Shown piece after piece: positions 1 through 64,000 of a stretch of 64,000 nucleotides of DNA. Source of the DNA: Ruegeria sp. TM1040. GTDB lineage: Bacteria > Pseudomonadota > Alphaproteobacteria > Rhodobacterales > Rhodobacteraceae. Within the stretch, counting starts at the first letter, position 1. Each line of letters begins with the position of its first letter. The stretch lies in contig NC_008043.1 in the NCBI RefSeq assembly GCF_000014065.1, positions 428,001 through 492,000 on the forward strand, in the 5' to 3' direction. The translations under genes were made by a program, and so were the position numbers. The notes below the pieces were generated by a model, which saw only the letters and a list, made by a program, of their open reading frames with translations, was not told where the DNA came from and ran no database searches.

Positions 1-594
1 ATCAAGGAAAATCCCCAGATGGCGATGTTCCAGATTGATGACAGTGAAGGGCTGCGCAATCTGGCGGTCTACAAGGCGTTGCGCGGGCAGGGGGTGTCTG
101 ACCGTTTGGCGCGGCAGTGGATCACAGAACATGGGCAGGACTATGTGCAGGAGAAACTCGACTATGTTGCGGGGCAGGGCGAGGTGAAATCGAGTGTCGG
201 CTATCTCAGAGCCGCGATCCTTGGCGACTATAGTGCGCCAGAGACCACAAAGGGGACGGTTCAGAAAAAGGTCGATCCCGAAACACAGGCGAAACTCGAT
301 GAACTTCAGCGTGCCCGAGAGGCAGAAAAAGCGGCGGAGGACGCTGCGTTCAAGGCCCGCGCCGCGGAGCGTCGTGAACGCGCGAAACACTTGGACATCG
401 TTGAGACACTGGTTTCGCGGCGAAACCCTACACAGAAAGATGCGGACAAACGGCTGTTTGTCTCTCGGTTGGAAAGCGATCTGGACCGGGAGCATTTTCG
501 CCAACACGGCTGGCGCTCCGCTCTGAATGCGGCGGCGATCATTTCTTTCTGGCAGGAGTTGGAGCCTGATGCCTTTGCCGAGGACGTGGAATAG
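1..594 (+). CDS. Plasmid replication initiator-like protein (Rep_3-type C-terminal region), 5' end outside window
   Basis: The reading frame is open to the left edge (six codons precede the first ATG at 19), so the gene probably starts outside the window. The first 75 visible residues follow the helical pattern at the C-terminus of Rep_3-type initiators: a short helix with AVYKALRGQGVS, a helix ending near YVQEKLDYV, then VKSSVGYLRAAILGDY, the equivalent of the usual VKNPAGYLxxAIxxDY. An alanine- and charge-rich coiled stretch follows (about residues 80-125), then an unassigned tail. The DNA-binding winged helices would lie upstream. An independent short protein starting at 19 is possible. 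The family call is pattern recognition and could be wrong; no iterons or parAB are visible. Confidence 0.5.
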   Translation: MKENPQMAMFQIDDSEGLRNLAVYKALRGQGVSDRLARQWITEHGQDYVQEKLDYVAGQGEVKSSVGYLRAAILGDYSAPETTKGTVQKKVDPETQAKLDELQRAREAEKAAEDAAFKARAAERRERAKHLDIVETLVSRRNPTQKDADKRLFVSRLESDLDREHFRQHGWRSALNAAAIISFWQELEPDAFAEDVE

Positions 595-608
595 GGCAGG
601 GGACACAA

Positions 609-628
609 AAAACGGGTGATCCCGTTTT
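609..628. terminator. Bidirectional terminator-like hairpin
   Basis: An 8-bp perfect stem, AAAACGGG with CCCGTTTT, around a TGAT loop. It has an A-run on one side and a T-run on the other, so it can terminate transcription in both directions. It sits between the convergent Rep-like gene (ends 594) and matB (ends 668). Confidence 0.75.
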
Positions 629-667
629 GGAACCACCCGCATGTCCAAAACGCATGATACGACGATG

Positions 668-2182
668 TCAGTCGCTAAACATGTCTTTGTAGCTGTCTCG
701 AAGGATGTTCTTTTGAACTTTCCCCATCGTGTTTCGCGGCAATTCGTCGACAACCATCAATTTGCGAGGATGTTTGAACCGAGCAAGCTGGCCTTGAACT
801 GACGTCATGATCGACTCGAGGTCCGGTGAGGTACCCGTTTCCGGGACGATGATTCCCAGCACGGTTTCGCCAAAATCCGGGTGCGGAACGCCGATAACCG
901 CGCTTTCCAACACGCCAGACTGTTCATCCAGCACCAGTTCGATCTCCTTCGGATAGATATTGTACCCACCCGAAATGATCAGATCCTTGTTGCGGCCCAC
1001 AATGTGCACATAGCCATCTTCGTCGATCATACCGAGATCGCCGGTAATGAAAAAACCGTCCTCTCGCAGTTCTGCGGCAGTTTTTTCAGGCATCTGCCAA
1101 TATCCTTGAAAGACGTTTGGCCCGCGCACTTCGATCTGTCCAATGTCGCCTCGTGGCAGTGAGGTACCCGTTTCCGGGTTGGTGATCTTTAACTCCACAC
1201 CGGGCAGTGGGAAGCCAACAGTGCCCGCACGCCGTTCTCCGTCGTAGGGGTTTGAGGTGTTCATGTTGGTTTCCGTCATGCCGTAGCGTTCGAGAATCCG
1301 ATGCCCAGTGCGCTCTTCGAATTGGATATGGGTTTCCGCCAACAAGGGTGCGGAACCTGAAATGAACAGGCGCATGTGTTGGGTCAGCTCTTTGGTAAAG
1401 CGCGGATCGCTCAACAGGCGGGTATAGAAGGTAGGCACGCCCATCATACTGGTCGCTTTGGGCAGTTGCGCGATGACGCGGTCCAGATCGAACTTGGGCA
1501 AAAAGATCATCGCGCCTCCGGCCAGAAGCGTCACATTGCTCGCCACAAAAAGCCCATGCGTGTGAAAAATCGGCAAGGCGTGCAGCAACACGTCTTTATC
1601 TGTGAACCGCCATTCCTTTACCAAGGTCTCAGCGTTCGACAGTAAATTGTCCTGCGTCAGCATCGCCCCTTTGGAGCGTCCCGTCGTCCCGGACGTATAA
1701 AGGAACGCGGCAAGATCATCGCCGCTGCGGTCTACGGTCTCAAAGTCCGTTGCCATTGCCGCTGCGCGCTCAATCAAAGAGCCGCTTCCATCTGCGTTCA
1801 GCGTCTCCACACTTGCGTTCAGACCTTCAGCAATCGTGGCCAGCGTGCTTTGGTTCTGGCCGTCGCAGATAACAAGCGATGCACCACTGTTTTCGATGAA
1901 ATACGAGAGTTCATCGGCGGTATAGGCGGTATTGAGCGGCAAGAAGATCAGACCGGCCTGTACGCAGGCGCCATAAAGCGCAAGCGCTTCGGGGGATTTT
2001 TCGACCTGAACGGCCACGCGATCCCCTGGCGTGAGGCCCGCCTTGATGAGCACATGTGCGATCTGGGCAACCTGATCCAAAAAACGTGCGTGCGTCCAGA
2101 CCTGGCCATCTGCCAGATACAAGAAGGGGGTCGTCTTGCCGGCGTAAACACCGAAAAGGCGATCAAACAAAGGGTTAGCCAT
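668..2182 (-). CDS. matB: Malonyl-CoA synthetase (acyl-adenylate-forming enzyme)
   Basis: 504 aa, the usual length of MatB, which activates malonate with ATP and CoA to malonyl-CoA in the cytoplasm. The P-loop-like motif YTSGTTGRSKGA lies near residue 163. The adenylate-binding YGMTE is near residue 300, the hinge region reads GDLGMIDEDGYVHIVGRNKD, and the C-terminal catalytic lysine is in PRNTMGKVQK. The HTHGLF and FDLDRVI surroundings are typical of MatB rather than of long-chain acyl-CoA ligases. No malonate decarboxylase or transporter gene adjoins it, so it stands alone. It converges on the Rep-like gene and is followed by the hairpin at 609-628. A related short-chain acyl-CoA synthetase is the main alternative. 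Confidence 0.82.
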   Translation of the reverse strand: MANPLFDRLFGVYAGKTTPFLYLADGQVWTHARFLDQVAQIAHVLIKAGLTPGDRVAVQVEKSPEALALYGACVQAGLIFLPLNTAYTADELSYFIENSGASLVICDGQNQSTLATIAEGLNASVETLNADGSGSLIERAAAMATDFETVDRSGDDLAAFLYTSGTTGRSKGAMLTQDNLLSNAETLVKEWRFTDKDVLLHALPIFHTHGLFVASNVTLLAGGAMIFLPKFDLDRVIAQLPKATSMMGVPTFYTRLLSDPRFTKELTQHMRLFISGSAPLLAETHIQFEERTGHRILERYGMTETNMNTSNPYDGERRAGTVGFPLPGVELKITNPETGTSLPRGDIGQIEVRGPNVFQGYWQMPEKTAAELREDGFFITGDLGMIDEDGYVHIVGRNKDLIISGGYNIYPKEIELVLDEQSGVLESAVIGVPHPDFGETVLGIIVPETGTSPDLESIMTSVQGQLARFKHPRKLMVVDELPRNTMGKVQKNILRDSYKDMFSD

Positions 2183-2820
2183 GAGGTGAGCCTTTCTGAA
2201 ACTGAATAGCGTGTGAGATCACCAGCCTGAGGTCTGGGCATATTAAAGGGGCATGCGCCCCTGTGATCTCGAAATTCCCTTGGTTGTGGGCAATTTTTCC
2301 AGAAGCGTAAAGTGCATCCACGCTCCCAATCGTTCGAAGCGGCCCGGCCTTTGTCGTTTCCTGCGCGCGCGCAGCTGCTTGTGCTGCTCAAACGTGATCT
2401 GCTTGTCGCGATTGACCACATCGCCAAGAGCGCGCGAGAGCGCCAAGCGTCAGGGGGAAGCTGACGCATTCAAGTGGATCTGCAAGGGGCTACAGGGGTT
2501 CCTTCCGGGGCGCGGGAACAGAGCTTGTCAAAACATCCGACACCGAGAGCATAGAAGGTGAGTTGCAGTAGGTTGTGAGACAACACCTTTCTAAAGAGGA
2601 TTGAGCGTTCACGCTCTGCGATGCGCGATGTTAGAACAACGCGTCTCCGCAGTTGTTTTCAAACCTTTTGTATAGGTCACAAATCCAAGTGGGTTCGTTT
2701 CCCGAGAACGCGCTGCGGGTGAACAAGGTTCACGATGGTGTATCAGAAAATACCTGACCGCTCTCGCTCGGTGCCTGAGACCCAGTTTTCAGTCTAGGTG
2801 CCGTCGGCTATCTTCGGCGT
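2183..2820. other. 638-bp intergenic region between matB and the AraC gene
   Basis: Divergent promoters for matB and the AraC regulator must lie here. The one coding-like stretch is a 50-codon frame on the plus strand, 2312-2464, from a GTG, with a helical content (AQLLVLLKRDLLVAIDHIAK). It has only a weak AGAAG ribosome site and could be a gene remnant. Several other short frames on both strands have unlikely composition. I see no tRNA, clear riboswitch or repeat. Confidence 0.5.
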
Positions 2821-3840
2821 ATGGGATGGATTTCGACGGTCTTCGTACACAAAGCACTGGACGCTGCAGTCTCTCTTGCAAGCGCCGATGAAGATGCACG
2901 CGGGAAACTTTTCAAGAGCGTTGGTCTTGATCCTTCGGCTCCGGTTGATCCCGGCGCAATGATCTCAGATGGCGACTTCTTTGGGTTATTGGAACGCATC
3001 GCAAAACTTGATGATCGCGGTCGGTTCGTTCCGGTTCAGATGGGCGCCTCTATGTGTTGCGACGATTACGGCGCTTTTGGCCTCGCGTTCAAATCCGCAC
3101 CCGATCTGCTCAGCTCCTACGCGCGGGTAGAACGCTTTGGAAAGGTTGTCACCTCGATAGCTAATTTCCGTGTTAAACAGGTGGGACCCTCCGTTTTTAT
3201 GGAAGTTGTTCAAGGAGGGGACCCGCGTCTTGGTCTTAGGATGACCAATGAACTGGCTTTGGCCGCTACGATGTCGCTCAGTCAGGAGGTCAGCAGCGAG
3301 GATTTTTCTCCCGTCGCCGTTCACCTCATGACGGAGCGCCCCGAAGTCGACGACGTGTATCACGCGCATTTTCGTTGCCCTGTTCACTTTGGCGCAGACC
3401 ACGATGCGCTTGAGGTGGCTACCACGGCAGCTGTCCGGTCCAATCGTCTTTCCGACAATGGGATGTCCAGGTTTTTTGAGACACATCTCGACAACCAGCT
3501 TAGCCAAATCAGTGACAGGTCCGAACTGGAGCAGGGCATTCTGGATCAAATCGGCGAAGCGTTGAGCGAAGGTGTGCCCACGCTCGCCGAGATCGCCGGG
3601 TGTATGGGGATGAGCAGCAGAACCTTGCAACGCCGCCTGTCCGCAGAAGGTCTGGCTTACCAAGACCTGGTTTCAAGCGCGCGGAAATCACTCTCCGAAC
3701 AGCTTTTGAGACGCACGGACTACGCTTTGGCAGAGATCGCCTTCCTGACTGGTTTCTCCGACCAGAGCACGTTCACACGCGCCTTTAAGCGTTGGCACCA
3801 GCAGACACCCGCCAACTACCGACGCGGCACGCCTGTTTAG
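2821..3840 (+). CDS. AraC-family transcriptional regulator (arabinose-binding-domain type)
   Basis: 339 aa. The N-terminal two thirds resemble the PF12625-type ligand domain of OruR/ArgR-like regulators. The C-terminal 100 residues are a double helix-turn-helix: LAEIAGCMGMSSRTLQRRL is the first HTH and LAEIAFLTGFSDQSTFTRAFKRW with the terminal P-x-x-Y-R signature is the second. It probably activates a short target operon; the NmrA-like and DUF4345 genes start 124 bp downstream in the same direction and are the obvious candidates. The effector cannot be read from the sequence. The ATG at 2821 has no strong ribosome site, so the exact start is uncertain by a few codons. Confidence 0.88.
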   Translation: MGWISTVFVHKALDAAVSLASADEDARGKLFKSVGLDPSAPVDPGAMISDGDFFGLLERIAKLDDRGRFVPVQMGASMCCDDYGAFGLAFKSAPDLLSSYARVERFGKVVTSIANFRVKQVGPSVFMEVVQGGDPRLGLRMTNELALAATMSLSQEVSSEDFSPVAVHLMTERPEVDDVYHAHFRCPVHFGADHDALEVATTAAVRSNRLSDNGMSRFFETHLDNQLSQISDRSELEQGILDQIGEALSEGVPTLAEIAGCMGMSSRTLQRRLSAEGLAYQDLVSSARKSLSEQLLRRTDYALAEIAFLTGFSDQSTFTRAFKRWHQQTPANYRRGTPV

Positions 3841-3964
3841 ACTCGACCTGTTGCTTTGCTCGCAGCGTTGGCGTCTTGAGCCAAAACACTGGCGTCCGAA
3901 GCAAATACCTTGGCCTCGGACTGTGGCTATCCCTTGGACTTCGATCCACCCAAGGGAGTTCATC

Positions 3965-4822
3965 ATGGCATCCAAGCCAATCCTTATCACAGGCGCGACC
4001 GGAAAAACCGGATCTCGCGTTATGGGCCGGCTCAAATCTTTGGGGTTTGATGCGCGCTCAGGCTCGCGCAAGGCGCCCGTTCCCTTTGATTGGGACAATC
4101 CTGCCACATGGGAGAAGGCCCTGCGCGGCATTGGGGCCGTCTACGTCAACTATCATCCGGACTATGCATTCCCCGGCGCCATCGCCAACCTAACACGCTT
4201 CACCCGTGTGGCGGCCTCCTGCGGTATTGAGCGCTTGGTCATTCTGACAGGTCGTGGTGAACACCATGCGCAACTTGGCGAGGCGGTCGTAGCAAAATCG
4301 GGCCTGGACTACACGATCGTTCGCTCTGCTTGGTTTGCGCAAAACTTCTCTGAGGGCGCCCTTTGGGAACCTGTGATGGAAGGTGTGGTACCGATGCCGG
4401 GCGCAAACCTTGCAGAACCGATCATCGACATTGATGACCTCGCCGATGTCATTGCGGTGTCTCTCACAGGCGAAGGCCACTCCGGACAGACTTACGATTG
4501 TACAGGTCCGCGGCTGCTCGACTTTGCGGAGGTCGCTGACATTTTGTCCGGCGCGATGGGGCGACGCGTCAACTATCTGCCGATCTCGTTCGATGACTTT
4601 CATGCAGAGCTCGCGGCGACAAGCGGCACAGTCTTTGCCGACATCGTCACAGGCATTGCTCGAGAAACCTTCGACGGGCGCAATGCCGTGCTTGGCGACG
4701 GCGTGATGCGCGCGCTTGGTCGTCAACCGCGGGACTTCACCGAATTTGCGCAATCAGCCGCGTTGGCGGGCAAGTGGGCCAACGCGGCCTGGGAAATGAA
4801 AACAAACAGGAGCACATCATGA
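3965..4822 (+). CDS. NmrA-like NAD(P)-binding Rossmann protein
   Basis: 285 aa from the ATG at 3965, preceded by an AGGGAG ribosome site seven bases upstream; an upstream extension of the frame has no such site. The N-terminus carries the glycine-rich nucleotide motif GATGKTGSRV. The rest follows atypical short-chain dehydrogenases of the NmrA/azoreductase-like group: a central VILTGRG strand, YTIVRSAWFAQNF, and a late IIDIDDLADVIA element. Such proteins sense or use NADP(H); the substrate is unknown. The stop codon overlaps the start of the DUF4345 gene by four bases (ATGA), so the two are translationally coupled. Confidence 0.8.
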   Translation: MASKPILITGATGKTGSRVMGRLKSLGFDARSGSRKAPVPFDWDNPATWEKALRGIGAVYVNYHPDYAFPGAIANLTRFTRVAASCGIERLVILTGRGEHHAQLGEAVVAKSGLDYTIVRSAWFAQNFSEGALWEPVMEGVVPMPGANLAEPIIDIDDLADVIAVSLTGEGHSGQTYDCTGPRLLDFAEVADILSGAMGRRVNYLPISFDDFHAELAATSGTVFADIVTGIARETFDGRNAVLGDGVMRALGRQPRDFTEFAQSAALAGKWANAAWEMKTNRSTS

Positions 4823-5247
4823 AACTCAATCGCTTTCAGCAGATCATTCTCGGAATCAGTGGTGTCACCGCATGCGCCATCGGCACGCTTATCGCTCTGG
4901 CGCCGCATGCATTCTATGCCAGTTATGGCATCACACTCGGGCAAGATCCCAACCTCCTGAATGAACTGCGCGCGCCGGGCGCGGGATTGGCGGTGTTTGG
5001 GGCCCTTATGCTCGCGGGCATGTTCCGTGCGGCCATGGTGCCGATCTCCCTCGGCGTCGCCCTCACCGTGTATCTCGCATTTCCTGCAGGACGTATCGTA
5101 GGGATCGTTCTGGATGGCATGCCAGCAGGAAGCGTGATCGGCGCGCTGGGGTTTGAGATCCTCATCGCGGGCCTTCTTCTCGTCGCCTTCAGGCCGATGC
5201 GCAAAGTCGACGCCAGTGCTGAGCGGTTTGTCGATTTGTCTAGGTAG
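4819..5247 (+). CDS. DUF4345-type integral membrane protein
   Basis: 142 aa from the ATG at 4819, which overlaps the upstream stop by four bases. The protein has about four hydrophobic segments: residues 8-28, 52-70, 74-92 and 108-126. It ends in a short cytoplasmic tail. The layout and the ELRAPGAGLAVFGALML element match small DUF4345 membrane proteins, whose function is unknown. Pairing with an NmrA-like reductase under an AraC regulator suggests a small inducible stress or detoxification unit, but that is inference. Confidence 0.78.
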   Translation: MKLNRFQQIILGISGVTACAIGTLIALAPHAFYASYGITLGQDPNLLNELRAPGAGLAVFGALMLAGMFRAAMVPISLGVALTVYLAFPAGRIVGIVLDGMPAGSVIGALGFEILIAGLLLVAFRPMRKVDASAERFVDLSR

Positions 5248-5381
5248 CCAGCAGCGTTGAGCCTTTTTTTGGGGGGGGCGTGGGCTAGGCCGGCAATCCA
5301 TCGGTGTTCGATGAAATGAACGAAGATGCCTGTTCGGTGAGATACGCAACGCAAGAGGACCATGCCCTCGGAATTGTCAGA

Positions 5382-5420
5382 TTTGTTGCCGCTGGGATCT
5401 ATGAAACCAGCGGCAACAAA
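5382..5420. repeat. Perfect 14-bp inverted repeat (hairpin) in an intergenic region
   Basis: TTTGTTGCCGCTGG (5382-5395) and CCAGCGGCAACAAA (5407-5420) are exact reverse complements around an 11-nt loop. It lies between the convergent DUF4345 and nqrF genes, 135 bp after the DUF4345 stop. There is no T-run, so it is not a classic intrinsic terminator. Role unknown. Confidence 0.8.
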
Positions 5421-5506
5421 CCTTCGACACTCCACGCCCGTGTCTCTCAGGAGCCTTCGCCCCCGCTCTAGCCATTCCGTCATAAGAAGGGCAGGGGGAC
5501 TCGCAA

Positions 5507-5530
5507 AAAGGGGGCCAGTCGGCCCCCTTT
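5507..5530 (-). terminator. Intrinsic terminator of the nqr operon
   Basis: A 10-bp perfect stem (AAAGGGGGCC with GGCCCCCTTT) around a four-base loop, ten bases after the nqrF stop. Reading on the minus strand it is followed by further T residues. On the plus strand it could also stop readthrough from DUF4345. Confidence 0.88.
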
Positions 5531-5540
5531 CTTTCGTCTC

Positions 5541-6764
5541 TTACCCGCCGAAGTCGTCGAGCATGATGTCTTCGCGATCCACGCCCAGTTCCAAGAGCAT
5601 GTTGATCACCGATTGGTTCATGATCGGCGGACCACACATGTAGAACTCGCAGTCCTCGGGCGCCGGGTGGTTCTTGAGGTATTCCTCGTAGAGCACGTTG
5701 TGGATGAAGCCGGTGTAGCCTTTCCAGTCGTCCTCTGGCAGCGCGTCCGAGAGCGCCACATGCCACTCGAAGTTGTCAAATTCTTCGGCCAGTTGGTCGA
5801 AATCCTCGACAAAGAACATCTCCCGTTTGGAGCGTGCCCCGTACCAGAAGGTGATCTTGCGATCACGGTTCTCCAGACGCTTGAGCTGGTCAAAGATGTG
5901 GCTGCGCATCGGCGCCATACCCGCACCACCGCCGATAAAGACCATCTCTTTTTGGGTGTCGCGCGCAAAGAATTCGCCAAACGGGCCGGAGATGGTGACC
6001 TTGTCACCGGGCTTCAGGTTGAAGATATACGAAGACATCTGGCCGGGCGGAATGCCGGTGGAGCCCGGCGGCGGCGACGCAACACGGACGTTGAGCATGA
6101 TAAGGCCCTTTTCGTCCGGGTAGTTGGCCATAGAATATGCACGTTCAATGGGTTCGGTCACAGTCGATTCATACTGCCACAGATTGAACTTGTCCCAATC
6201 GGGGCGGTACTCTTCCTCGACGTCGAAGTCCTTGTAGGACAGCTTGTGTGCCGGAGCCTCGATCTGGATATAGCCCCCTGCGCGGAAGTTTACATCCTCG
6301 CCCTCGGGCAGTTCCAGTACCAGGTTCTTGATGAAGGTTGCGACGTTTTCATTGGAGCGCACGGTGCACTCCCATTTTTTCACGCCGAACACCTCTTCGG
6401 GCACTTCGATGTCCATGTCCTGCTTCACGGCCACCTGACAGGACAGGCGGTCACCACAAGAGGCTTCGCGCTTGGTGATGTGGCTTTCTTCGGTGGGCAG
6501 GATCGACCCGCCACCGGAATGCACACGCACGCGGCATTGCGCACAGGTGCCACCCCCGCCACAGGCGGAGGGGACGAACATTTTCTCGGCTGCCAGCGTT
6601 TGCAGCAGTTTGCCGCCCGCCGGAACAGAGATGGTTTTCTCACCGTTGATGGTGATGTTGACGTTGCCCGAGCTGACGAGCTTGGAACGCGCCGCCAGAA
6701 TGATCGTCACCAGTGCAACAACGATCAAAGTGAACAGGAGAACGCCTAGTCCGAATGTAGTCAC
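5541..6764 (-). CDS. nqrF: Na+-translocating NADH:quinone reductase subunit F
   Basis: 407 aa, the normal NqrF length. NqrF takes electrons from NADH via FAD and a [2Fe-2S] centre and feeds them to the sodium pump. It has one N-terminal membrane segment (residues 5-25) and then a ferredoxin domain with cluster cysteines C68, C74, C77 and C109. The FAD-binding element RAYSMANYP and the NADH-binding [12 protein letters not shown] and YMCGPPIM motifs complete the reductase domain. It is the last gene of nqrABCDEF, 13 bp after nqrE, with a strong terminator directly downstream. Confidence 0.97.
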
Positions 6765-6777
6765 GTCTGCGCTCCTA

Positions 6778-7386
6778 TCAGAGTTTCACGCCGCTGAAGG
6801 ACATGAAGGCCAGCGCCATCAGACCTGCGGTGATGAAAGTGATGCCGAGACCCTGAAGCCCGTCGGGAATGTCAGAGTATTTGAGCTTCTCGCGCACGCC
6901 CGCCATGGCGGTGATCGCCAGCGCCCAGCCAAACCCGGACGAGAGACCATATGTCGCCGCCTCGGCGAAATCATAGTTGCGTTCCACCATGAAGAGCGAG
7001 CCCCCAAGGATCGCGCAGTTCACGGTGATGAGCGGCAAGAACACACCCAAGGCGTTGTAAAGCGGCGGGAAATACTTATCGAGCAGCATCTCGAGGATCT
7101 GCACCATGGCCGCGATCACACCGATGTATGAGATCAGACCCAGGAAGGTCAGATCCACATCGCCAAACCCGGCCCAGGCCAGTGCGCCCGGCGCCAGAAG
7201 GTAGGTCAGGATCAGGTTGTTTGCAGGCACGGTGATGCCCTGCACCAGCATGACCGAAACCCCAAGACCGATTGCAGTGGAGATCTTCTTGGACACCGCC
7301 AGGAAGGTACACATGCCAAGGAAGAACGACAGGGCCAGGTTCTCAACAAAGATCGCCTTGACCGCGAGGGACAGTAAGCCTTCCAT
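6778..7386 (-). CDS. nqrE: Na+-translocating NADH:quinone reductase subunit E
   Basis: 202 aa, almost entirely membrane-embedded with six predicted helices. NqrE pairs with NqrD as a pseudo-symmetric couple in the membrane core and shares an inter-subunit iron or iron-sulfur site; the cysteines in [10 protein letters not shown] and VNCAILGG are the expected ligands. Its ATG overlaps the nqrD stop by one base (TGATG), indicating translational coupling. Confidence 0.97.
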
Positions 7387-8039
7387 CAGTGGGCCTCCAC
7401 CGTCTGAATTTTATACTCACGCTCTTCGACCTGTGCCGGTTTCCATGTGCGGATCCCCCAGATCAGAAGGCCGATCACAAAGAAGGCCGACGGCGGCAGC
7501 AGCATCATGCCGTTGGGCACATACCAGCCGCCGTTGTTCACGGTCTCCAGAATGGTCACACCAAAGAGCGATCCGGCGCCGAAAAGCTCGCGAAAGAATG
7601 CAACGATCAGCAGCAAAAGCCCGTAACCAAGACCATTGCCAACCCCGTCGATAAAGCTCGCCACGGGCGGGTTCTTCATCGCAAAGGCTTCGGCGCGGCC
7701 CATCACGATACAGTTGGTGATGATGAGACCCACAAAGACCGAAAGCGTCTTGGAGATTTCATAGGCGTAGGCCTTCAGGAGCTGATCCACCAGGATCACC
7801 AGCGAGGCGATGATCACCATCTGCACGATGATCCGGATCGAAGAAGGGATCTGGTTGCGCAGCATCGAGATGAACATCGACGAAAAGCCGGTCACGAAGG
7901 TCACCGCCAGTGCCATCACAAAGGCCACCTGCATCGAGGAGGTCACAGCAAGCGCCGAGCAGATGCCCAGAACCTGCAACGTGATCGGGTTGTTGTCGAT
8001 CAGCGGATCGACCAGTTGCGAACGATAGGTTTGTGCCAT
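7386..8039 (-). CDS. nqrD: Na+-translocating NADH:quinone reductase subunit D
   Basis: 217 aa with six predicted membrane helices. It is homologous to NqrE and to RnfE. The cysteines in GICSALAV and [14 protein letters not shown] correspond to the ligands of the intramembrane iron centre. The start overlaps the nqrC stop by one base. The Nqr rather than Rnf assignment rests on the complete nqrA-F order around it. Confidence 0.97.
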
Positions 8040-8851
8040 CAGTCGATCTCTCCTGCTTTGAGCCGCTCGAGGAAGCCGCCATAGCCAGCCTCACCCATCC
8101 AGAACTTCACCAGATTGTCGACGCCAACCGAGGTCAGTGTCGCACCGGCCAGCGCATCTACGTGATATTCCTTGCCTTCGGGAGGCGCGGCCTTGGCCAC
8201 GGTGATGGCCAGTTGCCCGTCCTCGGCAAAGAGTTTCTTGCCATTCCACAGCGCTTTCCAGCGCGGGTTGTCCACCTCGGCGCCCAGACCGGGGGTCTCG
8301 CCGTGTTGGTAGAATTGCAGGCCGAAGATGTCGTTGCCGTTTTCTTCCAGCGCGATGAAACCATAAAGCGTGGACCAGAGGCCATAGCCCTCAATGGGCA
8401 GAATGACTTTGTCAATCGCACCGGCCTCGTCACGCAGCAGGTAGATCATGCGATACGCCTGCATGCTGCCACCAAGGCCCGCAGGATCTTCGTCGAGGGC
8501 GCGCACGATTGCGGGATCGCCCGCTGCGGCGAGCGCGTCAAAGGTCTCGATGTCGAACTGATCGGTATATGCTCCGGTCGACAGATCCAGCACATGCGGT
8601 TCAAACGCGGCAAAGGCTTCTGTGACGGAGACGCCCTCTTCATAGACGCCCGCCACCTGCAACACGTTGATCCGTTTGTCGCGCAGCTTGTTTTCTTCCT
8701 GCACCGGGCGCAGAGCAACGGCAGCTGCAGACACAACCATCGAGGCCACCAGACAGAGCGCTACGGCCACAAAGATGGTCTTGCCGACGGAGTCGGGCGG
8801 TGCGTCGATGAACCGACGGATCAGGCCCTTGTTCTCGTTTGCGTCAGACAT
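8039..8851 (-). CDS. nqrC: Na+-translocating NADH:quinone reductase subunit C
   Basis: 270 aa from the ATG at 8851, chosen because a GGAGGG ribosome site lies eight bases upstream; the longer frame lacks one. One N-terminal membrane anchor (about residues 20-42) is followed by a periplasmic FMN-binding domain. The ApbE flavinylation consensus is present as DALAGAT followed by LTS, so the FMN is expected on Thr238. It overlaps the end of nqrB by eight bases. FMN attachment requires the flavin transferase, which is encoded divergently at 11560. Confidence 0.97.
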
Positions 8852-10043
8852 TGCGCTTTGCCCTCCGTTTGATGTTCGCCTGCACGACAAAGTAGTCGAT
8901 CAGCGGGGCGAAGACGTTGCCGAAGAGGATCGCGAGCATCATGCCTTCGGGGAAGGCCGGGTTGATGACGCGGATCATGACCACCATGAAACCGATGAGC
9001 GCGCCATAAATATAGCGACCCATATTGGTGTGCGAGGCGGACACCGGTTCAGTCACCATGAAGGCCAGACCAAAGGCATAGCCACCCAGCACCAGATGCC
9101 AGTACCACGGCATCGCGAACATCGGGTTGGTGTCCGATCCGATCCAGTTGAGCAGCGTCGAGAAGGCGATCATGCCAGCCAGACAGCCGACGACCAGACG
9201 CCAGTTGGCGATCTTCACGATCAACAGGAACGCCAGACCGATCATTGCAGCCAGTGTGGAGGTCTCGCCAAAGGAGCCCTGGATGGTGCCAATAAAGGCG
9301 TCCATCCACTCGATGCCGCGCTCCGGGAGGGCCGCGTGACCTTCGGAGGCGCCAATCGCCAGCGCGGTTGCGCCCGAAAACCCGTCAACAGGCGTCCAGA
9401 CCGTTTCGCCGGACATGTAAGCAGGATAGGCGAAATAGAGGAACGCCCGGCCGACAAGCGCAGGGTTCAGGAAGTTTTTGCCGGTGCCGCCAAAGACTTC
9501 TTTGCCGATCACCACGCCAAAGATAATCCCAAGCGCAACCTGCCAGAGCGGTGTCGTGGCCGGTACGATCAGCGTGTAGAGCATTGAGGTCACGAGGAAG
9601 CCCTCATTGACCTCATGGCCACGGACCACCGCAAAGATGACTTCAAAAATACCGCCCGCAACCAGCGTCACGATGTAGATCGGCAGGAAGTACAACAACC
9701 CGTGCATGATATTGGCAAAGGGGTTGTTGGGATCAAAACCGATGCCCAGCGTCTCGAGGATCGCTGCGCGCCAGCCCGACGCACCATACTCGGCAATCGC
9801 CATGTTGGTCTGCAGACCGGTGTTATACATCCCAAAGAGGATGCAGGGAATGGTTGCGATCACCACATAGGTCATGATCCGCTTCATATCGATGTAAGAG
9901 CGGGCATGAGGGGCAACGGTCGTGACCGTCTTTGGGGTGTAGATGAAACTCTCCACCATCTCATAGACGGGGAAGAATTTTTCGTACCGGCCACCTTTCA
10001 GGAATTGCGGCTCGATGCGATCAAAGAAATTGCGAAGACCCAA
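8844..10043 (-). CDS. nqrB: Na+-translocating NADH:quinone reductase subunit B
   Basis: 399 aa if it starts at the TTG at 10043, which has a GAGAGGG ribosome site eight bases upstream and lies four bases after the nqrA stop. The resulting N-terminus (MGLRNFFDRIEP) is typical of NqrB; a longer frame would run into nqrA. About ten membrane helices form the sodium channel. The flavinylation motif DGFSGAT places covalent FMN on Thr226. NqrB also carries riboflavin in known complexes. The rare TTG start may lower its translation relative to its neighbours. Confidence 0.96.
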   Translation of the reverse strand: MGLRNFFDRIEPQFLKGGRYEKFFPVYEMVESFIYTPKTVTTVAPHARSYIDMKRIMTYVVIATIPCILFGMYNTGLQTNMAIAEYGASGWRAAILETLGIGFDPNNPFANIMHGLLYFLPIYIVTLVAGGIFEVIFAVVRGHEVNEGFLVTSMLYTLIVPATTPLWQVALGIIFGVVIGKEVFGGTGKNFLNPALVGRAFLYFAYPAYMSGETVWTPVDGFSGATALAIGASEGHAALPERGIEWMDAFIGTIQGSFGETSTLAAMIGLAFLLIVKIANWRLVVGCLAGMIAFSTLLNWIGSDTNPMFAMPWYWHLVLGGYAFGLAFMVTEPVSASHTNMGRYIYGALIGFMVVMIRVINPAFPEGMMLAILFGNVFAPLIDYFVVQANIKRRAKRNV

Positions 10044-10047
10044 AGTC

Positions 10048-11391
10048 TTATCCCTCTCTTTCGATCTTGCTGAGGCTGTCGCGCAGGGCGAGGCCATATT
10101 CATATTTGGCCGGGCAGGCAAAACCGCAGAGCCCGAGGTCTTCTTCGTCCAGCTCAAGCGCACCAAGCGCCTGGGCCTGATCGGTGTCCATCACCAGGAG
10201 GGCCCGCAAGAGCTGCGTGGGCAGGAAATCCTGCGGCATCAGCTGCTCGAAGGTGCCGATCGGCACCATGGCGCGACGCCCACCGTTGAGGTTCGAGGTC
10301 AGCGCGTGAAGCTTCTTGGAGAAGGCAGAGCCCAGAACCGGCTGCACGGCATACTTCGAGGGCATCGGACGAATCCAGCCCATCGGGATCTGCTCGCGGT
10401 CTTCTTTGATCAGCGTAATCTGGCGGGCGTAGCGGCCCAGATAGGCGGTTGTGCCTTCGCCAGCGCGACCGGACAGGATGGAGCCGGAGATGACACGGAT
10501 CGGATCCTCGCCGCCGAGATCCTCGGCGCAAAGATCTGTCATGGACGCACCGTTGAGTGTGCGCACAAGGCGCGGACGGCTGCATTTCGGGCCGGAGAGC
10601 GCAATGACACGTTCACTATTGATGCGCCCCGTGAGCAACAGATGGCCGATGGCGATCACGTCATGATAGCCAATGGTCCAGACCGTTTTTTCGGCGGTGG
10701 GCGGCTCGAGGAAATGCATGTGCGTTCCAGCCAGACCCGCCGGATGCGGGCCGGCAAAGCCGACAGCAGTAACGCTGGCAAGATCCGCACCGGGGATGGT
10801 GGCGCCGCTGTCTTGGCACAGGTAGGTTTTGCCCTCGGTCAGGAGCGTGACGGCCTGAAGCCCCCGCGCAAAAGCCTCTGCCTGATCGTTGATGATCGTG
10901 GCCGCATCGCCCGACAGGGGTTCGCTGTCCATGGCGGTGACATAGATCGCCGCAGGTGCTGTGTCCGGCGCGGGCACTTTGGAATAGGGACGCGTGCGAA
11001 ACGAGGTCCAGAGGCCCGATGCGCACAGTCGCGTGCGCAGACCCTCGGCACTGCTGTCATCGCCAATGGTCGAGAAATCCACCGGCTCTGCCGCGGCCTC
11101 GTCCACCTCGATCTCAACGCTGACCAACACCCGGCGCGCGCCGCGATTGATGGCCTTGACGCGTCCCGAAACCGGTGCGGTCACCTGAACCTCTGGCGTG
11201 TCCTTATGCGCAAGCACCGGGGCACCTGCTGCAATGACGTCGCCTTCTTGAACCGAGAGTCGGGGCTTAAGTCCGATGTAGTCTTGGCCGATGATGGCGA
11301 CTGTCCGGACTTTTGCTGCGTCTTCGATCTTGGTGTCAGGTGCCCCCAGCACCGGAACATCGAGACCCTTTTTCAACGTATGTTGCTGCAC
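10048..11391 (-). CDS. nqrA: Na+-translocating NADH:quinone reductase subunit A
   Basis: 447 aa from the GTG at 11391, giving the family N-terminus TLKKGLDVPVLGAP; the frame continues upstream into antisense of apbE and is not coding there. NqrA is the peripheral ubiquinone-binding subunit. The barrel-sandwich element VQVTAPVSGRVKAINRGARR and the central GPHPAGLAGTH loop are conserved. It is the first gene of a tightly packed minus-strand operon. The divergent region to apbE (11392-11559) holds a palindrome with A/T-rich -10-like sequences on both strands. Confidence 0.96.
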   Translation of the reverse strand: MQQHTLKKGLDVPVLGAPDTKIEDAAKVRTVAIIGQDYIGLKPRLSVQEGDVIAAGAPVLAHKDTPEVQVTAPVSGRVKAINRGARRVLVSVEIEVDEAAAEPVDFSTIGDDSSAEGLRTRLCASGLWTSFRTRPYSKVPAPDTAPAAIYVTAMDSEPLSGDAATIINDQAEAFARGLQAVTLLTEGKTYLCQDSGATIPGADLASVTAVGFAGPHPAGLAGTHMHFLEPPTAEKTVWTIGYHDVIAIGHLLLTGRINSERVIALSGPKCSRPRLVRTLNGASMTDLCAEDLGGEDPIRVISGSILSGRAGEGTTAYLGRYARQITLIKEDREQIPMGWIRPMPSKYAVQPVLGSAFSKKLHALTSNLNGGRRAMVPIGTFEQLMPQDFLPTQLLRALLVMDTDQAQALGALELDEEDLGLCGFACPAKYEYGLALRDSLSKIEREG

Positions 11392-11444
11392 GTCTTCATG
11401 TCCTGTCCATTTTCCGGCTGCCTTATGCGTCACTGCGGCGCGGT

Positions 11445-11479
11445 TTGAAAGTTCTTTAGAGGGAAATTTTATAATTTCC
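11445..11479. promoter_or_regulatory. Divergent nqr/apbE promoter region with 18-bp palindrome
   Basis: GGAAATT-TTAT-AATTTCC (11462-11479) is a perfect 7-bp inverted repeat. It contains a consensus -10 TATAAT on the plus strand (11470-11475) and TATAAA on the minus strand. A TTGAAA lies 19 bases upstream of the plus-strand -10. This arrangement could let one regulator control both nqr and apbE-nqrM; the protein is not identified. Confidence 0.5.
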
Positions 11480-11559
11480 TGTTGAACCCGTCCTGTTTCT
11501 GTCCCAGAAGCGCACGGAACCAAGCGTTGAACACCTAGCAACACTAGCGGAGTAGGCCT

Positions 11560-12591
11560 GTGTCGAACCCTCTTCTCCTTTCTCGCCGTAGCTTTATGGT
11601 CATGCCTCTTGCCCTGATGGCCTGCAAGAAAGGGTGGTCGCTGTTGGAACTCAGCGGGCTGACGATGGGGACAAGCTACTCGATCGTTGCGATCGATCAC
11701 AGCAAATCCGTCGAGAAAGCAGAGCTGCAGGCGGCTGTCGACAAGGCGCTGGCGCAGGTCAACGTGCAGATGTCCAACTGGGATGCCGCGTCCGAGGTGT
11801 CGCAGTTCAACGCGCTGGCCGCTGGCGAGAGCCTGTCGGTCTCTGGCGAGCTGCATCATGTGATGCAGGCTGCGCAGGACGTGCATTTTGCAAGCGACGG
11901 TGCGTTTGACGTGACCGTGGGTGGTCTCATCGATCTTTGGGGCTTTGGCGCGGGTCAGACCCGCAGCGATCTTCCCTCCGAGGCCGAGATTGCGGCTGCC
12001 ATGGGGTGCTGCGGTCAGGCGCAGTCGGTCGAGCTTGAGGCCGGTGGCCTCAAGAAGCTTAACGCTGGCGCCGAGGTCTATCTGTCCTCCATCGGAAAAG
12101 GGTTCGGTGTTGATCAGCTGGCCCGAGTCCTCAAGGGCTATGGCATCACCGACTACATGGTCGAGATCGGTGGCGATCTCTACACCGCTGGGCGCAACCC
12201 CGATGGTCAGCCCTGGCAGATCGGGATTGAGACGCCCGAGGCTTTTGACCGTGGCGTGACCCAGGTGGTTGGGCTTTCTGACATGGGCATGGCCACCTCT
12301 GGCGATTACCGCAACTTCTTTGACGTCGATGGCAAGCGCTACTCGCATATCATCGACGCCACCACGGGCCGTCCGGTGGAACACGACACCGCGTCTGTCA
12401 CCGTTCTGACCGACAACGCGATGCTGGCGGATGCATGGGCGACAGCGATGCTGGTGCTGGGTCGCGAGCGCGGTCTCGAGATCGCAAATCAGCGTGATCT
12501 CGCGGTTCTGTTCCTTGATCGTGCGGTTGCAAATGGCGACAATGGGTTTACCTCTGTCGCATCAAACCGTTTCGAGGCGCTGACCGCGTAA
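11560..12591 (+). CDS. apbE: FAD:protein FMN transferase (Nqr flavinylation)
   Basis: 343 aa from a GTG at 11560. The N-terminus has SRRSFM, a short hydrophobic run and a lipobox-like LMAC, so it is probably an exported lipoprotein, fitting periplasmic flavinylation of NqrB and NqrC. The ApbE signature residues are visible: MGTSYSIV, FDVTVGGLIDLWGFG, LSSIGKGFGVDQLA, the IGGDLYTAGRNPDGQPW block, SGDYRNFF and the metal-binding HIIDATTGRPV. In vibrios apbE follows nqrF; here it is divergent from nqrA but still linked. nqrM follows 30 bp downstream in the same direction. Confidence 0.95.
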   Translation: MSNPLLLSRRSFMVMPLALMACKKGWSLLELSGLTMGTSYSIVAIDHSKSVEKAELQAAVDKALAQVNVQMSNWDAASEVSQFNALAAGESLSVSGELHHVMQAAQDVHFASDGAFDVTVGGLIDLWGFGAGQTRSDLPSEAEIAAAMGCCGQAQSVELEAGGLKKLNAGAEVYLSSIGKGFGVDQLARVLKGYGITDYMVEIGGDLYTAGRNPDGQPWQIGIETPEAFDRGVTQVVGLSDMGMATSGDYRNFFDVDGKRYSHIIDATTGRPVEHDTASVTVLTDNAMLADAWATAMLVLGRERGLEIANQRDLAVLFLDRAVANGDNGFTSVASNRFEALTA

Positions 12592-12621
12592 TCTGCGCCG
12601 CCTGATCTCTGGGAGCCCGCA

Positions 12622-12861
12622 ATGTCGACCTTTCTGCTGACCTTTGGTTTGTTCCTTATCGTCATGGTGGGAATGGCCTTTGGGGTCATGTTCAGCGGGC
12701 GCACCATCAAAGGCAGCTGCGGCGGTCTCAACGCCATTGCGGATGCGGACAAATGTCTGGTTTGCAAGAAAGACATCGACCCCGACAGCCCTCTGCGCGA
12801 ACGTCTTGCCTGCCCGCGCGCGCGCAAGATGCTCGAGGAGATGGAGCGCGAGCAGGGCTGA
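12622..12861 (+). CDS. nqrM: Na+-NQR maturation protein NqrM
   Basis: 79 aa with one N-terminal membrane helix (residues 5-28) and a C-terminal cysteine cluster: SCGGL, then KCLVCKK, then a fourth cysteine in LACPRAR. This is the pattern of NqrM (DUF539), needed to deliver iron to the NqrD/NqrE site. The AGCCCGCA upstream is a weak ribosome site. It completes a full maturation pair with apbE and is followed by a strong terminator. Confidence 0.95.
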   Translation: MSTFLLTFGLFLIVMVGMAFGVMFSGRTIKGSCGGLNAIADADKCLVCKKDIDPDSPLRERLACPRARKMLEEMEREQG

Positions 12862-12896
12862 GTACGGCATCCTGGCCACAATTCTGAGTTTTCGAG

Positions 12897-12934
12897 ATCC
12901 CCGGACCAAAGCATTGCGCCAAGGGTCCGGGGAT
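12897..12934 (+). terminator. Intrinsic terminator after nqrM
   Basis: An 11-bp perfect stem, ATCCCCGGACC with GGTCCGGGGAT, separated by 16 bases and followed by GTTTGTTTT on the plus strand. It lies 35 bp after the nqrM stop and between that gene and the convergent RND pump gene. Confidence 0.9.
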
Positions 12935-12985
12935 GTTTGTTTTGGCGGTTGAGCAGCCGGTTCGGCGGGTTCAGGCCGGGGCGCC

Positions 12986-15900
12986 TTATTGGCTGTCCGC
13001 AGCAGGAGATGCGCGCCTGCTCCAGCTGCGCATGTGCTCAAACACGATGAACAACAAGGGGATCAAGATCACGCCAATGACAGCGGATCCGATCATCCCC
13101 GCAAAGACTGGCACCCCAACGGCGAACATGCTGTCAGCCCCCGGACCCGAGGCAGTTACCAGCGGAACCAGACCTGCGATAAAGGCAAAAGAAGTCATCA
13201 TCACCGGACGGAAACGCTCTTGCGCCCCCAAGGCGGCGGCGTCCTCAATCGATTTGCCCTCTCCCAATCGCAACAAAGCAAACTCTACGATCAGGATCGC
13301 GTTCTTGGCCGCCAGCGCGATGAGAACCACGATTCCGATCTGAACATAGACATCAAGGGAAGATCCCGCGACCCAGACGCCAAAAATGGCGACCATTACC
13401 GCGGCCACCACAGAAAGCATGACGCCCACCGGGACATTCCAGCTCTCGTAGAGCGCGACCAGAAACAGATAGGCAAAGAGCAGGGCAAAGCCCAGAACAA
13501 TCCCCGTTTGCCCGGCCGAGCTTTTGACCTCGGACGCCATGCCGGTCCACTCATAGGCAAACCCATCCGGGATGGTTGCTGCGCCGATTTCCTCCATTGC
13601 GGTAATTGCATCGCCATCGCCCACGCCAGCGGCCGGGCTGCCGTTTATCGCCACAGCGCGATAGTTGTTGTAGCGCACCTGAGAGCGTGTGCCGGATTCT
13701 AGGCGCGCGGTCGCAAAGGATGAGACCGGCACCATTTCGCCCGACGCATTTCGGATGCGGATGTTGTTGATCGCGCCAATGTTGCCTCGGTAGTCTGCAT
13801 CGCCATTGACCCAAACCGTAAAGCCTTTGCCAAAGAGGGTAATGTCGTTCACGTAGACCCCGCCCAACGTGCCCTGCAGAGAAGAAAACACCTGCGGCAG
13901 TGTCAGCCCCAGCGTGTAGAGCCGGTCCCGATCAATATCGAGCCGCACCTGTGGAGTGGCTGCCTCAAAGGTAGAGTAAACCGCCGAGAGACGCGGGTCC
14001 TGATTGGCGGAGACGACGACCCCGTTCATGACGGCTGCCATCTCGCGCGGCGATTGCCCCTGTAGCGCCTCCAGCATCATCTCAAAGCCGCCCGTCGCCC
14101 CGGCGCCCGGAAGCGCTGGTGGGTTCAAGGCGATGAAGTTGGCGCCGCCGATCTGCTGCAGGCGGCCCGTGATCCGTCGCACGATCTCCGTCGAGTGCAT
14201 GGCAGGGTCTTCGCGATCGGCAAAATCCGCAAGACGGATAAAGACGATGCCCGCATTCGAGGCCAGACCACCGTCGATCAGGCTGAAACCTGCGATGGTA
14301 ACGATGCTCTCGACGCCCTCTTCCTGGCGGATCAGGGCGTCGCCTGCCTCCAGCACGGCGGTGGTCCGATCCAACGAGGCACCGGGGGGCAGGGTTGCGA
14401 CCGCAAGGATGAAACCCTTGTCTTCTGCCGGCAGAAATCCCGAGGGGGTAATGCTGCCCAGCCGGAAGGTCGCAAAGCCAAAGAGCGCCGTCAGGGCCAG
14501 GCTCAATACAGCCAAACGCGCCAGCCTGCGGATCAGGTTGCCATAGCCTCGGCTGAAGGCATCGATCCCATCAGAGACCCTACGCATGAAGCGGATCGGT
14601 TCGCCAGGTTTCATCAGGATCGCGCAGAGGGCAGGAGAGAGCGTCAGCGCATTGATCGCAGAAATCACCATTGCCGCCGAGATGGTAACCGCGAACTGGC
14701 GAAACAGGACGCCGCTTGATCCGGGCAGGAATGCCACCGGCACAAAGACCGACAATAGCACCAGCGTGATTGCAATGATCGGCCCGGTGATCTCTTTCAT
14801 GGCCTTGCGCGTCGCGTCGGCGGGCGACAGGTGCGGCTCTTCATGCATGACCTTTTCGACGTTCTCGACCACCACGATCGCGTCATCCACCACGATTCCA
14901 ATTGCAAGGATCATCGCCAAGAGCGAAATCGTATTGGCCGAATACCCAAGCGCCAAGAGCACCGCGAATGTGCCCACGATCGAAACGGGAACCGCGATCA
15001 GCGGAATGAGCGTCGGGCGCAAGCGTCCCAGAAAGACAAACACAACGATGCCGACAAGGACAAAGGCCTCGATCAGCGTGTGTTCCACCTTCTTGATCAT
15101 GGCTTCGACAAATTCGGCGGTGTCATAGATAAAGCTGTAGCTTACGCCGTCGGGAAACCGTTCCTGCAACTCTTCGAGCTTGTGGCGCACGGTTTCGGCC
15201 ACCGCGACCGCATTAGCTCCGGGGGAGAGAAACACCGCTATTGGCGCACTCGGCGTGCCTTCAAATCGAGTCTCGACATCGTAGGTCGCTGCGCCAAGCT
15301 CCACGCGGGCCACATCCTTGACGCGCACAAAAGATCCATCGGTCTCGCTGCGGAGGATGATGTTTTCGAACTCATCGGCGCTGGTCAGCTTGCCTTTGGT
15401 AACAATCGTCATCTGCAAGCCCGCACCATCTTCCACAAGAGGGGCCGCGCCGATCCGCCCGGCCGAGGCCTGCAGGTGCTGGCTGCGTATGGCGCTTACG
15501 ATGTCGTCGACGCTCATCTCGCGATCCGACATTTTTTGCGGATCAAGCCAGATGCGCATCGCGTAGTCCCGGACACCGTAGTTGAACACGTCCCCTACGC
15601 CGTCGATGCGCTTTAGCTCGTCGATGATGTTGATCGCGACGAAATTGGCGAGGAACAGTTGGTCATGCGCCGGGTCGTCTGAGTGAAAAGTAAAGACCTG
15701 CAAGATGTCCGTGGAGGCCTTTTTGATCTGAAGGCCCTGATCGCGCACCGCCTGTGGAAGTCGGGGTTCAGCCAACTTTACGCGATTTTGCACGTTCACG
15801 GTGGCGAGATCCGGGTCTTCACCCAACTCGAAGCTCACAGTGAGGCTGTATTCGCCCGCGTTGTTGGAGTTGGAGCGCATGTAACGCATGCCTGAAACCC

Positions 15901-16114
15901 CGTTGACCTGGCTCTCAATCGGCACCGCGATGGCTTCTTCTACGGTTGCCGTGTCCGCACCGCTATAGCTGGCACTGACCTGGACGGTGGGGGGCGCGAT
16001 CTCGGGGTACTGCGCCACCGGAATGGCAGACATGGCGATCAGGCCGGCGATGGTTATGACGATGGAAATCACCATGGCCAGGCGTGGGCGGCGGACAAAG
16101 ACTTCTGAAATCAT
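12986..16114 (-). CDS. RND-family efflux pump inner-membrane transporter
   Basis: 1042 aa, full length for the HAE1 group (AcrB/MexB-like). It starts [15 protein letters not shown], the usual first helix. Helix 4 carries the proton-relay aspartates in [16 protein letters not shown], and GGFEMMLEA and the [18 protein letters not shown] region are typical of hydrophobe/amphiphile exporters. Two large periplasmic loops separate six-helix halves. The adaptor gene lies upstream with an 11-bp gap, so both are co-transcribed. No outer-membrane factor is adjacent, so the pump must borrow a TolC-like protein encoded elsewhere. Substrate unknown. Confidence 0.95.
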
Positions 16115-16125
16115 GGCGCCGCTCC

Positions 16126-17271
16126 CTAGTTGTCTGTGTTCACAAGCGAGACGGTAACCCTGTTGCCCGGACGTGCCTTCTGGATGCCCTCAACAATGAC
16201 CCGCGCACCTGCCTCCAGCCCGTCTTTGACCTCCAGGTACCCGGCCCGCTGGGTGCCCACTTCGACCCGTTGGGCCTGCACTCTGTCGTCACCGTCAACC
16301 ACCAGCACATATGCTCCCTGCTGATCCAGCAAGAGTGCCTGCGCTGGCAGGGCAAGCGCGCGGCTGTCGGCGTTGGCCACCAGATGCACATCCACAAGGC
16401 CGTTGTTGATCAGGAGGTTGTCCGGATTTGGAACCGTCGCGCGGACGATGACCGCATCGCTGGAAGAGGCCGCGCTCACATCGGTGAAGGTGATCACGCC
16501 GTGATGCGGATAAACAGAGCCATCTGCCAAGGTGAGCGAGACAAACACGTCCTCGTTACGCGCGCCCCGTTTGCGAAAATCGATCATGCTGCGCTGAGGC
16601 ACCGGAAAGCTCGCGTAGATCGGATCAAACTGCACGAGGGTCGCCATCGGGCCGGATTGTGGGCTGATCAGATCTCCTGTGGCAACTGCAGATCGCCCGA
16701 TGAGCCCCGAAATAGGCGCGCTGATCTCCGTATAGGCGAGGTTGATCCTCGCTGCTTCTACCTGAGACTGGGCGGCGGCAACATTCGCCTGGCTGACGGC
16801 AAGATTGGCCTGAGCTTCCTCAAGGAGCGCCCGAGATTGCACGTCCCGCCGGGTCAGTTCCTCTTGGCGATCAAACTTCTGCTGCGCCAGGGTTTCGGTG
16901 GCTTGTGCCACGGCTAGTGCCGCCTCTGCCTGATGCACCGTGTTGCGATAGATGTCCTGATCGAGCGTATAGAGAGGCTGCCCTTTCTCGACAAATGCCC
17001 CTTCTTCAAAGTGCCGCGCACTAAGATAACCTTGCACGCGCGCGATCAGATCGACGGATTGAATGGCCTCGATGCGACCCGAAAAAGTTTCGGCTTCTTG
17101 AAAGTTTCGCTCCTCAATGATTGCAACGGTGACGGCAGGCGGTGGCGGCGCGGCATTTTGGTCTTGTGCTGCGGCAGACAAAGGAAGCGCAGTCAACGCG
17201 CATATAAGCAGACAGTTAAGGCGGATCCACGCGCAAAATTGATCCGTTCTGCGATCAATAGAAGAAGCCAT
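16126..17271 (-). CDS. RND efflux periplasmic adaptor (membrane fusion protein)
   Basis: 381 aa from the ATG at 17271, chosen because AAGGAGG lies five bases upstream; an upstream ATG at 17286 lacks spacing. A signal sequence covers about residues 15-36. The lipoyl half-motifs ([17 protein letters not shown] and [18 protein letters not shown]) flank a long alpha-hairpin rich in alanine and glutamine. Beta-barrel and membrane-proximal domains follow. It links the inner-membrane pump downstream to an outer-membrane channel. A palindrome at 17317-17330 upstream may be its operator. Confidence 0.95.
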
Positions 17272-17316
17272 TTCGACCTCCTTCAACTTATGTGTTCAAA
17301 AAACAGAATGTTGCAA

Positions 17317-17330
17317 AACTAATGTTAGTT
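17317..17330. promoter_or_regulatory. Candidate operator of the RND operon
   Basis: AACTAATGTTAGTT is a perfect 6-bp inverted repeat around TG, 46 bp upstream of the adaptor start. Short AT-rich palindromes in this position commonly bind TetR or MarR repressors of efflux pumps. No regulator gene adjoins the pump, so the binding protein is unknown. Confidence 0.45.
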
Positions 17331-17447
17331 AGACACAAGTTGGTGTCGGCTGCCAAGAAAATCTTTGGCGCAGACCCGCCACATATGGATTGCCTCGCGT
17401 CTTGGCTTGGCAGCCTATGGCGCGGGGTGGGCGGCACCATAGACGTG

Positions 17448-17476
17448 TTGAGTTTGCCGAACGGGCCTCCTATACA
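17448..17476 (+). promoter_or_regulatory. Sigma70-type promoter of the sugar-modification operon
   Basis: TTGAGT (17448-17453) and TATACA (17471-17476) are separated by exactly 17 bases and lie 30 bp before the first ATG of the ketoisomerase gene. The fit to the consensus is good, and nothing else upstream competes. Confidence 0.6.
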
Positions 17477-17505
17477 AAAGCTCTCGAACTGCCACAGGAA
17501 CCAGT

Positions 17506-17916
17506 ATGTCGATTTCAAAGTGCCGGATCATCGACCTCCCACGCATAGCGGATGCCCGTGGCAATCTGACCTTCATTGAAGGGCAAAACCACATCCCGTT
17601 CGACATCAAGCGTGTCTACTATCTCTACGATGTGCCAGGCGGGTCCGACCGCGGGGAGCACGCGCACAAGAACCTGCATCAATTCATGGTCTGCATGTCG
17701 GGTAGTTTTGATGTGTGTCTGGACGACGGTTTCGAGAGCAAGCGCATTCAGCTCAACCGGTCTTATTTTGGCATCTACATCTGTCCAATGATCTGGCGGT
17801 ATCTGGACAATTTCTCCTCAGGTGCGGTTTGCATGGTGCTCGCTTCCGAGCCATATGACGAGGCGGATTATATCCGGGATCGGGATGAGTATCTCCGCGC
17901 GGTGCGCGCGTCATGA
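17506..17916 (+). CDS. dTDP-4-oxo-6-deoxyglucose 3,4-ketoisomerase-like protein (FdtA/QdtA/WxcM family)
   Basis: 136 aa, a single cupin-like fold. Members move the keto group of dTDP-4-keto-6-deoxyglucose from C4 to C3, preparing it for amination. Family landmarks are the opening DARGNLTFIE, the RVYYLYDVPGG segment, the catalytic histidines in RGEHAHKNLHQ, and the late ICPMIWRYLDNFS. The aminotransferase that uses this product begins within its stop codon (four-base overlap), which supports the pathway call. Whether the product is of the Fuc3N (fdtA) or Qui3N (qdtA) series cannot be told. The rmlA and rmlB genes that supply the substrate are not in the window. Confidence 0.85.
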   Translation: MSISKCRIIDLPRIADARGNLTFIEGQNHIPFDIKRVYYLYDVPGGSDRGEHAHKNLHQFMVCMSGSFDVCLDDGFESKRIQLNRSYFGIYICPMIWRYLDNFSSGAVCMVLASEPYDEADYIRDRDEYLRAVRAS

Positions 17917-19013
17917 GCGTTTCGTTCCTGGATTTGAGCGCGGCTTATGCAGAGGTTTCGGCAGAACTCGAGGCGGCCGCTCAGCGTGCGATGCGCTCTG
18001 GCTGGTACATTGGCGGGCCAGAAGTTACGGCGTTTGAAACCGCCTTTGCCAAGTTCTGCGACGCAAAAGACGCCATCGGCGTGGCCAATGGTTTGGAGGC
18101 GATAGAGATTGCCCTTCATGCCTTTGAGATTGGCGCAGGGGACGAGGTCATCGTTCCGGCCAACACATTCATCGCGACCTGGCTTGCGGTGGCTCGCCGC
18201 GGTGCGGTGATTGTGCCCGTCGAGCCGGATCCCGAGACCTACAACATCACACCCGAGGCAGTTGCAGAGGCAATCACACCGCGGACACGGGCGGTGATTC
18301 CGGTACATCTTTATGGTCAGCCAGCGGACATCGATGGGATCATGCGCGTCGCGTCAGAGCGTGATCTGATCGTGATCGAAGATGCTGCGCAATGTCATGG
18401 GGCTCGGTGTCACGGCGCGCGGATCGGGAGTGTCGGCCACGCCGCGACTTGGAGCTTTTATCCGTCCAAGAACCTCGGCGCGCTTGGTGATGGCGGTGCG
18501 ATTACCACCAACCATGCCGAAGCCGCCGCGCGCATGCGGTTGCTAAGCAACTACGGATCTTCCCAGAAGTACATTCACGACCTTCCGGGAACAAACAGTC
18601 GCCTGGATCCGCTGCAAGCCGCGATGCTATCGGTCAAGCTTCCACTGCTTGACGAGTGGAATCGTCGTCGACAAGCCGTTGCAGCAGAGTATCTGGATGC
18701 TTTGGCGGAAACCGCGCTTGTTCTGCCCAAAATCGCTGATTGGGCAGAGCCGGTCTGGCATCTCTTCGTCGTCCGCCACCCAGATCGCGACGACCTGATG
18801 ACCGCATTGCGAGAACGTGGGGTGGAGACACTCATTCACTATCCGATCCCGCCGCATCGACAAAACGCTTTCAAAGATCTCGGATTTGGCGAAGGGGCCT
18901 TTCCAATCACGGAACAGATGTCGCAGGAATGCTTTAGCTTGCCAATGGGTCCGCATCTTTCCACCGATGATACCCAGCGCGTGATTGCCGCCCTCAAGGA
19001 GCTCTTGGCGTGA
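17913..19013 (+). CDS. PLP-dependent sugar aminotransferase (DegT/DnrJ/EryC1 family; FdtB/QdtB-like)
   Basis: 366 aa, standard for the family. It transfers an amino group from glutamate to a 3-keto sugar nucleotide. Visible motifs are the N-terminal SGWYIGGPEVTAFE, the GAGDEVIVPANTFIAT stretch, VIEDAAQCHGAR, the PLP-lysine segment SFYPSKNLGALGDGG, and the C-terminal WHLFVVR. It overlaps the ketoisomerase by four bases and the glycosyltransferase by four bases, so all three are translationally coupled. Together they should make and then transfer a dTDP-3-amino-3,6-dideoxyhexose. Confidence 0.9.
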   Translation: MSVSFLDLSAAYAEVSAELEAAAQRAMRSGWYIGGPEVTAFETAFAKFCDAKDAIGVANGLEAIEIALHAFEIGAGDEVIVPANTFIATWLAVARRGAVIVPVEPDPETYNITPEAVAEAITPRTRAVIPVHLYGQPADIDGIMRVASERDLIVIEDAAQCHGARCHGARIGSVGHAATWSFYPSKNLGALGDGGAITTNHAEAAARMRLLSNYGSSQKYIHDLPGTNSRLDPLQAAMLSVKLPLLDEWNRRRQAVAAEYLDALAETALVLPKIADWAEPVWHLFVVRHPDRDDLMTALRERGVETLIHYPIPPHRQNAFKDLGFGEGAFPITEQMSQECFSLPMGPHLSTDDTQRVIAALKELLA

Positions 19014-19975
19014 CGTCGCCAAGCGGGGAGGCCTCGGCATGTCCACGGTGCAGTGTGATTTGCCTCACGTATAATCACGCGGCGTATTCAGCTGCGGCGA
19101 TCGCTTCGGTCGCAGAGCAGACCTATCCCAATATCGAGATCATCGTGGTTGACGATGGATCGACAGACGGCAATGCCGACATCGTAGAAGCGGCACTCAA
19201 GTCGTGCGGACGACCCTACAAATTTTTGCGACAAGAAAATACTGGCAATATCGCGATGAACATGAACCGGGGCATCGCGGCGGCCACTGGCGATTATATG
19301 TCGATGTTCTCACTGGATGACCTGCTGCTTCCAGATTGCATCGCGACCAAGATGGAACTTTTGATCGCGGATCCTAAATTGGTTTTCGTTGCCAATACCT
19401 GCAACATGGAGGTCGACGGGGCCGGGCGGGTGACGGATCCGCTCTACAAATCCGGGCTCTATGAGCTTGAGATCGCGACGGCAGAAGCCTTGCTTGAGCT
19501 TGAATTCGAACACATTGGATTGCTCTACATGCAGGGCGTGGTGATTTCGGCACATGTGGTGCGCGCGATCAAGGGCTATGATGAGGACCTAAAAGGGGAT
19601 GACCTGATCATCCGCACGAAGATCTTTCGTCACATGCAAGCGCATCCTGAACTGGGTTTTTGCCTGCTGCATAGGCCCGGGGTGCAATACCGCAAACACA
19701 GCGAGAACATTCACCGTAACTCATGGCGTCAGGTAAAACTCGCGCTCGAATGGCGGGATCGCTTTTTTCCTGACCGCTCCATGCCGCACCTCTGGCGGGT
19801 TTGGGTCGTTCGTGCGCTCAAGACCTCTATTGCGGAGGGCGATATGGATACCGTGACCACCATGACGTCAGAGCATTCAGAAATTTCCGAGGTCTATAAC
19901 GGCTACCGTGGCAGTTGGAAGTTCTGGCGCAACATGGCGAAAAACAAAATTCGACAGCTGTTTGCGCGCGCCTGA
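19010..19975 (+). CDS. Family 2 glycosyltransferase
   Basis: 321 aa from the GTG at 19010 that overlaps the aminotransferase stop. The GT-A nucleotide-binding fold starts with CSVICLTYNHAAY, continues with IEIIVVDDGSTDGN and has the metal-binding SLDD at about residue 103. A late RKHSENIHRNS loop resembles other GT2 enzymes that act on surface polysaccharide or proteins. No membrane segments are apparent, so it acts at the cytoplasmic face. The likely donor is the amino sugar made by the two upstream genes. It converges on the FemAB-like gene. Confidence 0.88.
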   Translation: MTSPSGEASACPRCSVICLTYNHAAYSAAAIASVAEQTYPNIEIIVVDDGSTDGNADIVEAALKSCGRPYKFLRQENTGNIAMNMNRGIAAATGDYMSMFSLDDLLLPDCIATKMELLIADPKLVFVANTCNMEVDGAGRVTDPLYKSGLYELEIATAEALLELEFEHIGLLYMQGVVISAHVVRAIKGYDEDLKGDDLIIRTKIFRHMQAHPELGFCLLHRPGVQYRKHSENIHRNSWRQVKLALEWRDRFFPDRSMPHLWRVWVVRALKTSIAEGDMDTVTTMTSEHSEISEVYNGYRGSWKFWRNMAKNKIRQLFARA

Positions 19976-20035
19976 AGGGCGACCGAAGCCTGTTCTTTCT
20001 AATCTGGTGTGGGGTTTGATGTGGGCGCGACCGTC

Positions 20036-20977
20036 TCAGAGATCCAGAGCGTAGCGTTGATATATCACGCAGCGCGCGCCAAACATTTCTTTTTGTTGTG
20101 CAAGGCCCGGATTTAGGACAGCCCCCCCTTCGGTGGTTGAGATGCCAAAATCAAACCAGTCGCGATCGGCAAAAACGGATTGGATCAGGTGCAGGATAAT
20201 CGCATCGATCGCACCTGCCGCCCGCCCTTCGGGGTTGCCTGCGATGTACTGAATATGGATGCAGCGCCCGCAGTCAAAGCTCACGACACCTGCCTGCATG
20301 GTGTTGCCTTGCATCGCGCCAAACAAGCGAATGCGACTCGGAAAACTCTGGGCAAGCTGCTCAATCTCTGCCAACGAGTGGGTGGGCGCAGCCTCATGTC
20401 GTTCGGCCAGAACATCAGTCAATATACCCCAGAACGCAGACCAGTCCTGCGTTTCCGAAACGACAAAGCCCTCTTTGGCGGCGCGTTTTGCGGCCTGACG
20501 CCGGGATTGGGATTCCTTTGGGCGGCGGGAGAGGGGAATAGCGGCAGAGGCATCGGTCTGGATCAAGCGTCCGCCAAGACGTGACAGCGCATAGAGATCT
20601 TCCTCTACTGGGGCGCTGTGATAGAAATGCGGTGTTGGCTTGTAAATCAGTTGGGTGGCGCCGGTCTGGCGCAAATACGCGCTGATTGCCGCCATGGTCT
20701 CCAACATCAAACCTGTGCGCATGTCATTTCCGACAATCACACCGCCATAGGTAAGGCCGCCGTGAGAGACAACTTGTGTCTCGCTACGGTTGGCAGGGAG
20801 CAGCGCCAGCACTTTTCCCGCGCGCTTCACCACGAGCGATGCATCATGAAACCGGTCTGCATGGTACTCCATGAAGCGGCGGTCATGCAAAAAAGTGCCA
20901 TTGCGCGACGCCGCGACAAAGGCGTTCCATGCGTCCGCCTCGGACGCGTCATAGGGCTTGACGGTCAGATCAGTCAT
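20036..20977 (-). CDS. FemAB/GNAT-like acyltransferase
   Basis: 313 aa, about twice the size of a single GNAT domain and consistent with the double-GNAT FemAB-like fold. The N-terminal half has GTFLHDRRFMEYH and PANRSETQVVSHGGLTYGG, both typical of FemAB-like proteins in exopolysaccharide and peptidoglycan loci. The C-terminal half ends with a DFGISTTEGG motif, also common in this group. It may acylate or aminoacylate the amino group of a sugar. It is the last of three tightly packed minus-strand genes and overlaps the beta-propeller gene by four bases. Confidence 0.75.
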   Translation of the reverse strand: MTDLTVKPYDASEADAWNAFVAASRNGTFLHDRRFMEYHADRFHDASLVVKRAGKVLALLPANRSETQVVSHGGLTYGGVIVGNDMRTGLMLETMAAISAYLRQTGATQLIYKPTPHFYHSAPVEEDLYALSRLGGRLIQTDASAAIPLSRRPKESQSRRQAAKRAAKEGFVVSETQDWSAFWGILTDVLAERHEAAPTHSLAEIEQLAQSFPSRIRLFGAMQGNTMQAGVVSFDCGRCIHIQYIAGNPEGRAAGAIDAIILHLIQSVFADRDWFDFGISTTEGGAVLNPGLAQQKEMFGARCVIYQRYALDL

Positions 20978-21903
20978 GCCTCAGCCTGCCATTCCGCGAC
21001 GCCGACGCCGGTCTCACCCATGTTGTTTCCGTTGTAAAACAGATAGCTACGACCAGTTGGCGTGTCGATCCTTGCCGGATAGCATGTCATTTCTGCATCC
21101 CAGTCGCCGGGCGCTCCGCGAGGCAGTTCAACCTCATCTGAACGCTGAAACACGATCCCGTCTTTGGAGTGCGCCAAGTGGCTTGAATAGTGCTTGTCGA
21201 ACGTATCCGACGTCACGCGCAGCTCAAAACTGCCATCTGCGAGACGATTGGCACGGGGGCGACCGATGCGGTATTCGGCCTCATTCACATCCATGATCTT
21301 CACTGCATCACGCATGTCAAAGTGAAGGCCATCTTCTGATGGAACCGTCCAGCAATTGTACTGTGGGTAGATGCGCCCGTTGATGTCCTGCCAGCGCTGA
21401 CCGCAGGAAATCCACGCGCGAAACCCGGTCTCTGTTTGGGCAATGCTATGCAGCGCATTGATGAACAACGCTTCGGGCGCGCGATCTAGAACCGGGGTGG
21501 GGAACACCCGGTCAAAGCGCGTGCCAGACGCATCGCTGATCGCTACGCCCGTGAAGGCCAAAAACTTTGCCTTTTCAACAAGCTGAAAGCCCACGTAATA
21601 CATCCGAAGTTCGGCTTCGGACGTTCTGATCACATCTCCAAGAATGACGCCGTTGTCGTCAAACATGCCCGGTTCGCCGAGGTCCAGCGCCGGTGCATCG
21701 CAGACCGCGATCACCCGAAGTGGGTTGTGGGCATCAAGATCGACCCAGCCAATCCGAGAGATACCCGCATCATCGCGCATGCCCCCATAGAGACGAATGA
21801 CATCCGCAGACATCTGCACGGGAACCGGTGTCATGAAACTGTGCTGCGCCCAATCCGCAAATCCGTCGGCGCAATACACCCGACCAAGTTTGTGCCAAGC
21901 CAT
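20974..21903 (-). CDS. Beta-propeller protein related to GH43/GH32-like glycosidases, unknown activity
   Basis: 309 aa without signal peptide or membrane segment. Repeated short blades with alternating aromatic and acidic residues (IRLYGGMRDD, LRMYYVGFQ, FRAWISCG, SYLFYNGNNMGETGVGVAE) suggest a five-bladed propeller. Such proteins are often found in polysaccharide gene clusters, where some are thought to act as transferases rather than hydrolases. It lies one base after the NeuD-like gene and overlaps the FemAB-like gene, so the three are one operon. Its specific reaction is unknown. Confidence 0.6.
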   Translation of the reverse strand: MAWHKLGRVYCADGFADWAQHSFMTPVPVQMSADVIRLYGGMRDDAGISRIGWVDLDAHNPLRVIAVCDAPALDLGEPGMFDDNGVILGDVIRTSEAELRMYYVGFQLVEKAKFLAFTGVAISDASGTRFDRVFPTPVLDRAPEALFINALHSIAQTETGFRAWISCGQRWQDINGRIYPQYNCWTVPSEDGLHFDMRDAVKIMDVNEAEYRIGRPRANRLADGSFELRVTSDTFDKHYSSHLAHSKDGIVFQRSDEVELPRGAPGDWDAEMTCYPARIDTPTGRSYLFYNGNNMGETGVGVAEWQAEA

Positions 21904-21904
21904 G

Positions 21905-22579
21905 TCAGTTCTTGAGTTTGAAGTAACGATAGGTGCTAACCCGCGATGGTTCGGCCGGATGCCCCGTCAGGAGTTGGCCAGGCTCTTTGAAAGACTTATT
22001 GACCACTGTTGCAAGCCCGACAAAGCAGTCTTCGCCGATCTCGATATTGTCGGCAAAGGATGCATTGACGCCGACAAAGCACCGCCGCCCGATCTTGCAA
22101 TACCCCGACACCACGACATGCGAGGAGAGGAAGCAGAACTCTCCAATCTCGGTCTGGTGGCCGATGTGGTTCCCACTCCATAGTACGACACCGTCACCAA
22201 TCTTGACCCCGTGTTGCACAACATTGTTTTCAAAGATGAAAACATTCTCGCCGAGCTCGGCGGTACGCCACACGAAGGCATGCGAACTGATGTAGTTGGC
22301 GAGCCCGTATCCTTTTTCTCGCATGACCCCAACCAGACGCTCTCTGACGCGATTGAGTTGGGTGTTGGTGACGGCCACATGCGCTTTCACTTCCAAAGGA
22401 TCGAAATGATCTTCGACGGTCTCCAGATCGATCAGCGGTAGACCACAATGGGTGTCGCCCTCACGAAAGGCGGCCTCGACGGCAAACCCCACAACGTCAT
22501 AATCGGAGTCATAGGTAAAATACTCATAGGCGATGTCGGCAAATTCGCCTGCGCCCACGATCAACAAGGGTGTCGTCAT
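21905..22579 (-). CDS. NeuD/PglD-like sugar O- or N-acetyltransferase (left-handed beta-helix)
   Basis: 224 aa. An N-terminal Rossmann-like part (LLIVGAGEFADIAYEYF) is followed by hexapeptide repeats forming a left-handed beta-helix (about residues 95-205). The conserved catalytic histidine context is SGNHIGHQTEIG. This is the domain order of PglD, NeuD and related acetyl-CoA-dependent sugar acetyltransferases. In this island it is the best candidate to acetylate the 3-amino sugar made by the neighbouring plus-strand operon. The first gene of its minus-strand operon, it is divergent from the OGT-like gene. Confidence 0.82.
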   Translation of the reverse strand: MTTPLLIVGAGEFADIAYEYFTYDSDYDVVGFAVEAAFREGDTHCGLPLIDLETVEDHFDPLEVKAHVAVTNTQLNRVRERLVGVMREKGYGLANYISSHAFVWRTAELGENVFIFENNVVQHGVKIGDGVVLWSGNHIGHQTEIGEFCFLSSHVVVSGYCKIGRRCFVGVNASFADNIEIGEDCFVGLATVVNKSFKEPGQLLTGHPAEPSRVSTYRYFKLKN

Positions 22580-22815
22580 ATCATCACTGCCTCAGCTTTT
22601 TACCTGCCAGTGATATACGTGAGTCATGGCGTGAATGAAATCCAAGAATGTTTCGTGACGTGGCAGCCCTTAAGCCGAGACCACTATATGGGGCTTCATA
22701 TTGGGCTTCGTAACTCCTTCCCGCACGTCTCGTCGTCTTTGAAAGGATCTTAAGTTTCGCACGGTACGCTCGGGTTCTGACCCACGACACCCAGCTTTGG
22801 AAGACGGACCTTGAA

Positions 22816-24498
22816 ATGACCATTGCGTTTTCTCCCCGCGATCTGACCCCGCTCTATGCTTCGGCGGTTGCGCTGCTCAATGCGGGCAATCTTGCAGCAG
22901 CGAGGGAACAGCTTTTGCGGTCTTTGCATGAAGAAGGGGAGACGGCGCTCAGCTACCACTATCTCGCGCAGATCCTCGAGCGCGCCGGTGGGCCCGGCAC
23001 CGAGGTGCTGGCGGCGCAGGCCAATGCGTTGAAATGTGCGCCCAACCACCCGGTGTTTCTGGCAGCACTCGGTGTGCGCTTGGTTGATGCCGGGCGCGAT
23101 CAAGATGCGCTTGTGCTCCTCAGGAAGGCGCTGGAGATCGACCCCCAAAACCCTCTGGCGCTCCCCTGGGTCATGCGGCTCAATCGCCGCTACTTGCAGT
23201 GGACCTCATATGAGGAAGAGGCCGCAGCATGTGAGATGCTCCTCAAGAGCGCGCACAAGGTGGATCCGCTGCTCTCGCTGACATTTGTGGATGATCCAGC
23301 CCAGCAGTTGAAGATCGCCGCACGCAGCGCGCCCGATGTCGCCGTTCAGCCGCTGGAGCCGCATGCCCCGCATGAAAAGATCCGTGTCGGGTATTTCTCG
23401 GCAGATTTCAGCGAACATGCCACGATGCATCTGATCGAAGGGCTGATTGAGGCGCACGACAAAGGCGTCTTTGAATTCCATGTGTATGATTTCAAACCGG
23501 ATCCCACGTCTCGCCAGCATCAGATCATCCGTGATTTTGCAGATTGCTATCACGACGTTAGTGCGCTTTCGGCCGCAGAAACGGCCGCGTTGGCCCGCCA
23601 GGAGCAGCTTGATATTGCCGTTGATCTCAAGGGGATCACCACCGACTCGCGACCAATGATCTTTGCGCTCCGGGTCGCGCCTGTGCAGGTTTCATTTCTG
23701 GGATTTCCAGGCACAACCGCGATTGCGGAAATGGACTATATGATCGCGGATCGCATCACCATTCCTGACGGGGATGAACGGTTTTACAGCGAAAAGATTC
23801 TCCGCCTGCCGGGATGCTACCAGCCCAACACGAATTCGCGCATCCTGCCTGAGGGGGCAGGTGGGCGCGCCGCCTTTGGCCTGCCGGACGACCGGTTTGT
23901 ATTCGCGAGCTTCAATCATCCGCACAAGGTTGGCCCGAGCGAATTTGCAACTTGGATGGAGATTTTGCGCGAGGTGCCGCAGGCGGTGCTCCTGTTCTAT
24001 TCCGGAAAGGCGGACCTGGGCGCCGCGCTGGCCGAACGAGCCCAGGCCCACGGGGTTGAGCCGTCGCGGGTCTTGGCCTGCGGCCCGCTTCCCCAGACGG
24101 CGCATCTGGAGCGGATCGCGCAGGTCGATCTTTGTCTGGATTGTTTTGCCTACAATGCCCATACCACCGCTTCGGATGCGGTCTGGGCGGGGGTGCCCTT
24201 GCTGACGCTTGCAGGTCGTCAGTTTGCGGCACGCGTTGCGACCAGCATCCTGTCTACGGCGGGTGTGCCGGAACTCTCGACGGTCTCGACCAAGGACTAT
24301 GTGGCAAAGGCGGTGCATCTTGCCACCCACCCAGAGGATCTTCTGGCCCTAAGGCAGAAAATTTCAGCGGCGCGGCACGGCTCGCCTCTCTTTGATACCA
24401 AGCGCTGGACCCGTGACTACGAGGCTCTCTTGCAGATGTGCTATCAACGCCACCGGGCCGGTGAGGCACCCGACCACATGTCCCTCAGCGACGGCTGA
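22816..24498 (+). CDS. TPR protein with SPINDLY/OGT-type glycosyltransferase domain (GT41)
   Basis: 560 aa. Residues 1-150 form about four TPR-like helical repeats. The catalytic part starts near residue 185 with RVGYFSADFSEHATMHL, continues with QVSFLGFPGTTA, MDYMIADRITIPD, FASFNHPHKV and ends with HTTASDAVWAGVPLLTL. These are the landmarks of O-GlcNAc transferase-like GT41 enzymes, which transfer a sugar from UDP-GlcNAc to serine or threonine of proteins. The histidine of FSEHA corresponds to the catalytic-region His. Related bacterial enzymes modify flagellin or adhesins; no such target is encoded here. It ends four bases before trhO, which converges on it. Confidence 0.88.
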   Translation: MTIAFSPRDLTPLYASAVALLNAGNLAAAREQLLRSLHEEGETALSYHYLAQILERAGGPGTEVLAAQANALKCAPNHPVFLAALGVRLVDAGRDQDALVLLRKALEIDPQNPLALPWVMRLNRRYLQWTSYEEEAAACEMLLKSAHKVDPLLSLTFVDDPAQQLKIAARSAPDVAVQPLEPHAPHEKIRVGYFSADFSEHATMHLIEGLIEAHDKGVFEFHVYDFKPDPTSRQHQIIRDFADCYHDVSALSAAETAALARQEQLDIAVDLKGITTDSRPMIFALRVAPVQVSFLGFPGTTAIAEMDYMIADRITIPDGDERFYSEKILRLPGCYQPNTNSRILPEGAGGRAAFGLPDDRFVFASFNHPHKVGPSEFATWMEILREVPQAVLLFYSGKADLGAALAERAQAHGVEPSRVLACGPLPQTAHLERIAQVDLCLDCFAYNAHTTASDAVWAGVPLLTLAGRQFAARVATSILSTAGVPELSTVSTKDYVAKAVHLATHPEDLLALRQKISAARHGSPLFDTKRWTRDYEALLQMCYQRHRAGEAPDHMSLSDG

Positions 24499-24502
24499 GG
24501 TC

Positions 24503-25402
24503 TCAGGCTTCTTGAATATCGCCGCGCTCGCGCGCGAGCCGGATCTGTTTCTGACGCTCGCGAAAGCGCATTTTGTCCTGCGCGCTGGTCTCATTGATGC
24601 AATTGTGACAGGAAACGCCCGCCTCGAACTCCGGGCGTTCTTTGTCTTCGGGCAGGATCGGGCGGCGGCAGCCATGGCACAGCTCATGCGGGCCTTCTTT
24701 GAGCCCGTGACCGACCGAGACGCGGTTGTCAAAGACGAAACATTCGCCCTGCCAGCTGCTCTGGTCCTGCGGGACCTCTTCGAGGTAGCGCAGGATTCCA
24801 CCTTTTAGGTGGTAGACATCCTCGACGCCCTGCCCGAGCAGAAAATTCGTGGATTTTTCACAGCGGATGCCGCCGGTGCAGAACATCGCCACACGTTTGT
24901 TGTGAAAGCGGTCCTTGTTTTCCTCCCACCACTGCGGGAATTCGCGAAAGCTCTCGGTCTTGGGGTCGATGGCGCCCTCAAAGGTCCCGATCGCCACCTC
25001 GTAGTCGTTGCGCGTGTCGATTACCACCACGTCGTCCGAACGGATCAGGTCGTTCCAGTCCTCTGGTTCAACGTAATGTCCAACCGAGGCACGCGGATCG
25101 ACATCGGGTTGACCCATGGTGACGATCTCTTTTTTCAGACGCACCTTCATTTTGCCAAAGGGCGGATGGTCCGCAGTGGCCTCTTTCCAGTCCAGATCCG
25201 CGCAGCCCGGCAGGGACTTGATATGTGCGAGCACGGCATCAATCCCGGCGCGGGGACCGGCGATCGTGCCGTTGATCCCTTCATGGGCCAGCAGCAAGGA
25301 CCCTTTGACGTCGTGCTCCAGACACAGCGCGAGCAACGCAGGCTTGAGAGCAGCGGGATCCGGGAAGCGGGAGAATTGATAGAGTGCGGCGATGGTATAC
25401 AT
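24503..25402 (-). CDS. trhO: tRNA uridine(34) hydroxylase (rhodanese family)
   Basis: 299 aa from the ATG at 25402 (N-terminus MYTIAALYQF, as in relatives); a longer frame is possible but not conserved. TrhO hydroxylates uridine 34 in tRNA to 5-hydroxyuridine. The central rhodanese domain holds the catalytic CTGGIRCEKS. A C-terminal zinc-like cluster follows: CHGCRRP and CHNC. The N-terminal UPF0176 part with GTIAGPRAGIDAVLAHI is intact. It stands alone and converges on the OGT-like gene with only four bases between stops. Confidence 0.93.
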   Translation of the reverse strand: MYTIAALYQFSRFPDPAALKPALLALCLEHDVKGSLLLAHEGINGTIAGPRAGIDAVLAHIKSLPGCADLDWKEATADHPPFGKMKVRLKKEIVTMGQPDVDPRASVGHYVEPEDWNDLIRSDDVVVIDTRNDYEVAIGTFEGAIDPKTESFREFPQWWEENKDRFHNKRVAMFCTGGIRCEKSTNFLLGQGVEDVYHLKGGILRYLEEVPQDQSSWQGECFVFDNRVSVGHGLKEGPHELCHGCRRPILPEDKERPEFEAGVSCHNCINETSAQDKMRFRERQKQIRLARERGDIQEA

Positions 25403-25606
25403 GAGAGGGCGGATAGAGCGAGTTGCACGCTTTTGCAAGATGCGAAAAAGTCAAGCAACAGCCATAAAATAAACACCTGAAATGTAGGATTGGCTTGCTA
25501 TAAAGTCACAGCGCTGCAGTGCTAGGATCTCCCCAAAGGTGATTGCGCTTGAAACTCTGTCAGGCGCGGTTTCCTTCTAGTGAAAACAACAGCAATGGAG
25601 GCGGCA

Positions 25607-26200
25607 GTGACACAGGCTCTTCTCGTTATTGATGTGCAGAATGATTTTTGCCCCGGTGGCGCGCTGGCGGTGACGGAGGGCGATGAGGTCGTTGCCCCGA
25701 TCAACGCCATGATGGAGCGGTTCGACACCGTGATCCTGACGCAGGACTGGCATCCCAAGGGGCATTCGTCCTTTGCCAGTTCTCATCCCGGGCATGCGCC
25801 CTTTGACACGATGGAAATGTATTATGGTCAACAGGTTATGTGGCCCGATCATTGTGTTCAGGGCAGCCAGGGCGCAGAGTTTCACCCAAGGCTGCGCACT
25901 GACGGGGACATGATCATCCGCAAAGGGTTTCGCCCCGAGGTGGATAGCTATTCCGCGTTTTTTGAAAACGACCAGACCACGCCGACCGGGCTCGAAGGCT
26001 ACCTGCGCACGCGCGGGATCTCGGATCTGACACTGGTGGGCCTGGCCACGGATTTCTGCGTCGCGTTTTCGGCTCTGGATGCGCGCCGACTTGGTTTTTC
26101 CGTGGAAGTTGAGCTGGCAGCCTGCCGTGCAATCGATCTGGATGGGTCCCTGGCAACGCAGCTTGAGAATATGCGTCAAAAAGGCGTGAAAATTTCGTGA
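25607..26200 (+). CDS. pncA: Nicotinamidase
   Basis: 197 aa from the GTG at 25607, preferred because GGAGG lies five bases upstream; GTG at 25580 or ATG at 25595 would add nine or four residues. PncA hydrolyses nicotinamide to nicotinate in NAD salvage. The catalytic triad is recognisable: Asp in VIDVQNDFCPGG, Lys in MIIRKGF, and Cys in TDFCVAFSA. The metal ligands are in TQDWHPKGHSSF. The partner enzyme gene pncB follows 2.4 kb downstream beyond the histidine kinase, in the same direction. Confidence 0.94.
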   Translation: MTQALLVIDVQNDFCPGGALAVTEGDEVVAPINAMMERFDTVILTQDWHPKGHSSFASSHPGHAPFDTMEMYYGQQVMWPDHCVQGSQGAEFHPRLRTDGDMIIRKGFRPEVDSYSAFFENDQTTPTGLEGYLRTRGISDLTLVGLATDFCVAFSALDARRLGFSVEVELAACRAIDLDGSLATQLENMRQKGVKIS

Positions 26201-26283
26201 CAGCGCAGGTCATTTGTTAATCTCGGTCGAATATAAGAACAACAGCCTGACGTTTCAGGGCGACCTAGTCGGATCAGCGGAGC

Positions 26284-28554
26284 ATGGAGCAAACACAGCC
26301 TGACACGGATGGACCGTTGTCCCAGCACAATGCGCGCTTCAGCCCTCGTGGGTTGTTGATCCGGTACGCGGTCATCCGCGCGCGGATGTATTACGCGCGG
26401 ATGTTTGCGGCGGCAGGTCTCACATCGGTGCTGGCGGTGATCTTTGGCCCCTTCTGGCCGCTCGTCTTTTTTGTGCTCTACCTGATCACGGACAAGGCAG
26501 AGACCACCTATCTGCGCGGCCTGCCGGAGCGGCTTGAAAATGGCACATCGCTTGCCAAAGCCAAGCGGATCATCTTTGTGTTTTCTGTTCTCTACGCTGG
26601 CAGTGTCTGTGGATTTGCCGCCATCCCCTATGTGCAGATGCATACGGAGGCGGGCGCGCATGAAATCCTGGCGGAGCCGTTCTTTGCGCTGTGTATCGTG
26701 CTTGGACCCGCGCTGAGTGCCGCTTTGGATCTGAGATATGTGCCGCTTGCCGCATCGGTGCGCCTCTTGATGCTTTCGCTTTTGCCATTTGGCCTGACCG
26801 CGCATATTTTGCTCCAGAACCAGACACATGGCGCTGATTTGCAGCTGATGGTGGCGGGGCTTGTCGCCTTCTTTTTCACGCAGATCTGGTTTGTCGTGAT
26901 GGTGCAGAAACGGCACCGCAATTCACGTCGGAACCTGCGGTCTCAGGCGCTGCAACGGCAGGCGCTCGAGGACGCCTACATGCGTCTCTTTGACCAAAAA
27001 CAAGAAGCGCGACGCCTGGCGATGATTGCCGAACACGCCAATGATGGCGTGATGCTGATTGGTCGGGACGGGATCGTGCGCTGGGCCAACGACGGGTTTT
27101 CGCGCCTCACAGGCTACACGTTTGACGAACTTGTCGGGCAGAACCCGGGCAAGATCCTCAACAGTGAAAACACCGATCCCGCCGCCCTGCGGGTCATCGA
27201 GGCGGGGCGCGAAAAAGGAGAGCCTTTCCGCGCCGAGCTCATCAATCGACGCAAGGATGGCAAGGAAATCTGGATCGAAACCAATCAGGTTCCGGTCTTT
27301 GACGACACCGGGCAGATCGAAACCTACATCGCGGTAGAGCGGGATGTCACGGCCACCAAGGAGTATGAACGCCAACTGAAAGAAGCGCGTTTGGCCGCGG
27401 AAGAAGGCGCACGGATCAAGGAAGAGTTCCTGGCCACCATGAGCCACGAATTCCGCACCCCGATGAACGGGGTGATCGGCATGGCGCAGATGTTGCAGGC
27501 AACGGATCTGAGCGAGGATCAACGCCTGTACACCGACACGATCCTTGGGTCCTCGCGGGCGCTTCTTGCGCTGATCAACGATGTGCTTGATCTGTCGCAT
27601 ATGAACGCTGCCGGGGTGTCGCTGTTCAACGTTGATTTTGATCTCCATGCCTGTGTCGGCGACATCGTCCGCCTGCTGAGCGGTCAGGCCGACGAAAAGC
27701 ATCTGGAGCTGTCGGTTGAGATTGACCCGGACGTGCCCGTGTGGGTCACCGGAGATGACCGCCGGCTGCGCCAGATCCTCGTCAACCTGCTTGGCAACGC
27801 AGTGAAATTCACCACAAGCGGGTCGATCTTCATTCGGCTGCGTGGCGTGGTGACCGGAGATCAGGTCGCGCTTAAGATTGAGGTCGAAGACACCGGGATC
27901 GGTATACCTGCCGACAAGCTGGAGAAGATCTTTGAGCGCTTCTCGCAGGCGGACAATGCCATTTCCCGCAAGTATGGCGGCAGCGGGCTTGGGTTGTCGA
28001 TCTCGCGCGGGTTGGCGCAGGCGATGGGCGGCGACATCGATGTCACCTCGGTCGAAGGGGAGGGGGCCTGTTTTACCCTCATGCTCGACATGGGGGTCGC
28101 GGACTGCCCTTCTATCGTCGCCGATGAGGCTGAGGATGCGGACTCCCTGCCCGCGTTGGACCAGCTTCAGGGTTTGCGCTTGTTGGTTGCCGAGGACAAT
28201 CGCGTCAATCGCCTCCTGATCCGCAAGTTTCTCGACGATGCCCCGCTCGAGCTGCGCTTTGCCACCAATGGCGCAGAGGCGCAGGAACTGGCGAAACGGT
28301 TCCGCCCACAGGTGATCCTGATGGACATGTCCATGCCCGAGGTGAACGGGCTCGAAGCCACCCGCGCGATCCGCTCGTTTGACATAACCCAGCCCTATAT
28401 CGCGGCGCTCACAGCCAATGTCGACGAGACGAGCCGGCAGGCCTGTGTAGATGCAGGTATGGATACGTTCCTGAGCAAGCCTCTGTCGCGCAAGGAACTT
28501 TTGAACCTGCTTCTGACGTTTTCCGAAAGGGCGCGGGCATCAGAACGCGGTTGA
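26284..28554 (+). CDS. Membrane hybrid sensor histidine kinase with PAS and receiver domains
   Basis: 756 aa. Residues 30-210 form about six membrane helices in three hairpins without an obvious sensor loop. A PAS domain (about 240-360) begins IAEHANDGVMLIG and is followed by the coiled helix leading to the HisKA box with phospho-acceptor His388 in ATMSHEFRTPMNG. The ATPase has the N box VNLLGNAVKF, the G1 box EDTGIGIP and GGSGLGLSISRGL. A C-terminal receiver has acidic pocket AEDN and phospho-Asp681 in LMDMSMPE, and Lys in FLSKPLS. No HTH is fused; the output protein is unknown. It sits between the two nicotinate salvage genes. Confidence 0.94.
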   Translation: MEQTQPDTDGPLSQHNARFSPRGLLIRYAVIRARMYYARMFAAAGLTSVLAVIFGPFWPLVFFVLYLITDKAETTYLRGLPERLENGTSLAKAKRIIFVFSVLYAGSVCGFAAIPYVQMHTEAGAHEILAEPFFALCIVLGPALSAALDLRYVPLAASVRLLMLSLLPFGLTAHILLQNQTHGADLQLMVAGLVAFFFTQIWFVVMVQKRHRNSRRNLRSQALQRQALEDAYMRLFDQKQEARRLAMIAEHANDGVMLIGRDGIVRWANDGFSRLTGYTFDELVGQNPGKILNSENTDPAALRVIEAGREKGEPFRAELINRRKDGKEIWIETNQVPVFDDTGQIETYIAVERDVTATKEYERQLKEARLAAEEGARIKEEFLATMSHEFRTPMNGVIGMAQMLQATDLSEDQRLYTDTILGSSRALLALINDVLDLSHMNAAGVSLFNVDFDLHACVGDIVRLLSGQADEKHLELSVEIDPDVPVWVTGDDRRLRQILVNLLGNAVKFTTSGSIFIRLRGVVTGDQVALKIEVEDTGIGIPADKLEKIFERFSQADNAISRKYGGSGLGLSISRGLAQAMGGDIDVTSVEGEGACFTLMLDMGVADCPSIVADEAEDADSLPALDQLQGLRLLVAEDNRVNRLLIRKFLDDAPLELRFATNGAEAQELAKRFRPQVILMDMSMPEVNGLEATRAIRSFDITQPYIAALTANVDETSRQACVDAGMDTFLSKPLSRKELLNLLLTFSERARASERG

Positions 28555-28617
28555 ATGGCTTGCCCAAGGGGGGCGCACTGTCCTATCAATCGGTGAACAA
28601 CCGCGAGAGGGCGACCC

Positions 28618-29907
28618 TTGGATATTGCAACGCGCGTCTACAATCACAAGTGGAAGATTGATCCAATCGTCCGGTCGCTGATTGATACGGATTTCTACAA
28701 ACTCTTGATGTGTCAGTCGGTCTTTCGCAACAAACCTGATACGCAGGTGACCTTCTCGCTGATCAACCGCTCTGACAAGGTGCCGCTTGCGCGTCTCATC
28801 GACGAGGGCGAGCTGCGCGAGCAGCTGGATCACATCCGCTCCCTGAGTCTCAGCCGCGGCGAAAGCACATGGCTGCGCGGCAACACGTTCTACGGCAAAC
28901 GCCAGATGTTTCGGCCCGACTTCATGGAGTGGTTCGAAAACCTGCGCCTGCCGCCTTATCACCTTGAACGCAAGGGTGATCAATACGAGCTGACCTTTGA
29001 AGGGTCCTGGCCCGAGGTCATGCTGTGGGAAATTCCCGCGCTTGCGGTGCTGATGGAGCTGCGCTCGCGCGCGGTCCTGAATGACATGGGCCGGTTCGAG
29101 CTGCAGGTGCTCTATGCCCGAGCGATGACCAAAGTCTGGGAGAAAATCGAACAATTGCGCCAGATCGACGGTCTCGGGATCGCGGATTTTGGCACCCGGC
29201 GCCGCCATAGCTTTTTGTGGCAGGACTGGTGCGTGCAGGCGATGATGGAAGGGCTTGGCGGGTCTTTTACCGGCACCTCCAACTGTCTCATTGCGATGCG
29301 CCGCGAGGTCGAGGCCATTGGCACCAACGCGCATGAGCTGCCGATGGTCTACTCTGCTTTGGCCGAAGATGACGCGGCGCTTGCCCGCGCGCCCTATGAT
29401 GTCCTGTCGGACTGGCACGAGGAACACGAGGGCAACCTGCGCATCATTCTCCCGGACACCTACGGCACCAAGGGCTTTTTGGAAAATGCGCCGGACTGGC
29501 TGGCGGGATGGACGGGTATTCGGATCGACAGTGGCGATCCGGCGGCGGCGGCAGAAATCGCTATCAAGTGGTGGCAGGATCGCGGCGAGGATCCCACTGA
29601 AAAACGTGTGATCTTTTCCGATGGGCTGGATGTGGGCAAGATCGCAGAATTGCACCGGCAGTTTTCGGGTCGGGTCAAAGCCTCCTTCGGCTGGGGTACG
29701 CTTTTGACCAATGATTTCCGCGGCCTCGTCCCTGATGACGGCCTCGCGCCCTTCTCGGTGGTGTGCAAGGCGGTTTCGGCCAATGGGCGCCCGACGGTCA
29801 AGCTCTCGGACAATCCCGAAAAGGCGATGGGCCCCAAGGATGAGATCGCGCGGTACAAGCGGGTGTTCGGCGTCGGCACGCAAGAGCGTATCGACGTGAT
29901 TGTCTGA
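28618..29907 (+). CDS. pncB: Nicotinate phosphoribosyltransferase
   Basis: 429 aa from a TTG at 28618. It joins nicotinate to PRPP, giving nicotinate mononucleotide for NAD synthesis, so it completes the salvage step started by pncA. Family motifs are LIDTDFYKLLMCQSVF near the N-terminus, GTRRRHSFLWQDW with the catalytic histidine, FTGTSNCLIAM, and IRIDSGDPAA near residue 300. The TTG start lacks a clear ribosome site, and a later start would lose conserved residues. Its stop directly abuts the stop of the convergent GNAT gene with no base between them. Confidence 0.95.
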   Translation: MDIATRVYNHKWKIDPIVRSLIDTDFYKLLMCQSVFRNKPDTQVTFSLINRSDKVPLARLIDEGELREQLDHIRSLSLSRGESTWLRGNTFYGKRQMFRPDFMEWFENLRLPPYHLERKGDQYELTFEGSWPEVMLWEIPALAVLMELRSRAVLNDMGRFELQVLYARAMTKVWEKIEQLRQIDGLGIADFGTRRRHSFLWQDWCVQAMMEGLGGSFTGTSNCLIAMRREVEAIGTNAHELPMVYSALAEDDAALARAPYDVLSDWHEEHEGNLRIILPDTYGTKGFLENAPDWLAGWTGIRIDSGDPAAAAEIAIKWWQDRGEDPTEKRVIFSDGLDVGKIAELHRQFSGRVKASFGWGTLLTNDFRGLVPDDGLAPFSVVCKAVSANGRPTVKLSDNPEKAMGPKDEIARYKRVFGVGTQERIDVIV

Positions 29908-30381
29908 TCACTCCGGCGCAGGGTCGGTGATTTCAAAGGTAAAGCTCTTCACCTGATGGGGGGTGAAGGGCGCGCCGTCGCGCAGGCCCCTGATATTGGG
30001 CATCAGGCTCAACCGGGTGCCCCAAAAGGCTGCCGCGCCCTTGGAATGGTGCGAAATTCCCATGCGCCAGAACCCCGGAAACTCATTGAGGATGAGGGCC
30101 GCCGCTTCCATCCCAAGCCCCTTGCGTCGATGCTGTGGCAGGATCATGAATTCCGAAAACTCGCGCCGGTCATCGGGCAGATTGAGCACGATGGCAAAGC
30201 CCACGCGCGAGGCGTCTGCATGTATCCAAAAGGCGGTGACATCCTTGCGATGCAAGAGCTGCCCGGCCCGTTCGGAAGGGTCAATGCCCGCCGTCGGGGC
30301 GGTTTCGGCAAAATAGGGCGCCAGCAGAGTGGCGAGGCGTCCACGCTCTCGCGGCAGGATCAGCGAGAGCGTGACAGTCAT
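29908..30381 (-). CDS. GNAT-family N-acetyltransferase
   Basis: 157 aa, one GNAT domain. The acetyl-CoA-binding loop is FMILPQHRRKGLGMEAA, the classic Q/R-x-x-G-x-G/A pattern. A short terminal part (FWRMGISHHSKGAAAFW) matches the usual NxxAxxFY helix with changes. It overlaps the ATPase gene upstream by four bases and is the last gene of the ABC importer operon. This suggests that it acetylates something imported, such as an amino-containing peptide or drug. The substrate is not known. Confidence 0.85.
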   Translation of the reverse strand: MTVTLSLILPRERGRLATLLAPYFAETAPTAGIDPSERAGQLLHRKDVTAFWIHADASRVGFAIVLNLPDDRREFSEFMILPQHRRKGLGMEAAALILNEFPGFWRMGISHHSKGAAAFWGTRLSLMPNIRGLRDGAPFTPHQVKSFTFEITDPAPE

Positions 30382-31988
30382 GCGGGGGCCTCAACGGGCT
30401 CGGTTGGCGTGATGTCCGGCAGCACCGGCGCCGCCGCCAGAAGTTTCTGCGTGTAGCTGTGCTGTGGCGCGGTAAAGACGTCGTCGACGGGGCCTTCTTC
30501 GACGATTTCGCCCTTCTGCATCACCAGCACCCGGTCGCAGACCTCGCGCACCACGCTCAGATCGTGGCTGATAAAGAGATAGGTGAGCCCATAGGCCTCG
30601 CAGAGCTCGGCAATCAGGTCGAGAATACGGGCGCGCACCGAGACATCGAGCGCCGAGACCGCCTCGTCAAAGATGATGAGCTCGGGCCGCGTAATCAGCG
30701 CGCGCGCAATGGCGATGCGCTGACGTTGCCCACCGGAAAACTGATGCGGATACTTGTTTGCATCCGAAGCCTTGAGCCCCACGTCCTCCAGCACCTGTCC
30801 CACCAGGTCGCGCCGCTCTTGGCCGGTTGCGGCGTCCGGCGATAGATGAAACGGTTCCGTCACCAGCCGCTCAACCCGGTGGCGCGGATTGAAACTGCCA
30901 TAAGGGTCCTGAAACACCACCTGCATCGCTTGCCGCTGGGCGGCGCTGCGCTGTTGCGACAGGGGCTGACCGTTCAGCAGCAGCTCTCCGCCTTGCAGCC
31001 CTTCGAGGCCCAGAATGGCCCGGGTCAGGGTGGATTTGCCGCATCCGGACTCGCCCACAAGGCCCAGACGCTCGCCCTTGTGAAGCGTGAAGCTCACATC
31101 GTTGACGGCGCGAAACGTGCCTGGTTTGCCCAGCCAGCCTTTGCGAGGCGTTGCATAGTCGCGCACGGCGCCTCGCACCTCCAGCAGCGGGGCAGGGGCC
31201 TCGGGCGCGGCAGGCAGCGCAACCTTGTGAGCGGACGCCTCAAACAGCATGCGCGTATAGGGGTGGCGTTGATGGGTGAGCACGCTCAGGGTCGGGCCGC
31301 GCTCGACCACCTCACCCTTGCGCATCACCACGATCCGATCGGCAAGATCGGCCACAACAGCAAGGTCATGGGTGATAATGAGCAGCCCCATCCCGTATTC
31401 GCGCACCAGGTCCCGCAAGAGATCAAGGATCTGCGCCTGTGTAGTCACATCCAGCGCGGTTGTGGGTTCATCCGCGATCAAGAGCTTGGGCCTGAGCGCA
31501 ATCGCCATCGCGATCACAACGCGCTGACGTTGTCCGCCAGAGAGCTCGTGCGGGTAGCGATCCATCGGGAAACGCTCCGGCGGCAGGCCGACCCGGGTCA
31601 ACACGCGCGCGGCCTCGGCCTTGGCGTCGGCTTCGGCGGTGTCGGTGTGCAAGAGGATCGTCTCCATCACCTGCGCCCCGATGGTCATCACCGGGTTGAG
31701 CGCCGTCATGGGCTCTTGAAACACCATACCGATGTCACGCCCGCGCCGCTGGCACATCTCGTCTTCGGAGAGGGCGCAGAGGTTTTCGTCCTCAAGGTAA
31801 ATCGCGCCGTCAATCTTGGCAGCCTGCGGCAACAGGCGCATGACGGAAAAAGCCGTCATCGATTTGCCAGATCCGCTCTCGCCCGTCACCGCGAGGATCT
31901 CGCCTGCCGCTATCGACAGGGTCACATTCCGCAGGATCGGCAGCGCCCCGATCGAGAGCGAGAGGTTGGAAATATCCAGAAGGCTCAT
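30378..31988 (-). CDS. Fused double ATPase of a peptide/opine-type ABC importer
   Basis: 536 aa carrying two ABC ATPase domains in one chain, equivalent to DppD-DppF or YejF. Each half has a Walker A (GESGSGKSMT and GESGCGKSTL), an ABC signature (LSGGQRQR and FSGGQRQR) and a Walker B (LLIADEPTTAL and LIIFDEAVSAL). The linker after each domain carries the oligopeptide transporter C-terminal region (HPYTRML and HSYTQKL). It overlaps the permease by four bases upstream and the GNAT gene by four bases downstream. Confidence 0.95.
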   Translation of the reverse strand: MSLLDISNLSLSIGALPILRNVTLSIAAGEILAVTGESGSGKSMTAFSVMRLLPQAAKIDGAIYLEDENLCALSEDEMCQRRGRDIGMVFQEPMTALNPVMTIGAQVMETILLHTDTAEADAKAEAARVLTRVGLPPERFPMDRYPHELSGGQRQRVVIAMAIALRPKLLIADEPTTALDVTTQAQILDLLRDLVREYGMGLLIITHDLAVVADLADRIVVMRKGEVVERGPTLSVLTHQRHPYTRMLFEASAHKVALPAAPEAPAPLLEVRGAVRDYATPRKGWLGKPGTFRAVNDVSFTLHKGERLGLVGESGCGKSTLTRAILGLEGLQGGELLLNGQPLSQQRSAAQRQAMQVVFQDPYGSFNPRHRVERLVTEPFHLSPDAATGQERRDLVGQVLEDVGLKASDANKYPHQFSGGQRQRIAIARALITRPELIIFDEAVSALDVSVRARILDLIAELCEAYGLTYLFISHDLSVVREVCDRVLVMQKGEIVEEGPVDDVFTAPQHSYTQKLLAAAPVLPDITPTEPVEAPA

Positions 31989-32800
31989 GCGCGCCCCTCC
32001 ATCAGGCGGGGATCAAAGCGGTCGCGCAACCCATCCCCCAGCAGGTTCAGGCCCACGACGGTCACGATGATGGCGCAGCCCGGCACAATGGCCAGATGCG
32101 GCGCGAGGCTCACGAGGGTTTGCGCCTCAGCAAGCATCCGACCCCAGCTCGGGGTGGGGGGCTGCGCACCAAGCCCCACATAGGACAGCCCCGCCTCGGC
32201 CAAGATCCCAAGCGAGAACTGGATTGTGCCCTGCACGATCAGGAGGTTGGCGATATTGGGCAGGATATGTTCGGCCGAGATACGCGCGCGCGATTTCCCG
32301 GCAACCCGGGCCGCCATGATGAATTCCCGCGCCCAGAGGCTGAGACTGCCGCCGCGCGCCACACGGGCAAAGACCGGAATATTGAAAATGCCGATGGCGA
32401 TGATGGCATTGACGGCGCTCGGGCCAAAGACGGCCGTGATCAGGATCGCAATCACCAGCGAGGGAAAGGCAAAGACCAGATCATTGCCGCGCATGATGAT
32501 CTCATCAAGCCAGGAGCCGCGCGTGGCCGCCGCTGCAAGCCCCAAAGGCACGCCAAGGCCGATGCCGATCCCCACCGCCAGAAGCGCCACCGCCAGAGAG
32601 GTGCGCGCGCCGACCATGACCATCGACAGGATGTCACGGCCAAAATGATCGGTGCCCAGAAGATGTGTGGCATTTGGAGTCTGCAACTTCTCGGGGATGT
32701 TCATCACCGCATGGTCAAACGGCGTCCACACGAAGGAGACGATCGCCAGAAGCAGCATGACCCCAGAAAGGAGACCGCCAAGAAACAGGCTTCGGTTCAT
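31985..32800 (-). CDS. ABC importer permease (DppC-like)
   Basis: 271 aa from the ATG at 32800, which overlaps the stop of the first permease (ATGA); upstream frame is antisense to the other permease. The N-terminal extension and LLGTDHFGRDILSMVM are characteristic of DppC/OppC. The conserved EAA loop appears as EFIMAARVAGKSRARISAEHI. About six membrane helices. It pairs with the DppB-like permease to form the channel. Confidence 0.95.
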   Translation of the reverse strand: MNRSLFLGGLLSGVMLLLAIVSFVWTPFDHAVMNIPEKLQTPNATHLLGTDHFGRDILSMVMVGARTSLAVALLAVGIGIGLGVPLGLAAAATRGSWLDEIIMRGNDLVFAFPSLVIAILITAVFGPSAVNAIIAIGIFNIPVFARVARGGSLSLWAREFIMAARVAGKSRARISAEHILPNIANLLIVQGTIQFSLGILAEAGLSYVGLGAQPPTPSWGRMLAEAQTLVSLAPHLAIVPGCAIIVTVVGLNLLGDGLRDRFDPRLMEGRA

Positions 32801-33744
32801 GATGTTCTCCTGAGCCGAGGATCGACCACGGCATAGGCCATATCGACAAGAAAGTTCACCAGGATCACGGCAAAGACCAAGAGCATGACGACGCTTTCGA
32901 CCACAATGAGATCGCGCGCGGAAATCGCCTGAAACACCAGCCGTCCAAGGCCCGGCAGATAAAAGACCTGTTCGATGATGATGGCACCGGCAAGCAGGAA
33001 TGAAAACTGCAGGCCGATGATCGTAAGCACGGGAATAAGCGCGTTGCGCAGCCCGTGACGGCGGATCGCCTGCTTCTGGCTCAGACCTTTGGCGCGAGCC
33101 GAGCGCATGAAGTCCTCGCCCAGCACTTCCAGAAGGGCCGAGCGCATAACCCGCGCAAGGATTGCCGCCTGCGGCAACGCCAGCGCAATCGCCGGCAGGG
33201 TCAGCGCGTGCAGTCCCGCCCATAGCCCCTTGTCCCAGCCGACAAATCCGCCCGCCGAAAACCAGCGCAGATTGATTGCAAAGACCAGCACCAAGAGCAT
33301 CGCAAACCAGAAATTCGGCACCGCGACCCCAAGCTGGGTCGCGCCCATCACGGCCATGTCCCCGGCTTTGCCCCGCCGCGAGGCCGCATAGATCCCGGCC
33401 GGAAGCGCGATCAATGTGGACAGCGTCAGCGCATAGATCGCGAGCGGCAGAGAGACCCAAAGCCGCTCTGCAACCATTTTGGCGACCGGGGTGCGATATG
33501 TGTAAGAGGTGCCGAAATCTCCGGTCAGCATGCCGCCAACCCAGTCGAGATAGCGGCTCACCTTGCTTTGATCGAGGCCCAGCTCGCTGCGCAGGGCGGC
33601 GACGGTTTCCTCTTGGGCGCCGGTGCCCAGCATGAAGGAGGCCGGATCGCCCGGAGCGACTTCGATCACGGCGAAAATCACCATGGATGCAATGGTGAGA
33701 CTGAGAGCGAGCGACAGCAGTCGTTTGGCGAGATAATGCAGCAT
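32797..33744 (-). CDS. ABC importer permease (DppB-like)
   Basis: 315 aa. It starts MLHYLAKRLLSLALSL, the usual DppB N-terminus. Next come FMLGTGAQEETVAALRSELGL, which is the typical cytoplasmic loop, and the EAA motif EDFMRSARAKGLSQ. The LAGAIIIEQVFYLPGLG stretch is a strong family signature. About six membrane helices. It lies 134 bp after the binding-protein gene, with a hairpin in the gap, a common layout giving more binding protein than permease. Confidence 0.95.
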   Translation of the reverse strand: MLHYLAKRLLSLALSLTIASMVIFAVIEVAPGDPASFMLGTGAQEETVAALRSELGLDQSKVSRYLDWVGGMLTGDFGTSYTYRTPVAKMVAERLWVSLPLAIYALTLSTLIALPAGIYAASRRGKAGDMAVMGATQLGVAVPNFWFAMLLVLVFAINLRWFSAGGFVGWDKGLWAGLHALTLPAIALALPQAAILARVMRSALLEVLGEDFMRSARAKGLSQKQAIRRHGLRNALIPVLTIIGLQFSFLLAGAIIIEQVFYLPGLGRLVFQAISARDLIVVESVVMLLVFAVILVNFLVDMAYAVVDPRLRRTS

Positions 33745-33838
33745 TGGCAGAACGTTATGGGGCGCCGCAGCGCGCGTCTAGGGGCAGCGAGGCAAAATGG
33801 ATTTGCAGAACTGAGGGGGTGGAGGTGGGGTCGAAAAC

Positions 33839-33864
33839 GCCGGGCCTGATCGGTAAGGCCCGGC
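33839..33864 (-). terminator. Attenuating hairpin between binding protein and permeases
   Basis: A 9-bp perfect stem, GCCGGGCCT with AGGCCCGGC, around an 8-nt loop, 15 bp after the stop of the binding-protein gene. On the minus strand it is followed by GTTTTC, a weak T-run. It probably trims transcription or stabilises the upstream mRNA. Confidence 0.65.
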
Positions 33865-33878
33865 GCAAGACGAGGGTT

Positions 33879-35357
33879 TTACTCAGCCCAGCTGAGCGCC
33901 CCGATTTCGATGGCAGCGGCCGGAGCATTGGCCCAGATGCCCTCAAGGCCGGCTTTGGCAACGCCGAGCTTTGCCAGCTGGAACAGGTAGCCGTTAACAT
34001 AGTCATCCGCGATCATGCGCTGGGCGTCCTGCAGGAGCGCCGTACGCTGGTCCGGGTCGGTGGTCGCGTTGAGGCGGCTCATCACGCCCTGGAACTCCGG
34101 ATTGTCATACTGGAAGTAATAATCCGGACGGCCATAGATCCCGATGTCCATCGGCTCGGTGTGGCTGACGATCGTGAGACCATAGGTCTTGCCTTTGAAC
34201 ACGGTCTCAAGCCACTGCGCCCATTCCACATTGATGATCTCGGCGGTGATACCCACCTGGGCCAGCTGCGCGGCCACGATCTCGCCACCGCGACGGGCAT
34301 AGGCGGGGGGCGGCAGGTGCAGCGTGGTGGTGAACCCATCTGCAAGGCCCGCTTCGGCCAGAAGCGCGCGGGCTTTGTCGGGGTCAAAATCGGACTGACC
34401 GGTGAGATCCACATAGGCCGGGTTATGCGGCGCAAAATGGGTGCCAATCGGCGTGCCATAGCCAAACATCGCACCATCCACGATGGCCTGACGATCAATC
34501 GCATGGGCCAGCGCCTGACGCACTTTGGGGTTGTCAAAGGGTGCCTGGGCGTTGTTCGTCGACAGGATCGTCTCGCCTTCGGTGGAGCCAACGATCACCT
34601 GAAAACGCGGATCGGCCTCGAACTGGATCATATTCTCTGGCGCCGGGAAATTATCAAAGGCGTCAATGTCTTCGGCCATCATCGCGGCAAAGGCGGCGGT
34701 GGGGTCGGAGATGAACTTGATCGTGGCGCCCGTCAGCTCGGGGATCTCGCCCCAGTAATTCGGGTTGCGCACCATCTCTACCCGGTCTCCCTGCACCCAT
34801 TCGCCAAAGCGGTAGGGGCCGGTGCCCACAGGAGCAGTTTTCAGGGTCTCGACCGACTCTTCGGCCACGATCACCGCATCGCCCCAGGCGAGGTTGAAGA
34901 GGAAATTGCCGTTGGGCTCGGAGAGCGTCACCACCACGGTTTGCGCATCACTCACTGTGACGTCCGCAATGTCCGCAAAGAGCGCCTTCTGGGCGTTGGT
35001 GCTGTCCTCGGCGCGGGCGCGATCGAGCGAGAATTTCACATCCTGCGCATCAAGCGTGCTGCCGTCGTGAAAGGTGACGCCCTCTTGCAGAGTGAACGTA
35101 TAAGTCCGACCGTCCTCGGAAATCTCCCAGGATTTCGCAAGAAGCGGCACCACAGCCCCATCCGGGGTAAAGCGCGTGAGGCCCTCGAAGATATTGAGAT
35201 ACACCACCGTATCGATGGCTTGCGCCGCGCCGCCAGTGGGATCGAGATGCGGCGGCTCCAGCTGGGTGGCGTAGGTCACGGTGTCCTTGGCCAGCGCAGG
35301 CCCCGCCAGAAGGGCGAGCGCAGAGACGGCCGCCAGAATGGGTTTTTTGAAATTCAT
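33879..35357 (-). CDS. Periplasmic peptide/opine-binding protein of the ABC importer
   Basis: 492 aa from the ATG at 35357, where GAGGAGG is about seven bases upstream. A signal peptide (residues 1-23, cut after ALA) exports it. The mature chain has the SBP_bac_5 signature: LEPPHLDPTGG, YLNIFEGLTRF, LAKSWEISEDGRTYTFTLQEGV and FHDGSTL. Such proteins bind oligopeptides, dipeptides or opines; the specificity cannot be read. First gene of a five-gene operon, divergent from panB. Confidence 0.95.
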   Translation of the reverse strand: MNFKKPILAAVSALALLAGPALAKDTVTYATQLEPPHLDPTGGAAQAIDTVVYLNIFEGLTRFTPDGAVVPLLAKSWEISEDGRTYTFTLQEGVTFHDGSTLDAQDVKFSLDRARAEDSTNAQKALFADIADVTVSDAQTVVVTLSEPNGNFLFNLAWGDAVIVAEESVETLKTAPVGTGPYRFGEWVQGDRVEMVRNPNYWGEIPELTGATIKFISDPTAAFAAMMAEDIDAFDNFPAPENMIQFEADPRFQVIVGSTEGETILSTNNAQAPFDNPKVRQALAHAIDRQAIVDGAMFGYGTPIGTHFAPHNPAYVDLTGQSDFDPDKARALLAEAGLADGFTTTLHLPPPAYARRGGEIVAAQLAQVGITAEIINVEWAQWLETVFKGKTYGLTIVSHTEPMDIGIYGRPDYYFQYDNPEFQGVMSRLNATTDPDQRTALLQDAQRMIADDYVNGYLFQLAKLGVAKAGLEGIWANAPAAAIEIGALSWAE

Positions 35358-35586
35358 TGTCGTTTTCCTCCTCTTTCGGTGGTGTACCACCGCGATTCAT
35401 TCGCCATTTCACGCTGGCGTTATGTGCAGCAAATGATTTTTCCCTCGCGTAATCAAGCTTTGCTGCACTGCCGCACGGCTGGTAAGCCCGGCTGGCAAAT
35501 GGTATCGACGGCAAACTTTGTCCGCTTTGGCCCTGTGCCCGTTGGCTCTGAGACGGGTCAGGAGTGTTTAACGAGGTAACAAAATA

Positions 35587-36429
35587 ATGAGCGCATCATC
35601 GCAAAAAACGGCCCTAACGGCCGAAGACATCCGGGCCATGAAAGGGCGGACCCCGATTGTCAGCCTCACGGCTTATACCACACCGATGGCGCAGCTGATG
35701 GATGAACATTGCGATTTTGTACTGGTCGGGGACAGCGTCGGCATGGTGTTGCATGGGCTGCCGTCGACGCTTGGGGTCACGATGGAGATGATGATCCTGC
35801 ACGGTGCTGCCGTCGCTCGCGGCCTGAAGCGCGCGATGATGGTGATCGACATGCCCTTCGGAAGCTACGAACAATCGCCAGCGCAGGCCTTTGCGAATGC
35901 CGCCCGTCTGATGGCGGAAACCGGTGCGGCGGCTGTCAAACTCGAAGGCGGCGAAGAGATGGCCGACACCATCCGCTTTCTCGTGAAACGCGGTATTCCC
36001 GTGATGGCGCATATCGGGCTCACGCCGCAGTCGATCAACACGCTGGGCGGCTACAAGGTGCAGGGCCGCGACGACGCTGCCAAACCCCTTATCGCCGATG
36101 CCCGCGCGGTTGCTGAGGCCGGGGCCTTTGCGGTGGTTCTGGAAAAAGTCCCGGCAAGCCTTGCCGATCAAGTGACTGAGATCGTCGACATTCCCACCAT
36201 CGGCATCGGGGCCTCTGCGGGCTGTGATGGCCAGGTGCTGGTGGTGGATGACATGCTTGGCTTTTTTGGCGCCTTCAAGCCGAAGTTCGTCAAACGCTAC
36301 GCCGAGCTTGGCCCCGCCGCCGAAGAAGCAATCGCAGACTACGCCTCCGAGGTCCGCGCGCGGCGTTTTCCCAGTGCAGAACACACCTTTGCGGACCACG
36401 CGCCGCAAAAAGCCCCTCAACAAGACTGA
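35587..36429 (+). CDS. panB: 3-methyl-2-oxobutanoate hydroxymethyltransferase
   Basis: 280 aa. PanB adds a one-carbon group from methylene-tetrahydrofolate to ketoisovalerate, making ketopantoate for pantothenate and CoA. Conserved are [15 protein letters not shown], the metal-binding [34 protein letters not shown] and [14 protein letters not shown]. The AACGAGGTAAC upstream gives a ribosome site. panC follows 13 bp downstream. Confidence 0.97.
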
Positions 36430-36442
36430 AGGACTGCTCCCG

Positions 36443-37285
36443 ATGACTCCCCCGATCTTGCGCCGTCTGGATGATCTGCGCGCCTTGCGGCGTGACTGGA
36501 TGAAGAAGGGCGATACCCTCGGTCTTGTTCCCACCATGGGCGCATTGCACGCCGGGCATCTGTCCTTGGTAGAGGCCGCCAAAGCCGCCTGCGATCATGT
36601 GGTTGTCACCATTTTTGTGAATCCCAAGCAGTTCAACAGTCCCGAAGACCTCGCCAATTATCCGCGCACGGAACATGAGGACGCGCAAAAGCTCGCACCC
36701 TACGGTGTCGATGCGATCTATGTGCCCGATCCGGATCAGATCTACCCCGAGGGCTACGCCACCACGGTCAGCCTCACGGGCGTCACGGATGTGATGGAAG
36801 GCCCCAACCGCCCCGGCCACTTCGAGGGGGTCGCCACGGTGGTGGCCAAACTGTTCCTTCAGTCCGGGGCCGACCGCGCGTTTTTTGGCGAAAAGGATTA
36901 TCAGCAGCTGATGGTGGTGCGGCGTATGGCGCGGGATCTCGATATCCCGATCGAGGTGATCGGCTGCCCCACCGTGCGCGAGGCCTCGGGCCTTGCCATG
37001 TCCTCGCGCAATATGCGCCTCTCTGCTGCGGCCACAAAGACGGCCGGCCAGCTCAATCCCCTCATGGAAGCCGCGGCCACCCGTCTGCGCGCCGGCGAGG
37101 ACTATGCCCCGCTTGAGGCCGAGATGCGTGCCCAGCTCAGCGATTTGGGGTTTGCCGAGATCGAGTATATCGACCTGCGCTGTGCTCAGGATCTCACGTC
37201 TCTGGACCGTCTGGATCGCCCCGCACGCATGTTCGTTGCGGCCTGGCTTGATGGGGTGCGGCTCATTGACAATATCGCCGTCTGA
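36443..37285 (+). CDS. panC: Pantoate-beta-alanine ligase
   Basis: 280 aa from the ATG at 36443, matching the PanC N-terminus; the frame opens farther upstream inside panB but is not coding there. PanC joins pantoate and beta-alanine with ATP. The HIGH-like motif is GALHAGHLSL. FVNPKQFN, RPGHFEGVATVV, FGEKDYQQL and the SSRNMRLS (KMSKS-like) segment are all present. A perfect AT-rich palindrome sits 23 bp after the stop. Confidence 0.97.
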   Translation: MTPPILRRLDDLRALRRDWMKKGDTLGLVPTMGALHAGHLSLVEAAKAACDHVVVTIFVNPKQFNSPEDLANYPRTEHEDAQKLAPYGVDAIYVPDPDQIYPEGYATTVSLTGVTDVMEGPNRPGHFEGVATVVAKLFLQSGADRAFFGEKDYQQLMVVRRMARDLDIPIEVIGCPTVREASGLAMSSRNMRLSAAATKTAGQLNPLMEAAATRLRAGEDYAPLEAEMRAQLSDLGFAEIEYIDLRCAQDLTSLDRLDRPARMFVAAWLDGVRLIDNIAV

Positions 37286-37308
37286 GCCCTGTCCCGCGGT
37301 CGCTTTGA

Positions 37309-37324
37309 TACTAATTTATTAGTA
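37309..37324. promoter_or_regulatory. 16-bp perfect palindrome upstream of glpK
   Basis: TACTAAT-TT-ATTAGTA lies 67 bp upstream of the glpK start and 23 bp after panC. Its symmetry and high A+T content fit an operator for a dimeric repressor; as a terminator it would be weak. The protein that binds it is unknown. Confidence 0.45.
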
Positions 37325-37391
37325 GGGGCTGGTCGCGCTAACAGATTTATGTCTAATCTCCGCAGCAAGAGACGATTTGGAGGGCGCGCTC

Positions 37392-38876
<1,485 letters not shown>

Positions 38877-38900
38877 CGCGGCGCCTGAAAACCGCCCCCT

Positions 38901-38953
38901 CGCGTCTTCTAACAAAAAATATCCCGGGGGTTACAGGGGGCAGCGCCCCCTGT
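38901..38953. repeat. Roseobacter-type intergenic repeat with terminator hairpin
   Basis: The CGCGTCTTCTAAC tract leads into AATATCCCGGGGG (centre about 38925). It is followed by a 9-bp stem ACAGGGGGC with GCCCCCTGT (38933-38953) and TCTTT. The same arrangement recurs at 41557-41690. The hairpin can serve as terminator of glpK on the plus strand. The conserved AATATCC core plus a GC hairpin marks a dispersed repeat family. Confidence 0.7.
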
Positions 38954-38969
38954 CTTTATGTCAAAGGCG

Positions 38970-40223
38970 TCAAACCTGCGCCCCGGCCGGAATGGTCGGG
39001 GGCTGCGCATTCAGGGCCTCAATCGAAAACCCCGAAATTGCCTTGTACTTGGCCGCATGCGCCGCAAGATCCGCGCGCGCAATAACGGCGTCGATCTCCT
39101 CAAACGCCCCCCCGCAGAGGTCCTCAACGCGCTGCAACACCGCATCCGGCCCGTTTCCGGACCGGTTGGCCAGGCCGATCTTGGTGGCTGCCGGGCGCAT
39201 CTCGGCCTCATAAGCCTGCAGCGCCTCTGTCGTCACCCCATGCGCGAGGATCTGTGCACCGATATTGCGCGCATCCAGAATCGCCTGGCTCGCACCGTTA
39301 GAACCGATGGGATAGGTCGGATGCGCCGCATCCCCCATCAATGTGCGATGCCCAAAGCTCCACTGCGGCAGCGGGTCCCGATCCACCATCGGGTATTCAT
39401 AGACCACCTCGGCGCCGCGAATGAGCGCTGGCACATCAATCCAGTCAAAACGCCAGTCTGCAAAGTCACCGACAAACTGATTGATATCGACCGCCCGGTT
39501 CCAATCCTCGCGCTGGAAATCCTGGTTGGGGTCAAAGCGTTTTTCGGCAATCCAGTTGAGCGTCGCAAGACCGTCCGCATCGGGCGCAGAGATCGGATAG
39601 GACACAAAGCGCAGATGATCGTGACCGATCATCGCCATCGCGCCTTCGCCTTTGAACACCGGCGCGCGGGTGGTGGCCCGCCACAGAATACGCCCGTCCC
39701 AGATCGGCGCGCCCTCGTCGGGGTACTGGCAGGCGCGCAGGGCCGAATGGATGCCATCCGCTGCCACCACAAGACGTCCCGCGACGCTTCGCCCATCCGA
39801 AAGATGCAAGAGCGCGCCCTCTGCGGTGTCCTCCCAGCCCTGCGCGCGCGCGCCGGTTTCAATCACCTCTGGTCCTGCGCGCTCCAGAAGGCTGCGATAC
39901 AGAAGCATCTGCAATTCGCCCCGATGAACGGAAAACTGCGGCCAGGCATAGCCTGCGTTGAGGCCGCGCGGCTCTTCCCAGATCGTGTTGCCCAGCTTGG
40001 AATAAAACCCAAGCTGCTGCGTGCGCACACCAATCGCATCAAGCTCCGCCTCAAGGCCGAGATCAAACAGCTCGCGCACCGCATTGGGTTGCAGGTTGAT
40101 GCCAACGCCCATGGGTTTGAGCCTGCGCGTGGCTTCAAAGACCTTAAACGGCACACCGATCTGGTGCAGCGTCAGCCCCAGAGCCAGCCCCGCGATGCCG
40201 CCACCTGCAATCAAAATTGTCAT
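38970..40223 (-). CDS. FAD-dependent aromatic monooxygenase-like protein (PhzS-like)
   Basis: 417 aa, the size of group A flavoprotein hydroxylases. FAD-binding elements are GGGIAGLALGLTLHQIG at the N-terminus, a middle VAADGIHSALR, and GDAAHPTYPIGSNGASQAI. The start resembles PhzS and related NADH-dependent hydroxylases of aromatic or N-heterocyclic substrates. It may hydroxylate a small aromatic acid, but no pathway genes are adjacent to indicate which. The gene follows idi by 71 bp on the same strand and ends near the repeat at 38901-38953. Confidence 0.85.
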   Translation of the reverse strand: MTILIAGGGIAGLALGLTLHQIGVPFKVFEATRRLKPMGVGINLQPNAVRELFDLGLEAELDAIGVRTQQLGFYSKLGNTIWEEPRGLNAGYAWPQFSVHRGELQMLLYRSLLERAGPEVIETGARAQGWEDTAEGALLHLSDGRSVAGRLVVAADGIHSALRACQYPDEGAPIWDGRILWRATTRAPVFKGEGAMAMIGHDHLRFVSYPISAPDADGLATLNWIAEKRFDPNQDFQREDWNRAVDINQFVGDFADWRFDWIDVPALIRGAEVVYEYPMVDRDPLPQWSFGHRTLMGDAAHPTYPIGSNGASQAILDARNIGAQILAHGVTTEALQAYEAEMRPAATKIGLANRSGNGPDAVLQRVEDLCGGAFEEIDAVIARADLAAHAAKYKAISGFSIEALNAQPPTIPAGAQV

Positions 40224-40294
40224 AATTCATGTCCTCCCGCGCGGCATAAGATCATGGCGCTAGAGGCAAAGACAAGCCCGCAAAAGGACGGGAG

Positions 40295-40849
40295 TCAGGG
40301 CTTTGCGGAGACGATCAGCTCGGGGCCAAAGATCACATCCGCATAGTCGGCCAGATAAATCTTGAGCCAGGGCGTGAACCGATCCGGATGGCGCTCCACC
40401 TCCGCCAAGAGGTCATGATAATCGACCCAGCGAGTCTCCATCACCTCTGCCGGATTTGGCGCCAGCCCAAGCGGTGCGAGCATATGGGCAAGGTAGACAT
40501 CGACAACTTCGTGTTCAATAAGCCCGCCGCCCACGTCGGCGCGATACTCAAGCGTGTGGCGATACTCGGGATGCAGACCCTCCAGGCCCAGCTCTTCCCG
40601 AAGCCGACGCACCGCGCAGCGATCCGACGCCTCGCGCCACTGCGGATGGGTGCAGCAGGTGTTCGCCCAGAGACCGGGCGTATGGTACTTGCCCATCGCG
40701 CGCCGCTGCATCAGGATCTCGCGCCCCTGTACCACAAAAACGGACACGGCCTTATGTCGCATCCCCTCCTGATGGGCGCGCAGCTTGTCCACGGGCGTCA
40801 GGGTTCCATCAACCCATGCGGGGATCAGATCGGGGCGGCGCTCTGTCAT
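40295..40849 (-). CDS. idi: Isopentenyl-diphosphate delta-isomerase, type I
   Basis: 184 aa from the ATG at 40849 (MTERRPDLIPAW). It interconverts isopentenyl and dimethylallyl diphosphate for isoprenoids. Characteristic are HKAVSVFVV, QRRAMGKYHTPGLW, the catalytic NTCCTHPQW with its cysteine and histidine, and the Nudix-like RRLREELGLEG. The late EHEVVDVYLAH is also typical. It lies on the minus strand between the cytochrome c gene and the flavin monooxygenase. No carotenoid or bacteriochlorophyll genes are next to it here. Confidence 0.95.
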   Translation of the reverse strand: MTERRPDLIPAWVDGTLTPVDKLRAHQEGMRHKAVSVFVVQGREILMQRRAMGKYHTPGLWANTCCTHPQWREASDRCAVRRLREELGLEGLHPEYRHTLEYRADVGGGLIEHEVVDVYLAHMLAPLGLAPNPAEVMETRWVDYHDLLAEVERHPDRFTPWLKIYLADYADVIFGPELIVSAKP

Positions 40850-40997
40850 GTCACTCCTGTCATTTGGCTGCCCAAGGGCCGCGTCAATCGCAGAGCATCT
40901 AGGGCAAGGGGCAGGGGATCTCAAGGGCGCGCCCTATGCCAGAGCACGCCACGCCCGAAAAGAGCGCGACGTTCCCTGCAAGTGTCCGGCGTTCTGT

Positions 40998-41465
40998 TCA
41001 GTCGCTGGCGTTCTCATTGTCGGAGGCCTCGGCCTCAGCCTCTGCCGGGGCGGGGCCAAATTGGGCGAGATAGGCATAGACATCCTCGCCACCGGTCTTC
41101 AGGCGAAAGGCCATTTTGGATTTGGCTTTGTTGTCTTCCAGGAATTCCCGCAAGAACCCCCGCGGGTCTGCGGTATATGCGGCAAATGTCTCAGCGTCCC
41201 AGACAAGACCGGCTTCGCCCGCTGCAACCAGGTCATCGCCATAGCGAAAATCCTCAACGGTGCCCGCCTGACGGCCCGCGATCCCCCAAAGATTGGGCCC
41301 GGTGCGCCCTCCTTTGGAGAGTGTTTCGCCTGTGTCAGAGACGATCTGATGGCAGGACTTGCATTTGTTGAACGCCTTTTGCCCGGCTTCGGGATCGCCT
41401 TCGGCCCATGCCGTGACGGGAAGCGTGAGGGCAAACACAATGGCTGTACTGAGAATCGATTTCAT
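40998..41465 (-). CDS. Class I c-type cytochrome (c2/c-550-like), periplasmic
   Basis: 155 aa from the ATG at 41465. A signal peptide covers residues 1-21 (cut after AWA). One haem attachment motif, CKSCH, follows, with the sixth-ligand methionine in KSKMAFRL. TGPNLWGIAGRQAG marks the proteobacterial c2 group, and VWDAETFAAYTADPRGFLREF resembles Roseobacter cytochrome c2/c-551i. It should shuttle electrons between respiratory complexes. The C-terminal tail is unusually acidic and alanine-rich. Confidence 0.88.
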   Translation of the reverse strand: MKSILSTAIVFALTLPVTAWAEGDPEAGQKAFNKCKSCHQIVSDTGETLSKGGRTGPNLWGIAGRQAGTVEDFRYGDDLVAAGEAGLVWDAETFAAYTADPRGFLREFLEDNKAKSKMAFRLKTGGEDVYAYLAQFGPAPAEAEAEASDNENASD

Positions 41466-42058
41466 CAACTTGGCTCCTGTGCGGAAGAATCTCAGCACCA
41501 AGATCTGAGCCAACACAGCTCACTGTCAACGCGACATAAGCGACATGTGCCCGAATTCAGGGGGCTTGGGGGCTTTGCCCCTCTTGGCCTGCGGCCAATT
41601 CACCCCAGGATATTTTCAGTCAAAAGAAAGAAGGGCCCCCGCGTCTTCTTCTAACTCCAAATATCCCGGAGCGCGAGGCAGAGCCTCGCATCCCCGTTGC
41701 GTCACCAGCGCGCGCATTGGTGACGAGATTCAAATGCGCGCGGGGTATTTTGGTTTTGATCGCGATCTTTGCCGGGATGAAAACCGGCGACATCAGGAAA
41801 CGGCTTCCCTTTGGGGAGCAGTGCAGAGATAACGTTGAGCACGCGGGAGGATACTCCCGGCCACCTCCGCCTTTGTGGCGGCGCCGCCATGCTTACACGC
41901 AGCTTCTATTGGATAACCTCAGGATCTCAGATCCACATCGGGAGCGAATTCGGACAGTGTCAGATCCCGGGATGACCGAGCGCCAGACCGGCGCGTCGGA
42001 GGTTGTCCTTGCGCCAGATTTCGACATACTGGCCAGAATATATTTGCAATGAGGTGAC
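41466..42058. other. 593-bp gap dense in small hairpins
   Basis: The gap holds at least seven perfect small stem-loops between 41569 and 41881. They are GGGGC-GCCCC (41569-41581), TTGGCC-GGCCAA (41584-41598), GCGAGGC-GCCTCGC (41673-41689), CGTCACCA-TGGTGACG (41700-41725), GCCGG-CCGGC (41771-41788), CGGGAG-CTCCCG (41844-41859) and CCGCC-GGCGG (41867-41881). 41886-42058 is quieter and probably holds the promoter of the next gene. No tRNA or convincing coding region is present; a frame at 41717-42052 is compositionally poor. Confidence 0.75.
41557..41690. repeat. Two head-to-head copies of the intergenic repeat
   Basis: The right-hand copy (41640-41689) reads CGCGTCTTCT, TAAC, AATATCCCGG and then a GC hairpin, matching the copy at 38901. 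The left-hand copy is inverted: reading on the minus strand from about 41640 it shows CTTCTT, AAAATATCCTGGGG, then the hairpins at 41584-41598 and 41569-41581. The two are therefore arranged as an inverted pair sharing an A/G-rich centre. Confidence 0.65.
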
Positions 42059-42502
42059 ATGACAGAGCCGCTGCGCCCAACCGGTCCTCTGATCCGCAAT
42101 CTACATTCGAGACGCGCACGGCAAAGGCTTGCCCTGGCGGAAGCCTATTCGCGCACCAGTATTCTTGCGAGTTTGGGGCGTGGATTGAGCGATGCGGTGG
42201 ATTTCGTCCGCGACCCGGACGACGCATTTCTCGTCGTTTTGCACAATAGACTGGCAACTGCGTCCCGGGCGGCAAAGCGCGCAAATTGGCCGGGCGGCAG
42301 GCTATACAATCGTCTAGTTGGGGAAGATCCGAACTATGTTGAACTGTCAGGGTCACATATCGCCCATGTGCTGCAGCTCTTGGGGCGAGACTGTCCGGAA
42401 GGATTAGGACCACTACAATTCTATCATCTTCGCGTGGATGTGGTCAAAGACGCCATAGACGTATTAACGGCGTCCGTCGCACCCGCGAAAAGCGACGAAT
42501 AA
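42059..42502 (+). CDS. Hypothetical protein, orphan-like
   Basis: 147 aa from the ATG at 42059, with GAGGTGAC just upstream. It has no recognised domain, signal peptide or membrane helix. It is predicted largely helical, with an arginine-rich start (LIRNLHSRRARQRLALAEAYSR) and an acidic C-terminus. Codon use is less G/C-biased than in the neighbours, a hint of recent acquisition. It converges on the YaiI-family gene with three bases between the stops. The evidence that it is real is the open frame, the ribosome site and plausible composition. Confidence 0.55.
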   Translation: MTEPLRPTGPLIRNLHSRRARQRLALAEAYSRTSILASLGRGLSDAVDFVRDPDDAFLVVLHNRLATASRAAKRANWPGGRLYNRLVGEDPNYVELSGSHIAHVLQLLGRDCPEGLGPLQFYHLRVDVVKDAIDVLTASVAPAKSDE

Positions 42503-42505
42503 CCG

Positions 42506-42958
42506 TTATCCCTTCGCCGCGCGGATTTCGCGTTCGAGGGCGTCGAGGAACCGCGAGCGGTCCGCCTTCGAGAACCCTTTGCCGCCGCCTTGCATGCCCA
42601 GGGGATTGGCGGCGCGCAGGTCGGCCATCAGGTCACGCATCGCCAGTTGCTGGCCGATATTGGCCTCGGTAAAGCGCTCTCCATTATGGCGCAGCACCCG
42701 CGCACCCGCCTCGATGCATTTGGCGGCCAGCGGGATGTCTCCCGTCACCACCACGTCGCCCGGCCCACAGCGTTCTGCGATCCACATATCGGCCACATCC
42801 GCGCCTGCATCCACGATGACGTTTTCCACCAGCGGGTTTTGCGAGGGCCGGAGGCCCCCGTTCGAGACCACAAACATGCGCCACTTGTGACGGGTGGCGA
42901 CACGCTCTGCCTCGGCTTTGACCGGGCAGGCGTCTGCATCGATGTACAGCGCGCTCAC
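42506..42958 (-). CDS. YaiI/YqxD family protein (UPF0178, DUF188; NYN-related fold)
   Basis: 150 aa, standard length. The family signature is at the N-terminus: [18 protein letters not shown]. Then [29 protein letters not shown] follows in pieces, together with the acidic [14 protein letters not shown]. The fold relates to PIN/NYN nucleases, but the biochemical role is unknown. It overlaps the sthA stop by four bases and is probably co-transcribed with sthA and fghA. Confidence 0.9.
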
Positions 42959-44460
42959 TCTGGCGCCTTGTCCTTGGCCGCAGATTTGGTCTCGGTCTTT
43001 TTGGCCGGGGCTTTCTTGGCCTTTGAGGGCGCGCGCAGATCCTTGTATTCATCCGGGATTGGCATCCGGTTGAAGGCATCAAGCCCGGCGATCTTATAGG
43101 CCTCGGCCAGGGTCGGATAATTGAAGGTGTTCTGCACGAAGTAATCCACCGTGCCTTTGAGGTTCAGCACCGCCTGTGCGATGTGAATAAGCTCAGTCGC
43201 GCCTTCGCCGACGATCTGCACGCCCAGCACCCGGCGGGTCTTGAGCGAAAACAGCATCTTCAGCATGCCGTGCTCCAGCCCCATGATGTGCCCGCGCGAG
43301 GTTTCGCGGAACCGCGCGATGCCGACCTCATAGGGGACGCCGCGCTCTTTCAGCTCTTCTTCGGACATGCCGCAGGTGGACATTTCCGGCACTGAGTAGA
43401 TGCCATAGGGGAACCAGGGGCTCTCGGGCACGGTGGGCACATCCATCGCATGACAGGCCGCAACCCGCCCCTGTTGCAGCGAGGTGGAGGCCAGCGATGG
43501 ATGGCCGATCACATCGCCGGTGGCATAGATATGGGACACTTTGGTCTGATAGGTCTTGCGCTCCACCTCAAGGCGGCCGCGATGATCCGTCTCCAGCCCC
43601 ACGGCCTTGAGGTTCAGGCGATCCGTGTTGCCCATGCGCCCGGCAGCAAACAAGAGCATCTCGCCACGCACGTGGCGGCCGTTTTCCAGCGTGACCTCAA
43701 TGTGGCTGCCTTCGTCTTCGATGCTCTCAATCGCAGACCCCAGCCGCAGATCAACACCGTTTTCGCGGATCTGGTGGGTGAACTCCTGGATGAGCGTGCG
43801 GTCGATGAAATCAAGGAAGGTGTCGCGCGGCTCGATCAGGGTGACGCGCACATCAAGCGCCGAGAACATGGTCGCGTATTCGACACCGATGACGCCAGCC
43901 CCCACTACAATGAGCGAGCGCGGGATTTCCGCCATTTCGAGGAATTCGTCGCCGTCTACGACGGTTGTGCCGTTGAAAGGCACGCTGTCGGGGCGATAGG
44001 TGCGGGTGCCGGTGGCGATCAGGAATTTCTCGCCGGTGACGCGGGTGGTGTCGCCGGCCTCGACTTCGACCTCGACTTCGTTGGGGCCGGTGAAATGCGC
44101 CATGCCCGCCAGCATATCGACGTGGTTGCGGTTGAACTGGTGCTCGAGCACGTCAACCTCGTGATCAAGCGTCATATGCAGGCGGGCCTTCAGGTCTTCG
44201 GCCTTGATCTGGTCCTTCACGCGGTAGGCGCGGCCATAGAAACTGCGCTCGCGCCAGCCGGTAAGGTTCAGCACGGTTTCCCGCAGGGTCTTTGAGGGCA
44301 CCGTGCCGGTATGGACAGAGACCCCGCCCAGGCGATCCTTGCGGTCGATCACCAGCACGCGGCGCTTGAGCTTGGCGGCCTGAATGGCGGCGGTGCGGCC
44401 GGAGGGGCCGGAGCCGATGACGATCAGGTCATAGTCATATTGGGGCGTGGTCTCGGTCAT
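42955..44460 (-). CDS. sthA: Soluble pyridine nucleotide transhydrogenase
   Basis: 501 aa from the ATG at 44460 (N-terminus [18 protein letters not shown]), four bases after the fghA stop. SthA moves hydride between NAD(H) and NADP(H) and helps remove excess NADPH. The FAD motif is [10 protein letters not shown]. Where related disulfide reductases have CxxxxC, this has [13 protein letters not shown], as expected in SthA. The NAD(P) motif is [14 protein letters not shown], and the dimer part reads [16 protein letters not shown]. The last 30 residues are a lysine/alanine-rich tail that I do not recognise from other SthA proteins. Confidence 0.92.
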
Positions 44461-44464
44461 GATG

Positions 44465-45310
44465 TTACTCCCGATAGAGGGCGTCGGCGTGGAAGGAGAC
44501 ATGCTCCTCCATGAAGGTGGAGACAAAGAAGTAGCTATGGTCATAGCCCTTCTGCATTCGCAATGTGGCCTCCTGACGGCGGGTGGCAATCGCTTCGGCC
44601 ATGCTTTCGGTTTTCAAGAGATCCCCGAACTGGTCGGCGGTGCCGGTGTCGATGAGGACGGGGCCGTCAAACCCTGCTTCGCGCATCAACAGCGTGGCAT
44701 CATGCTTGGCCCATGCGGTCTCATCATCGCCCAGATAGGCCAAAAGCTGCTTGCGGCCCCAGTCGCTGTTGGTGGGGTTGCAGATCGGCGCAAAGGCGGA
44801 AACGGACCGGAACCGACCCGGCAGGTTCATCGCCAGCGTCAGCGCGCCGTGCCCGCCCATGGAGTGTCCGGTGATCGCCTGACGGGACATGTCGAGGTTG
44901 AAATTGGCGCCAAGCAGCGCGGGCAGCTCTTCGGCCACATAGTCCCACATCTGGAAATGCGGCTTCCAGGGGTCCTGGGTGGCGTTCACATAAAACCCAG
45001 CGCCCTGTCCCAGATCATACGCCTCGTCATTGGCAACGCCTTCGCCGCGCGGCGAGGTGTCGGGAAAGACAATGGCGATCCCCTGCTCGGCACACCAGGC
45101 CTGCGCGCTGGCCTTTGTCATGGCGTTTTCATGTGTGCAGGTCAGGCCCGACAGATACCACAACACGGGCACGGGGCCATCCTTGGCCTCCTCGGGGAGG
45201 AACAGGCCAAAAGTCATCTCGCAATTGGTGCTGCTGCTTTTGTGGCGGTAGACACCCTGCACGCCCCCAAAGGCGCGGTTTTCGGACACGGTTTCCAGTG
45301 ACGGTTCCAT
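44465..45310 (-). CDS. fghA: S-formylglutathione hydrolase
   Basis: 281 aa from the ATG at 45310, with AGGAGAG five bases upstream. FghA hydrolyses S-formylglutathione to formate and glutathione, the second step of glutathione-dependent formaldehyde oxidation. The nucleophile serine is in ITGHSMGGHGAL, the LSGLTCTHENAMTKA and FPDTSPRGEG elements are conserved, and the histidine is in GYDHSYFF. The partner alcohol dehydrogenase (adhC/flhA) is not adjacent. It precedes sthA by four bases. Confidence 0.95.
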   Translation of the reverse strand: MEPSLETVSENRAFGGVQGVYRHKSSSTNCEMTFGLFLPEEAKDGPVPVLWYLSGLTCTHENAMTKASAQAWCAEQGIAIVFPDTSPRGEGVANDEAYDLGQGAGFYVNATQDPWKPHFQMWDYVAEELPALLGANFNLDMSRQAITGHSMGGHGALTLAMNLPGRFRSVSAFAPICNPTNSDWGRKQLLAYLGDDETAWAKHDATLLMREAGFDGPVLIDTGTADQFGDLLKTESMAEAIATRRQEATLRMQKGYDHSYFFVSTFMEEHVSFHADALYRE

Positions 45311-45526
45311 CCAAGCTCTCCTCGAAATCGGTGTTGGCCCATCGCTAACGGGGTGCGGCGGATTAATCCAGAGCCGGGACGCCGCCTTGAACCCTTTTTG
45401 CGCCAGAAGGTTGCGATTGATTGAAGATCGCGTTTCCAAAGCGCGACTCTCTTGCCCGCCGAGGCTGGACAGGGCGCGCGCAAGCATGGAGAACAGAGCG
45501 CACGCATGACGCATAAGGAAGACCAG

Positions 45527-45868
45527 ATGACCCACTTTGAACGCCTCACCCCCGCCGCAGCCACCCCCGAAGAGGAACGCCCCGCGCCGGAAAAGCTGCT
45601 GGCTGGTGATCCCGTCTTCACAACGTGGAATGTGGAGGAGGTGGACGGGCTATATTGCGGCATCTGGCAGTCCACGCCGGGAAAGTGGCGGATTTCGTAC
45701 GATGAATGGGAATACTGCCGCATTCTCGAAGGGCGCTCCATCATCACCAGTGAGGATGGCACTGAATATCCGCTGAGCGCAGGCGACAGTTTCATCCTGC
45801 GTCCCGGATTCAAGGGCACATGGGAAGTTCTTGAAACCACCCGCAAGGACTATGTGATCCGTCTGTGA
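45527..45868 (+). CDS. Cupin-domain protein (DUF861-like)
   Basis: 113 aa from the ATG at 45527, with AAGGAAG eight bases upstream; an alternative ATG at 45506 would add seven residues. The small beta-barrel has the signature of DUF861: GIWQSTPGKWRISYDEWEYC in parts, ILEGRSIITSEDG, AGDSFILRPGFKGTWEV and the end KDYVIRL. Proteins of this kind are cytoplasmic and of uncertain function; some relate to ureidoglycine aminohydrolase. It converges on the AEC transporter with 16 bases between. Confidence 0.85.
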   Translation: MTHFERLTPAAATPEEERPAPEKLLAGDPVFTTWNVEEVDGLYCGIWQSTPGKWRISYDEWEYCRILEGRSIITSEDGTEYPLSAGDSFILRPGFKGTWEVLETTRKDYVIRL

Positions 45869-45884
45869 CGACTCGGACCTGTCG

Positions 45885-46808
45885 TCACGACACCCAGGCG
45901 ATCACCAGCGGCACCGTCACGATTGAAACCACGGTCGAAATCAGGATCGCTGCCGAGGCCCGTTGCGGAGCAACGCCATAGTGTTGCGCCAGCATGTAGA
46001 CATTGCCGGCAACCGGCAGCGAGGCGGCGGAAATCGCCACCGCTGCTGAAAACGGCGTGACAGGCATCAGCCACAAGACACCCGCTGCGACACCAAGGGG
46101 GTGCAACACCAGTTTTGCAAAAGAGAGCCAGCCTGCGACCTCCACCCGCTCGGCGGATTTGGAGGCAAGCGAGGCACCAATTGCAAAGAGCGCACCCGGT
46201 GTCGCGGCCCCGCCCAGAATGGCGAGAAAGTCATTCATCGGCGCCGGGATCGGCACTTCACCAGCGGACCAGGCCAGCCCCGCAACGATCGACAGGATCA
46301 TTGGGTTCCGCAGCAGCCCCATGCCCACCAGCTTGAATGTCCCCAGACTGAGACCCGCACCCCGATGCGCGTTGATGAGCACCACGATCAGCGAAGAAAA
46401 CACCACCAGATCCACAGCGAGCACCAGCATCATCGGCCCGACGGCGGCTTCGCCAAAGAGGATCACCATCATCGGAATGCCAAGAAAGCCGACATTGCCG
46501 ATGGCCGCGCATTGGGCCTCGACGGCGGCGGTCGACATGTCCTGCCGCCTCAGCACCGCCACCACGGTCGCCACCAGATAGACACCAAGGGTCCCGGCGA
46601 GATAGCCAAGGATCAGGTTGGGGTCGAAAATCTCCGTGACCGAGAGATTGGCCGCAAAGCGAAAGATCATCGCGGAGAGAGGAAAGAAAAAGACGAATTT
46701 TGTCAGATAGGCCGTCGCCTCATCGGTAAAAAACCGTGTCCGCCCCGCCCAATAGCCAAGGCCGATGATTGCAAAGAACGGAAGCGTGCGAAAGAAAATC
46801 TCAGCCAT
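45885..46808 (-). CDS. AEC-family transporter (auxin efflux carrier type)
   Basis: 307 aa from the ATG at 46808 (MAEIFFRTLPFFAIIGLGYWAGR). It has ten predicted membrane helices in two five-helix halves, the AEC fold of the BART superfamily. The broken-helix elements are GNVGFLGIPMMVILFGE and SLPVAGNVYMLAQHYG. Members export organic anions such as malonate or carboxylates; specificity here is unknown. No regulator is coupled to it, but the TetR gene begins 292 bp away, divergently. Confidence 0.88.
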   Translation of the reverse strand: MAEIFFRTLPFFAIIGLGYWAGRTRFFTDEATAYLTKFVFFFPLSAMIFRFAANLSVTEIFDPNLILGYLAGTLGVYLVATVVAVLRRQDMSTAAVEAQCAAIGNVGFLGIPMMVILFGEAAVGPMMLVLAVDLVVFSSLIVVLINAHRGAGLSLGTFKLVGMGLLRNPMILSIVAGLAWSAGEVPIPAPMNDFLAILGGAATPGALFAIGASLASKSAERVEVAGWLSFAKLVLHPLGVAAGVLWLMPVTPFSAAVAISAASLPVAGNVYMLAQHYGVAPQRASAAILISTVVSIVTVPLVIAWVS

Positions 46809-47099
46809 ATCGGGGATTGGTAACGTCAGCTGACCAGAAGAAAAAGACTTTTTGTAGCCCCGCCCCCGCCAGATCACGCGAGTGTCGCTTTCCTGCTGGC
46901 TTTGAGTGCGCTATGGCTGAAGAACTGCATGCCGCCACTTGCCCCGCAGGCGGGTTGAGCCGCAGAGCGGGCGCACCCCTCTGGATCGGTCTTCAATCGC
47001 CGGTTCCGCGGCGCGGTGGAATGCAGAAGACGGATGTGGAACGCAGCCACACCACGAGGCAAGGGACGGCCTCGGCTGCGTGCGAGGAGGGTGGACAGA

Positions 47100-47750
47100 G
47101 TGACGAACCAACACGCTTCTGCGGTGCGCAGAGGGCGGAAGTTTGACCAGGTGCTGGATGGGGCGCGCAAGGTCTTTTTGACAGACGGGTTTGAAGGCGC
47201 AAGCGTCGACGATATCGCGCGCGAGGCAGGCGTGTCCAAGGCGACGCTTTATAGCTATTTCCCCGACAAACGCCTGTTGTTCATGGAAGTGGCGCATAGC
47301 GAGTGCGCCCGCCACGCCACCCAGCAGCTCGACATCCCCGCCGGCTCCAGCCCGCGCCAGGTGCTGACGCAGGTTGCGCGCCATATACTGCGGGTGATCC
47401 TGTCGGATGTGGGCCAGAAGATCTATCGGATCTGCGTGGCAGAGACCGAGCGCTTCCCGGATCTTGGACGTGAGTTCTTTGCCAGTGGCCCGAAGGTGGA
47501 GCGCGAGAGGTTCAAGGAATACCTGCAGGCCGCAACCGCACGCGGGGAGTTGCGGATCGAGGATTTTGATCTGGCGGCGGAACAATGGGCGGCGCTTTTG
47601 CGCATGGATCTGTTCCCGCGGATGATCTTCAATCTGCGCGACAGCGTGACGGACTCCGAGATCAACCGCGTGGCCGAGGGTGCCGTGGATATGTTCCTCG
47701 CCTGCTATGGCGTTTCTCAGGCCGGGGACGCCGCCTCTGATCGACCCTAA
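47100..47750 (+). CDS. TetR-family transcriptional regulator (AefR-like C-terminal type)
   Basis: 216 aa from the GTG at 47100, where GAGGAGG lies nine bases upstream; GTG at 47091 is an alternative. The N-terminal DNA-binding domain reads VLDGARKVFLTDGFEGASVDDIAREAGVSKATLYSYF in segments, the classic TetR HTH. The C-terminal half contains FPDLGREFFASGP and a late LLRMDLFPRMIF helix, as in AefR-like regulators of efflux and quorum-sensing traits. The target is unknown; it could control the divergent AEC carrier. Confidence 0.88.
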   Translation: MTNQHASAVRRGRKFDQVLDGARKVFLTDGFEGASVDDIAREAGVSKATLYSYFPDKRLLFMEVAHSECARHATQQLDIPAGSSPRQVLTQVARHILRVILSDVGQKIYRICVAETERFPDLGREFFASGPKVERERFKEYLQAATARGELRIEDFDLAAEQWAALLRMDLFPRMIFNLRDSVTDSEINRVAEGAVDMFLACYGVSQAGDAASDRP

Positions 47751-47894
47751 CGGGCCTGAGACGGGTCAGAGACGGGGCTGAGGCGAGCGGTCGGACGCCA
47801 TGGTGCTGGTGTGACCTCTGCGGCGTCGAACACTTCGGCGCTGGGCGAAGTGTTTGCGTTGGGCAAGGGCTGCCATTCCCGCTAGGGTCAGCAT

Positions 47895-48599
47895 ATGGTT
47901 ACACCGCGTTTTGACATCATCGGGCAGGCGATTTCCGATGCCAGCCGCACCCGGATGCTCTGCGAGCTGATGGAGGGGCGGTCCTTTACCAACAAGGAGC
48001 TTGCCAGCGCCGCCGGCGTGACGCCGCAGACGGCCACGGCGCATCTGCGGCTTTTGCAGGATGCGGGCCTCGTGGTGGCGGAGAAACGTGGCCGCTGTGT
48101 CTTTCACCGATTGGCGGGGCCCGAGATCGCCCAGGCGCTCGAGCAGCTGGCCGCTATTGCGCCCCGCGACAGTCTTTATCGTGCGCAAAAGCGCAAGGCG
48201 GGGGGGCTTGCGCAGGTGCGCAGCTGTTACGACCATCTGGCCGGACCGCTGGCAGTGGCGATGACGGATGCGTTGATTGCGCGAGGGCATCTGCGCGAGG
48301 AAGGCGGCGGGTTTCATCCCGTCGCGGGTGAAATCTGGGCAGCGCTTGGTGTTTGTCTCCCGGAGGGTTCCACGCGCGCGCCTTTTGCCCGTCCCTGTAT
48401 GGACTGGACCGAACGGCGGTTGCACATCGCGGGGGGCATGGGGCGGCAGATCTTGACCCACGCGCTGGAGGCGGGCTGGCTGCGCCGCCCGGTGAATGGG
48501 GCGGAGCGCGCACGCGGACTGGAGGTGACAGCCCCTGGCCAGCGCGCTCTGCATACGCGGTTGGGGATCGGGGCGGATGTGGCCGGGCTGCTGTGTTAA
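47895..48599 (+). CDS. ArsR-type winged-helix transcriptional regulator with extended C-terminus
   Basis: 234 aa, about twice a minimal ArsR protein. Residues 10-85 form the winged helix: ISDASRTRMLCELMEGRSFTNKELA, then GVTPQTATAHLRLLQDAGLV and the wing KRGRCVFHRLA. The remaining part (RAQKRKAGGLAQVRSCYDHLAGPLAVAM) is shared with other alphaproteobacterial members and may bind a ligand. It has no obvious metal-binding cysteine pair in the first helix. No adjoining gene is clearly its target. Confidence 0.85.
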   Translation: MVTPRFDIIGQAISDASRTRMLCELMEGRSFTNKELASAAGVTPQTATAHLRLLQDAGLVVAEKRGRCVFHRLAGPEIAQALEQLAAIAPRDSLYRAQKRKAGGLAQVRSCYDHLAGPLAVAMTDALIARGHLREEGGGFHPVAGEIWAALGVCLPEGSTRAPFARPCMDWTERRLHIAGGMGRQILTHALEAGWLRRPVNGAERARGLEVTAPGQRALHTRLGIGADVAGLLC

Positions 48600-48649
48600 A
48601 GCGCTAAAATGGGCTTGATTTGCGGCGCAAATAGGCTGACCTTGAAGGC

Positions 48650-48988
48650 ATGAACCAACAAAACACCGGCGCATTCCCGTCATCGCCCGAGCAGGTCGTC
48701 TTTCACCGACGTGAGCTTTCCGTGATCATGTCGCTCTATGGCCGAATGGTTGCCGCTGGCGAATGGCGCGACTATGGCTTGTCCCATCTGCGCGAGATGG
48801 CGGTGTTTTCTGTCTTTCGCCGCACCGCTGAAAACCCGCTTTACCGGATCGAAAAACGCCCAAAGCTGCGCAATCGGCAGGGGCAATACTCCGTGGTGGG
48901 CATGGATGGGCAGATCCTCAAGCGCGGCAATGATCTGAAAACGGTGCTGCGTGTGCTGGAGCGTAAACTGATCCGAGTGGTGGACTGA
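48650..48988 (+). CDS. DUF2794 family protein
   Basis: 112 aa. The central core VVFHRRELSVIMSLYGRMVAAGEWRDYGL (in parts), FSVFRRTAENPLYRIEKRPKLRN and RVLERKLIRVVD match DUF2794, a small cytoplasmic family found in alphaproteobacteria and of unknown function. The AAGGC before the ATG is a modest ribosome site. It stands alone and is followed by the two strong hairpins at 49024-49094. Confidence 0.88.
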   Translation: MNQQNTGAFPSSPEQVVFHRRELSVIMSLYGRMVAAGEWRDYGLSHLREMAVFSVFRRTAENPLYRIEKRPKLRNRQGQYSVVGMDGQILKRGNDLKTVLRVLERKLIRVVD

Positions 48989-49023
48989 CTGCACGCGTCA
49001 CAGATTCCTTCGGGGTGAAGGGT

Positions 49024-49066
49024 GGCCGTGGCCGCGCGGAGCCCTTGGCTCCGCGCGGCCACGGCC
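49024..49066. repeat. Perfect 20-bp GC-rich hairpin
   Basis: The arms are 49024-49043 and 49047-49066, exact reverse complements of 20 bases around a CTT loop; the sequence is over 80% G+C. It lies between the convergent DUF2794 and C40 peptidase genes. There is no T-run, so it is not a canonical terminator, although such a stem may still block polymerase. Confidence 0.9.
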
Positions 49067-49067
49067 C

Positions 49068-49094
49068 GGATCGGATCGCTGCGCGATCCGATCC
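49068..49094. repeat. Perfect 12-bp hairpin adjacent to the 20-bp hairpin
   Basis: GGATCGGATCGC (49068-49079) and GCGATCCGATCC (49083-49094) pair exactly around TGC. A single base separates it from the preceding hairpin, so the two form a tandem. Confidence 0.9.
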
Positions 49095-49137
49095 GCCTCG
49101 ACATCACGCAGTCGATTTGAGTGGCTCCCGACAGGTG

Positions 49138-49878
49138 TCAGGTCAGGCGTTTATGCGCCGTTACCGGCCCGTCGCCCTGTTCTGCGATACGGGTGATCGC
49201 GGATTGAAGCGGCTCCAGCGTCACCGCCATCGAAAAAGCGTTGGCATGCAGCAGCGTGAGCGGGTCGCGCACCCAGCCCACATGGCCTTTCCAGAACAGC
49301 AAATCGCCCCGTTCATAGGGGGTGCCATCTGGCAAGGTCTGCCCAAGCGCGGTTTCCTGCGGTCCGCTGTCACCGGGGCAGGCAATCGCGCAGGCATGAC
49401 AGGAAAGCTGCACCAGCCCCGAGCAATCAATGCCAAAGCGACTGTTGCCCCCCCAGAGATACGGTGTGCCCAAAAGCGTTTCGGCCACGGCCACGGGATC
49501 GGACGCGCGCTGCGCCAGCGGCATGAGATGCGCCAGCGGCACAAACCCTTGATCAGTCTGTGCAAATCGCCCCTCAGAACCGCTCACCACCACCTGGCTG
49601 CCGAGGCTGAGCGACACAAGGTCCGGCGATTTGAAATCCGCCTTTGTGTAGGCGTGGGTCGCCGGGGCGCTGACCCAGTGGGTCGGCGTCAATGGCTCTG
49701 CCAGGGCGGTCCCCGGAACCCAGCCCTGATAGCCGTCTTTTTCGGCACGCAGGTGGCACCAGCCGTCAGAGGTCGCGAGGATCTCGACGGTGTCGCCAAG
49801 CAGCAGCTGTCGATCGCGGGCGCCCGCAGGAGCCGCGCACAGATCGACGACGGGGCGGTCAATGCGGGCGCGGGTCAT
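49138..49878 (-). CDS. Cytoplasmic NlpC/P60 (C40) peptidase with SH3-like domain
   Basis: 246 aa without a signal peptide. An N-terminal bacterial SH3 part (LLLGDTVEILATSDGWCHLRAEKD in segments) is followed by a C40 domain. Its catalytic cysteine is in GIDCSGLVQ, the histidine in KGHVGWVRDP and a third polar residue in LLHANAF. Relatives such as YkfC cleave murein-derived gamma-D-Glu-diaminopimelate peptides. It starts four bases inside the M17 aminopeptidase stop, so the pair is translationally coupled and may degrade recycled wall peptides. Confidence 0.88.
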   Translation of the reverse strand: MTRARIDRPVVDLCAAPAGARDRQLLLGDTVEILATSDGWCHLRAEKDGYQGWVPGTALAEPLTPTHWVSAPATHAYTKADFKSPDLVSLSLGSQVVVSGSEGRFAQTDQGFVPLAHLMPLAQRASDPVAVAETLLGTPYLWGGNSRFGIDCSGLVQLSCHACAIACPGDSGPQETALGQTLPDGTPYERGDLLFWKGHVGWVRDPLTLLHANAFSMAVTLEPLQSAITRIAEQGDGPVTAHKRLT

Positions 49879-51293
49879 GACAGACCCAGCAGTTCTGGCA
49901 GAGCCTGATAAAGCGCCCGCGTGCCTTGACCGACGCCGCCCTTCGGGCGGGCGGGCTGGTTCGACTGGCTCCAGCCAAAGACATCAAAATGCATGTAGCG
50001 CGCCTCATCCGCAAAACGGCGCAGGAACAGGGCCGCTGTGATCGCCCCGGCAAAGCCGCCTGCTGGCGCATTGTCGAGATCGGCAATCCCGGGTTCGATC
50101 ATGGCCTCGTAAGCGTCGTGAAAGGGCAGGCGCCAGACCGGATCCGCCGCGTCCTGTGCCGTGCTCGAAAGGGTCACCGCATCGCCTTCGCGGTCGGTGA
50201 AGAAGGGCGCTATGTCGGCCCCCACGGCCACCCGCGCCGCACCGGTCAGCGTCGCCATGGAGATCAGCAGATCGGGCGTCTCTTCCTGGGCAAACGCCAG
50301 CGCATCGGCGAGCACCAGCCGCCCCTCGGCATCGGTATTGTTGATCTCGACCGTGAGCCCCTTGCGCGAGGTCAGAATATCACCCGGGCGGAAGGCCGGG
50401 CCGGAGATCGCGTTCTCCACCGCCGGGATCAGCACCCGCAGCCGAAGCTTGAGGCCCGTCGCCATGATCATATGCGCAAGGCCCAGGACATTGGCGGCCC
50501 CGCCCATGTCTTTCTTCATCAACGCCATGCTGGCTCCGGGTTTGAGATTGAGACCACCGGTGTCAAAACACACCCCCTTGCCCACCAGCGTCAGCGTTGG
50601 GCCTTCGCTGCCCCAGCGCAGATCGATCAGGCGCGGCGCGCGCTCGGCCGCGCGGCCCACCGTGTGAATGAGCGGAAAATTTTGCTCAAGAAGATCCGCG
50701 CCCACAATGCTGCGCACCTCTGCCCCATGGGCTTCGGCCAGCGACTCGACGGCCCCTTGCAGCTCTGCGGGTCCCATGTGTTCGGCGGGCGTGTTGATGA
50801 GCGTGCGGGTAAAGGTCTCGCCCGCCGCCATCGCCTCGATCCGGGCTGCGTCCACGCCATCCGGGGCCACAAGTCGTGCTTTGGCACCGGTGTTTTTGGC
50901 GTAGCGATCAAAGGCATACTGCGCCATGAGCCAGCCAAAACACTCAACCTCGAGCGACAGATCTGCGGGCAGTTCAGAGGCCAGCGAATAGGTGCTCTCC
51001 GGCAGTTTGGCCGCCGCAGCCGCCAGCAGGAAGCGCTGACGCTGGCGACTCTTGGGGGTGCCTGCGCCGATCAGCGCGCCACGAAGGCTGCCATCCGGTC
51101 CCGGCAGAACAACCACCTGTCCCCAGGACGCGCGAAATCCCATGCTGCGCACCCAGCCTGCGGTGGCGCCGTCCTGTTCGGCAAGCCAGGCGTCCAGCGT
51201 GCGTTCGGTCACGATGTGAAGGGGAAGGGCCGCATCGGTTGCGGCTGCAAAGGTCGGTACGGCCAGATTGGGCACGGCAAAATGGGGCTGCAT
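49875..51293 (-). CDS. Leucyl aminopeptidase family (M17) metallopeptidase
   Basis: 472 aa. The C-terminal catalytic domain has the M17 signature: VGKGVCFDTGGLNLKPG, MKKDMGGAANVLG and NTDAEGRLVLADAL, carrying the two-metal ligands. The N-terminal regulatory domain is shorter than in PepA. It removes N-terminal residues from peptides in the cytoplasm. It is first in the operon with the C40 peptidase. Confidence 0.92.
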   Translation of the reverse strand: MQPHFAVPNLAVPTFAAATDAALPLHIVTERTLDAWLAEQDGATAGWVRSMGFRASWGQVVVLPGPDGSLRGALIGAGTPKSRQRQRFLLAAAAAKLPESTYSLASELPADLSLEVECFGWLMAQYAFDRYAKNTGAKARLVAPDGVDAARIEAMAAGETFTRTLINTPAEHMGPAELQGAVESLAEAHGAEVRSIVGADLLEQNFPLIHTVGRAAERAPRLIDLRWGSEGPTLTLVGKGVCFDTGGLNLKPGASMALMKKDMGGAANVLGLAHMIMATGLKLRLRVLIPAVENAISGPAFRPGDILTSRKGLTVEINNTDAEGRLVLADALAFAQEETPDLLISMATLTGAARVAVGADIAPFFTDREGDAVTLSSTAQDAADPVWRLPFHDAYEAMIEPGIADLDNAPAGGFAGAITAALFLRRFADEARYMHFDVFGWSQSNQPARPKGGVGQGTRALYQALPELLGLS

Positions 51294-51424
51294 GGACAGG
51301 TCCTCTTAATATGGCTTGGGTCTATCACCTCTTGCCACCAGAGTATCCGTCGCAGCCGCCGCCGCAAGCCCAACCGGGCCGAACTCGAAACCTACATGGA
51401 TGCGCCGCTCAGGCGGCGGGTCCG

Positions 51425-51808
51425 TCAGACCGTCAGGTCGTGTTGTTCCCAAACCGCAGTCAGAGAGCTTTCTCCCACGCGGATCAGGCGGAACAATGTT
51501 GCCGCCACCGCCGGTGAGTCATCGGCATCAATGGCGTCGGTTACATCGCGCGCAATATTGGCCATGGCCATCATGCCGATCTGTTCGGAAATCGCGATCA
51601 GCGAGCGCGCGCTCTTGCGCAGATTATCAATATCGTCCTGGCGCCACAGGCGTTCGCAATGCGTCAAGCGCACGGCAAGCTCCTCAATGGCGCGACAGAC
51701 CACGTCTTCGGCACTGGTTTCCCCAAGCTGCGAATAGAGTTCGCTGAGCTTTTTCGGGTCCAGATGGACGTTTTCCCTATGTTTGACTGTCAGTATGTTA
51801 GCCACCAC
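51425..51808 (-). CDS. Small helical protein with degenerate Hpt-like pattern
   Basis: 127 aa. Predicted as a helical bundle with no signal peptide. The segment NLRKSARSLIAISEQIGMMAMANIARD (in parts) parallels the histidine phosphotransfer helix AHxLKGxxxxLGA, but arginine replaces the phospho-acceptor histidine. The closing RLIRVGESSLTAVWEQ is well formed. It could be a scaffolding or inhibitor relative of Hpt proteins, or an unrelated bundle; I do not recognise the family. It is divergent from the carbonic anhydrase gene. Confidence 0.65.
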   Translation of the reverse strand: MVANILTVKHRENVHLDPKKLSELYSQLGETSAEDVVCRAIEELAVRLTHCERLWRQDDIDNLRKSARSLIAISEQIGMMAMANIARDVTDAIDADDSPAVAATLFRLIRVGESSLTAVWEQHDLTV

Positions 51809-51958
51809 AATTCACCCCGTATTCGGTATGCCCCCACGGCATGCGTCCAATTTGCGCCGCACTGGTTGTCAAAAGGTTTCCAAGCGCTGCGTAAATCTCT
51901 CGAATTTGGTGAGAATTGCGGTTATCAACCCCGTCAGTCGACAACCCGAGGTGAACTC

Positions 51959-52609
51959 ATGGATTACGCAAAGCCCTTGCCGCACTACCTGGTAACTCGT
52001 TACCACGGCTGGAAGGCCACCTCTTATGAGGAGAACCAGGGCTGGTATCGTCGGCTCGCCAAAGAGGGTCAGCGCCCGCGCGCCATGGTGATTTCCTGCT
52101 GCGACAGCCGGGTGCATGTGACCTCGATTTTTGGCGCCGATCAGGGCGAGTTCTTTATCCACCGCAATATCGCAAATCTGGTGCCACCCTATGCGCCCGA
52201 TGGCGACCATCACGGCACCTCGGCCACGGTGGAATATGCGGTGACGGTGCTCAAGGTGGCGCATCTGATCGTGCTCGGTCACTCGCAATGTGGCGGCGTG
52301 CAGGGCTGTATCGACATGTGCAAGGGCCATGCGCCCGCGCTTGAGGAAAAGACCAGTTTCGTGGGGCGTTGGATGGACATCCTAAAGCCCCGGTTTGCCT
52401 CGGTCGAAGACATTGCAGACCCCGATGAGCAAGCGCGCCAGTTTGAACGTCAGGCGGTGGTGGCGAGCCTCGAGAACCTGATGACTTTTCCCTTTATCGA
52501 CAATGCCGTAAAGGCGGGAGAGCTCAGCCTGCACGGGCTTTGGACCGACATTGGGGAGGGCGGTCTGGAGTGCTACGACCCAAAATCAAACAGCTTTCTT
52601 CAGGTCTGA
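51959..52609 (+). CDS. Beta-class carbonic anhydrase
   Basis: 216 aa from the ATG at 51959, with GAGGTGA nearby upstream. It hydrates CO2 to bicarbonate. The zinc ligands are Cys47 in CCDSRV, His108 and Cys111 in HSQCGG, with the Asp-Arg dyad D49-R51. The HRNIANLVPP and GTSATVEYAVTVL segments are standard. A small hairpin (52615-52628) follows the stop. Confidence 0.95.
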   Translation: MDYAKPLPHYLVTRYHGWKATSYEENQGWYRRLAKEGQRPRAMVISCCDSRVHVTSIFGADQGEFFIHRNIANLVPPYAPDGDHHGTSATVEYAVTVLKVAHLIVLGHSQCGGVQGCIDMCKGHAPALEEKTSFVGRWMDILKPRFASVEDIADPDEQARQFERQAVVASLENLMTFPFIDNAVKAGELSLHGLWTDIGEGGLECYDPKSNSFLQV

Positions 52610-52672
52610 ACATAGCGCGAGATCGCGCGCATCCTGCCGGATCGCAGCTCGCGGGGGGGGCGCATGGGCAGG

Positions 52673-53824
52673 TCAGTCCCGCGCGGCGCCCTTGAGCATC
52701 TGCGCAGCCTGCGCGTAGCCGCCTGATGCGCCATCGACAAAATGCATGTGGTCGTCCTGCAAGGGCGAGGGGACGATGCAGGTCACAAGCGCTTCGGCCT
52801 GAACATGCAACCCATAGCGCGCGACCCCCTCGGCCTGCGCCTGTTTCAGCAAACGCTCGAGCGTTGTGCGGGTTTTGGCGTCGCAGTCCAGAGTCATCTT
52901 CAACCCGTCGTCAAATTTTCGGAAATCTGCGTTTGTCGCAATCGTGCTGCGGTAGTGTATCGGGTCAAAAGACCCGGCCGGGCGCCCGCGCAGGAATATC
53001 AGACCTGCAAAAGCGGACTGAAAAAACAGCATCAATTTGCGCAAAATTGCGGGGGCATTGCCGCGCAGCAACCTGGCTTCAATCCCCAGTCCGGGCGGCG
53101 GGAATCTGAGCTTGGGACCGATGGCCGGCAGCGGATGGCCGGCGCGCTCGGTCTGGGACACTTCGGACAGAATCCGTGCCACCAGAGCATCAAAGGCAGC
53201 AGGATCGGTGTTGGCATGCGGCAGCACCAGAAGTGACAGGATCTCGCCATTGACGGCGGGCACATTGTCCCAGCGGCACGAGAGCCCTTCAAGATCAGGG
53301 GGGGCGACCGGGTCGGCGGCAGGGATCTCGTAGCGGCCCGCTTTCATCTCTTCCTCGAGCCACGCCAGCCCCCCGCCGTCAAACATGGCGTAATCCAGAT
53401 GCGAGGAGGCGGCAAAGCGTGCCACCCGCACATCCCGCCCTGCATCGCGCAGGTCCGCCACCGGCAGAAGGGCGGCGCGCAAGGCGACATCAAACTCCTG
53501 TGCCACCCAGGCGCGCAGTTTGGCCAGCTCTTGACGCGCGCGATCTGCCAGATGCGGCGGCACCGCAAACGACGTGCCATCGCCGCCGAAGACAAAGGGA
53601 AAAGGCGCATGGTCAAAGGCATTCATAAGCGCAGCGATCGCCGATGCGCCGATCATATTGACGGTTTTATACTGCCCGCGTGCCAGCAGGCCGGTGGAAT
53701 CGACAATATCGCAGCAGCCCACGTACCACTCCTCCGGCAAGGGGGTGAAGCGGGTGCCGCCAGTCAGATTTTCAAAGGTCTGAACCTTCTGGAGGGAGTC
53801 ATAAAACGGGTCCGCGCGGGTCAT
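52673..53824 (-). CDS. DUF3095 protein resembling a nucleotide cyclase
   Basis: 383 aa. The N-terminal third resembles a class III nucleotidyl cyclase: GCCDIVDSTGLLARG is like the metal-binding DISGFT stretch, and VFGGDGTSFAVPP like the GDGLMAVF element, giving candidate metal ligands D39 and D82. The C-terminal FFQSAFAGLIFLRGRPAGSFDPIHYRS and KTRTTLERLLKQAQAEGVARYGLHVQ are shared with the DUF3095 family. Whether it makes a cyclic nucleotide is untested. It is a single gene, convergent with the carbonic anhydrase gene. Confidence 0.85.
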   Translation of the reverse strand: MTRADPFYDSLQKVQTFENLTGGTRFTPLPEEWYVGCCDIVDSTGLLARGQYKTVNMIGASAIAALMNAFDHAPFPFVFGGDGTSFAVPPHLADRARQELAKLRAWVAQEFDVALRAALLPVADLRDAGRDVRVARFAASSHLDYAMFDGGGLAWLEEEMKAGRYEIPAADPVAPPDLEGLSCRWDNVPAVNGEILSLLVLPHANTDPAAFDALVARILSEVSQTERAGHPLPAIGPKLRFPPPGLGIEARLLRGNAPAILRKLMLFFQSAFAGLIFLRGRPAGSFDPIHYRSTIATNADFRKFDDGLKMTLDCDAKTRTTLERLLKQAQAEGVARYGLHVQAEALVTCIVPSPLQDDHMHFVDGASGGYAQAAQMLKGAARD

Positions 53825-54088
53825 GGCGTGCCTTCTTTAAACCTGCCAATTCTGGCAATAATCAACCGTGAACTGGCGCGCAAACCCGCTACGACAAGCT
53901 GCGCTCGCGCAGCTGTGACAGGTTGAAACCGCACCGCGTCGGGACTTTTGTCATGAAAAGCGAAATTTATGTGGAACAAAACCGCCGTCCGCGCAGTTTT
54001 GGTCCAAATCGCGCCTTTTAATGCAGGCGCAGAAACTATATTACACCGCGAGCCGGTCATGGGGCCGGACAGAATTGGAGAAACTAAC

Positions 54089-55111
54089 ATGGGTTATCGC
54101 GTCGTTGTCGCCGGCGCCACGGGGAACGTGGGCCGTGAAATGCTGAACATCCTGGCCGAGCGCCAGTTCCCGGTGGATGAGATTGCCGTTCTGGCATCCC
54201 GTCGTTCGCTGGGTACTGAGGTCACATTTGGCGACAAGACCCTGAAGACCCAGGATCTCGACACCTTTGACTTCACGGGGTGGGACATGGCGCTCTTTGC
54301 CATTGGTTCGGACGCCACGAAGAAATACGCGCCCAAGGCGGCGGCGGCGGGCTGTGTCGTGATCGACAACTCTTCGCTTTATCGCTACGACCCGGATATT
54401 CCGCTGATCGTGCCCGAGGTGAACCCGGAGGCCGTGCACGGCTATTCCAAGAAGAACATCATCGCCAACCCCAACTGCTCCACCGCGCAGATGGTTGTGG
54501 CGCTGAAGCCCTTGCATGACCGCGCCAAGATCAAACGCGTTGTGGTCTCGACCTACCAGTCTGTTTCCGGCTCCGGCAAGGACGCCATCGACGAGCTCTG
54601 GGATCAGACCAAGGCGCATTACAATCCGACCGACGATTACCAGCGCAAGGTCTACCCCAAGGACATCGCCTTCAACGTGATTCCGCATATCGACGTGTTC
54701 CTCGACGATGGCTCCACCAAAGAAGAGTGGAAGATGGTTGCGGAAACCAAGAAGATCGTGGACCCGTCCATCAAGCTGACCGCGACCTGCGTGCGCGTGC
54801 CGGTGTTTGTGGGCCATTCCGAGGCGATCAACATCGAGTTTGAGGACTTCCTTGATGAAGACGAGGCCCGCGACATCCTGCGCGAGGCACCGGGCATCAT
54901 GGTGATCGACAAGCGCGAAGACGGCGGCTACGTGACGCCGAAAGAATGCGTTGGCGATTTTGCGACTTTCATCAGCCGCATCCGTCAGGACTCGACGCTG
55001 GATAACGGCCTGAACCTGTGGTGTGTGTCGGACAACCTGCGCAAGGGCGCCGCCCTCAACGCCGTGCAGATCGCAGAGCTGTTGGGCCGTGAAGTCCTGA
55101 AGAAGGGCTGA
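54089..55111 (+). CDS. asd: Aspartate-semialdehyde dehydrogenase
   Basis: 340 aa from the ATG at 54089 (GTGATGAC is absent; GGAG lies just upstream), matching the family N-terminus YRVVVAGATGNVGREM. It reduces aspartyl phosphate in the lysine, threonine and methionine pathway. The active-site cysteine is Cys130 in NPNCSTAQM. VSTYQSVSGSG and CVRVPVFVGHSEA are intact. A hairpin at 55192-55216 is placed as its terminator. Confidence 0.97.
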   Translation: MGYRVVVAGATGNVGREMLNILAERQFPVDEIAVLASRRSLGTEVTFGDKTLKTQDLDTFDFTGWDMALFAIGSDATKKYAPKAAAAGCVVIDNSSLYRYDPDIPLIVPEVNPEAVHGYSKKNIIANPNCSTAQMVVALKPLHDRAKIKRVVVSTYQSVSGSGKDAIDELWDQTKAHYNPTDDYQRKVYPKDIAFNVIPHIDVFLDDGSTKEEWKMVAETKKIVDPSIKLTATCVRVPVFVGHSEAINIEFEDFLDEDEARDILREAPGIMVIDKREDGGYVTPKECVGDFATFISRIRQDSTLDNGLNLWCVSDNLRKGAALNAVQIAELLGREVLKKG

Positions 55112-55191
55112 TCGCCAGATAGAGAGAAGGGCACGCCCGACCTCTCGGTCGGACGGTGAGTGACCTTCTATCGGCAAAGACATGACTATCG

Positions 55192-55216
55192 AGAGGCGTC
55201 CCACTGGGGCGCCTCT
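55192..55216 (+). terminator. Terminator of asd
   Basis: An 11-bp stem (AGAGGCGTCCC with GGGGCGCCTCT, one G-T pair) around ACT, followed by TGCGTTTT. It lies 80 bp after asd and 60 bp before the DUF4139 start, so it could stop readthrough into that gene. Confidence 0.7.
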
Positions 55217-55276
55217 TGCGTTTTCCTCCCGAGCAGAAGACGCTCGGTGCATCCTATTGTCAGCTCGGTGATTTTG

Positions 55277-56920
55277 ATGCGCTTTGTTCTCTCTTCTGTC
55301 CTTGTTGGGGCTGCGGCCCTGTTGTCCACGACCGCATTGGCGGAGACCTTCACCGCCGCAAGCCGCGTCAGCGCGGTGACCGTCTATCCCAGCGAGGCAT
55401 TGATGACCCGCACCGCCGAAGTGACGCTGCCCGCAGGCCGTCACCGGATCATCATCACGGGAATGCCCTTTGTGGATGAGGTGGAAACCCTGCAGGTGAC
55501 GCATCCCGGCGTGCGCCGGGTCGGGCTGTATCTGCGCGAGAGTTTTCCGGTTCTCGAGGAGACCGCGACCCCCGAACAGGCCACGGCTGAGGCTCGGGTG
55601 GCGGAGATTGAGGACCAGATAGATGCGCTGCGCCAGACCGCAGAGGAGGCGCGACTGGCGGCGCAGGGCGCCGAGGCAGCGATCGCCTTTCTGAGTGCCC
55701 TTAACCGGGGCGAGGGAGCGGCACTGCCCGACCCCGATCAGTTGCGCGCACTGGTGAGCACGGTGCGCGAGGAAACCTCCGAGGCACGCGAGACCATTTT
55801 GCGGGCCAAAGCGCAGGAGCGCGGGTTTCAGCGCCAGATGAAGGATCTCGAGGCCGAGCTGGCCCGGGCGCAGGCGGAGCTTCGGGCGCTGTCGCAGCAG
55901 GATGAAGAACAGATGTTCCTCGCACTGGATGTCGAGGCGGATGAAGAAGTGACGGTACCGCTCAGCCTAAGCTACCCCAATGATGCGGTGTCATGGGGGC
56001 CGTCTTATGCGTTCAATCTGCAAACAGGCACCTCGCCAGAGGTCACTTTGCGCCGGGATGTGATGATCCAGCAGGCCACTGGCGAGGATTGGGTGGATGT
56101 GGCGCTGCGGGTCTCGACCTCGACCCCGGATCAGAGGATCAACCCACATGACCTGCGTCCCAATCGGCGTTGGATCGAGGACGAGCAACAGGCCAAACAG
56201 CGTTTCACCTCAGAAAGCCGGGTGATGAGCGCCGCCGAGCCGATCGTCGAGGCCCCGATCATCGTCGAGGACACAGGTGCCTCCTTTGGTGTCGTCGCCA
56301 GCGAGGCAGGGGTTTCTTACAGCTTTGATGTGCCTGTCAGCCTGCGCTCGGGGGCGGAGTTGGCCTATCTCACCCTGCCGGATGTCACGTTTGAGGCTGA
56401 GGTCTTTGCCCAGGCCGTGCCACGCCGCGATCCGACCGCCTTTCGCATTGCGCGCATCGTGAACACCAGTGGCGAGGAGCTGTTGGCAAGTTCGACCACG
56501 CGCTATTTTGTTGATGGCGACCTTGTTGGATCTGGGCATTTCGCGGGGCTCACGCCCGACGCCGAGCTCGATCTGGGTTTTGGCCCGATTGATGGCCTGC
56601 GCCTCAAACGGGACCTTCTGGATCAGAGCGAAGGTGGGCGCGGCGTGATCTCGCGCAGCAACCAGCGCGATATGGTGGCCGAGATCGAGGTGGAGAACCT
56701 GACCGGTCAGGACTGGCCGCTGCGCGTTCTTGATCTGGTGCCCTTCAGCGATCAGGAGGATCTGGAGATCACATGGTCTGCAACGCCCGCGCCCTCCGAG
56801 GAAAACGTCGACAAACAGCGCGGAATCCTCGCCTGGGATCTCGATGTGTCGGCAGGAAAGACGCGCACCATCAGCCTCAAGACCCGCCTGAGCTGGCCTG
56901 AGGGCATGGTCCTGCGCTGA
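55277..56920 (+). CDS. DUF4139 domain protein (mucoidy-inhibitor A-like), exported
   Basis: 547 aa from the ATG at 55277; an upstream in-frame start would mask the signal peptide (residues 1-21, cut after ALA). An N-terminal DUF4140-like part (SRVSAVTVYPSEALMTRTAEV) precedes a coiled coil (about residues 110-215) rich in Ala, Glu and Gln. The C-terminal DUF4139 contains VPLSLSYPNDAVSWGPSYAFNL and the QDWPLRVLDLVPFS element. Its biochemical role is unknown. Confidence 0.88.
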   Translation: MRFVLSSVLVGAAALLSTTALAETFTAASRVSAVTVYPSEALMTRTAEVTLPAGRHRIIITGMPFVDEVETLQVTHPGVRRVGLYLRESFPVLEETATPEQATAEARVAEIEDQIDALRQTAEEARLAAQGAEAAIAFLSALNRGEGAALPDPDQLRALVSTVREETSEARETILRAKAQERGFQRQMKDLEAELARAQAELRALSQQDEEQMFLALDVEADEEVTVPLSLSYPNDAVSWGPSYAFNLQTGTSPEVTLRRDVMIQQATGEDWVDVALRVSTSTPDQRINPHDLRPNRRWIEDEQQAKQRFTSESRVMSAAEPIVEAPIIVEDTGASFGVVASEAGVSYSFDVPVSLRSGAELAYLTLPDVTFEAEVFAQAVPRRDPTAFRIARIVNTSGEELLASSTTRYFVDGDLVGSGHFAGLTPDAELDLGFGPIDGLRLKRDLLDQSEGGRGVISRSNQRDMVAEIEVENLTGQDWPLRVLDLVPFSDQEDLEITWSATPAPSEENVDKQRGILAWDLDVSAGKTRTISLKTRLSWPEGMVLR

Positions 56921-57088
56921 GCGTCGCGCGCGGGTCGCCGGCCTGTTGCAACCCGCAGGACACCGCCCGCGCGCTCGTTCTAAAGTATATCAAACTCTTC
57001 CTTTGCGCCCCGGACCCAACCTTTGAACGCCCCATTTTCGCCACGCCCCAGGGTAATCTGAACCCGGAGTGGATGAGAGGGTGAAGAG

Positions 57089-57412
57089 ATGACCTATCGT
57101 GATGACAAGACCGACAACGAAGACCTGGCCTATGGACAGACCCCCTGGGGTTGCGCAAGCACGCGCAAGCGTCTCGACTCGGAATCGATGATGCTCCTGC
57201 GCGCAAATCTGAGCGAGCCGCTCAACCGCGCGGACAGCTGGCCGACCCTGCGTGAACTGCTGCGCGGCAAAGGGTTTGACATGAAGCGTCGCGAAGGCCG
57301 CCTGCGTTTGGTGGATCTCCAAAGTCGGGTTGAAATCTGCACCTTTGGGCTCTTGGGGCATCCGCGCGCGGAGCTTGAAAAGCGTTTTGGCGCGCCGATG
57401 CAGGCGCATTGA
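57089..57412 (+). CDS. Small conserved-looking hypothetical protein
   Basis: 107 aa. No signal or membrane segment. The protein has a two-part design: a basic stretch (TRKRLDSESMMLLRANLSEPL) and a C-terminal RLRLVDLQSRVEICTFGLLGHPRAELEKRFG. The start has GAGAGGGTGAAGAG upstream. Composition suggests a real gene; function unknown. It lies between the DUF4139 gene and the amidohydrolase. Confidence 0.7.
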   Translation: MTYRDDKTDNEDLAYGQTPWGCASTRKRLDSESMMLLRANLSEPLNRADSWPTLRELLRGKGFDMKRREGRLRLVDLQSRVEICTFGLLGHPRAELEKRFGAPMQAH

Positions 57413-57555
57413 TCCGCCGGAAATTGGCAAGGCCGCTCGGGGACGTGAGCGGCTTTCGCACCTGTTGAATTTTGCAATTTTTGGTTGTGCCTTGCCCGAT
57501 AGGCGCACCTGTGAGACCCTAGAAGCATCTCGATCATCAGCTGGGAGGTGCAGGG

Positions 57556-59508
57556 ATGTTGGGTACTCATCTGAAATTGGGGCTGATGTCCCTCTGTGCG
57601 GCCACCGTTGCCATGGGCGCGGCGGCGCAGGACGTGGCGGACACGATATATACGGGCGGACCCGTGCTGACGATGGACGACAGCGCGCCGCGGGCCGAGG
57701 CGCTGGCAGTGCGCGAGGGGCGCATTGCGGCGGTTGGTTCCACCGAGGCCGTGATGGCGCTGCGCGGCGAGAGCACCCGTGTGATCGACCTCGAAGGGGC
57801 TACCCTGCTGCCGGGTTTTGTGGATGCACATGGCCATGTGGCGGCAATCGGCCTGCAGGCCATGGCGGCCAATCTCTTGCCCGCACCGGATGGGCGGGGC
57901 AACAGCATCGCCGAGCTTCAGGATATTCTACGCGACTTTATCGATGCTCAGCCCGAGCGGGTGGAGCGTTTTGGCGCTGTGATCGGGTTTGGCTATGACG
58001 ACTCTCAGCTGAGCGAGCTGGCGCATCCGACGCGTCATGATCTCGATGCGGTTGCGGCGGATATTCCGGTCTATATCGTGCATCAGTCTGGCCATCTCGC
58101 GGTTGCCAATACCGCGGCGCTTGCGCTTGCGGGCATCACCGCCGAGAGCGAAGAGATGCCTGGCGGTGTGATCCGGCGCGAGGCCGATGGCAAAACCCCG
58201 GACGGGGTGCTCGAGGAAACCCCGCATTTTGTGGCGCTTGGCCGAATCCTCGGCGGGCTTGACGCGGAAGGCTCGATCGAGATGGTCCGCGCGGGCGTCG
58301 ATCTCGTTGCCTCATATGGCTACACCACTGCACAGGAAGGGCGCGCGAGCACCGGGCAGGTGCAGATGATGCAGGCGCTGGCCGCGCAGCCGGATGGGCT
58401 GAAGGTCGATGTGGTGGCCTATCCCGACATCCTGATCGACCGTGATTTTATTCTGGAAGAACAGTCATTTGACTATGAGAACGGGCTGAGGGTCGGCGGC
58501 GCGAAGCTCACGATTGATGGCTCTCCGCAGGGGTTTACCGCCTGGCGGGACAAACCCTACTATGCGCCTCCGCCGCAGATGCGCAGCGACTATGTGGGCT
58601 ATCCGGCGGCCAGCCCGGATCAGGTGTTTGACGCCATCGACTGGGCCTATGAGAACGACGTTCAGATCCTCACCCATTCCAATGGCGAAGCCGCCAGCGA
58701 CCTGCTCTTGGCGGCAACGGGCGCAGCGGCCGAAAAGCACGGCAATGACGACCGCCGCTCGGTGCTGATCCATGGCCAGTTCCTGCGCGAGGATCAGGTG
58801 GACCGCATCAAGGCGCTCGACATCTTTCCCTCGCTCTTTCCCATGCACACGTTCTATTGGGGCGACTGGCATCGCGACCGCACCGTGGGGCCCGAGGCTG
58901 CGGATAATATCTCGCCCACCGGTTGGGTTCTGAAACGCGGCATGCGGTTCTCCACCCATCATGATGCGCCGGTCGCCTTTCCCGACTCGATGCGGGTGCT
59001 TGATGCGACCGTGACCCGGCGCAGCCGCAGTGGCGACATCATCGGTGCTGCGCATAGGGTTGACCCGATGACGGCGCTGAAGGCGATGACGATCTGGCCC
59101 GCATGGCAGCATTTTGAGGAAAACACCAAAGGCTCGCTCGAGGTGGGCAAGCTGGCGGATCTGGTGGTGCTTTCGGCGGATCCCACCGCGATCGATCCGG
59201 AAACCATCGATCAGATCCGGGTGCTGCGCACCATCAAAGAAGATGAGGTGGTCTATGACGCCTCCGAACGCGACGAGGGCTCCCTGTTGCAGTGGCGCCC
59301 GGTGCCGGGACGGATCGACACTGGCTCGGAAATGCTGCGCCGGGCGGCCCTGATGCGGGAAATCCCCCAGGACCTGAGCGGGGTGCGCCGCCGGGTGGCG
59401 CTGCGGGCGGGCAGCGGGCCGACCCATGGCGCGACCTGCGTCTCGGGGTATCTCTTTGCGACGCTCACGCCGGGGTTTGAGCGGGCCAAAGACAGGTTGA
59501 TCCCCTGA
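57556..59508 (+). CDS. Exported amidohydrolase family 3 protein (YtcJ-like)
   Basis: 650 aa with an N-terminal signal peptide (residues 1-25, cleaved near AAA-QD). Metal motif HxH is in FVDAHGHVAAIG; further ligands are in LTHSNGEAASD, RSVLIHGQFL and THHDAPVAFPDS. The N-terminal IYTGGPVLTMDD is family-typical. Such enzymes hydrolyse amides or cyclic ureides; the periplasmic substrate is unknown. A short C-terminal tail of 60 residues beyond the usual fold is unassigned. It converges on hpaI across the terminator at 59519-59546. Confidence 0.9.
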   Translation: MLGTHLKLGLMSLCAATVAMGAAAQDVADTIYTGGPVLTMDDSAPRAEALAVREGRIAAVGSTEAVMALRGESTRVIDLEGATLLPGFVDAHGHVAAIGLQAMAANLLPAPDGRGNSIAELQDILRDFIDAQPERVERFGAVIGFGYDDSQLSELAHPTRHDLDAVAADIPVYIVHQSGHLAVANTAALALAGITAESEEMPGGVIRREADGKTPDGVLEETPHFVALGRILGGLDAEGSIEMVRAGVDLVASYGYTTAQEGRASTGQVQMMQALAAQPDGLKVDVVAYPDILIDRDFILEEQSFDYENGLRVGGAKLTIDGSPQGFTAWRDKPYYAPPPQMRSDYVGYPAASPDQVFDAIDWAYENDVQILTHSNGEAASDLLLAATGAAAEKHGNDDRRSVLIHGQFLREDQVDRIKALDIFPSLFPMHTFYWGDWHRDRTVGPEAADNISPTGWVLKRGMRFSTHHDAPVAFPDSMRVLDATVTRRSRSGDIIGAAHRVDPMTALKAMTIWPAWQHFEENTKGSLEVGKLADLVVLSADPTAIDPETIDQIRVLRTIKEDEVVYDASERDEGSLLQWRPVPGRIDTGSEMLRRAALMREIPQDLSGVRRRVALRAGSGPTHGATCVSGYLFATLTPGFERAKDRLIP

Positions 59509-59518
59509 TCAGACAGGG

Positions 59519-59546
59519 TTGGGCAGTCCACTGGTGGACTGCCCAA
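59519..59546. terminator. Bidirectional hairpin between amidohydrolase and hpaI
   Basis: A perfect 13-bp stem, TTGGGCAGTCCAC with GTGGACTGCCCAA, with only two bases in the centre. It sits between two convergent stops (59508 and 59552) and can terminate in both directions. Confidence 0.85.
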
Positions 59547-59551
59547 TCAAA

Positions 59552-60316
59552 TCAGCGCCATTTTGCCGCCAGTGTCCGCGCGCCCTGCGCCAGCACCAGC
59601 ACATCCAGCCCTACCGCCAGGAATTGCGCGCCCATGTCCGAATAGGCCTGCGTGGCCTCATCGGTGACGCCAAGGATCCCCGGCGCCTTGCCCGCGGCCT
59701 TGATCCGCGAGATCGCATCCGCAATCACCGCGCGCACCTCGGGATGGGCAGAGTTGCCCTGATGCCCCATATCGGTGGAGAGATCCGCAGGGCCGATAAA
59801 GATCCCGTCGATGCCCTCCACGGCAAGGATGTGATCGAGGTTTTCAATGCCCTTGCGGTTCTCCACCTGCAGGAGAACGCAGATTTGCGCATCCGCTGTG
59901 GCGATGTAATCCGGCGTGGTGCCAAAGCGTGTCGCGCGCGCTCCGGCTGCGCCGACCCCGCGTGTGCCATGGGGCGGGTAGTGGCAGGCGCGGACCAGCT
60001 CGGCGGCCTGTTCGGCAGTTTCCACCATCGGCACCAGCACGGTCTGCGCGCCCGCATCCAGCACCTGTTTGATGATCCAGGCCTCGCCGATCGGGACCCG
60101 CACCACCGGTTCCGCCGGCGAGGTTGCCAGCGCCACCAGCTGATCGCGGATCGAGCGGATGTCGTTGGGGGCATGTTCGCCATCGACCACCAGCCAGTCA
60201 AAGCCTGCAGTGCCCATGACTTCGGTGGTGACGGCCTCGCCAAAGCTGCACCAGCAGCCGATCTGGCGCTGGCCATCCTTGAGGGCCTCTTTGAAACGAT
60301 TGATCGGCGCGGCCAT
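59552..60316 (-). CDS. hpaI: HpcH/HpaI-family 2-oxo acid aldolase
   Basis: 254 aa. It should cleave 4-hydroxy-2-oxoheptane-1,7-dioate to pyruvate and succinic semialdehyde, the last step of homoprotocatechuate breakdown. Metal-dependent class II aldolase motifs are WLVVDGEHAPND, VRVPIGEAW, VLVPMVETAEQA, LLQVENRKGIENLD and IFIGPADLSTDMG. It follows hpaH by 12 bp on the minus strand. Context supports HpaI over the related rhamnonate aldolases. Confidence 0.92.
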   Translation of the reverse strand: MAAPINRFKEALKDGQRQIGCWCSFGEAVTTEVMGTAGFDWLVVDGEHAPNDIRSIRDQLVALATSPAEPVVRVPIGEAWIIKQVLDAGAQTVLVPMVETAEQAAELVRACHYPPHGTRGVGAAGARATRFGTTPDYIATADAQICVLLQVENRKGIENLDHILAVEGIDGIFIGPADLSTDMGHQGNSAHPEVRAVIADAISRIKAAGKAPGILGVTDEATQAYSDMGAQFLAVGLDVLVLAQGARTLAAKWR

Positions 60317-60328
60317 ATCTAACCTCTT

Positions 60329-61129
60329 TTATGAAAACGAAATTTCTACCGAGCCGAAATCCGCGAAATCGGCATGGATCTGGGTGCCGGGTGGGCATTC
60401 CACAGGGCGGATGAACGACCCGGAGAGGACGATATCGCCTGCCTCGATCTGTTGTCCATAGTCCGCCATGCGCCGTGCAAGCCACAGCACGGAGGTCACA
60501 GGATCGTCCAGAACGCCCGCGCCCAATCCGGTTTCCTCGACCACGCCATCGCGTTTCAGGATTGCGCCGACGCGGCGCAGATCAAAGGCGTCGATCGCGT
60601 GTTTGGCCTTGCCCATCACGATGCCCGCATTGGCGGCGTTGTCGCTGATGGTGTCGGTGATAATGCGGGCCTGCCCCGTGGCGGGATCGGCGCGCAGGAT
60701 ACGGGTGTCGAGGATCTCCAATGACGGGGCAACATACTCGGTGGCCTTCAGGATGTCGTCGTGGGTGCAATCGCGGCCCGCGAGCGGCGCTTTCATCACA
60801 AAGGCGATCTCGGCCTCGACGCGGGGTTGGATAAACCGCCCCTCTGGTACGGTGCTGGCATTTTCAAACACCATATCATCGAGGAGCACGCCCGAGTCCG
60901 GTGTGGTGATATTCAGCGCCTGCTGCATGGCGCGGCTGGTGAGGCCGATCTTCCAGCCGATTTTGCGGCGACCTTGCGCCAGTTTCTGCGTCACCAGCGC
61001 CTTTTGCACCGCATAGGCATCCTCCAGTGTCATGCCCGGATAGGCGAGCGACAAGAGCCCGCATTGCTGGCGTGTTTCCTCGGCGCGCAGCAGCTGGGCG
61101 GCGGCCTCGGCGTGTTGATCCGGCGTCAT
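60329..61129 (-). CDS. hpaH: 2-oxo-hept-3-ene-1,7-dioate hydratase
   Basis: 266 aa. It adds water to 2-oxohept-3-ene-1,7-dioate. Signature elements are the N-terminal EETRQQCGLLS, DAYAVQKALV, GWKIGLTS, the metal-binding PRVEAEIAFVM and IVLSGSFIRPVECPPG. It is a member of the fumarylacetoacetate hydrolase fold. Start overlaps the hpaG stop by four bases. Confidence 0.94.
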   Translation of the reverse strand: MTPDQHAEAAAQLLRAEETRQQCGLLSLAYPGMTLEDAYAVQKALVTQKLAQGRRKIGWKIGLTSRAMQQALNITTPDSGVLLDDMVFENASTVPEGRFIQPRVEAEIAFVMKAPLAGRDCTHDDILKATEYVAPSLEILDTRILRADPATGQARIITDTISDNAANAGIVMGKAKHAIDAFDLRRVGAILKRDGVVEETGLGAGVLDDPVTSVLWLARRMADYGQQIEAGDIVLSGSFIRPVECPPGTQIHADFADFGSVEISFS

Positions 61130-61983
61130 GCCTCATCCTCTACTGCGTTGCGCAGAATGCCGATGCCTTCACCCTCGACCTCGATCACGTCGCCGGGTTT
61201 GAGGAACTTTGGCGGATCAAACCGTGCGCCTGCGCCGGTGGGGGTGCCGGTGACGATGATGTCGCCCGGAACCAGCGTGGTAAAGGTGGAGATATAGGCG
61301 ATCTGACGGCGGATCGGGAACAGCATCCGGGAGGTGCGATCATCCTGACGCAACTCGCCATTGACCTTGGTGGTGATGCGCACGTCATCAAGCTGCGCGG
61401 GCGCGGTAAAGGGCACCAGCCACGGGCCGATGGCACCGGAGCTGTCCCAGTTCTTGCCCTGCGTCACGTTGAATTTGGCATGGCGCACCCAGTCGCGGAT
61501 TGTGCCTTCATTACAGAGGGTTATCGCGGCAATGTGGTCATAGGCGTCTGCCTCAGAAATGCGGCGTCCGCCCTTGCCGATGACGATGGCGATCTCGCCC
61601 TCGTAATCCAGTTGCGGGCTTTCCGGCGGGCGGATCAGCGGGTGGTTCGCCCCGGTAAAGCTGCGCGCAAATCGTGGAAACAGCGACATGTTGGGGGGGG
61701 CGTCCTGTCCGTCCTTATATTCCGCGTTGCGGTTGGGAAAGTTGACACCAACGCAGATGATTTTTTCCGGGCGGGGCACCGGGATCTGATAGGTGATCTG
61801 GTCGAGTGGATGGGTCACATCCCGCCCCTTCGCCGCTTGGGCAAGGGTGTGAAGACCCTTGTTTTCAATCACTTCGCGTAGGGTGGGCCACTCGGGGAAC
61901 TCCGGCGATAGGGCGATTGCGCCTGCGTCGGTGATGACACCGTAAAAGGTTTCAGTCGCGGCGGTGTAGGTGGCAAAACGCAT
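61126..61983 (-). CDS. hpaG: FAH-family isomerase/decarboxylase of the homoprotocatechuate pathway (HpaG-like)
   Basis: 285 aa, a single fumarylacetoacetate hydrolase domain; the E. coli HpaG has two and about 430 residues. Expected role is decarboxylation and/or isomerisation of 5-carboxymethyl-2-oxo-hex-3-ene-1,7-dioate. The metal triad is in LDYEGEIAIVIGKGGR; IICVGVNFPNRNAEY and DIIVTGTPTGAGARF are conserved. It lies between hpaH and the decarboxylase gene with which it shares one base. Confidence 0.8.
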   Translation of the reverse strand: MRFATYTAATETFYGVITDAGAIALSPEFPEWPTLREVIENKGLHTLAQAAKGRDVTHPLDQITYQIPVPRPEKIICVGVNFPNRNAEYKDGQDAPPNMSLFPRFARSFTGANHPLIRPPESPQLDYEGEIAIVIGKGGRRISEADAYDHIAAITLCNEGTIRDWVRHAKFNVTQGKNWDSSGAIGPWLVPFTAPAQLDDVRITTKVNGELRQDDRTSRMLFPIRRQIAYISTFTTLVPGDIIVTGTPTGAGARFDPPKFLKPGDVIEVEGEGIGILRNAVEDEA

Positions 61984-63395
61984 CAGGTCAGTCCTCTTGC
62001 GATTTCTGTGATCACATCATGGGCGAGCATGATGTCAGCCTCGGTGGTTTCAAACGCGCCCGCCTGAAACCGGATCACCAGCACGCCGTCCACGCGGGTC
62101 TGGGTGAGGTAGATGCGGCCGTCGTCGTTGATCCTGTTCACGAGTTCGAGGTTCAGCGCATCGAGATCCGTGGCCCCATCAGGCGCGTAGCGGAAGGTCC
62201 AGAGCGACCACATCGGCGGGGTGACGATTTCAAAATCCGGCTCTTGCGCAAGCGCGTCGTGAAGCTGGCGCGACCATGCAACGTGATTGCGGATGCGTTG
62301 GCGCAATCCTTCAAGGCCATAGGTGCGGATCAGGAACCAGATCTTTAGCGCGCGGAAGCGGCGGCCCAGGGGGACCGACCATTCGGAATAGTTGATGATG
62401 CCGTCGTGACCGTGGGTCTTGAGGTATTCCGGGCTGATGGCGAGGGTGCGCACCAGATCGTCCGCGTTCTTAAGGAAATGCGCCGAGCAATCAAACTGCG
62501 CGCCGAGCCATTTATGCGGATTGAAAACGATGCTGTCTGCGCCCTCAATGCCCGGCCAATACGCGCGGAACTCCGGGCAGATCATCGCGGAACCGGCCCA
62601 TGCCGCGTCCACATGGGTATAAAGCCCATGATTCTGCGCCACCTTGATGCAGTCCGCGATGGGGTCCGTGGCGCCGGTGCCGGTGCCGCCCACACAGAGG
62701 ATGACGCCAGCGGGTTGAAGGCCTGCGGCCTTGTCCGACTGGATCGCAGTCTCAAGCGCTGCGGGATCCATGCCGCGCCAGTCGCCCTTGATGGGTACGC
62801 GCACGAGGTTGGCCTGACCGATGCCCGCAACCCAGATCGCACGGTCCACCGAGGTGTGCACCTCGGACGAACAATAGATCCGCAAGGTCGGCTGGCCCGC
62901 GAGCCCCTGTTGATTGCCCTGCCAGTTCAAGGCCCGTTCGCGCATGGTGAGCACCGCAGCAAGGGTCGCCGAAGAGGCGCTGTCCTGAATGACGCCGCGA
63001 AATTCGCTCGGCAGGCCAAGGGATTGGCGCAGCCAGTCCATCATCCGGGTCTCCATCTCGGTCGCCGCCGGAGAGGTCTGCCAGAGCATACATTGCGGCG
63101 CGATGGCGGAGGTCAGGAATTCCGCCAGCACCGAGGGCGCGGCGGCGTTGGAGGCGAAATAGGCAAAGAAGCGCGGGTGCTGCCAATGGGTGATGCCGGG
63201 CATCACCTTTTCCTCAAAATCGGCAAAGATCGTCTCCATCCCCTCGCCCTGTTCCGGCGGTGTTTCGGGCAGGGCGGTCAGCATATCACCGGGTTTGGTC
63301 TGCGCGCGCACCGGGCGCTCGCCCACGGTGAGGTGATAGTCCTGCGCCCAATCGGCGACCTTGCGGCCCCAGGATGCAAAATCGGTCCAGTTCAT
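61983..63395 (-). CDS. PLP-dependent aromatic L-amino acid decarboxylase
   Basis: 470 aa from the ATG at 63395. The PLP lysine is in FNPHKWLGAQFDCSA, with VDAAWAGSAMICPEFR and the N-terminal HWQHPRFFAYF and LWQTSPAATEMETRMMDWL, all typical of tyrosine/DOPA/tryptophan decarboxylases. It should turn an aromatic amino acid into tyramine, dopamine or tryptamine. Its place between hpaD and hpaG is unusual and suggests that amino acid decarboxylation feeds the homoprotocatechuate pathway. The preferred substrate is not determinable. Confidence 0.92.
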   Translation of the reverse strand: MNWTDFASWGRKVADWAQDYHLTVGERPVRAQTKPGDMLTALPETPPEQGEGMETIFADFEEKVMPGITHWQHPRFFAYFASNAAAPSVLAEFLTSAIAPQCMLWQTSPAATEMETRMMDWLRQSLGLPSEFRGVIQDSASSATLAAVLTMRERALNWQGNQQGLAGQPTLRIYCSSEVHTSVDRAIWVAGIGQANLVRVPIKGDWRGMDPAALETAIQSDKAAGLQPAGVILCVGGTGTGATDPIADCIKVAQNHGLYTHVDAAWAGSAMICPEFRAYWPGIEGADSIVFNPHKWLGAQFDCSAHFLKNADDLVRTLAISPEYLKTHGHDGIINYSEWSVPLGRRFRALKIWFLIRTYGLEGLRQRIRNHVAWSRQLHDALAQEPDFEIVTPPMWSLWTFRYAPDGATDLDALNLELVNRINDDGRIYLTQTRVDGVLVIRFQAGAFETTEADIMLAHDVITEIARGLT

Positions 63396-63425
63396 TTTGT
63401 GCTCCCTTGTTCGTGCCCAAGGCAC

Positions 63426-63462
63426 GGACAGCGCCCGACCTTCCCAGGATCGGGCGCTGTCC
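63426..63462 (-). terminator. Strong hairpin downstream of hpaD
   Basis: A perfect 13-bp stem, GGACAGCGCCCGA with TCGGGCGCTGTCC, around 11 bases. It sits between the hpaD stop (63473) and the decarboxylase start (63395), with no minus-strand T-run, so it may attenuate or process the transcript rather than end it. Confidence 0.7.
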
Positions 63463-63472
63463 CTTTGTCTTC

Positions 63473-64000
63473 TTACGGCGCGATGATCGGTTGTGCTTTG
63501 AGATCACTGTCGCGTGTTTCGGCCCCGTCGAACAGGGAGCCTTCTTCGAACCAGCTGCGCGGTGCGGGTGCGCCCCAGAGGGTCTGGCGCTGCGGGTCGG
63601 TGAGGGACCATTTGATCGGCTCCAGATCCGCATCGCAGGTCTGATAGTCCGAGCAATAGATTTCGATCCGGTGGCCGTCGGGGTCGCGCACATAGAGGAA
63701 GAACGCGTTGGAAATGCCGTGGCGGCCGGGGCCGCGTTCGATATTGGCGACATAGCCGGTGGTCGACATCAGATCGAGGAGGTCGATGATGTTGAGCGGG
63801 GTTGGTACCCAAAAGGCGGTGTGATGCAGACGCGGGCCGGTTCCATTGGTGAAGGCCACATCATGCACGCCGCCCTTGCGGTGCATCCAGGCTGCCCAGA
63901 CGCGGCCGGAGTCGTCATCCTCGGTATATTCGGTGACGCGAAACCCCATCTCGCCGTAGAAGGCCACCGCCGCGTCGACATTGGCCGAAAACATGTTGAA
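63473..64000 (-). CDS. hpaD: 3,4-dihydroxyphenylacetate 2,3-dioxygenase (C-terminal part, truncated by window edge)
   Basis: The frame is open to the right edge; about 175 residues are visible, the C-terminal vicinal-oxygen-chelate domain. Metal-binding positions are the histidine in RLHHTAFWV and the glutamate in RIEIYCSDYQ. This enzyme opens the ring of homoprotocatechuate between C2 and C3. The hpaG, hpaH and hpaI genes downstream support the assignment over other type I extradiol dioxygenases. Confidence 0.88.
   Translation of the reverse strand, partial: FNMFSANVDAAVAFYGEMGFRVTEYTEDDDSGRVWAAWMHRKGGVHDVAFTNGTGPRLHHTAFWVPTPLNIIDLLDLMSTTGYVANIERGPGRHGISNAFFLYVRDPDGHRIEIYCSDYQTCDADLEPIKWSLTDPQRQTLWGAPAPRSWFEEGSLFDGAETRDSDLKAQPIIAP

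Follow-up and report, generated by a model that had tools for sequence, protein, structure and literature searches.

A putative amino-sugar cassette with a predicted FemABX-fold transferase beside a GT41 gene in Ruegeria sp. TM1040

The window analyzed in this study is a 64,000-nucleotide stretch of Ruegeria sp. TM1040 DNA, for which a sequence-only reading had proposed a seven-gene glycosylation island. All seven open reading frames were found at positions 17506-24498 (Table 1), and the families proposed for A, B, C, D, F and G were confirmed by Pfam or NCBIfam scores. Genes A and B, B and C, and D and E overlap by 4 bp, and E and F are 1 nt apart; thus A-B-C and F-E-D both look like operons. 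They had been described as pointing outward, but they are in fact convergent, with their ends 60 nt apart. On the other side of A, the MFP gene of an adjacent RND pump starts about 220 bp away and is divergent. No tRNA or Rfam match marking an insertion point was found in the window, and no Wzx/Wzy, ABC export or polymerase families were detected in the ORFs scanned, which comprised these seven and 20 of the remaining 52 picked in the window.

Table 1. Genes of the locus and the basis of their assignment
Gene	Position	Strand	Assignment	Basis
A	17506-17916	+	FdtA/QdtA-type dTDP-4-keto-6-deoxyglucose 3,4-ketoisomerase	PF05523; 5tpu and QdtA PDB matches
B	17913-19013	+	PLP-dependent sugar 3-aminotransferase, DesV/QdtB group	DegT; PDB matches; aligned Lys
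C	19010-19975	+	GT2 glycosyltransferase	PF00535; hydropathy scan
D	20036-20977	-	FemABX-fold (double GNAT) transferase, predicted aminoacyl-tRNA:amino-sugar aminoacyltransferase	PF13480; predicted fold
E	20974-21903	-	Five-bladed beta-propeller, GH130/GH43/GH117-like fold	Profile and predicted structure
F	21905-22579	-	NeuD/PglD-type left-handed beta-helix N-acyltransferase	TIGR03570
G	22816-24498	+	TPR and GT41 (OGT-like) protein	PF13844; XcOGT match

Protein A matched PF05523 with 201 bits (cut-off 23; 6e-60), and its best PDB match was 5tpu, which we take to be WlaRB (Qui type), followed by FdtA-type and QdtA chains. The cupin HxH is conserved, and H52 and H54, presumably the catalytic histidines, were invariant in 12 aligned sequences; the family score and these histidines place A among the FdtA/QdtA 3,4-ketoisomerases. 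Like 5tpu, A carries the residue pair R18/R98, compared with Y17/R97 in QdtA (4o9e) and R17/H97 in the variant 4zu7; we assume that Tyr17/Arg97 is the gluco pair and Arg/His the galacto pair in these enzymes. Protein B scored 388 bits for DegT, and its PDB matches were led by 2oga (8e-116), presumably DesV, with QdtB at 6e-109, against 2e-54 or weaker for the named 4-aminotransferases perosamine synthetase and ArnB. The PLP lysine aligned within SFYPSKNLG, so that B falls into the DesV/QdtB group, for which we assume 3-amino regiochemistry, and no NCBIfam equivalog cut-off was reached by B. As had been predicted, the rml precursor genes lie outside the window: RmlB gave eight matches in the genome, none of them on the contig of the window, and RmlA, identified beside RmlB, forms a pair with it on another contig, 131 kb long, both over their cut-offs. 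Together, family membership gives good support to the steps by which A and B would lead to a dTDP-3-amino-3,6-dideoxyhexose, and the gluco form, Qui3N, is more likely than the galacto form.

The predicted N-acylation and transfer of this sugar were likewise supported by the families of F and C. Protein F reached 186.5 bits for NeuD (TIGR03570; cut-off 160.8) and thus belongs to the NeuD/PglD acyltransferases. Protein C matched PF00535 (GT2) with 85 bits (9e-24), showed no membrane segment in a hydropathy scan, and likely transfers the finished sugar. Protein E, in which hydropathy revealed no membrane or signal segment, matched no Pfam family at 0.1 and scored 16.2 bits against the cut-off of 450 for the NCBIfam mannobiose phosphorylase, with GH130-type family models not reached. 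A profile match to a GH130 chain (1.2e-11) consisted of two blade-shifted stretches, in one of which (E 129-253 on chain 5-135) the GH130 LEDPR faces IGRPR of E. The resulting replacement of the catalytic Asp of EDPR by Arg is not decisive, given this shift. The acidic residues D82 and D269 of E are invariant. The predicted model (pLDDT 89.4) gave TM scores of about 0.7 to GH130/GH43-type folds, with 13-16% identity in the best matches. Protein E therefore resembles, in its predicted structure, a GH130/GH43/GH117-like five-bladed propeller without a family assignment; GT108 comprises further related five-bladed propeller enzymes. Because no family model reaches E, we did not accept it as an ordinary GH130 phosphorylase.

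Protein D matched PF13480 with 33 bits (cut-off 22), but it gave no Pfam FemAB match at 0.1 and only 47.5 bits for TIGR03019 (cut-off 260.35). Some PF13480 proteins may use acyl-CoA. A sequence search of the PDB at E 1 returned two matches (0.004 and 0.006), both of the FemABX enzyme type. When the predicted model of D (pLDDT 87.7) was compared with the PDB, ranks 1-11 were all FemABX-type (TM 0.65-0.69), whereas the CoA-dependent tandem GNATs among the 50 matches listed reached TM 0.35-0.52. These eleven entries represent five proteins, namely Sbb17, Sba18, Weissella FemX, FemX and Staphylococcus aureus FemA; the top entries are aminoacyl-tRNA-dependent enzymes, and two of the eleven contain the amino sugar streptothrisamine. 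The model thus predicts a FemABX double-GNAT fold and suggests that D draws on aminoacyl-tRNA to modify an amino sugar, although a FemABX-like fold is no proof of tRNA use by D. A lysine in a C-terminal QKExFG motif, K296, was invariant in 11 of 11 sequences, within a segment modeled at pLDDT 55-66.

Using E alone as the query, we retrieved 11 loci, three of them short contigs. F recurred with E in all 11, B and D in 10 each, A in nine and GT41 in none; in the 4-kb contig L011 the matches to F and B were partial only. F adjoins E in the close relatives. Gene order was shuffled into at least three arrangements, and the A-B and F-E groups stand back to back in seven of the 11 (L001, L002, L003, L004, L006, L009 and L010), with a single gene between E and D in L010. 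In L007 (19 kb), F-E-D is present and A and B are absent. A C-like GT2 gene, assigned by one loose cluster, occurs in the window and in eight of the 15 loci clustered. The RND pump, MFP, rhodanese and nicotinamidase genes flanking the locus were seen in none of the 11 loci as fetched. Among 295 genomes of the family, FdtA was found in 25, D in four and an E homologue in nine, of which three carry D and four FdtA. Within the genus, full-length D was found in only one of 18 genomes (G000), and each of the four family genomes carrying D has a B-like aminotransferase gene at most 1.1 kb away from it. Further afield, a Prevotella has the order A-D-B with touching genes, D standing between FdtA and the aminotransferase. 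The E family was seen in Alphaproteobacteria and also in a Bernardetia and a Myxococcales MAG; its distant members sit among glycosyltransferase, methyltransferase and O-antigen-type genes, and E relatives in Rhizobium and Tateyamaria adjoin small GNAT proteins. Judged by these neighborhoods, the clustering of A, B, D, E and F is beyond chance, and the co-occurrence in other roseobacters suggested earlier was borne out for these five. As to whether the genes part company in relatives, D keeps its B-like neighbor, A also occurs without the rest, and GT41 does separate. A-F thus apparently form an accessory, acquired six-gene cassette, to which the proposed island is reduced, since membership of G is not supported by descent.

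We propose that A-F act as one cassette in which an amino sugar would be made, aminoacylated from tRNA by D, acylated by F and transferred by C, a reading in which our confidence is about even. RmlA and RmlB, encoded on another contig, would supply dTDP-4-keto-6-deoxyglucose; A would shift the keto function to C3 for amination by B, giving dTDP-3-amino-3,6-dideoxyhexose, more likely Qui3N. From the predicted fold and gene linkage, D may then place an amino acid from aminoacyl-tRNA onto the 3-amino group, F would acylate, probably acetylate, either the terminal amine so introduced or, where no amino acid has been added, the sugar itself, and C would pass the completed residue on to an acceptor such as an existing glycan, with E presumably taking part in tailoring or transfer. 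F alone could also acetylate the sugar in competition with D. More tentatively, and with our confidence well short of even, D may be the missing enzyme type for N-aminoacyl amino sugars on bacterial surface glycans, a FemX-fold protein fed by tRNA and acting on a nucleotide-activated 3-amino-3,6-dideoxyhexose, with E as a new propeller family working on the acylated sugar rather than as a glycosidase. Less probable than our main reading, although its strongest competitor, is the same amino-sugar pathway with D using acyl-CoA or acyl-ACP and yielding a plain N-acyl sugar (Qui3NAc or a hydroxyacyl form) without tRNA. This would suit the naming of PF13480 as a GNAT domain, the scores of D below the FemAB family cut-offs and the small GNAT neighbors of E relatives in Rhizobium and Tateyamaria, but the eleven top structural matches of D are FemABX-type with TM scores above those of the CoA-dependent tandem GNATs listed, and F is already a standard N-acyltransferase.

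The sequence-only reading had let GT41 attach the sugar. Protein G matched PF13844 with 240 bits (cut-off 25), and its H201 and K371 align with a His and a Lys of XcOGT, presumably the catalytic pair, which confirms G as a GT41 member. These retained residues are in keeping with a single seven-gene protein-glycosylation system, in which G would put the acylated sugar on proteins much as FlmG puts pseudaminic acid on Caulobacter flagellins; moreover, FdtA and GT41 lie within 7 kb of each other in three (G000, G086 and G252) of the four family genomes having both, and the gene that follows FdtA and the aminotransferase in G086 and G252 encodes a giant GT61+GT41 protein, with RTX proteins encoded next to it. 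Against this, two Tritonibacter mobilis megaplasmids share with the window a collinear stretch of about 30 kb that begins with GT41, and A-F are all missing from the part fetched of either; GT41 is missing from all 11 E loci, three of which are short contigs; and a second GT41 gene exists in the same genome. In the class survey of 385 genomes, with FdtA in 50 and GT41 in 147, the places listed, which for GT41 are the strongest ones, showed no further case of the two lying 10 kb or less apart. We found no sign that G was gained and kept with A-F; G looks like a resident gene of the replicon backbone, an older neighbor outside the cassette, and we consider the seven-gene system improbable and reject G as the likely transferase of the cassette. 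The GT-B proteins near related cassettes (L002, L004, L008 and G043) were also rejected as GT41, with hhalign probabilities of 35% (A1) and 90% (A7) over only 79 and 130 columns and all Pfam matches below cut-off, and we class them as unassigned GT-B. A small exported amino-sugar natural product, with the pump as its exporter, is very improbable: D does resemble antibiotic-pathway enzymes and the divergent MFP gene lies close to A, but none of the 11 related loci, as fetched, includes the pump, and distant E relatives keep O-antigen-type company.

Under the six-gene reading, the position of D beside FdtA and a 3-aminotransferase, which Alphaproteobacteria share with a Prevotella, makes it a concrete candidate enzyme for N-aminoacylated amino sugars, and D would, if this is true, connect charged tRNAs with surface-sugar chemistry. 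E recurs beside sugar aminotransferases and N-acyltransferases and has no Pfam match, and thus appears to mark an unrecognised step.

The predicted pathway is similar to the FdtABC and QdtABC pathways to dTDP-Fuc3NAc and dTDP-Qui3NAc, as described in passages of PMC5560731, in which a ketoisomerase, a 3-aminotransferase and an N-acyltransferase act on the RmlAB product, but the cassette differs in its NeuD-type acyltransferase, in the additional genes D and E and in having rml on another contig. For E, the likeness to the GH130/GH43/GH117 enzymes lies in the predicted fold and a weak profile match, whereas E sits in a biosynthetic operon and no family model was reached. FlmG of Caulobacter, which uses pseudaminic acid according to PMC7591256, shares with G the TPR and GT-B architecture; G is not tied to the cassette by descent, and no FlmG-type link to the cassette was found. 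Literature listings for WbqC offered nothing useful, and those on roseobacter glycans and RTX glycosylation nothing direct. The closest relatives of the predicted D fold are Sbb17 and Sba18, which with Orf11 belong to the streptothricin pathway, where a FemABX-type enzyme glycylates streptothrisamine, as stated in part of a review (PMC12945691). Their acceptor is an amino sugar, as predicted for D, and the invariant K296 in the C-terminal motif of D may correspond to the catalytic Lys305 of FemX; on the other hand, Sbb17 and Sba18 share about 16% identity with D in the structural match and serve an antibiotic pathway, whereas D would belong to a dTDP-sugar pathway, with predicted tRNA use. No aminoacylating enzyme for N-acetyl-alanyl Qui3N is named in the literature titles and abstract openings listed or in the passages of PMC3210612. 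According to those passages, marine polysaccharides contain 3-(N-acetyl-alanyl)amino-3,6-dideoxyglucose, which is the very product our model would predict if the amino acid is alanine, and the N-acetyl-alanyl Qui3N of Pseudoalteromonas and Aeromonas is thus of the same kind as the product predicted here.

All seven open reading frames proposed by the sequence-only reading (A to G) are present. They had been described as including two outward operons, but A-B-C and F-E-D are in fact convergent, with their ends 60 nt apart. Neighboring genes overlap by 4 bp at A-B, B-C and D-E, and E and F are separated by 1 nt. A simple hydropathy scan detected no transmembrane segment in any of the seven proteins.

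Positions (window coordinates) and family assignments of the genes discussed
Gene	Position	Strand	Family
RND efflux pump and MFP	12986-17286		
A	17506-17916	+	FdtA family
B	17913-19013	+	DegT aminotransferase
C	19010-19975	+	GT2
D	20036-20977	-	PF13480 (GNAT-like)
E	20974-21903	-	no Pfam family matched
F	21905-22579	-	hexapeptide/NeuD
G	22816-24498	+	TPR + GT41

The genome collection was queried with E alone, which afforded 11 loci (nine of them roseobacter-type), and these were then searched for all seven genes plus four genes from the flanks (E-value threshold, 1e-8). F recurred in 11/11 loci, B and D in ten each, A in nine and C in three, with C also found in loci L006 and L009 under looser clustering. 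G was matched in 0/11 loci at this threshold, as were the flanking RND pump, MFP, rhodanese and nicotinamidase genes, three of the loci being short contigs whose far flanks are out of view (L001, 5.8 kb; L003, 8.2 kb; L011, 4.1 kb, where F and B are only partial). At these loci, the co-occurrence to be looked for in roseobacters was seen for A, B, D and F with E, but not for the GT41 gene. The gene order varies among the loci, e.g., in L005 and L008, which argues that function rather than synteny is kept. Where C was not found in L002, L004 and L008, another GT-B-like protein is encoded; these proteins (L002 11871-13334, L004 13946-15571, L008 11015-12589) form an unassigned family and are about 490-540 aa long, with no Pfam match above the cut-off.

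The DNA of the window from 14 to 34 kb matches two T. mobilis megaplasmids from inside G onward (match start, 22918), and protein comparison revealed that G (68% identity), the rhodanese, nicotinamidase and histidine kinase genes and further genes are collinear up to about 52 kb, the end of the fetched stretch. Neither A-F nor the pump had a match at 1e-5 within the T. mobilis stretch fetched. Of 18 genus genomes, the window's own is alone in having full-length D, and three others gave only partial matches (1e-5 to 1e-4). Taken together, A-F look like an accessory insertion beside G, which is probably the older resident at the locus and unlikely to form one seven-gene system with them. Among plasmids, the set searched, no homologue of E or D was found at 1e-5 in any Tritonibacter record; a further FdtA is encoded on T. 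mobilis plasmids of 136 to 147 kb. The RND pump and MFP genes, missing at the T. mobilis locus fetched, separate the nqr operon from the cassette and may have arrived together with the latter; in T. mobilis F1926, the nqr operon is about 137 kb distant.

A case remains for a link of GT41 with FdtA-type amino-sugar genes after all. At 1e-3, GT41 matches were seen in 55 of the 295 family genomes, many of them confined to the TPR part, and four genomes (the window's own, G013, G086 and G252) have both FdtA and GT41 matches, less than 7 kb apart in all except G013. The aminotransferase gene of G086 and G252 is followed by one for a giant protein that combines GT61 and GT41 domains, with RTX/M10-type proteins next to it. 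This arrangement differs from that of the window, and searches with D and E gave no match in either genome. The giant proteins (1932 and 1967 aa; L042 9463-15261 and L043 8220-14123, respectively, both Rhodobacteraceae) directly follow FdtA-aminotransferase, and these are possible RTX-protein glycosylation loci. The window's genome has a second TPR-GT41 gene (contig C3, 1185458-1187119; L040), whose neighbors are similar in size, the only property compared, to those at the GT41 locus of G293.

As for the insertion A-F itself, E homologues were found in nine of the 295 family genomes, D in four and FdtA in 25. Three genomes have both D and E: G000 (the window's own), G043 and G176. The homologues in the other six E genomes are distant (best matches 28-32% identity), and one of these genomes, G136, has FdtA on another contig. 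The E family is thus more widespread than the cassette, and in many cases FdtA is present where D and E are not.

RmlB (488 bits, cut-off 365) and RmlA (463 bits, cut-off 361) are both encoded on C1, a 131-kb contig of the same genome, and their surroundings resemble the rfbB-A-D-C region on plasmids of Tritonibacter and Phaeobacter; the window's own contig is about 822 kb (by subtraction). The closest solved chains to A are 5tpu, which we take to be the quinovose-type enzyme WlaRB, and then FdtA-type and QdtA chains. Thoden, Holden and co-workers reportedly identified a residue pair that distinguishes enzymes with gluco products from those with galacto products. A has R18/R98 at these positions, as does 5tpu; QdtA has Y/R and the 4zu7 variant R/H, which makes A a mixture of the two. 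We lean, without certainty, to Qui3N as the sugar product. The nearest solved structures to B are 2oga, presumably DesV, and QdtB.

The AlphaFold model of D (pLDDT 87.7) best matched Sbb17 and Sba18 in the PDB, followed by Weissella FemX, FemX and S. aureus FemA, with ranks 1-11 all FemABX-type. TM scores among the best 50 matches were 0.55-0.63 for aminoacyl-PG synthase-type entries, versus 0.35-0.52 for CoA-dependent tandem GNATs. A PDB sequence search at an E-value of 1 returned Sbb17/Sba18-type enzymes only, weakly (0.004 and 0.006). Sbb17 and Sba18 are aminoacyl-tRNA-dependent peptide synthases, and two of their three entries contain streptothrisamine, which Orf11 converts to glycylthricin using Gly-tRNA (PMC12945691). 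The reactive residue of FemX is given there as Lys305; a possible counterpart in D is K296, in LNxGLxxQKExFG, which is invariant (11/11) and lies in a region modelled at a pLDDT of 55-66. All 4 family genomes with D have a B homologue no more than 1.1 kb from it, and FdtA is near as well in all except G018. FdtA, D and the aminotransferase are touching genes in Prevotella sp. oral taxon 299 (L060 7541-10039), a minimal order in Bacteroidota, with no E or F match within 7 to 8 kb. This adjacency points to a 3-amino sugar as the acceptor of D.

F is a NeuD-type acyltransferase, above the cut-off. D could place an amino acid whose amine F caps, affording an N-acyl-aminoacyl-Qui3N; both roles are predictions. 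3-(N-acetyl-alanyl)amino-3,6-dideoxyglucose is known in Pseudoalteromonas and Aeromonas (PMC3210612). The model of E (pLDDT 89.4) is a five-bladed propeller close to GH130, GH43 and GH117. In the GH130 profile alignment, the Asp described as the acid (PMC4599007) stands opposite Arg, but the alignment is blade-shifted, and loss of the GH130 acid does not follow. E homologues were found in 30 plasmid records, and in 13 of these the annotated genes in flanks of 7 to 14 kb were read. They include a DegT-family aminotransferase in 10/13 records (with rffA taken as one), an acetyltransferase or GNAT in 11/13, a WbqC protein in 9/13 and FdtA in 2/13. E thus associates with acylated amino sugars generally. 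At L035, L050 and L051, propeller-type genes stand in neighboring pairs, accompanied by genes for WbqC, small GNAT proteins and methyltransferases; WbqC may replace D there. PhyH-type dioxygenase genes recur near E (L009 14025-14882, L011 2914-3723, L055 5229-6044), and their products could hydroxylate the acyl group. On a Leisingera sp. M527 plasmid (L033 1-14912), the distance between a propeller homologue and an RTX protein of >4000 aa is 1.7 kb.

Among 20 of the 52 other ORFs picked in the window, no glycan export or polymerase family was found. Because C is without a membrane segment, it may decorate a glycan made elsewhere. A-F is a real accessory six-gene module, the first half of which is of a known kind, and the second half of which (D, E and the NeuD-like F) is of unusual make-up.
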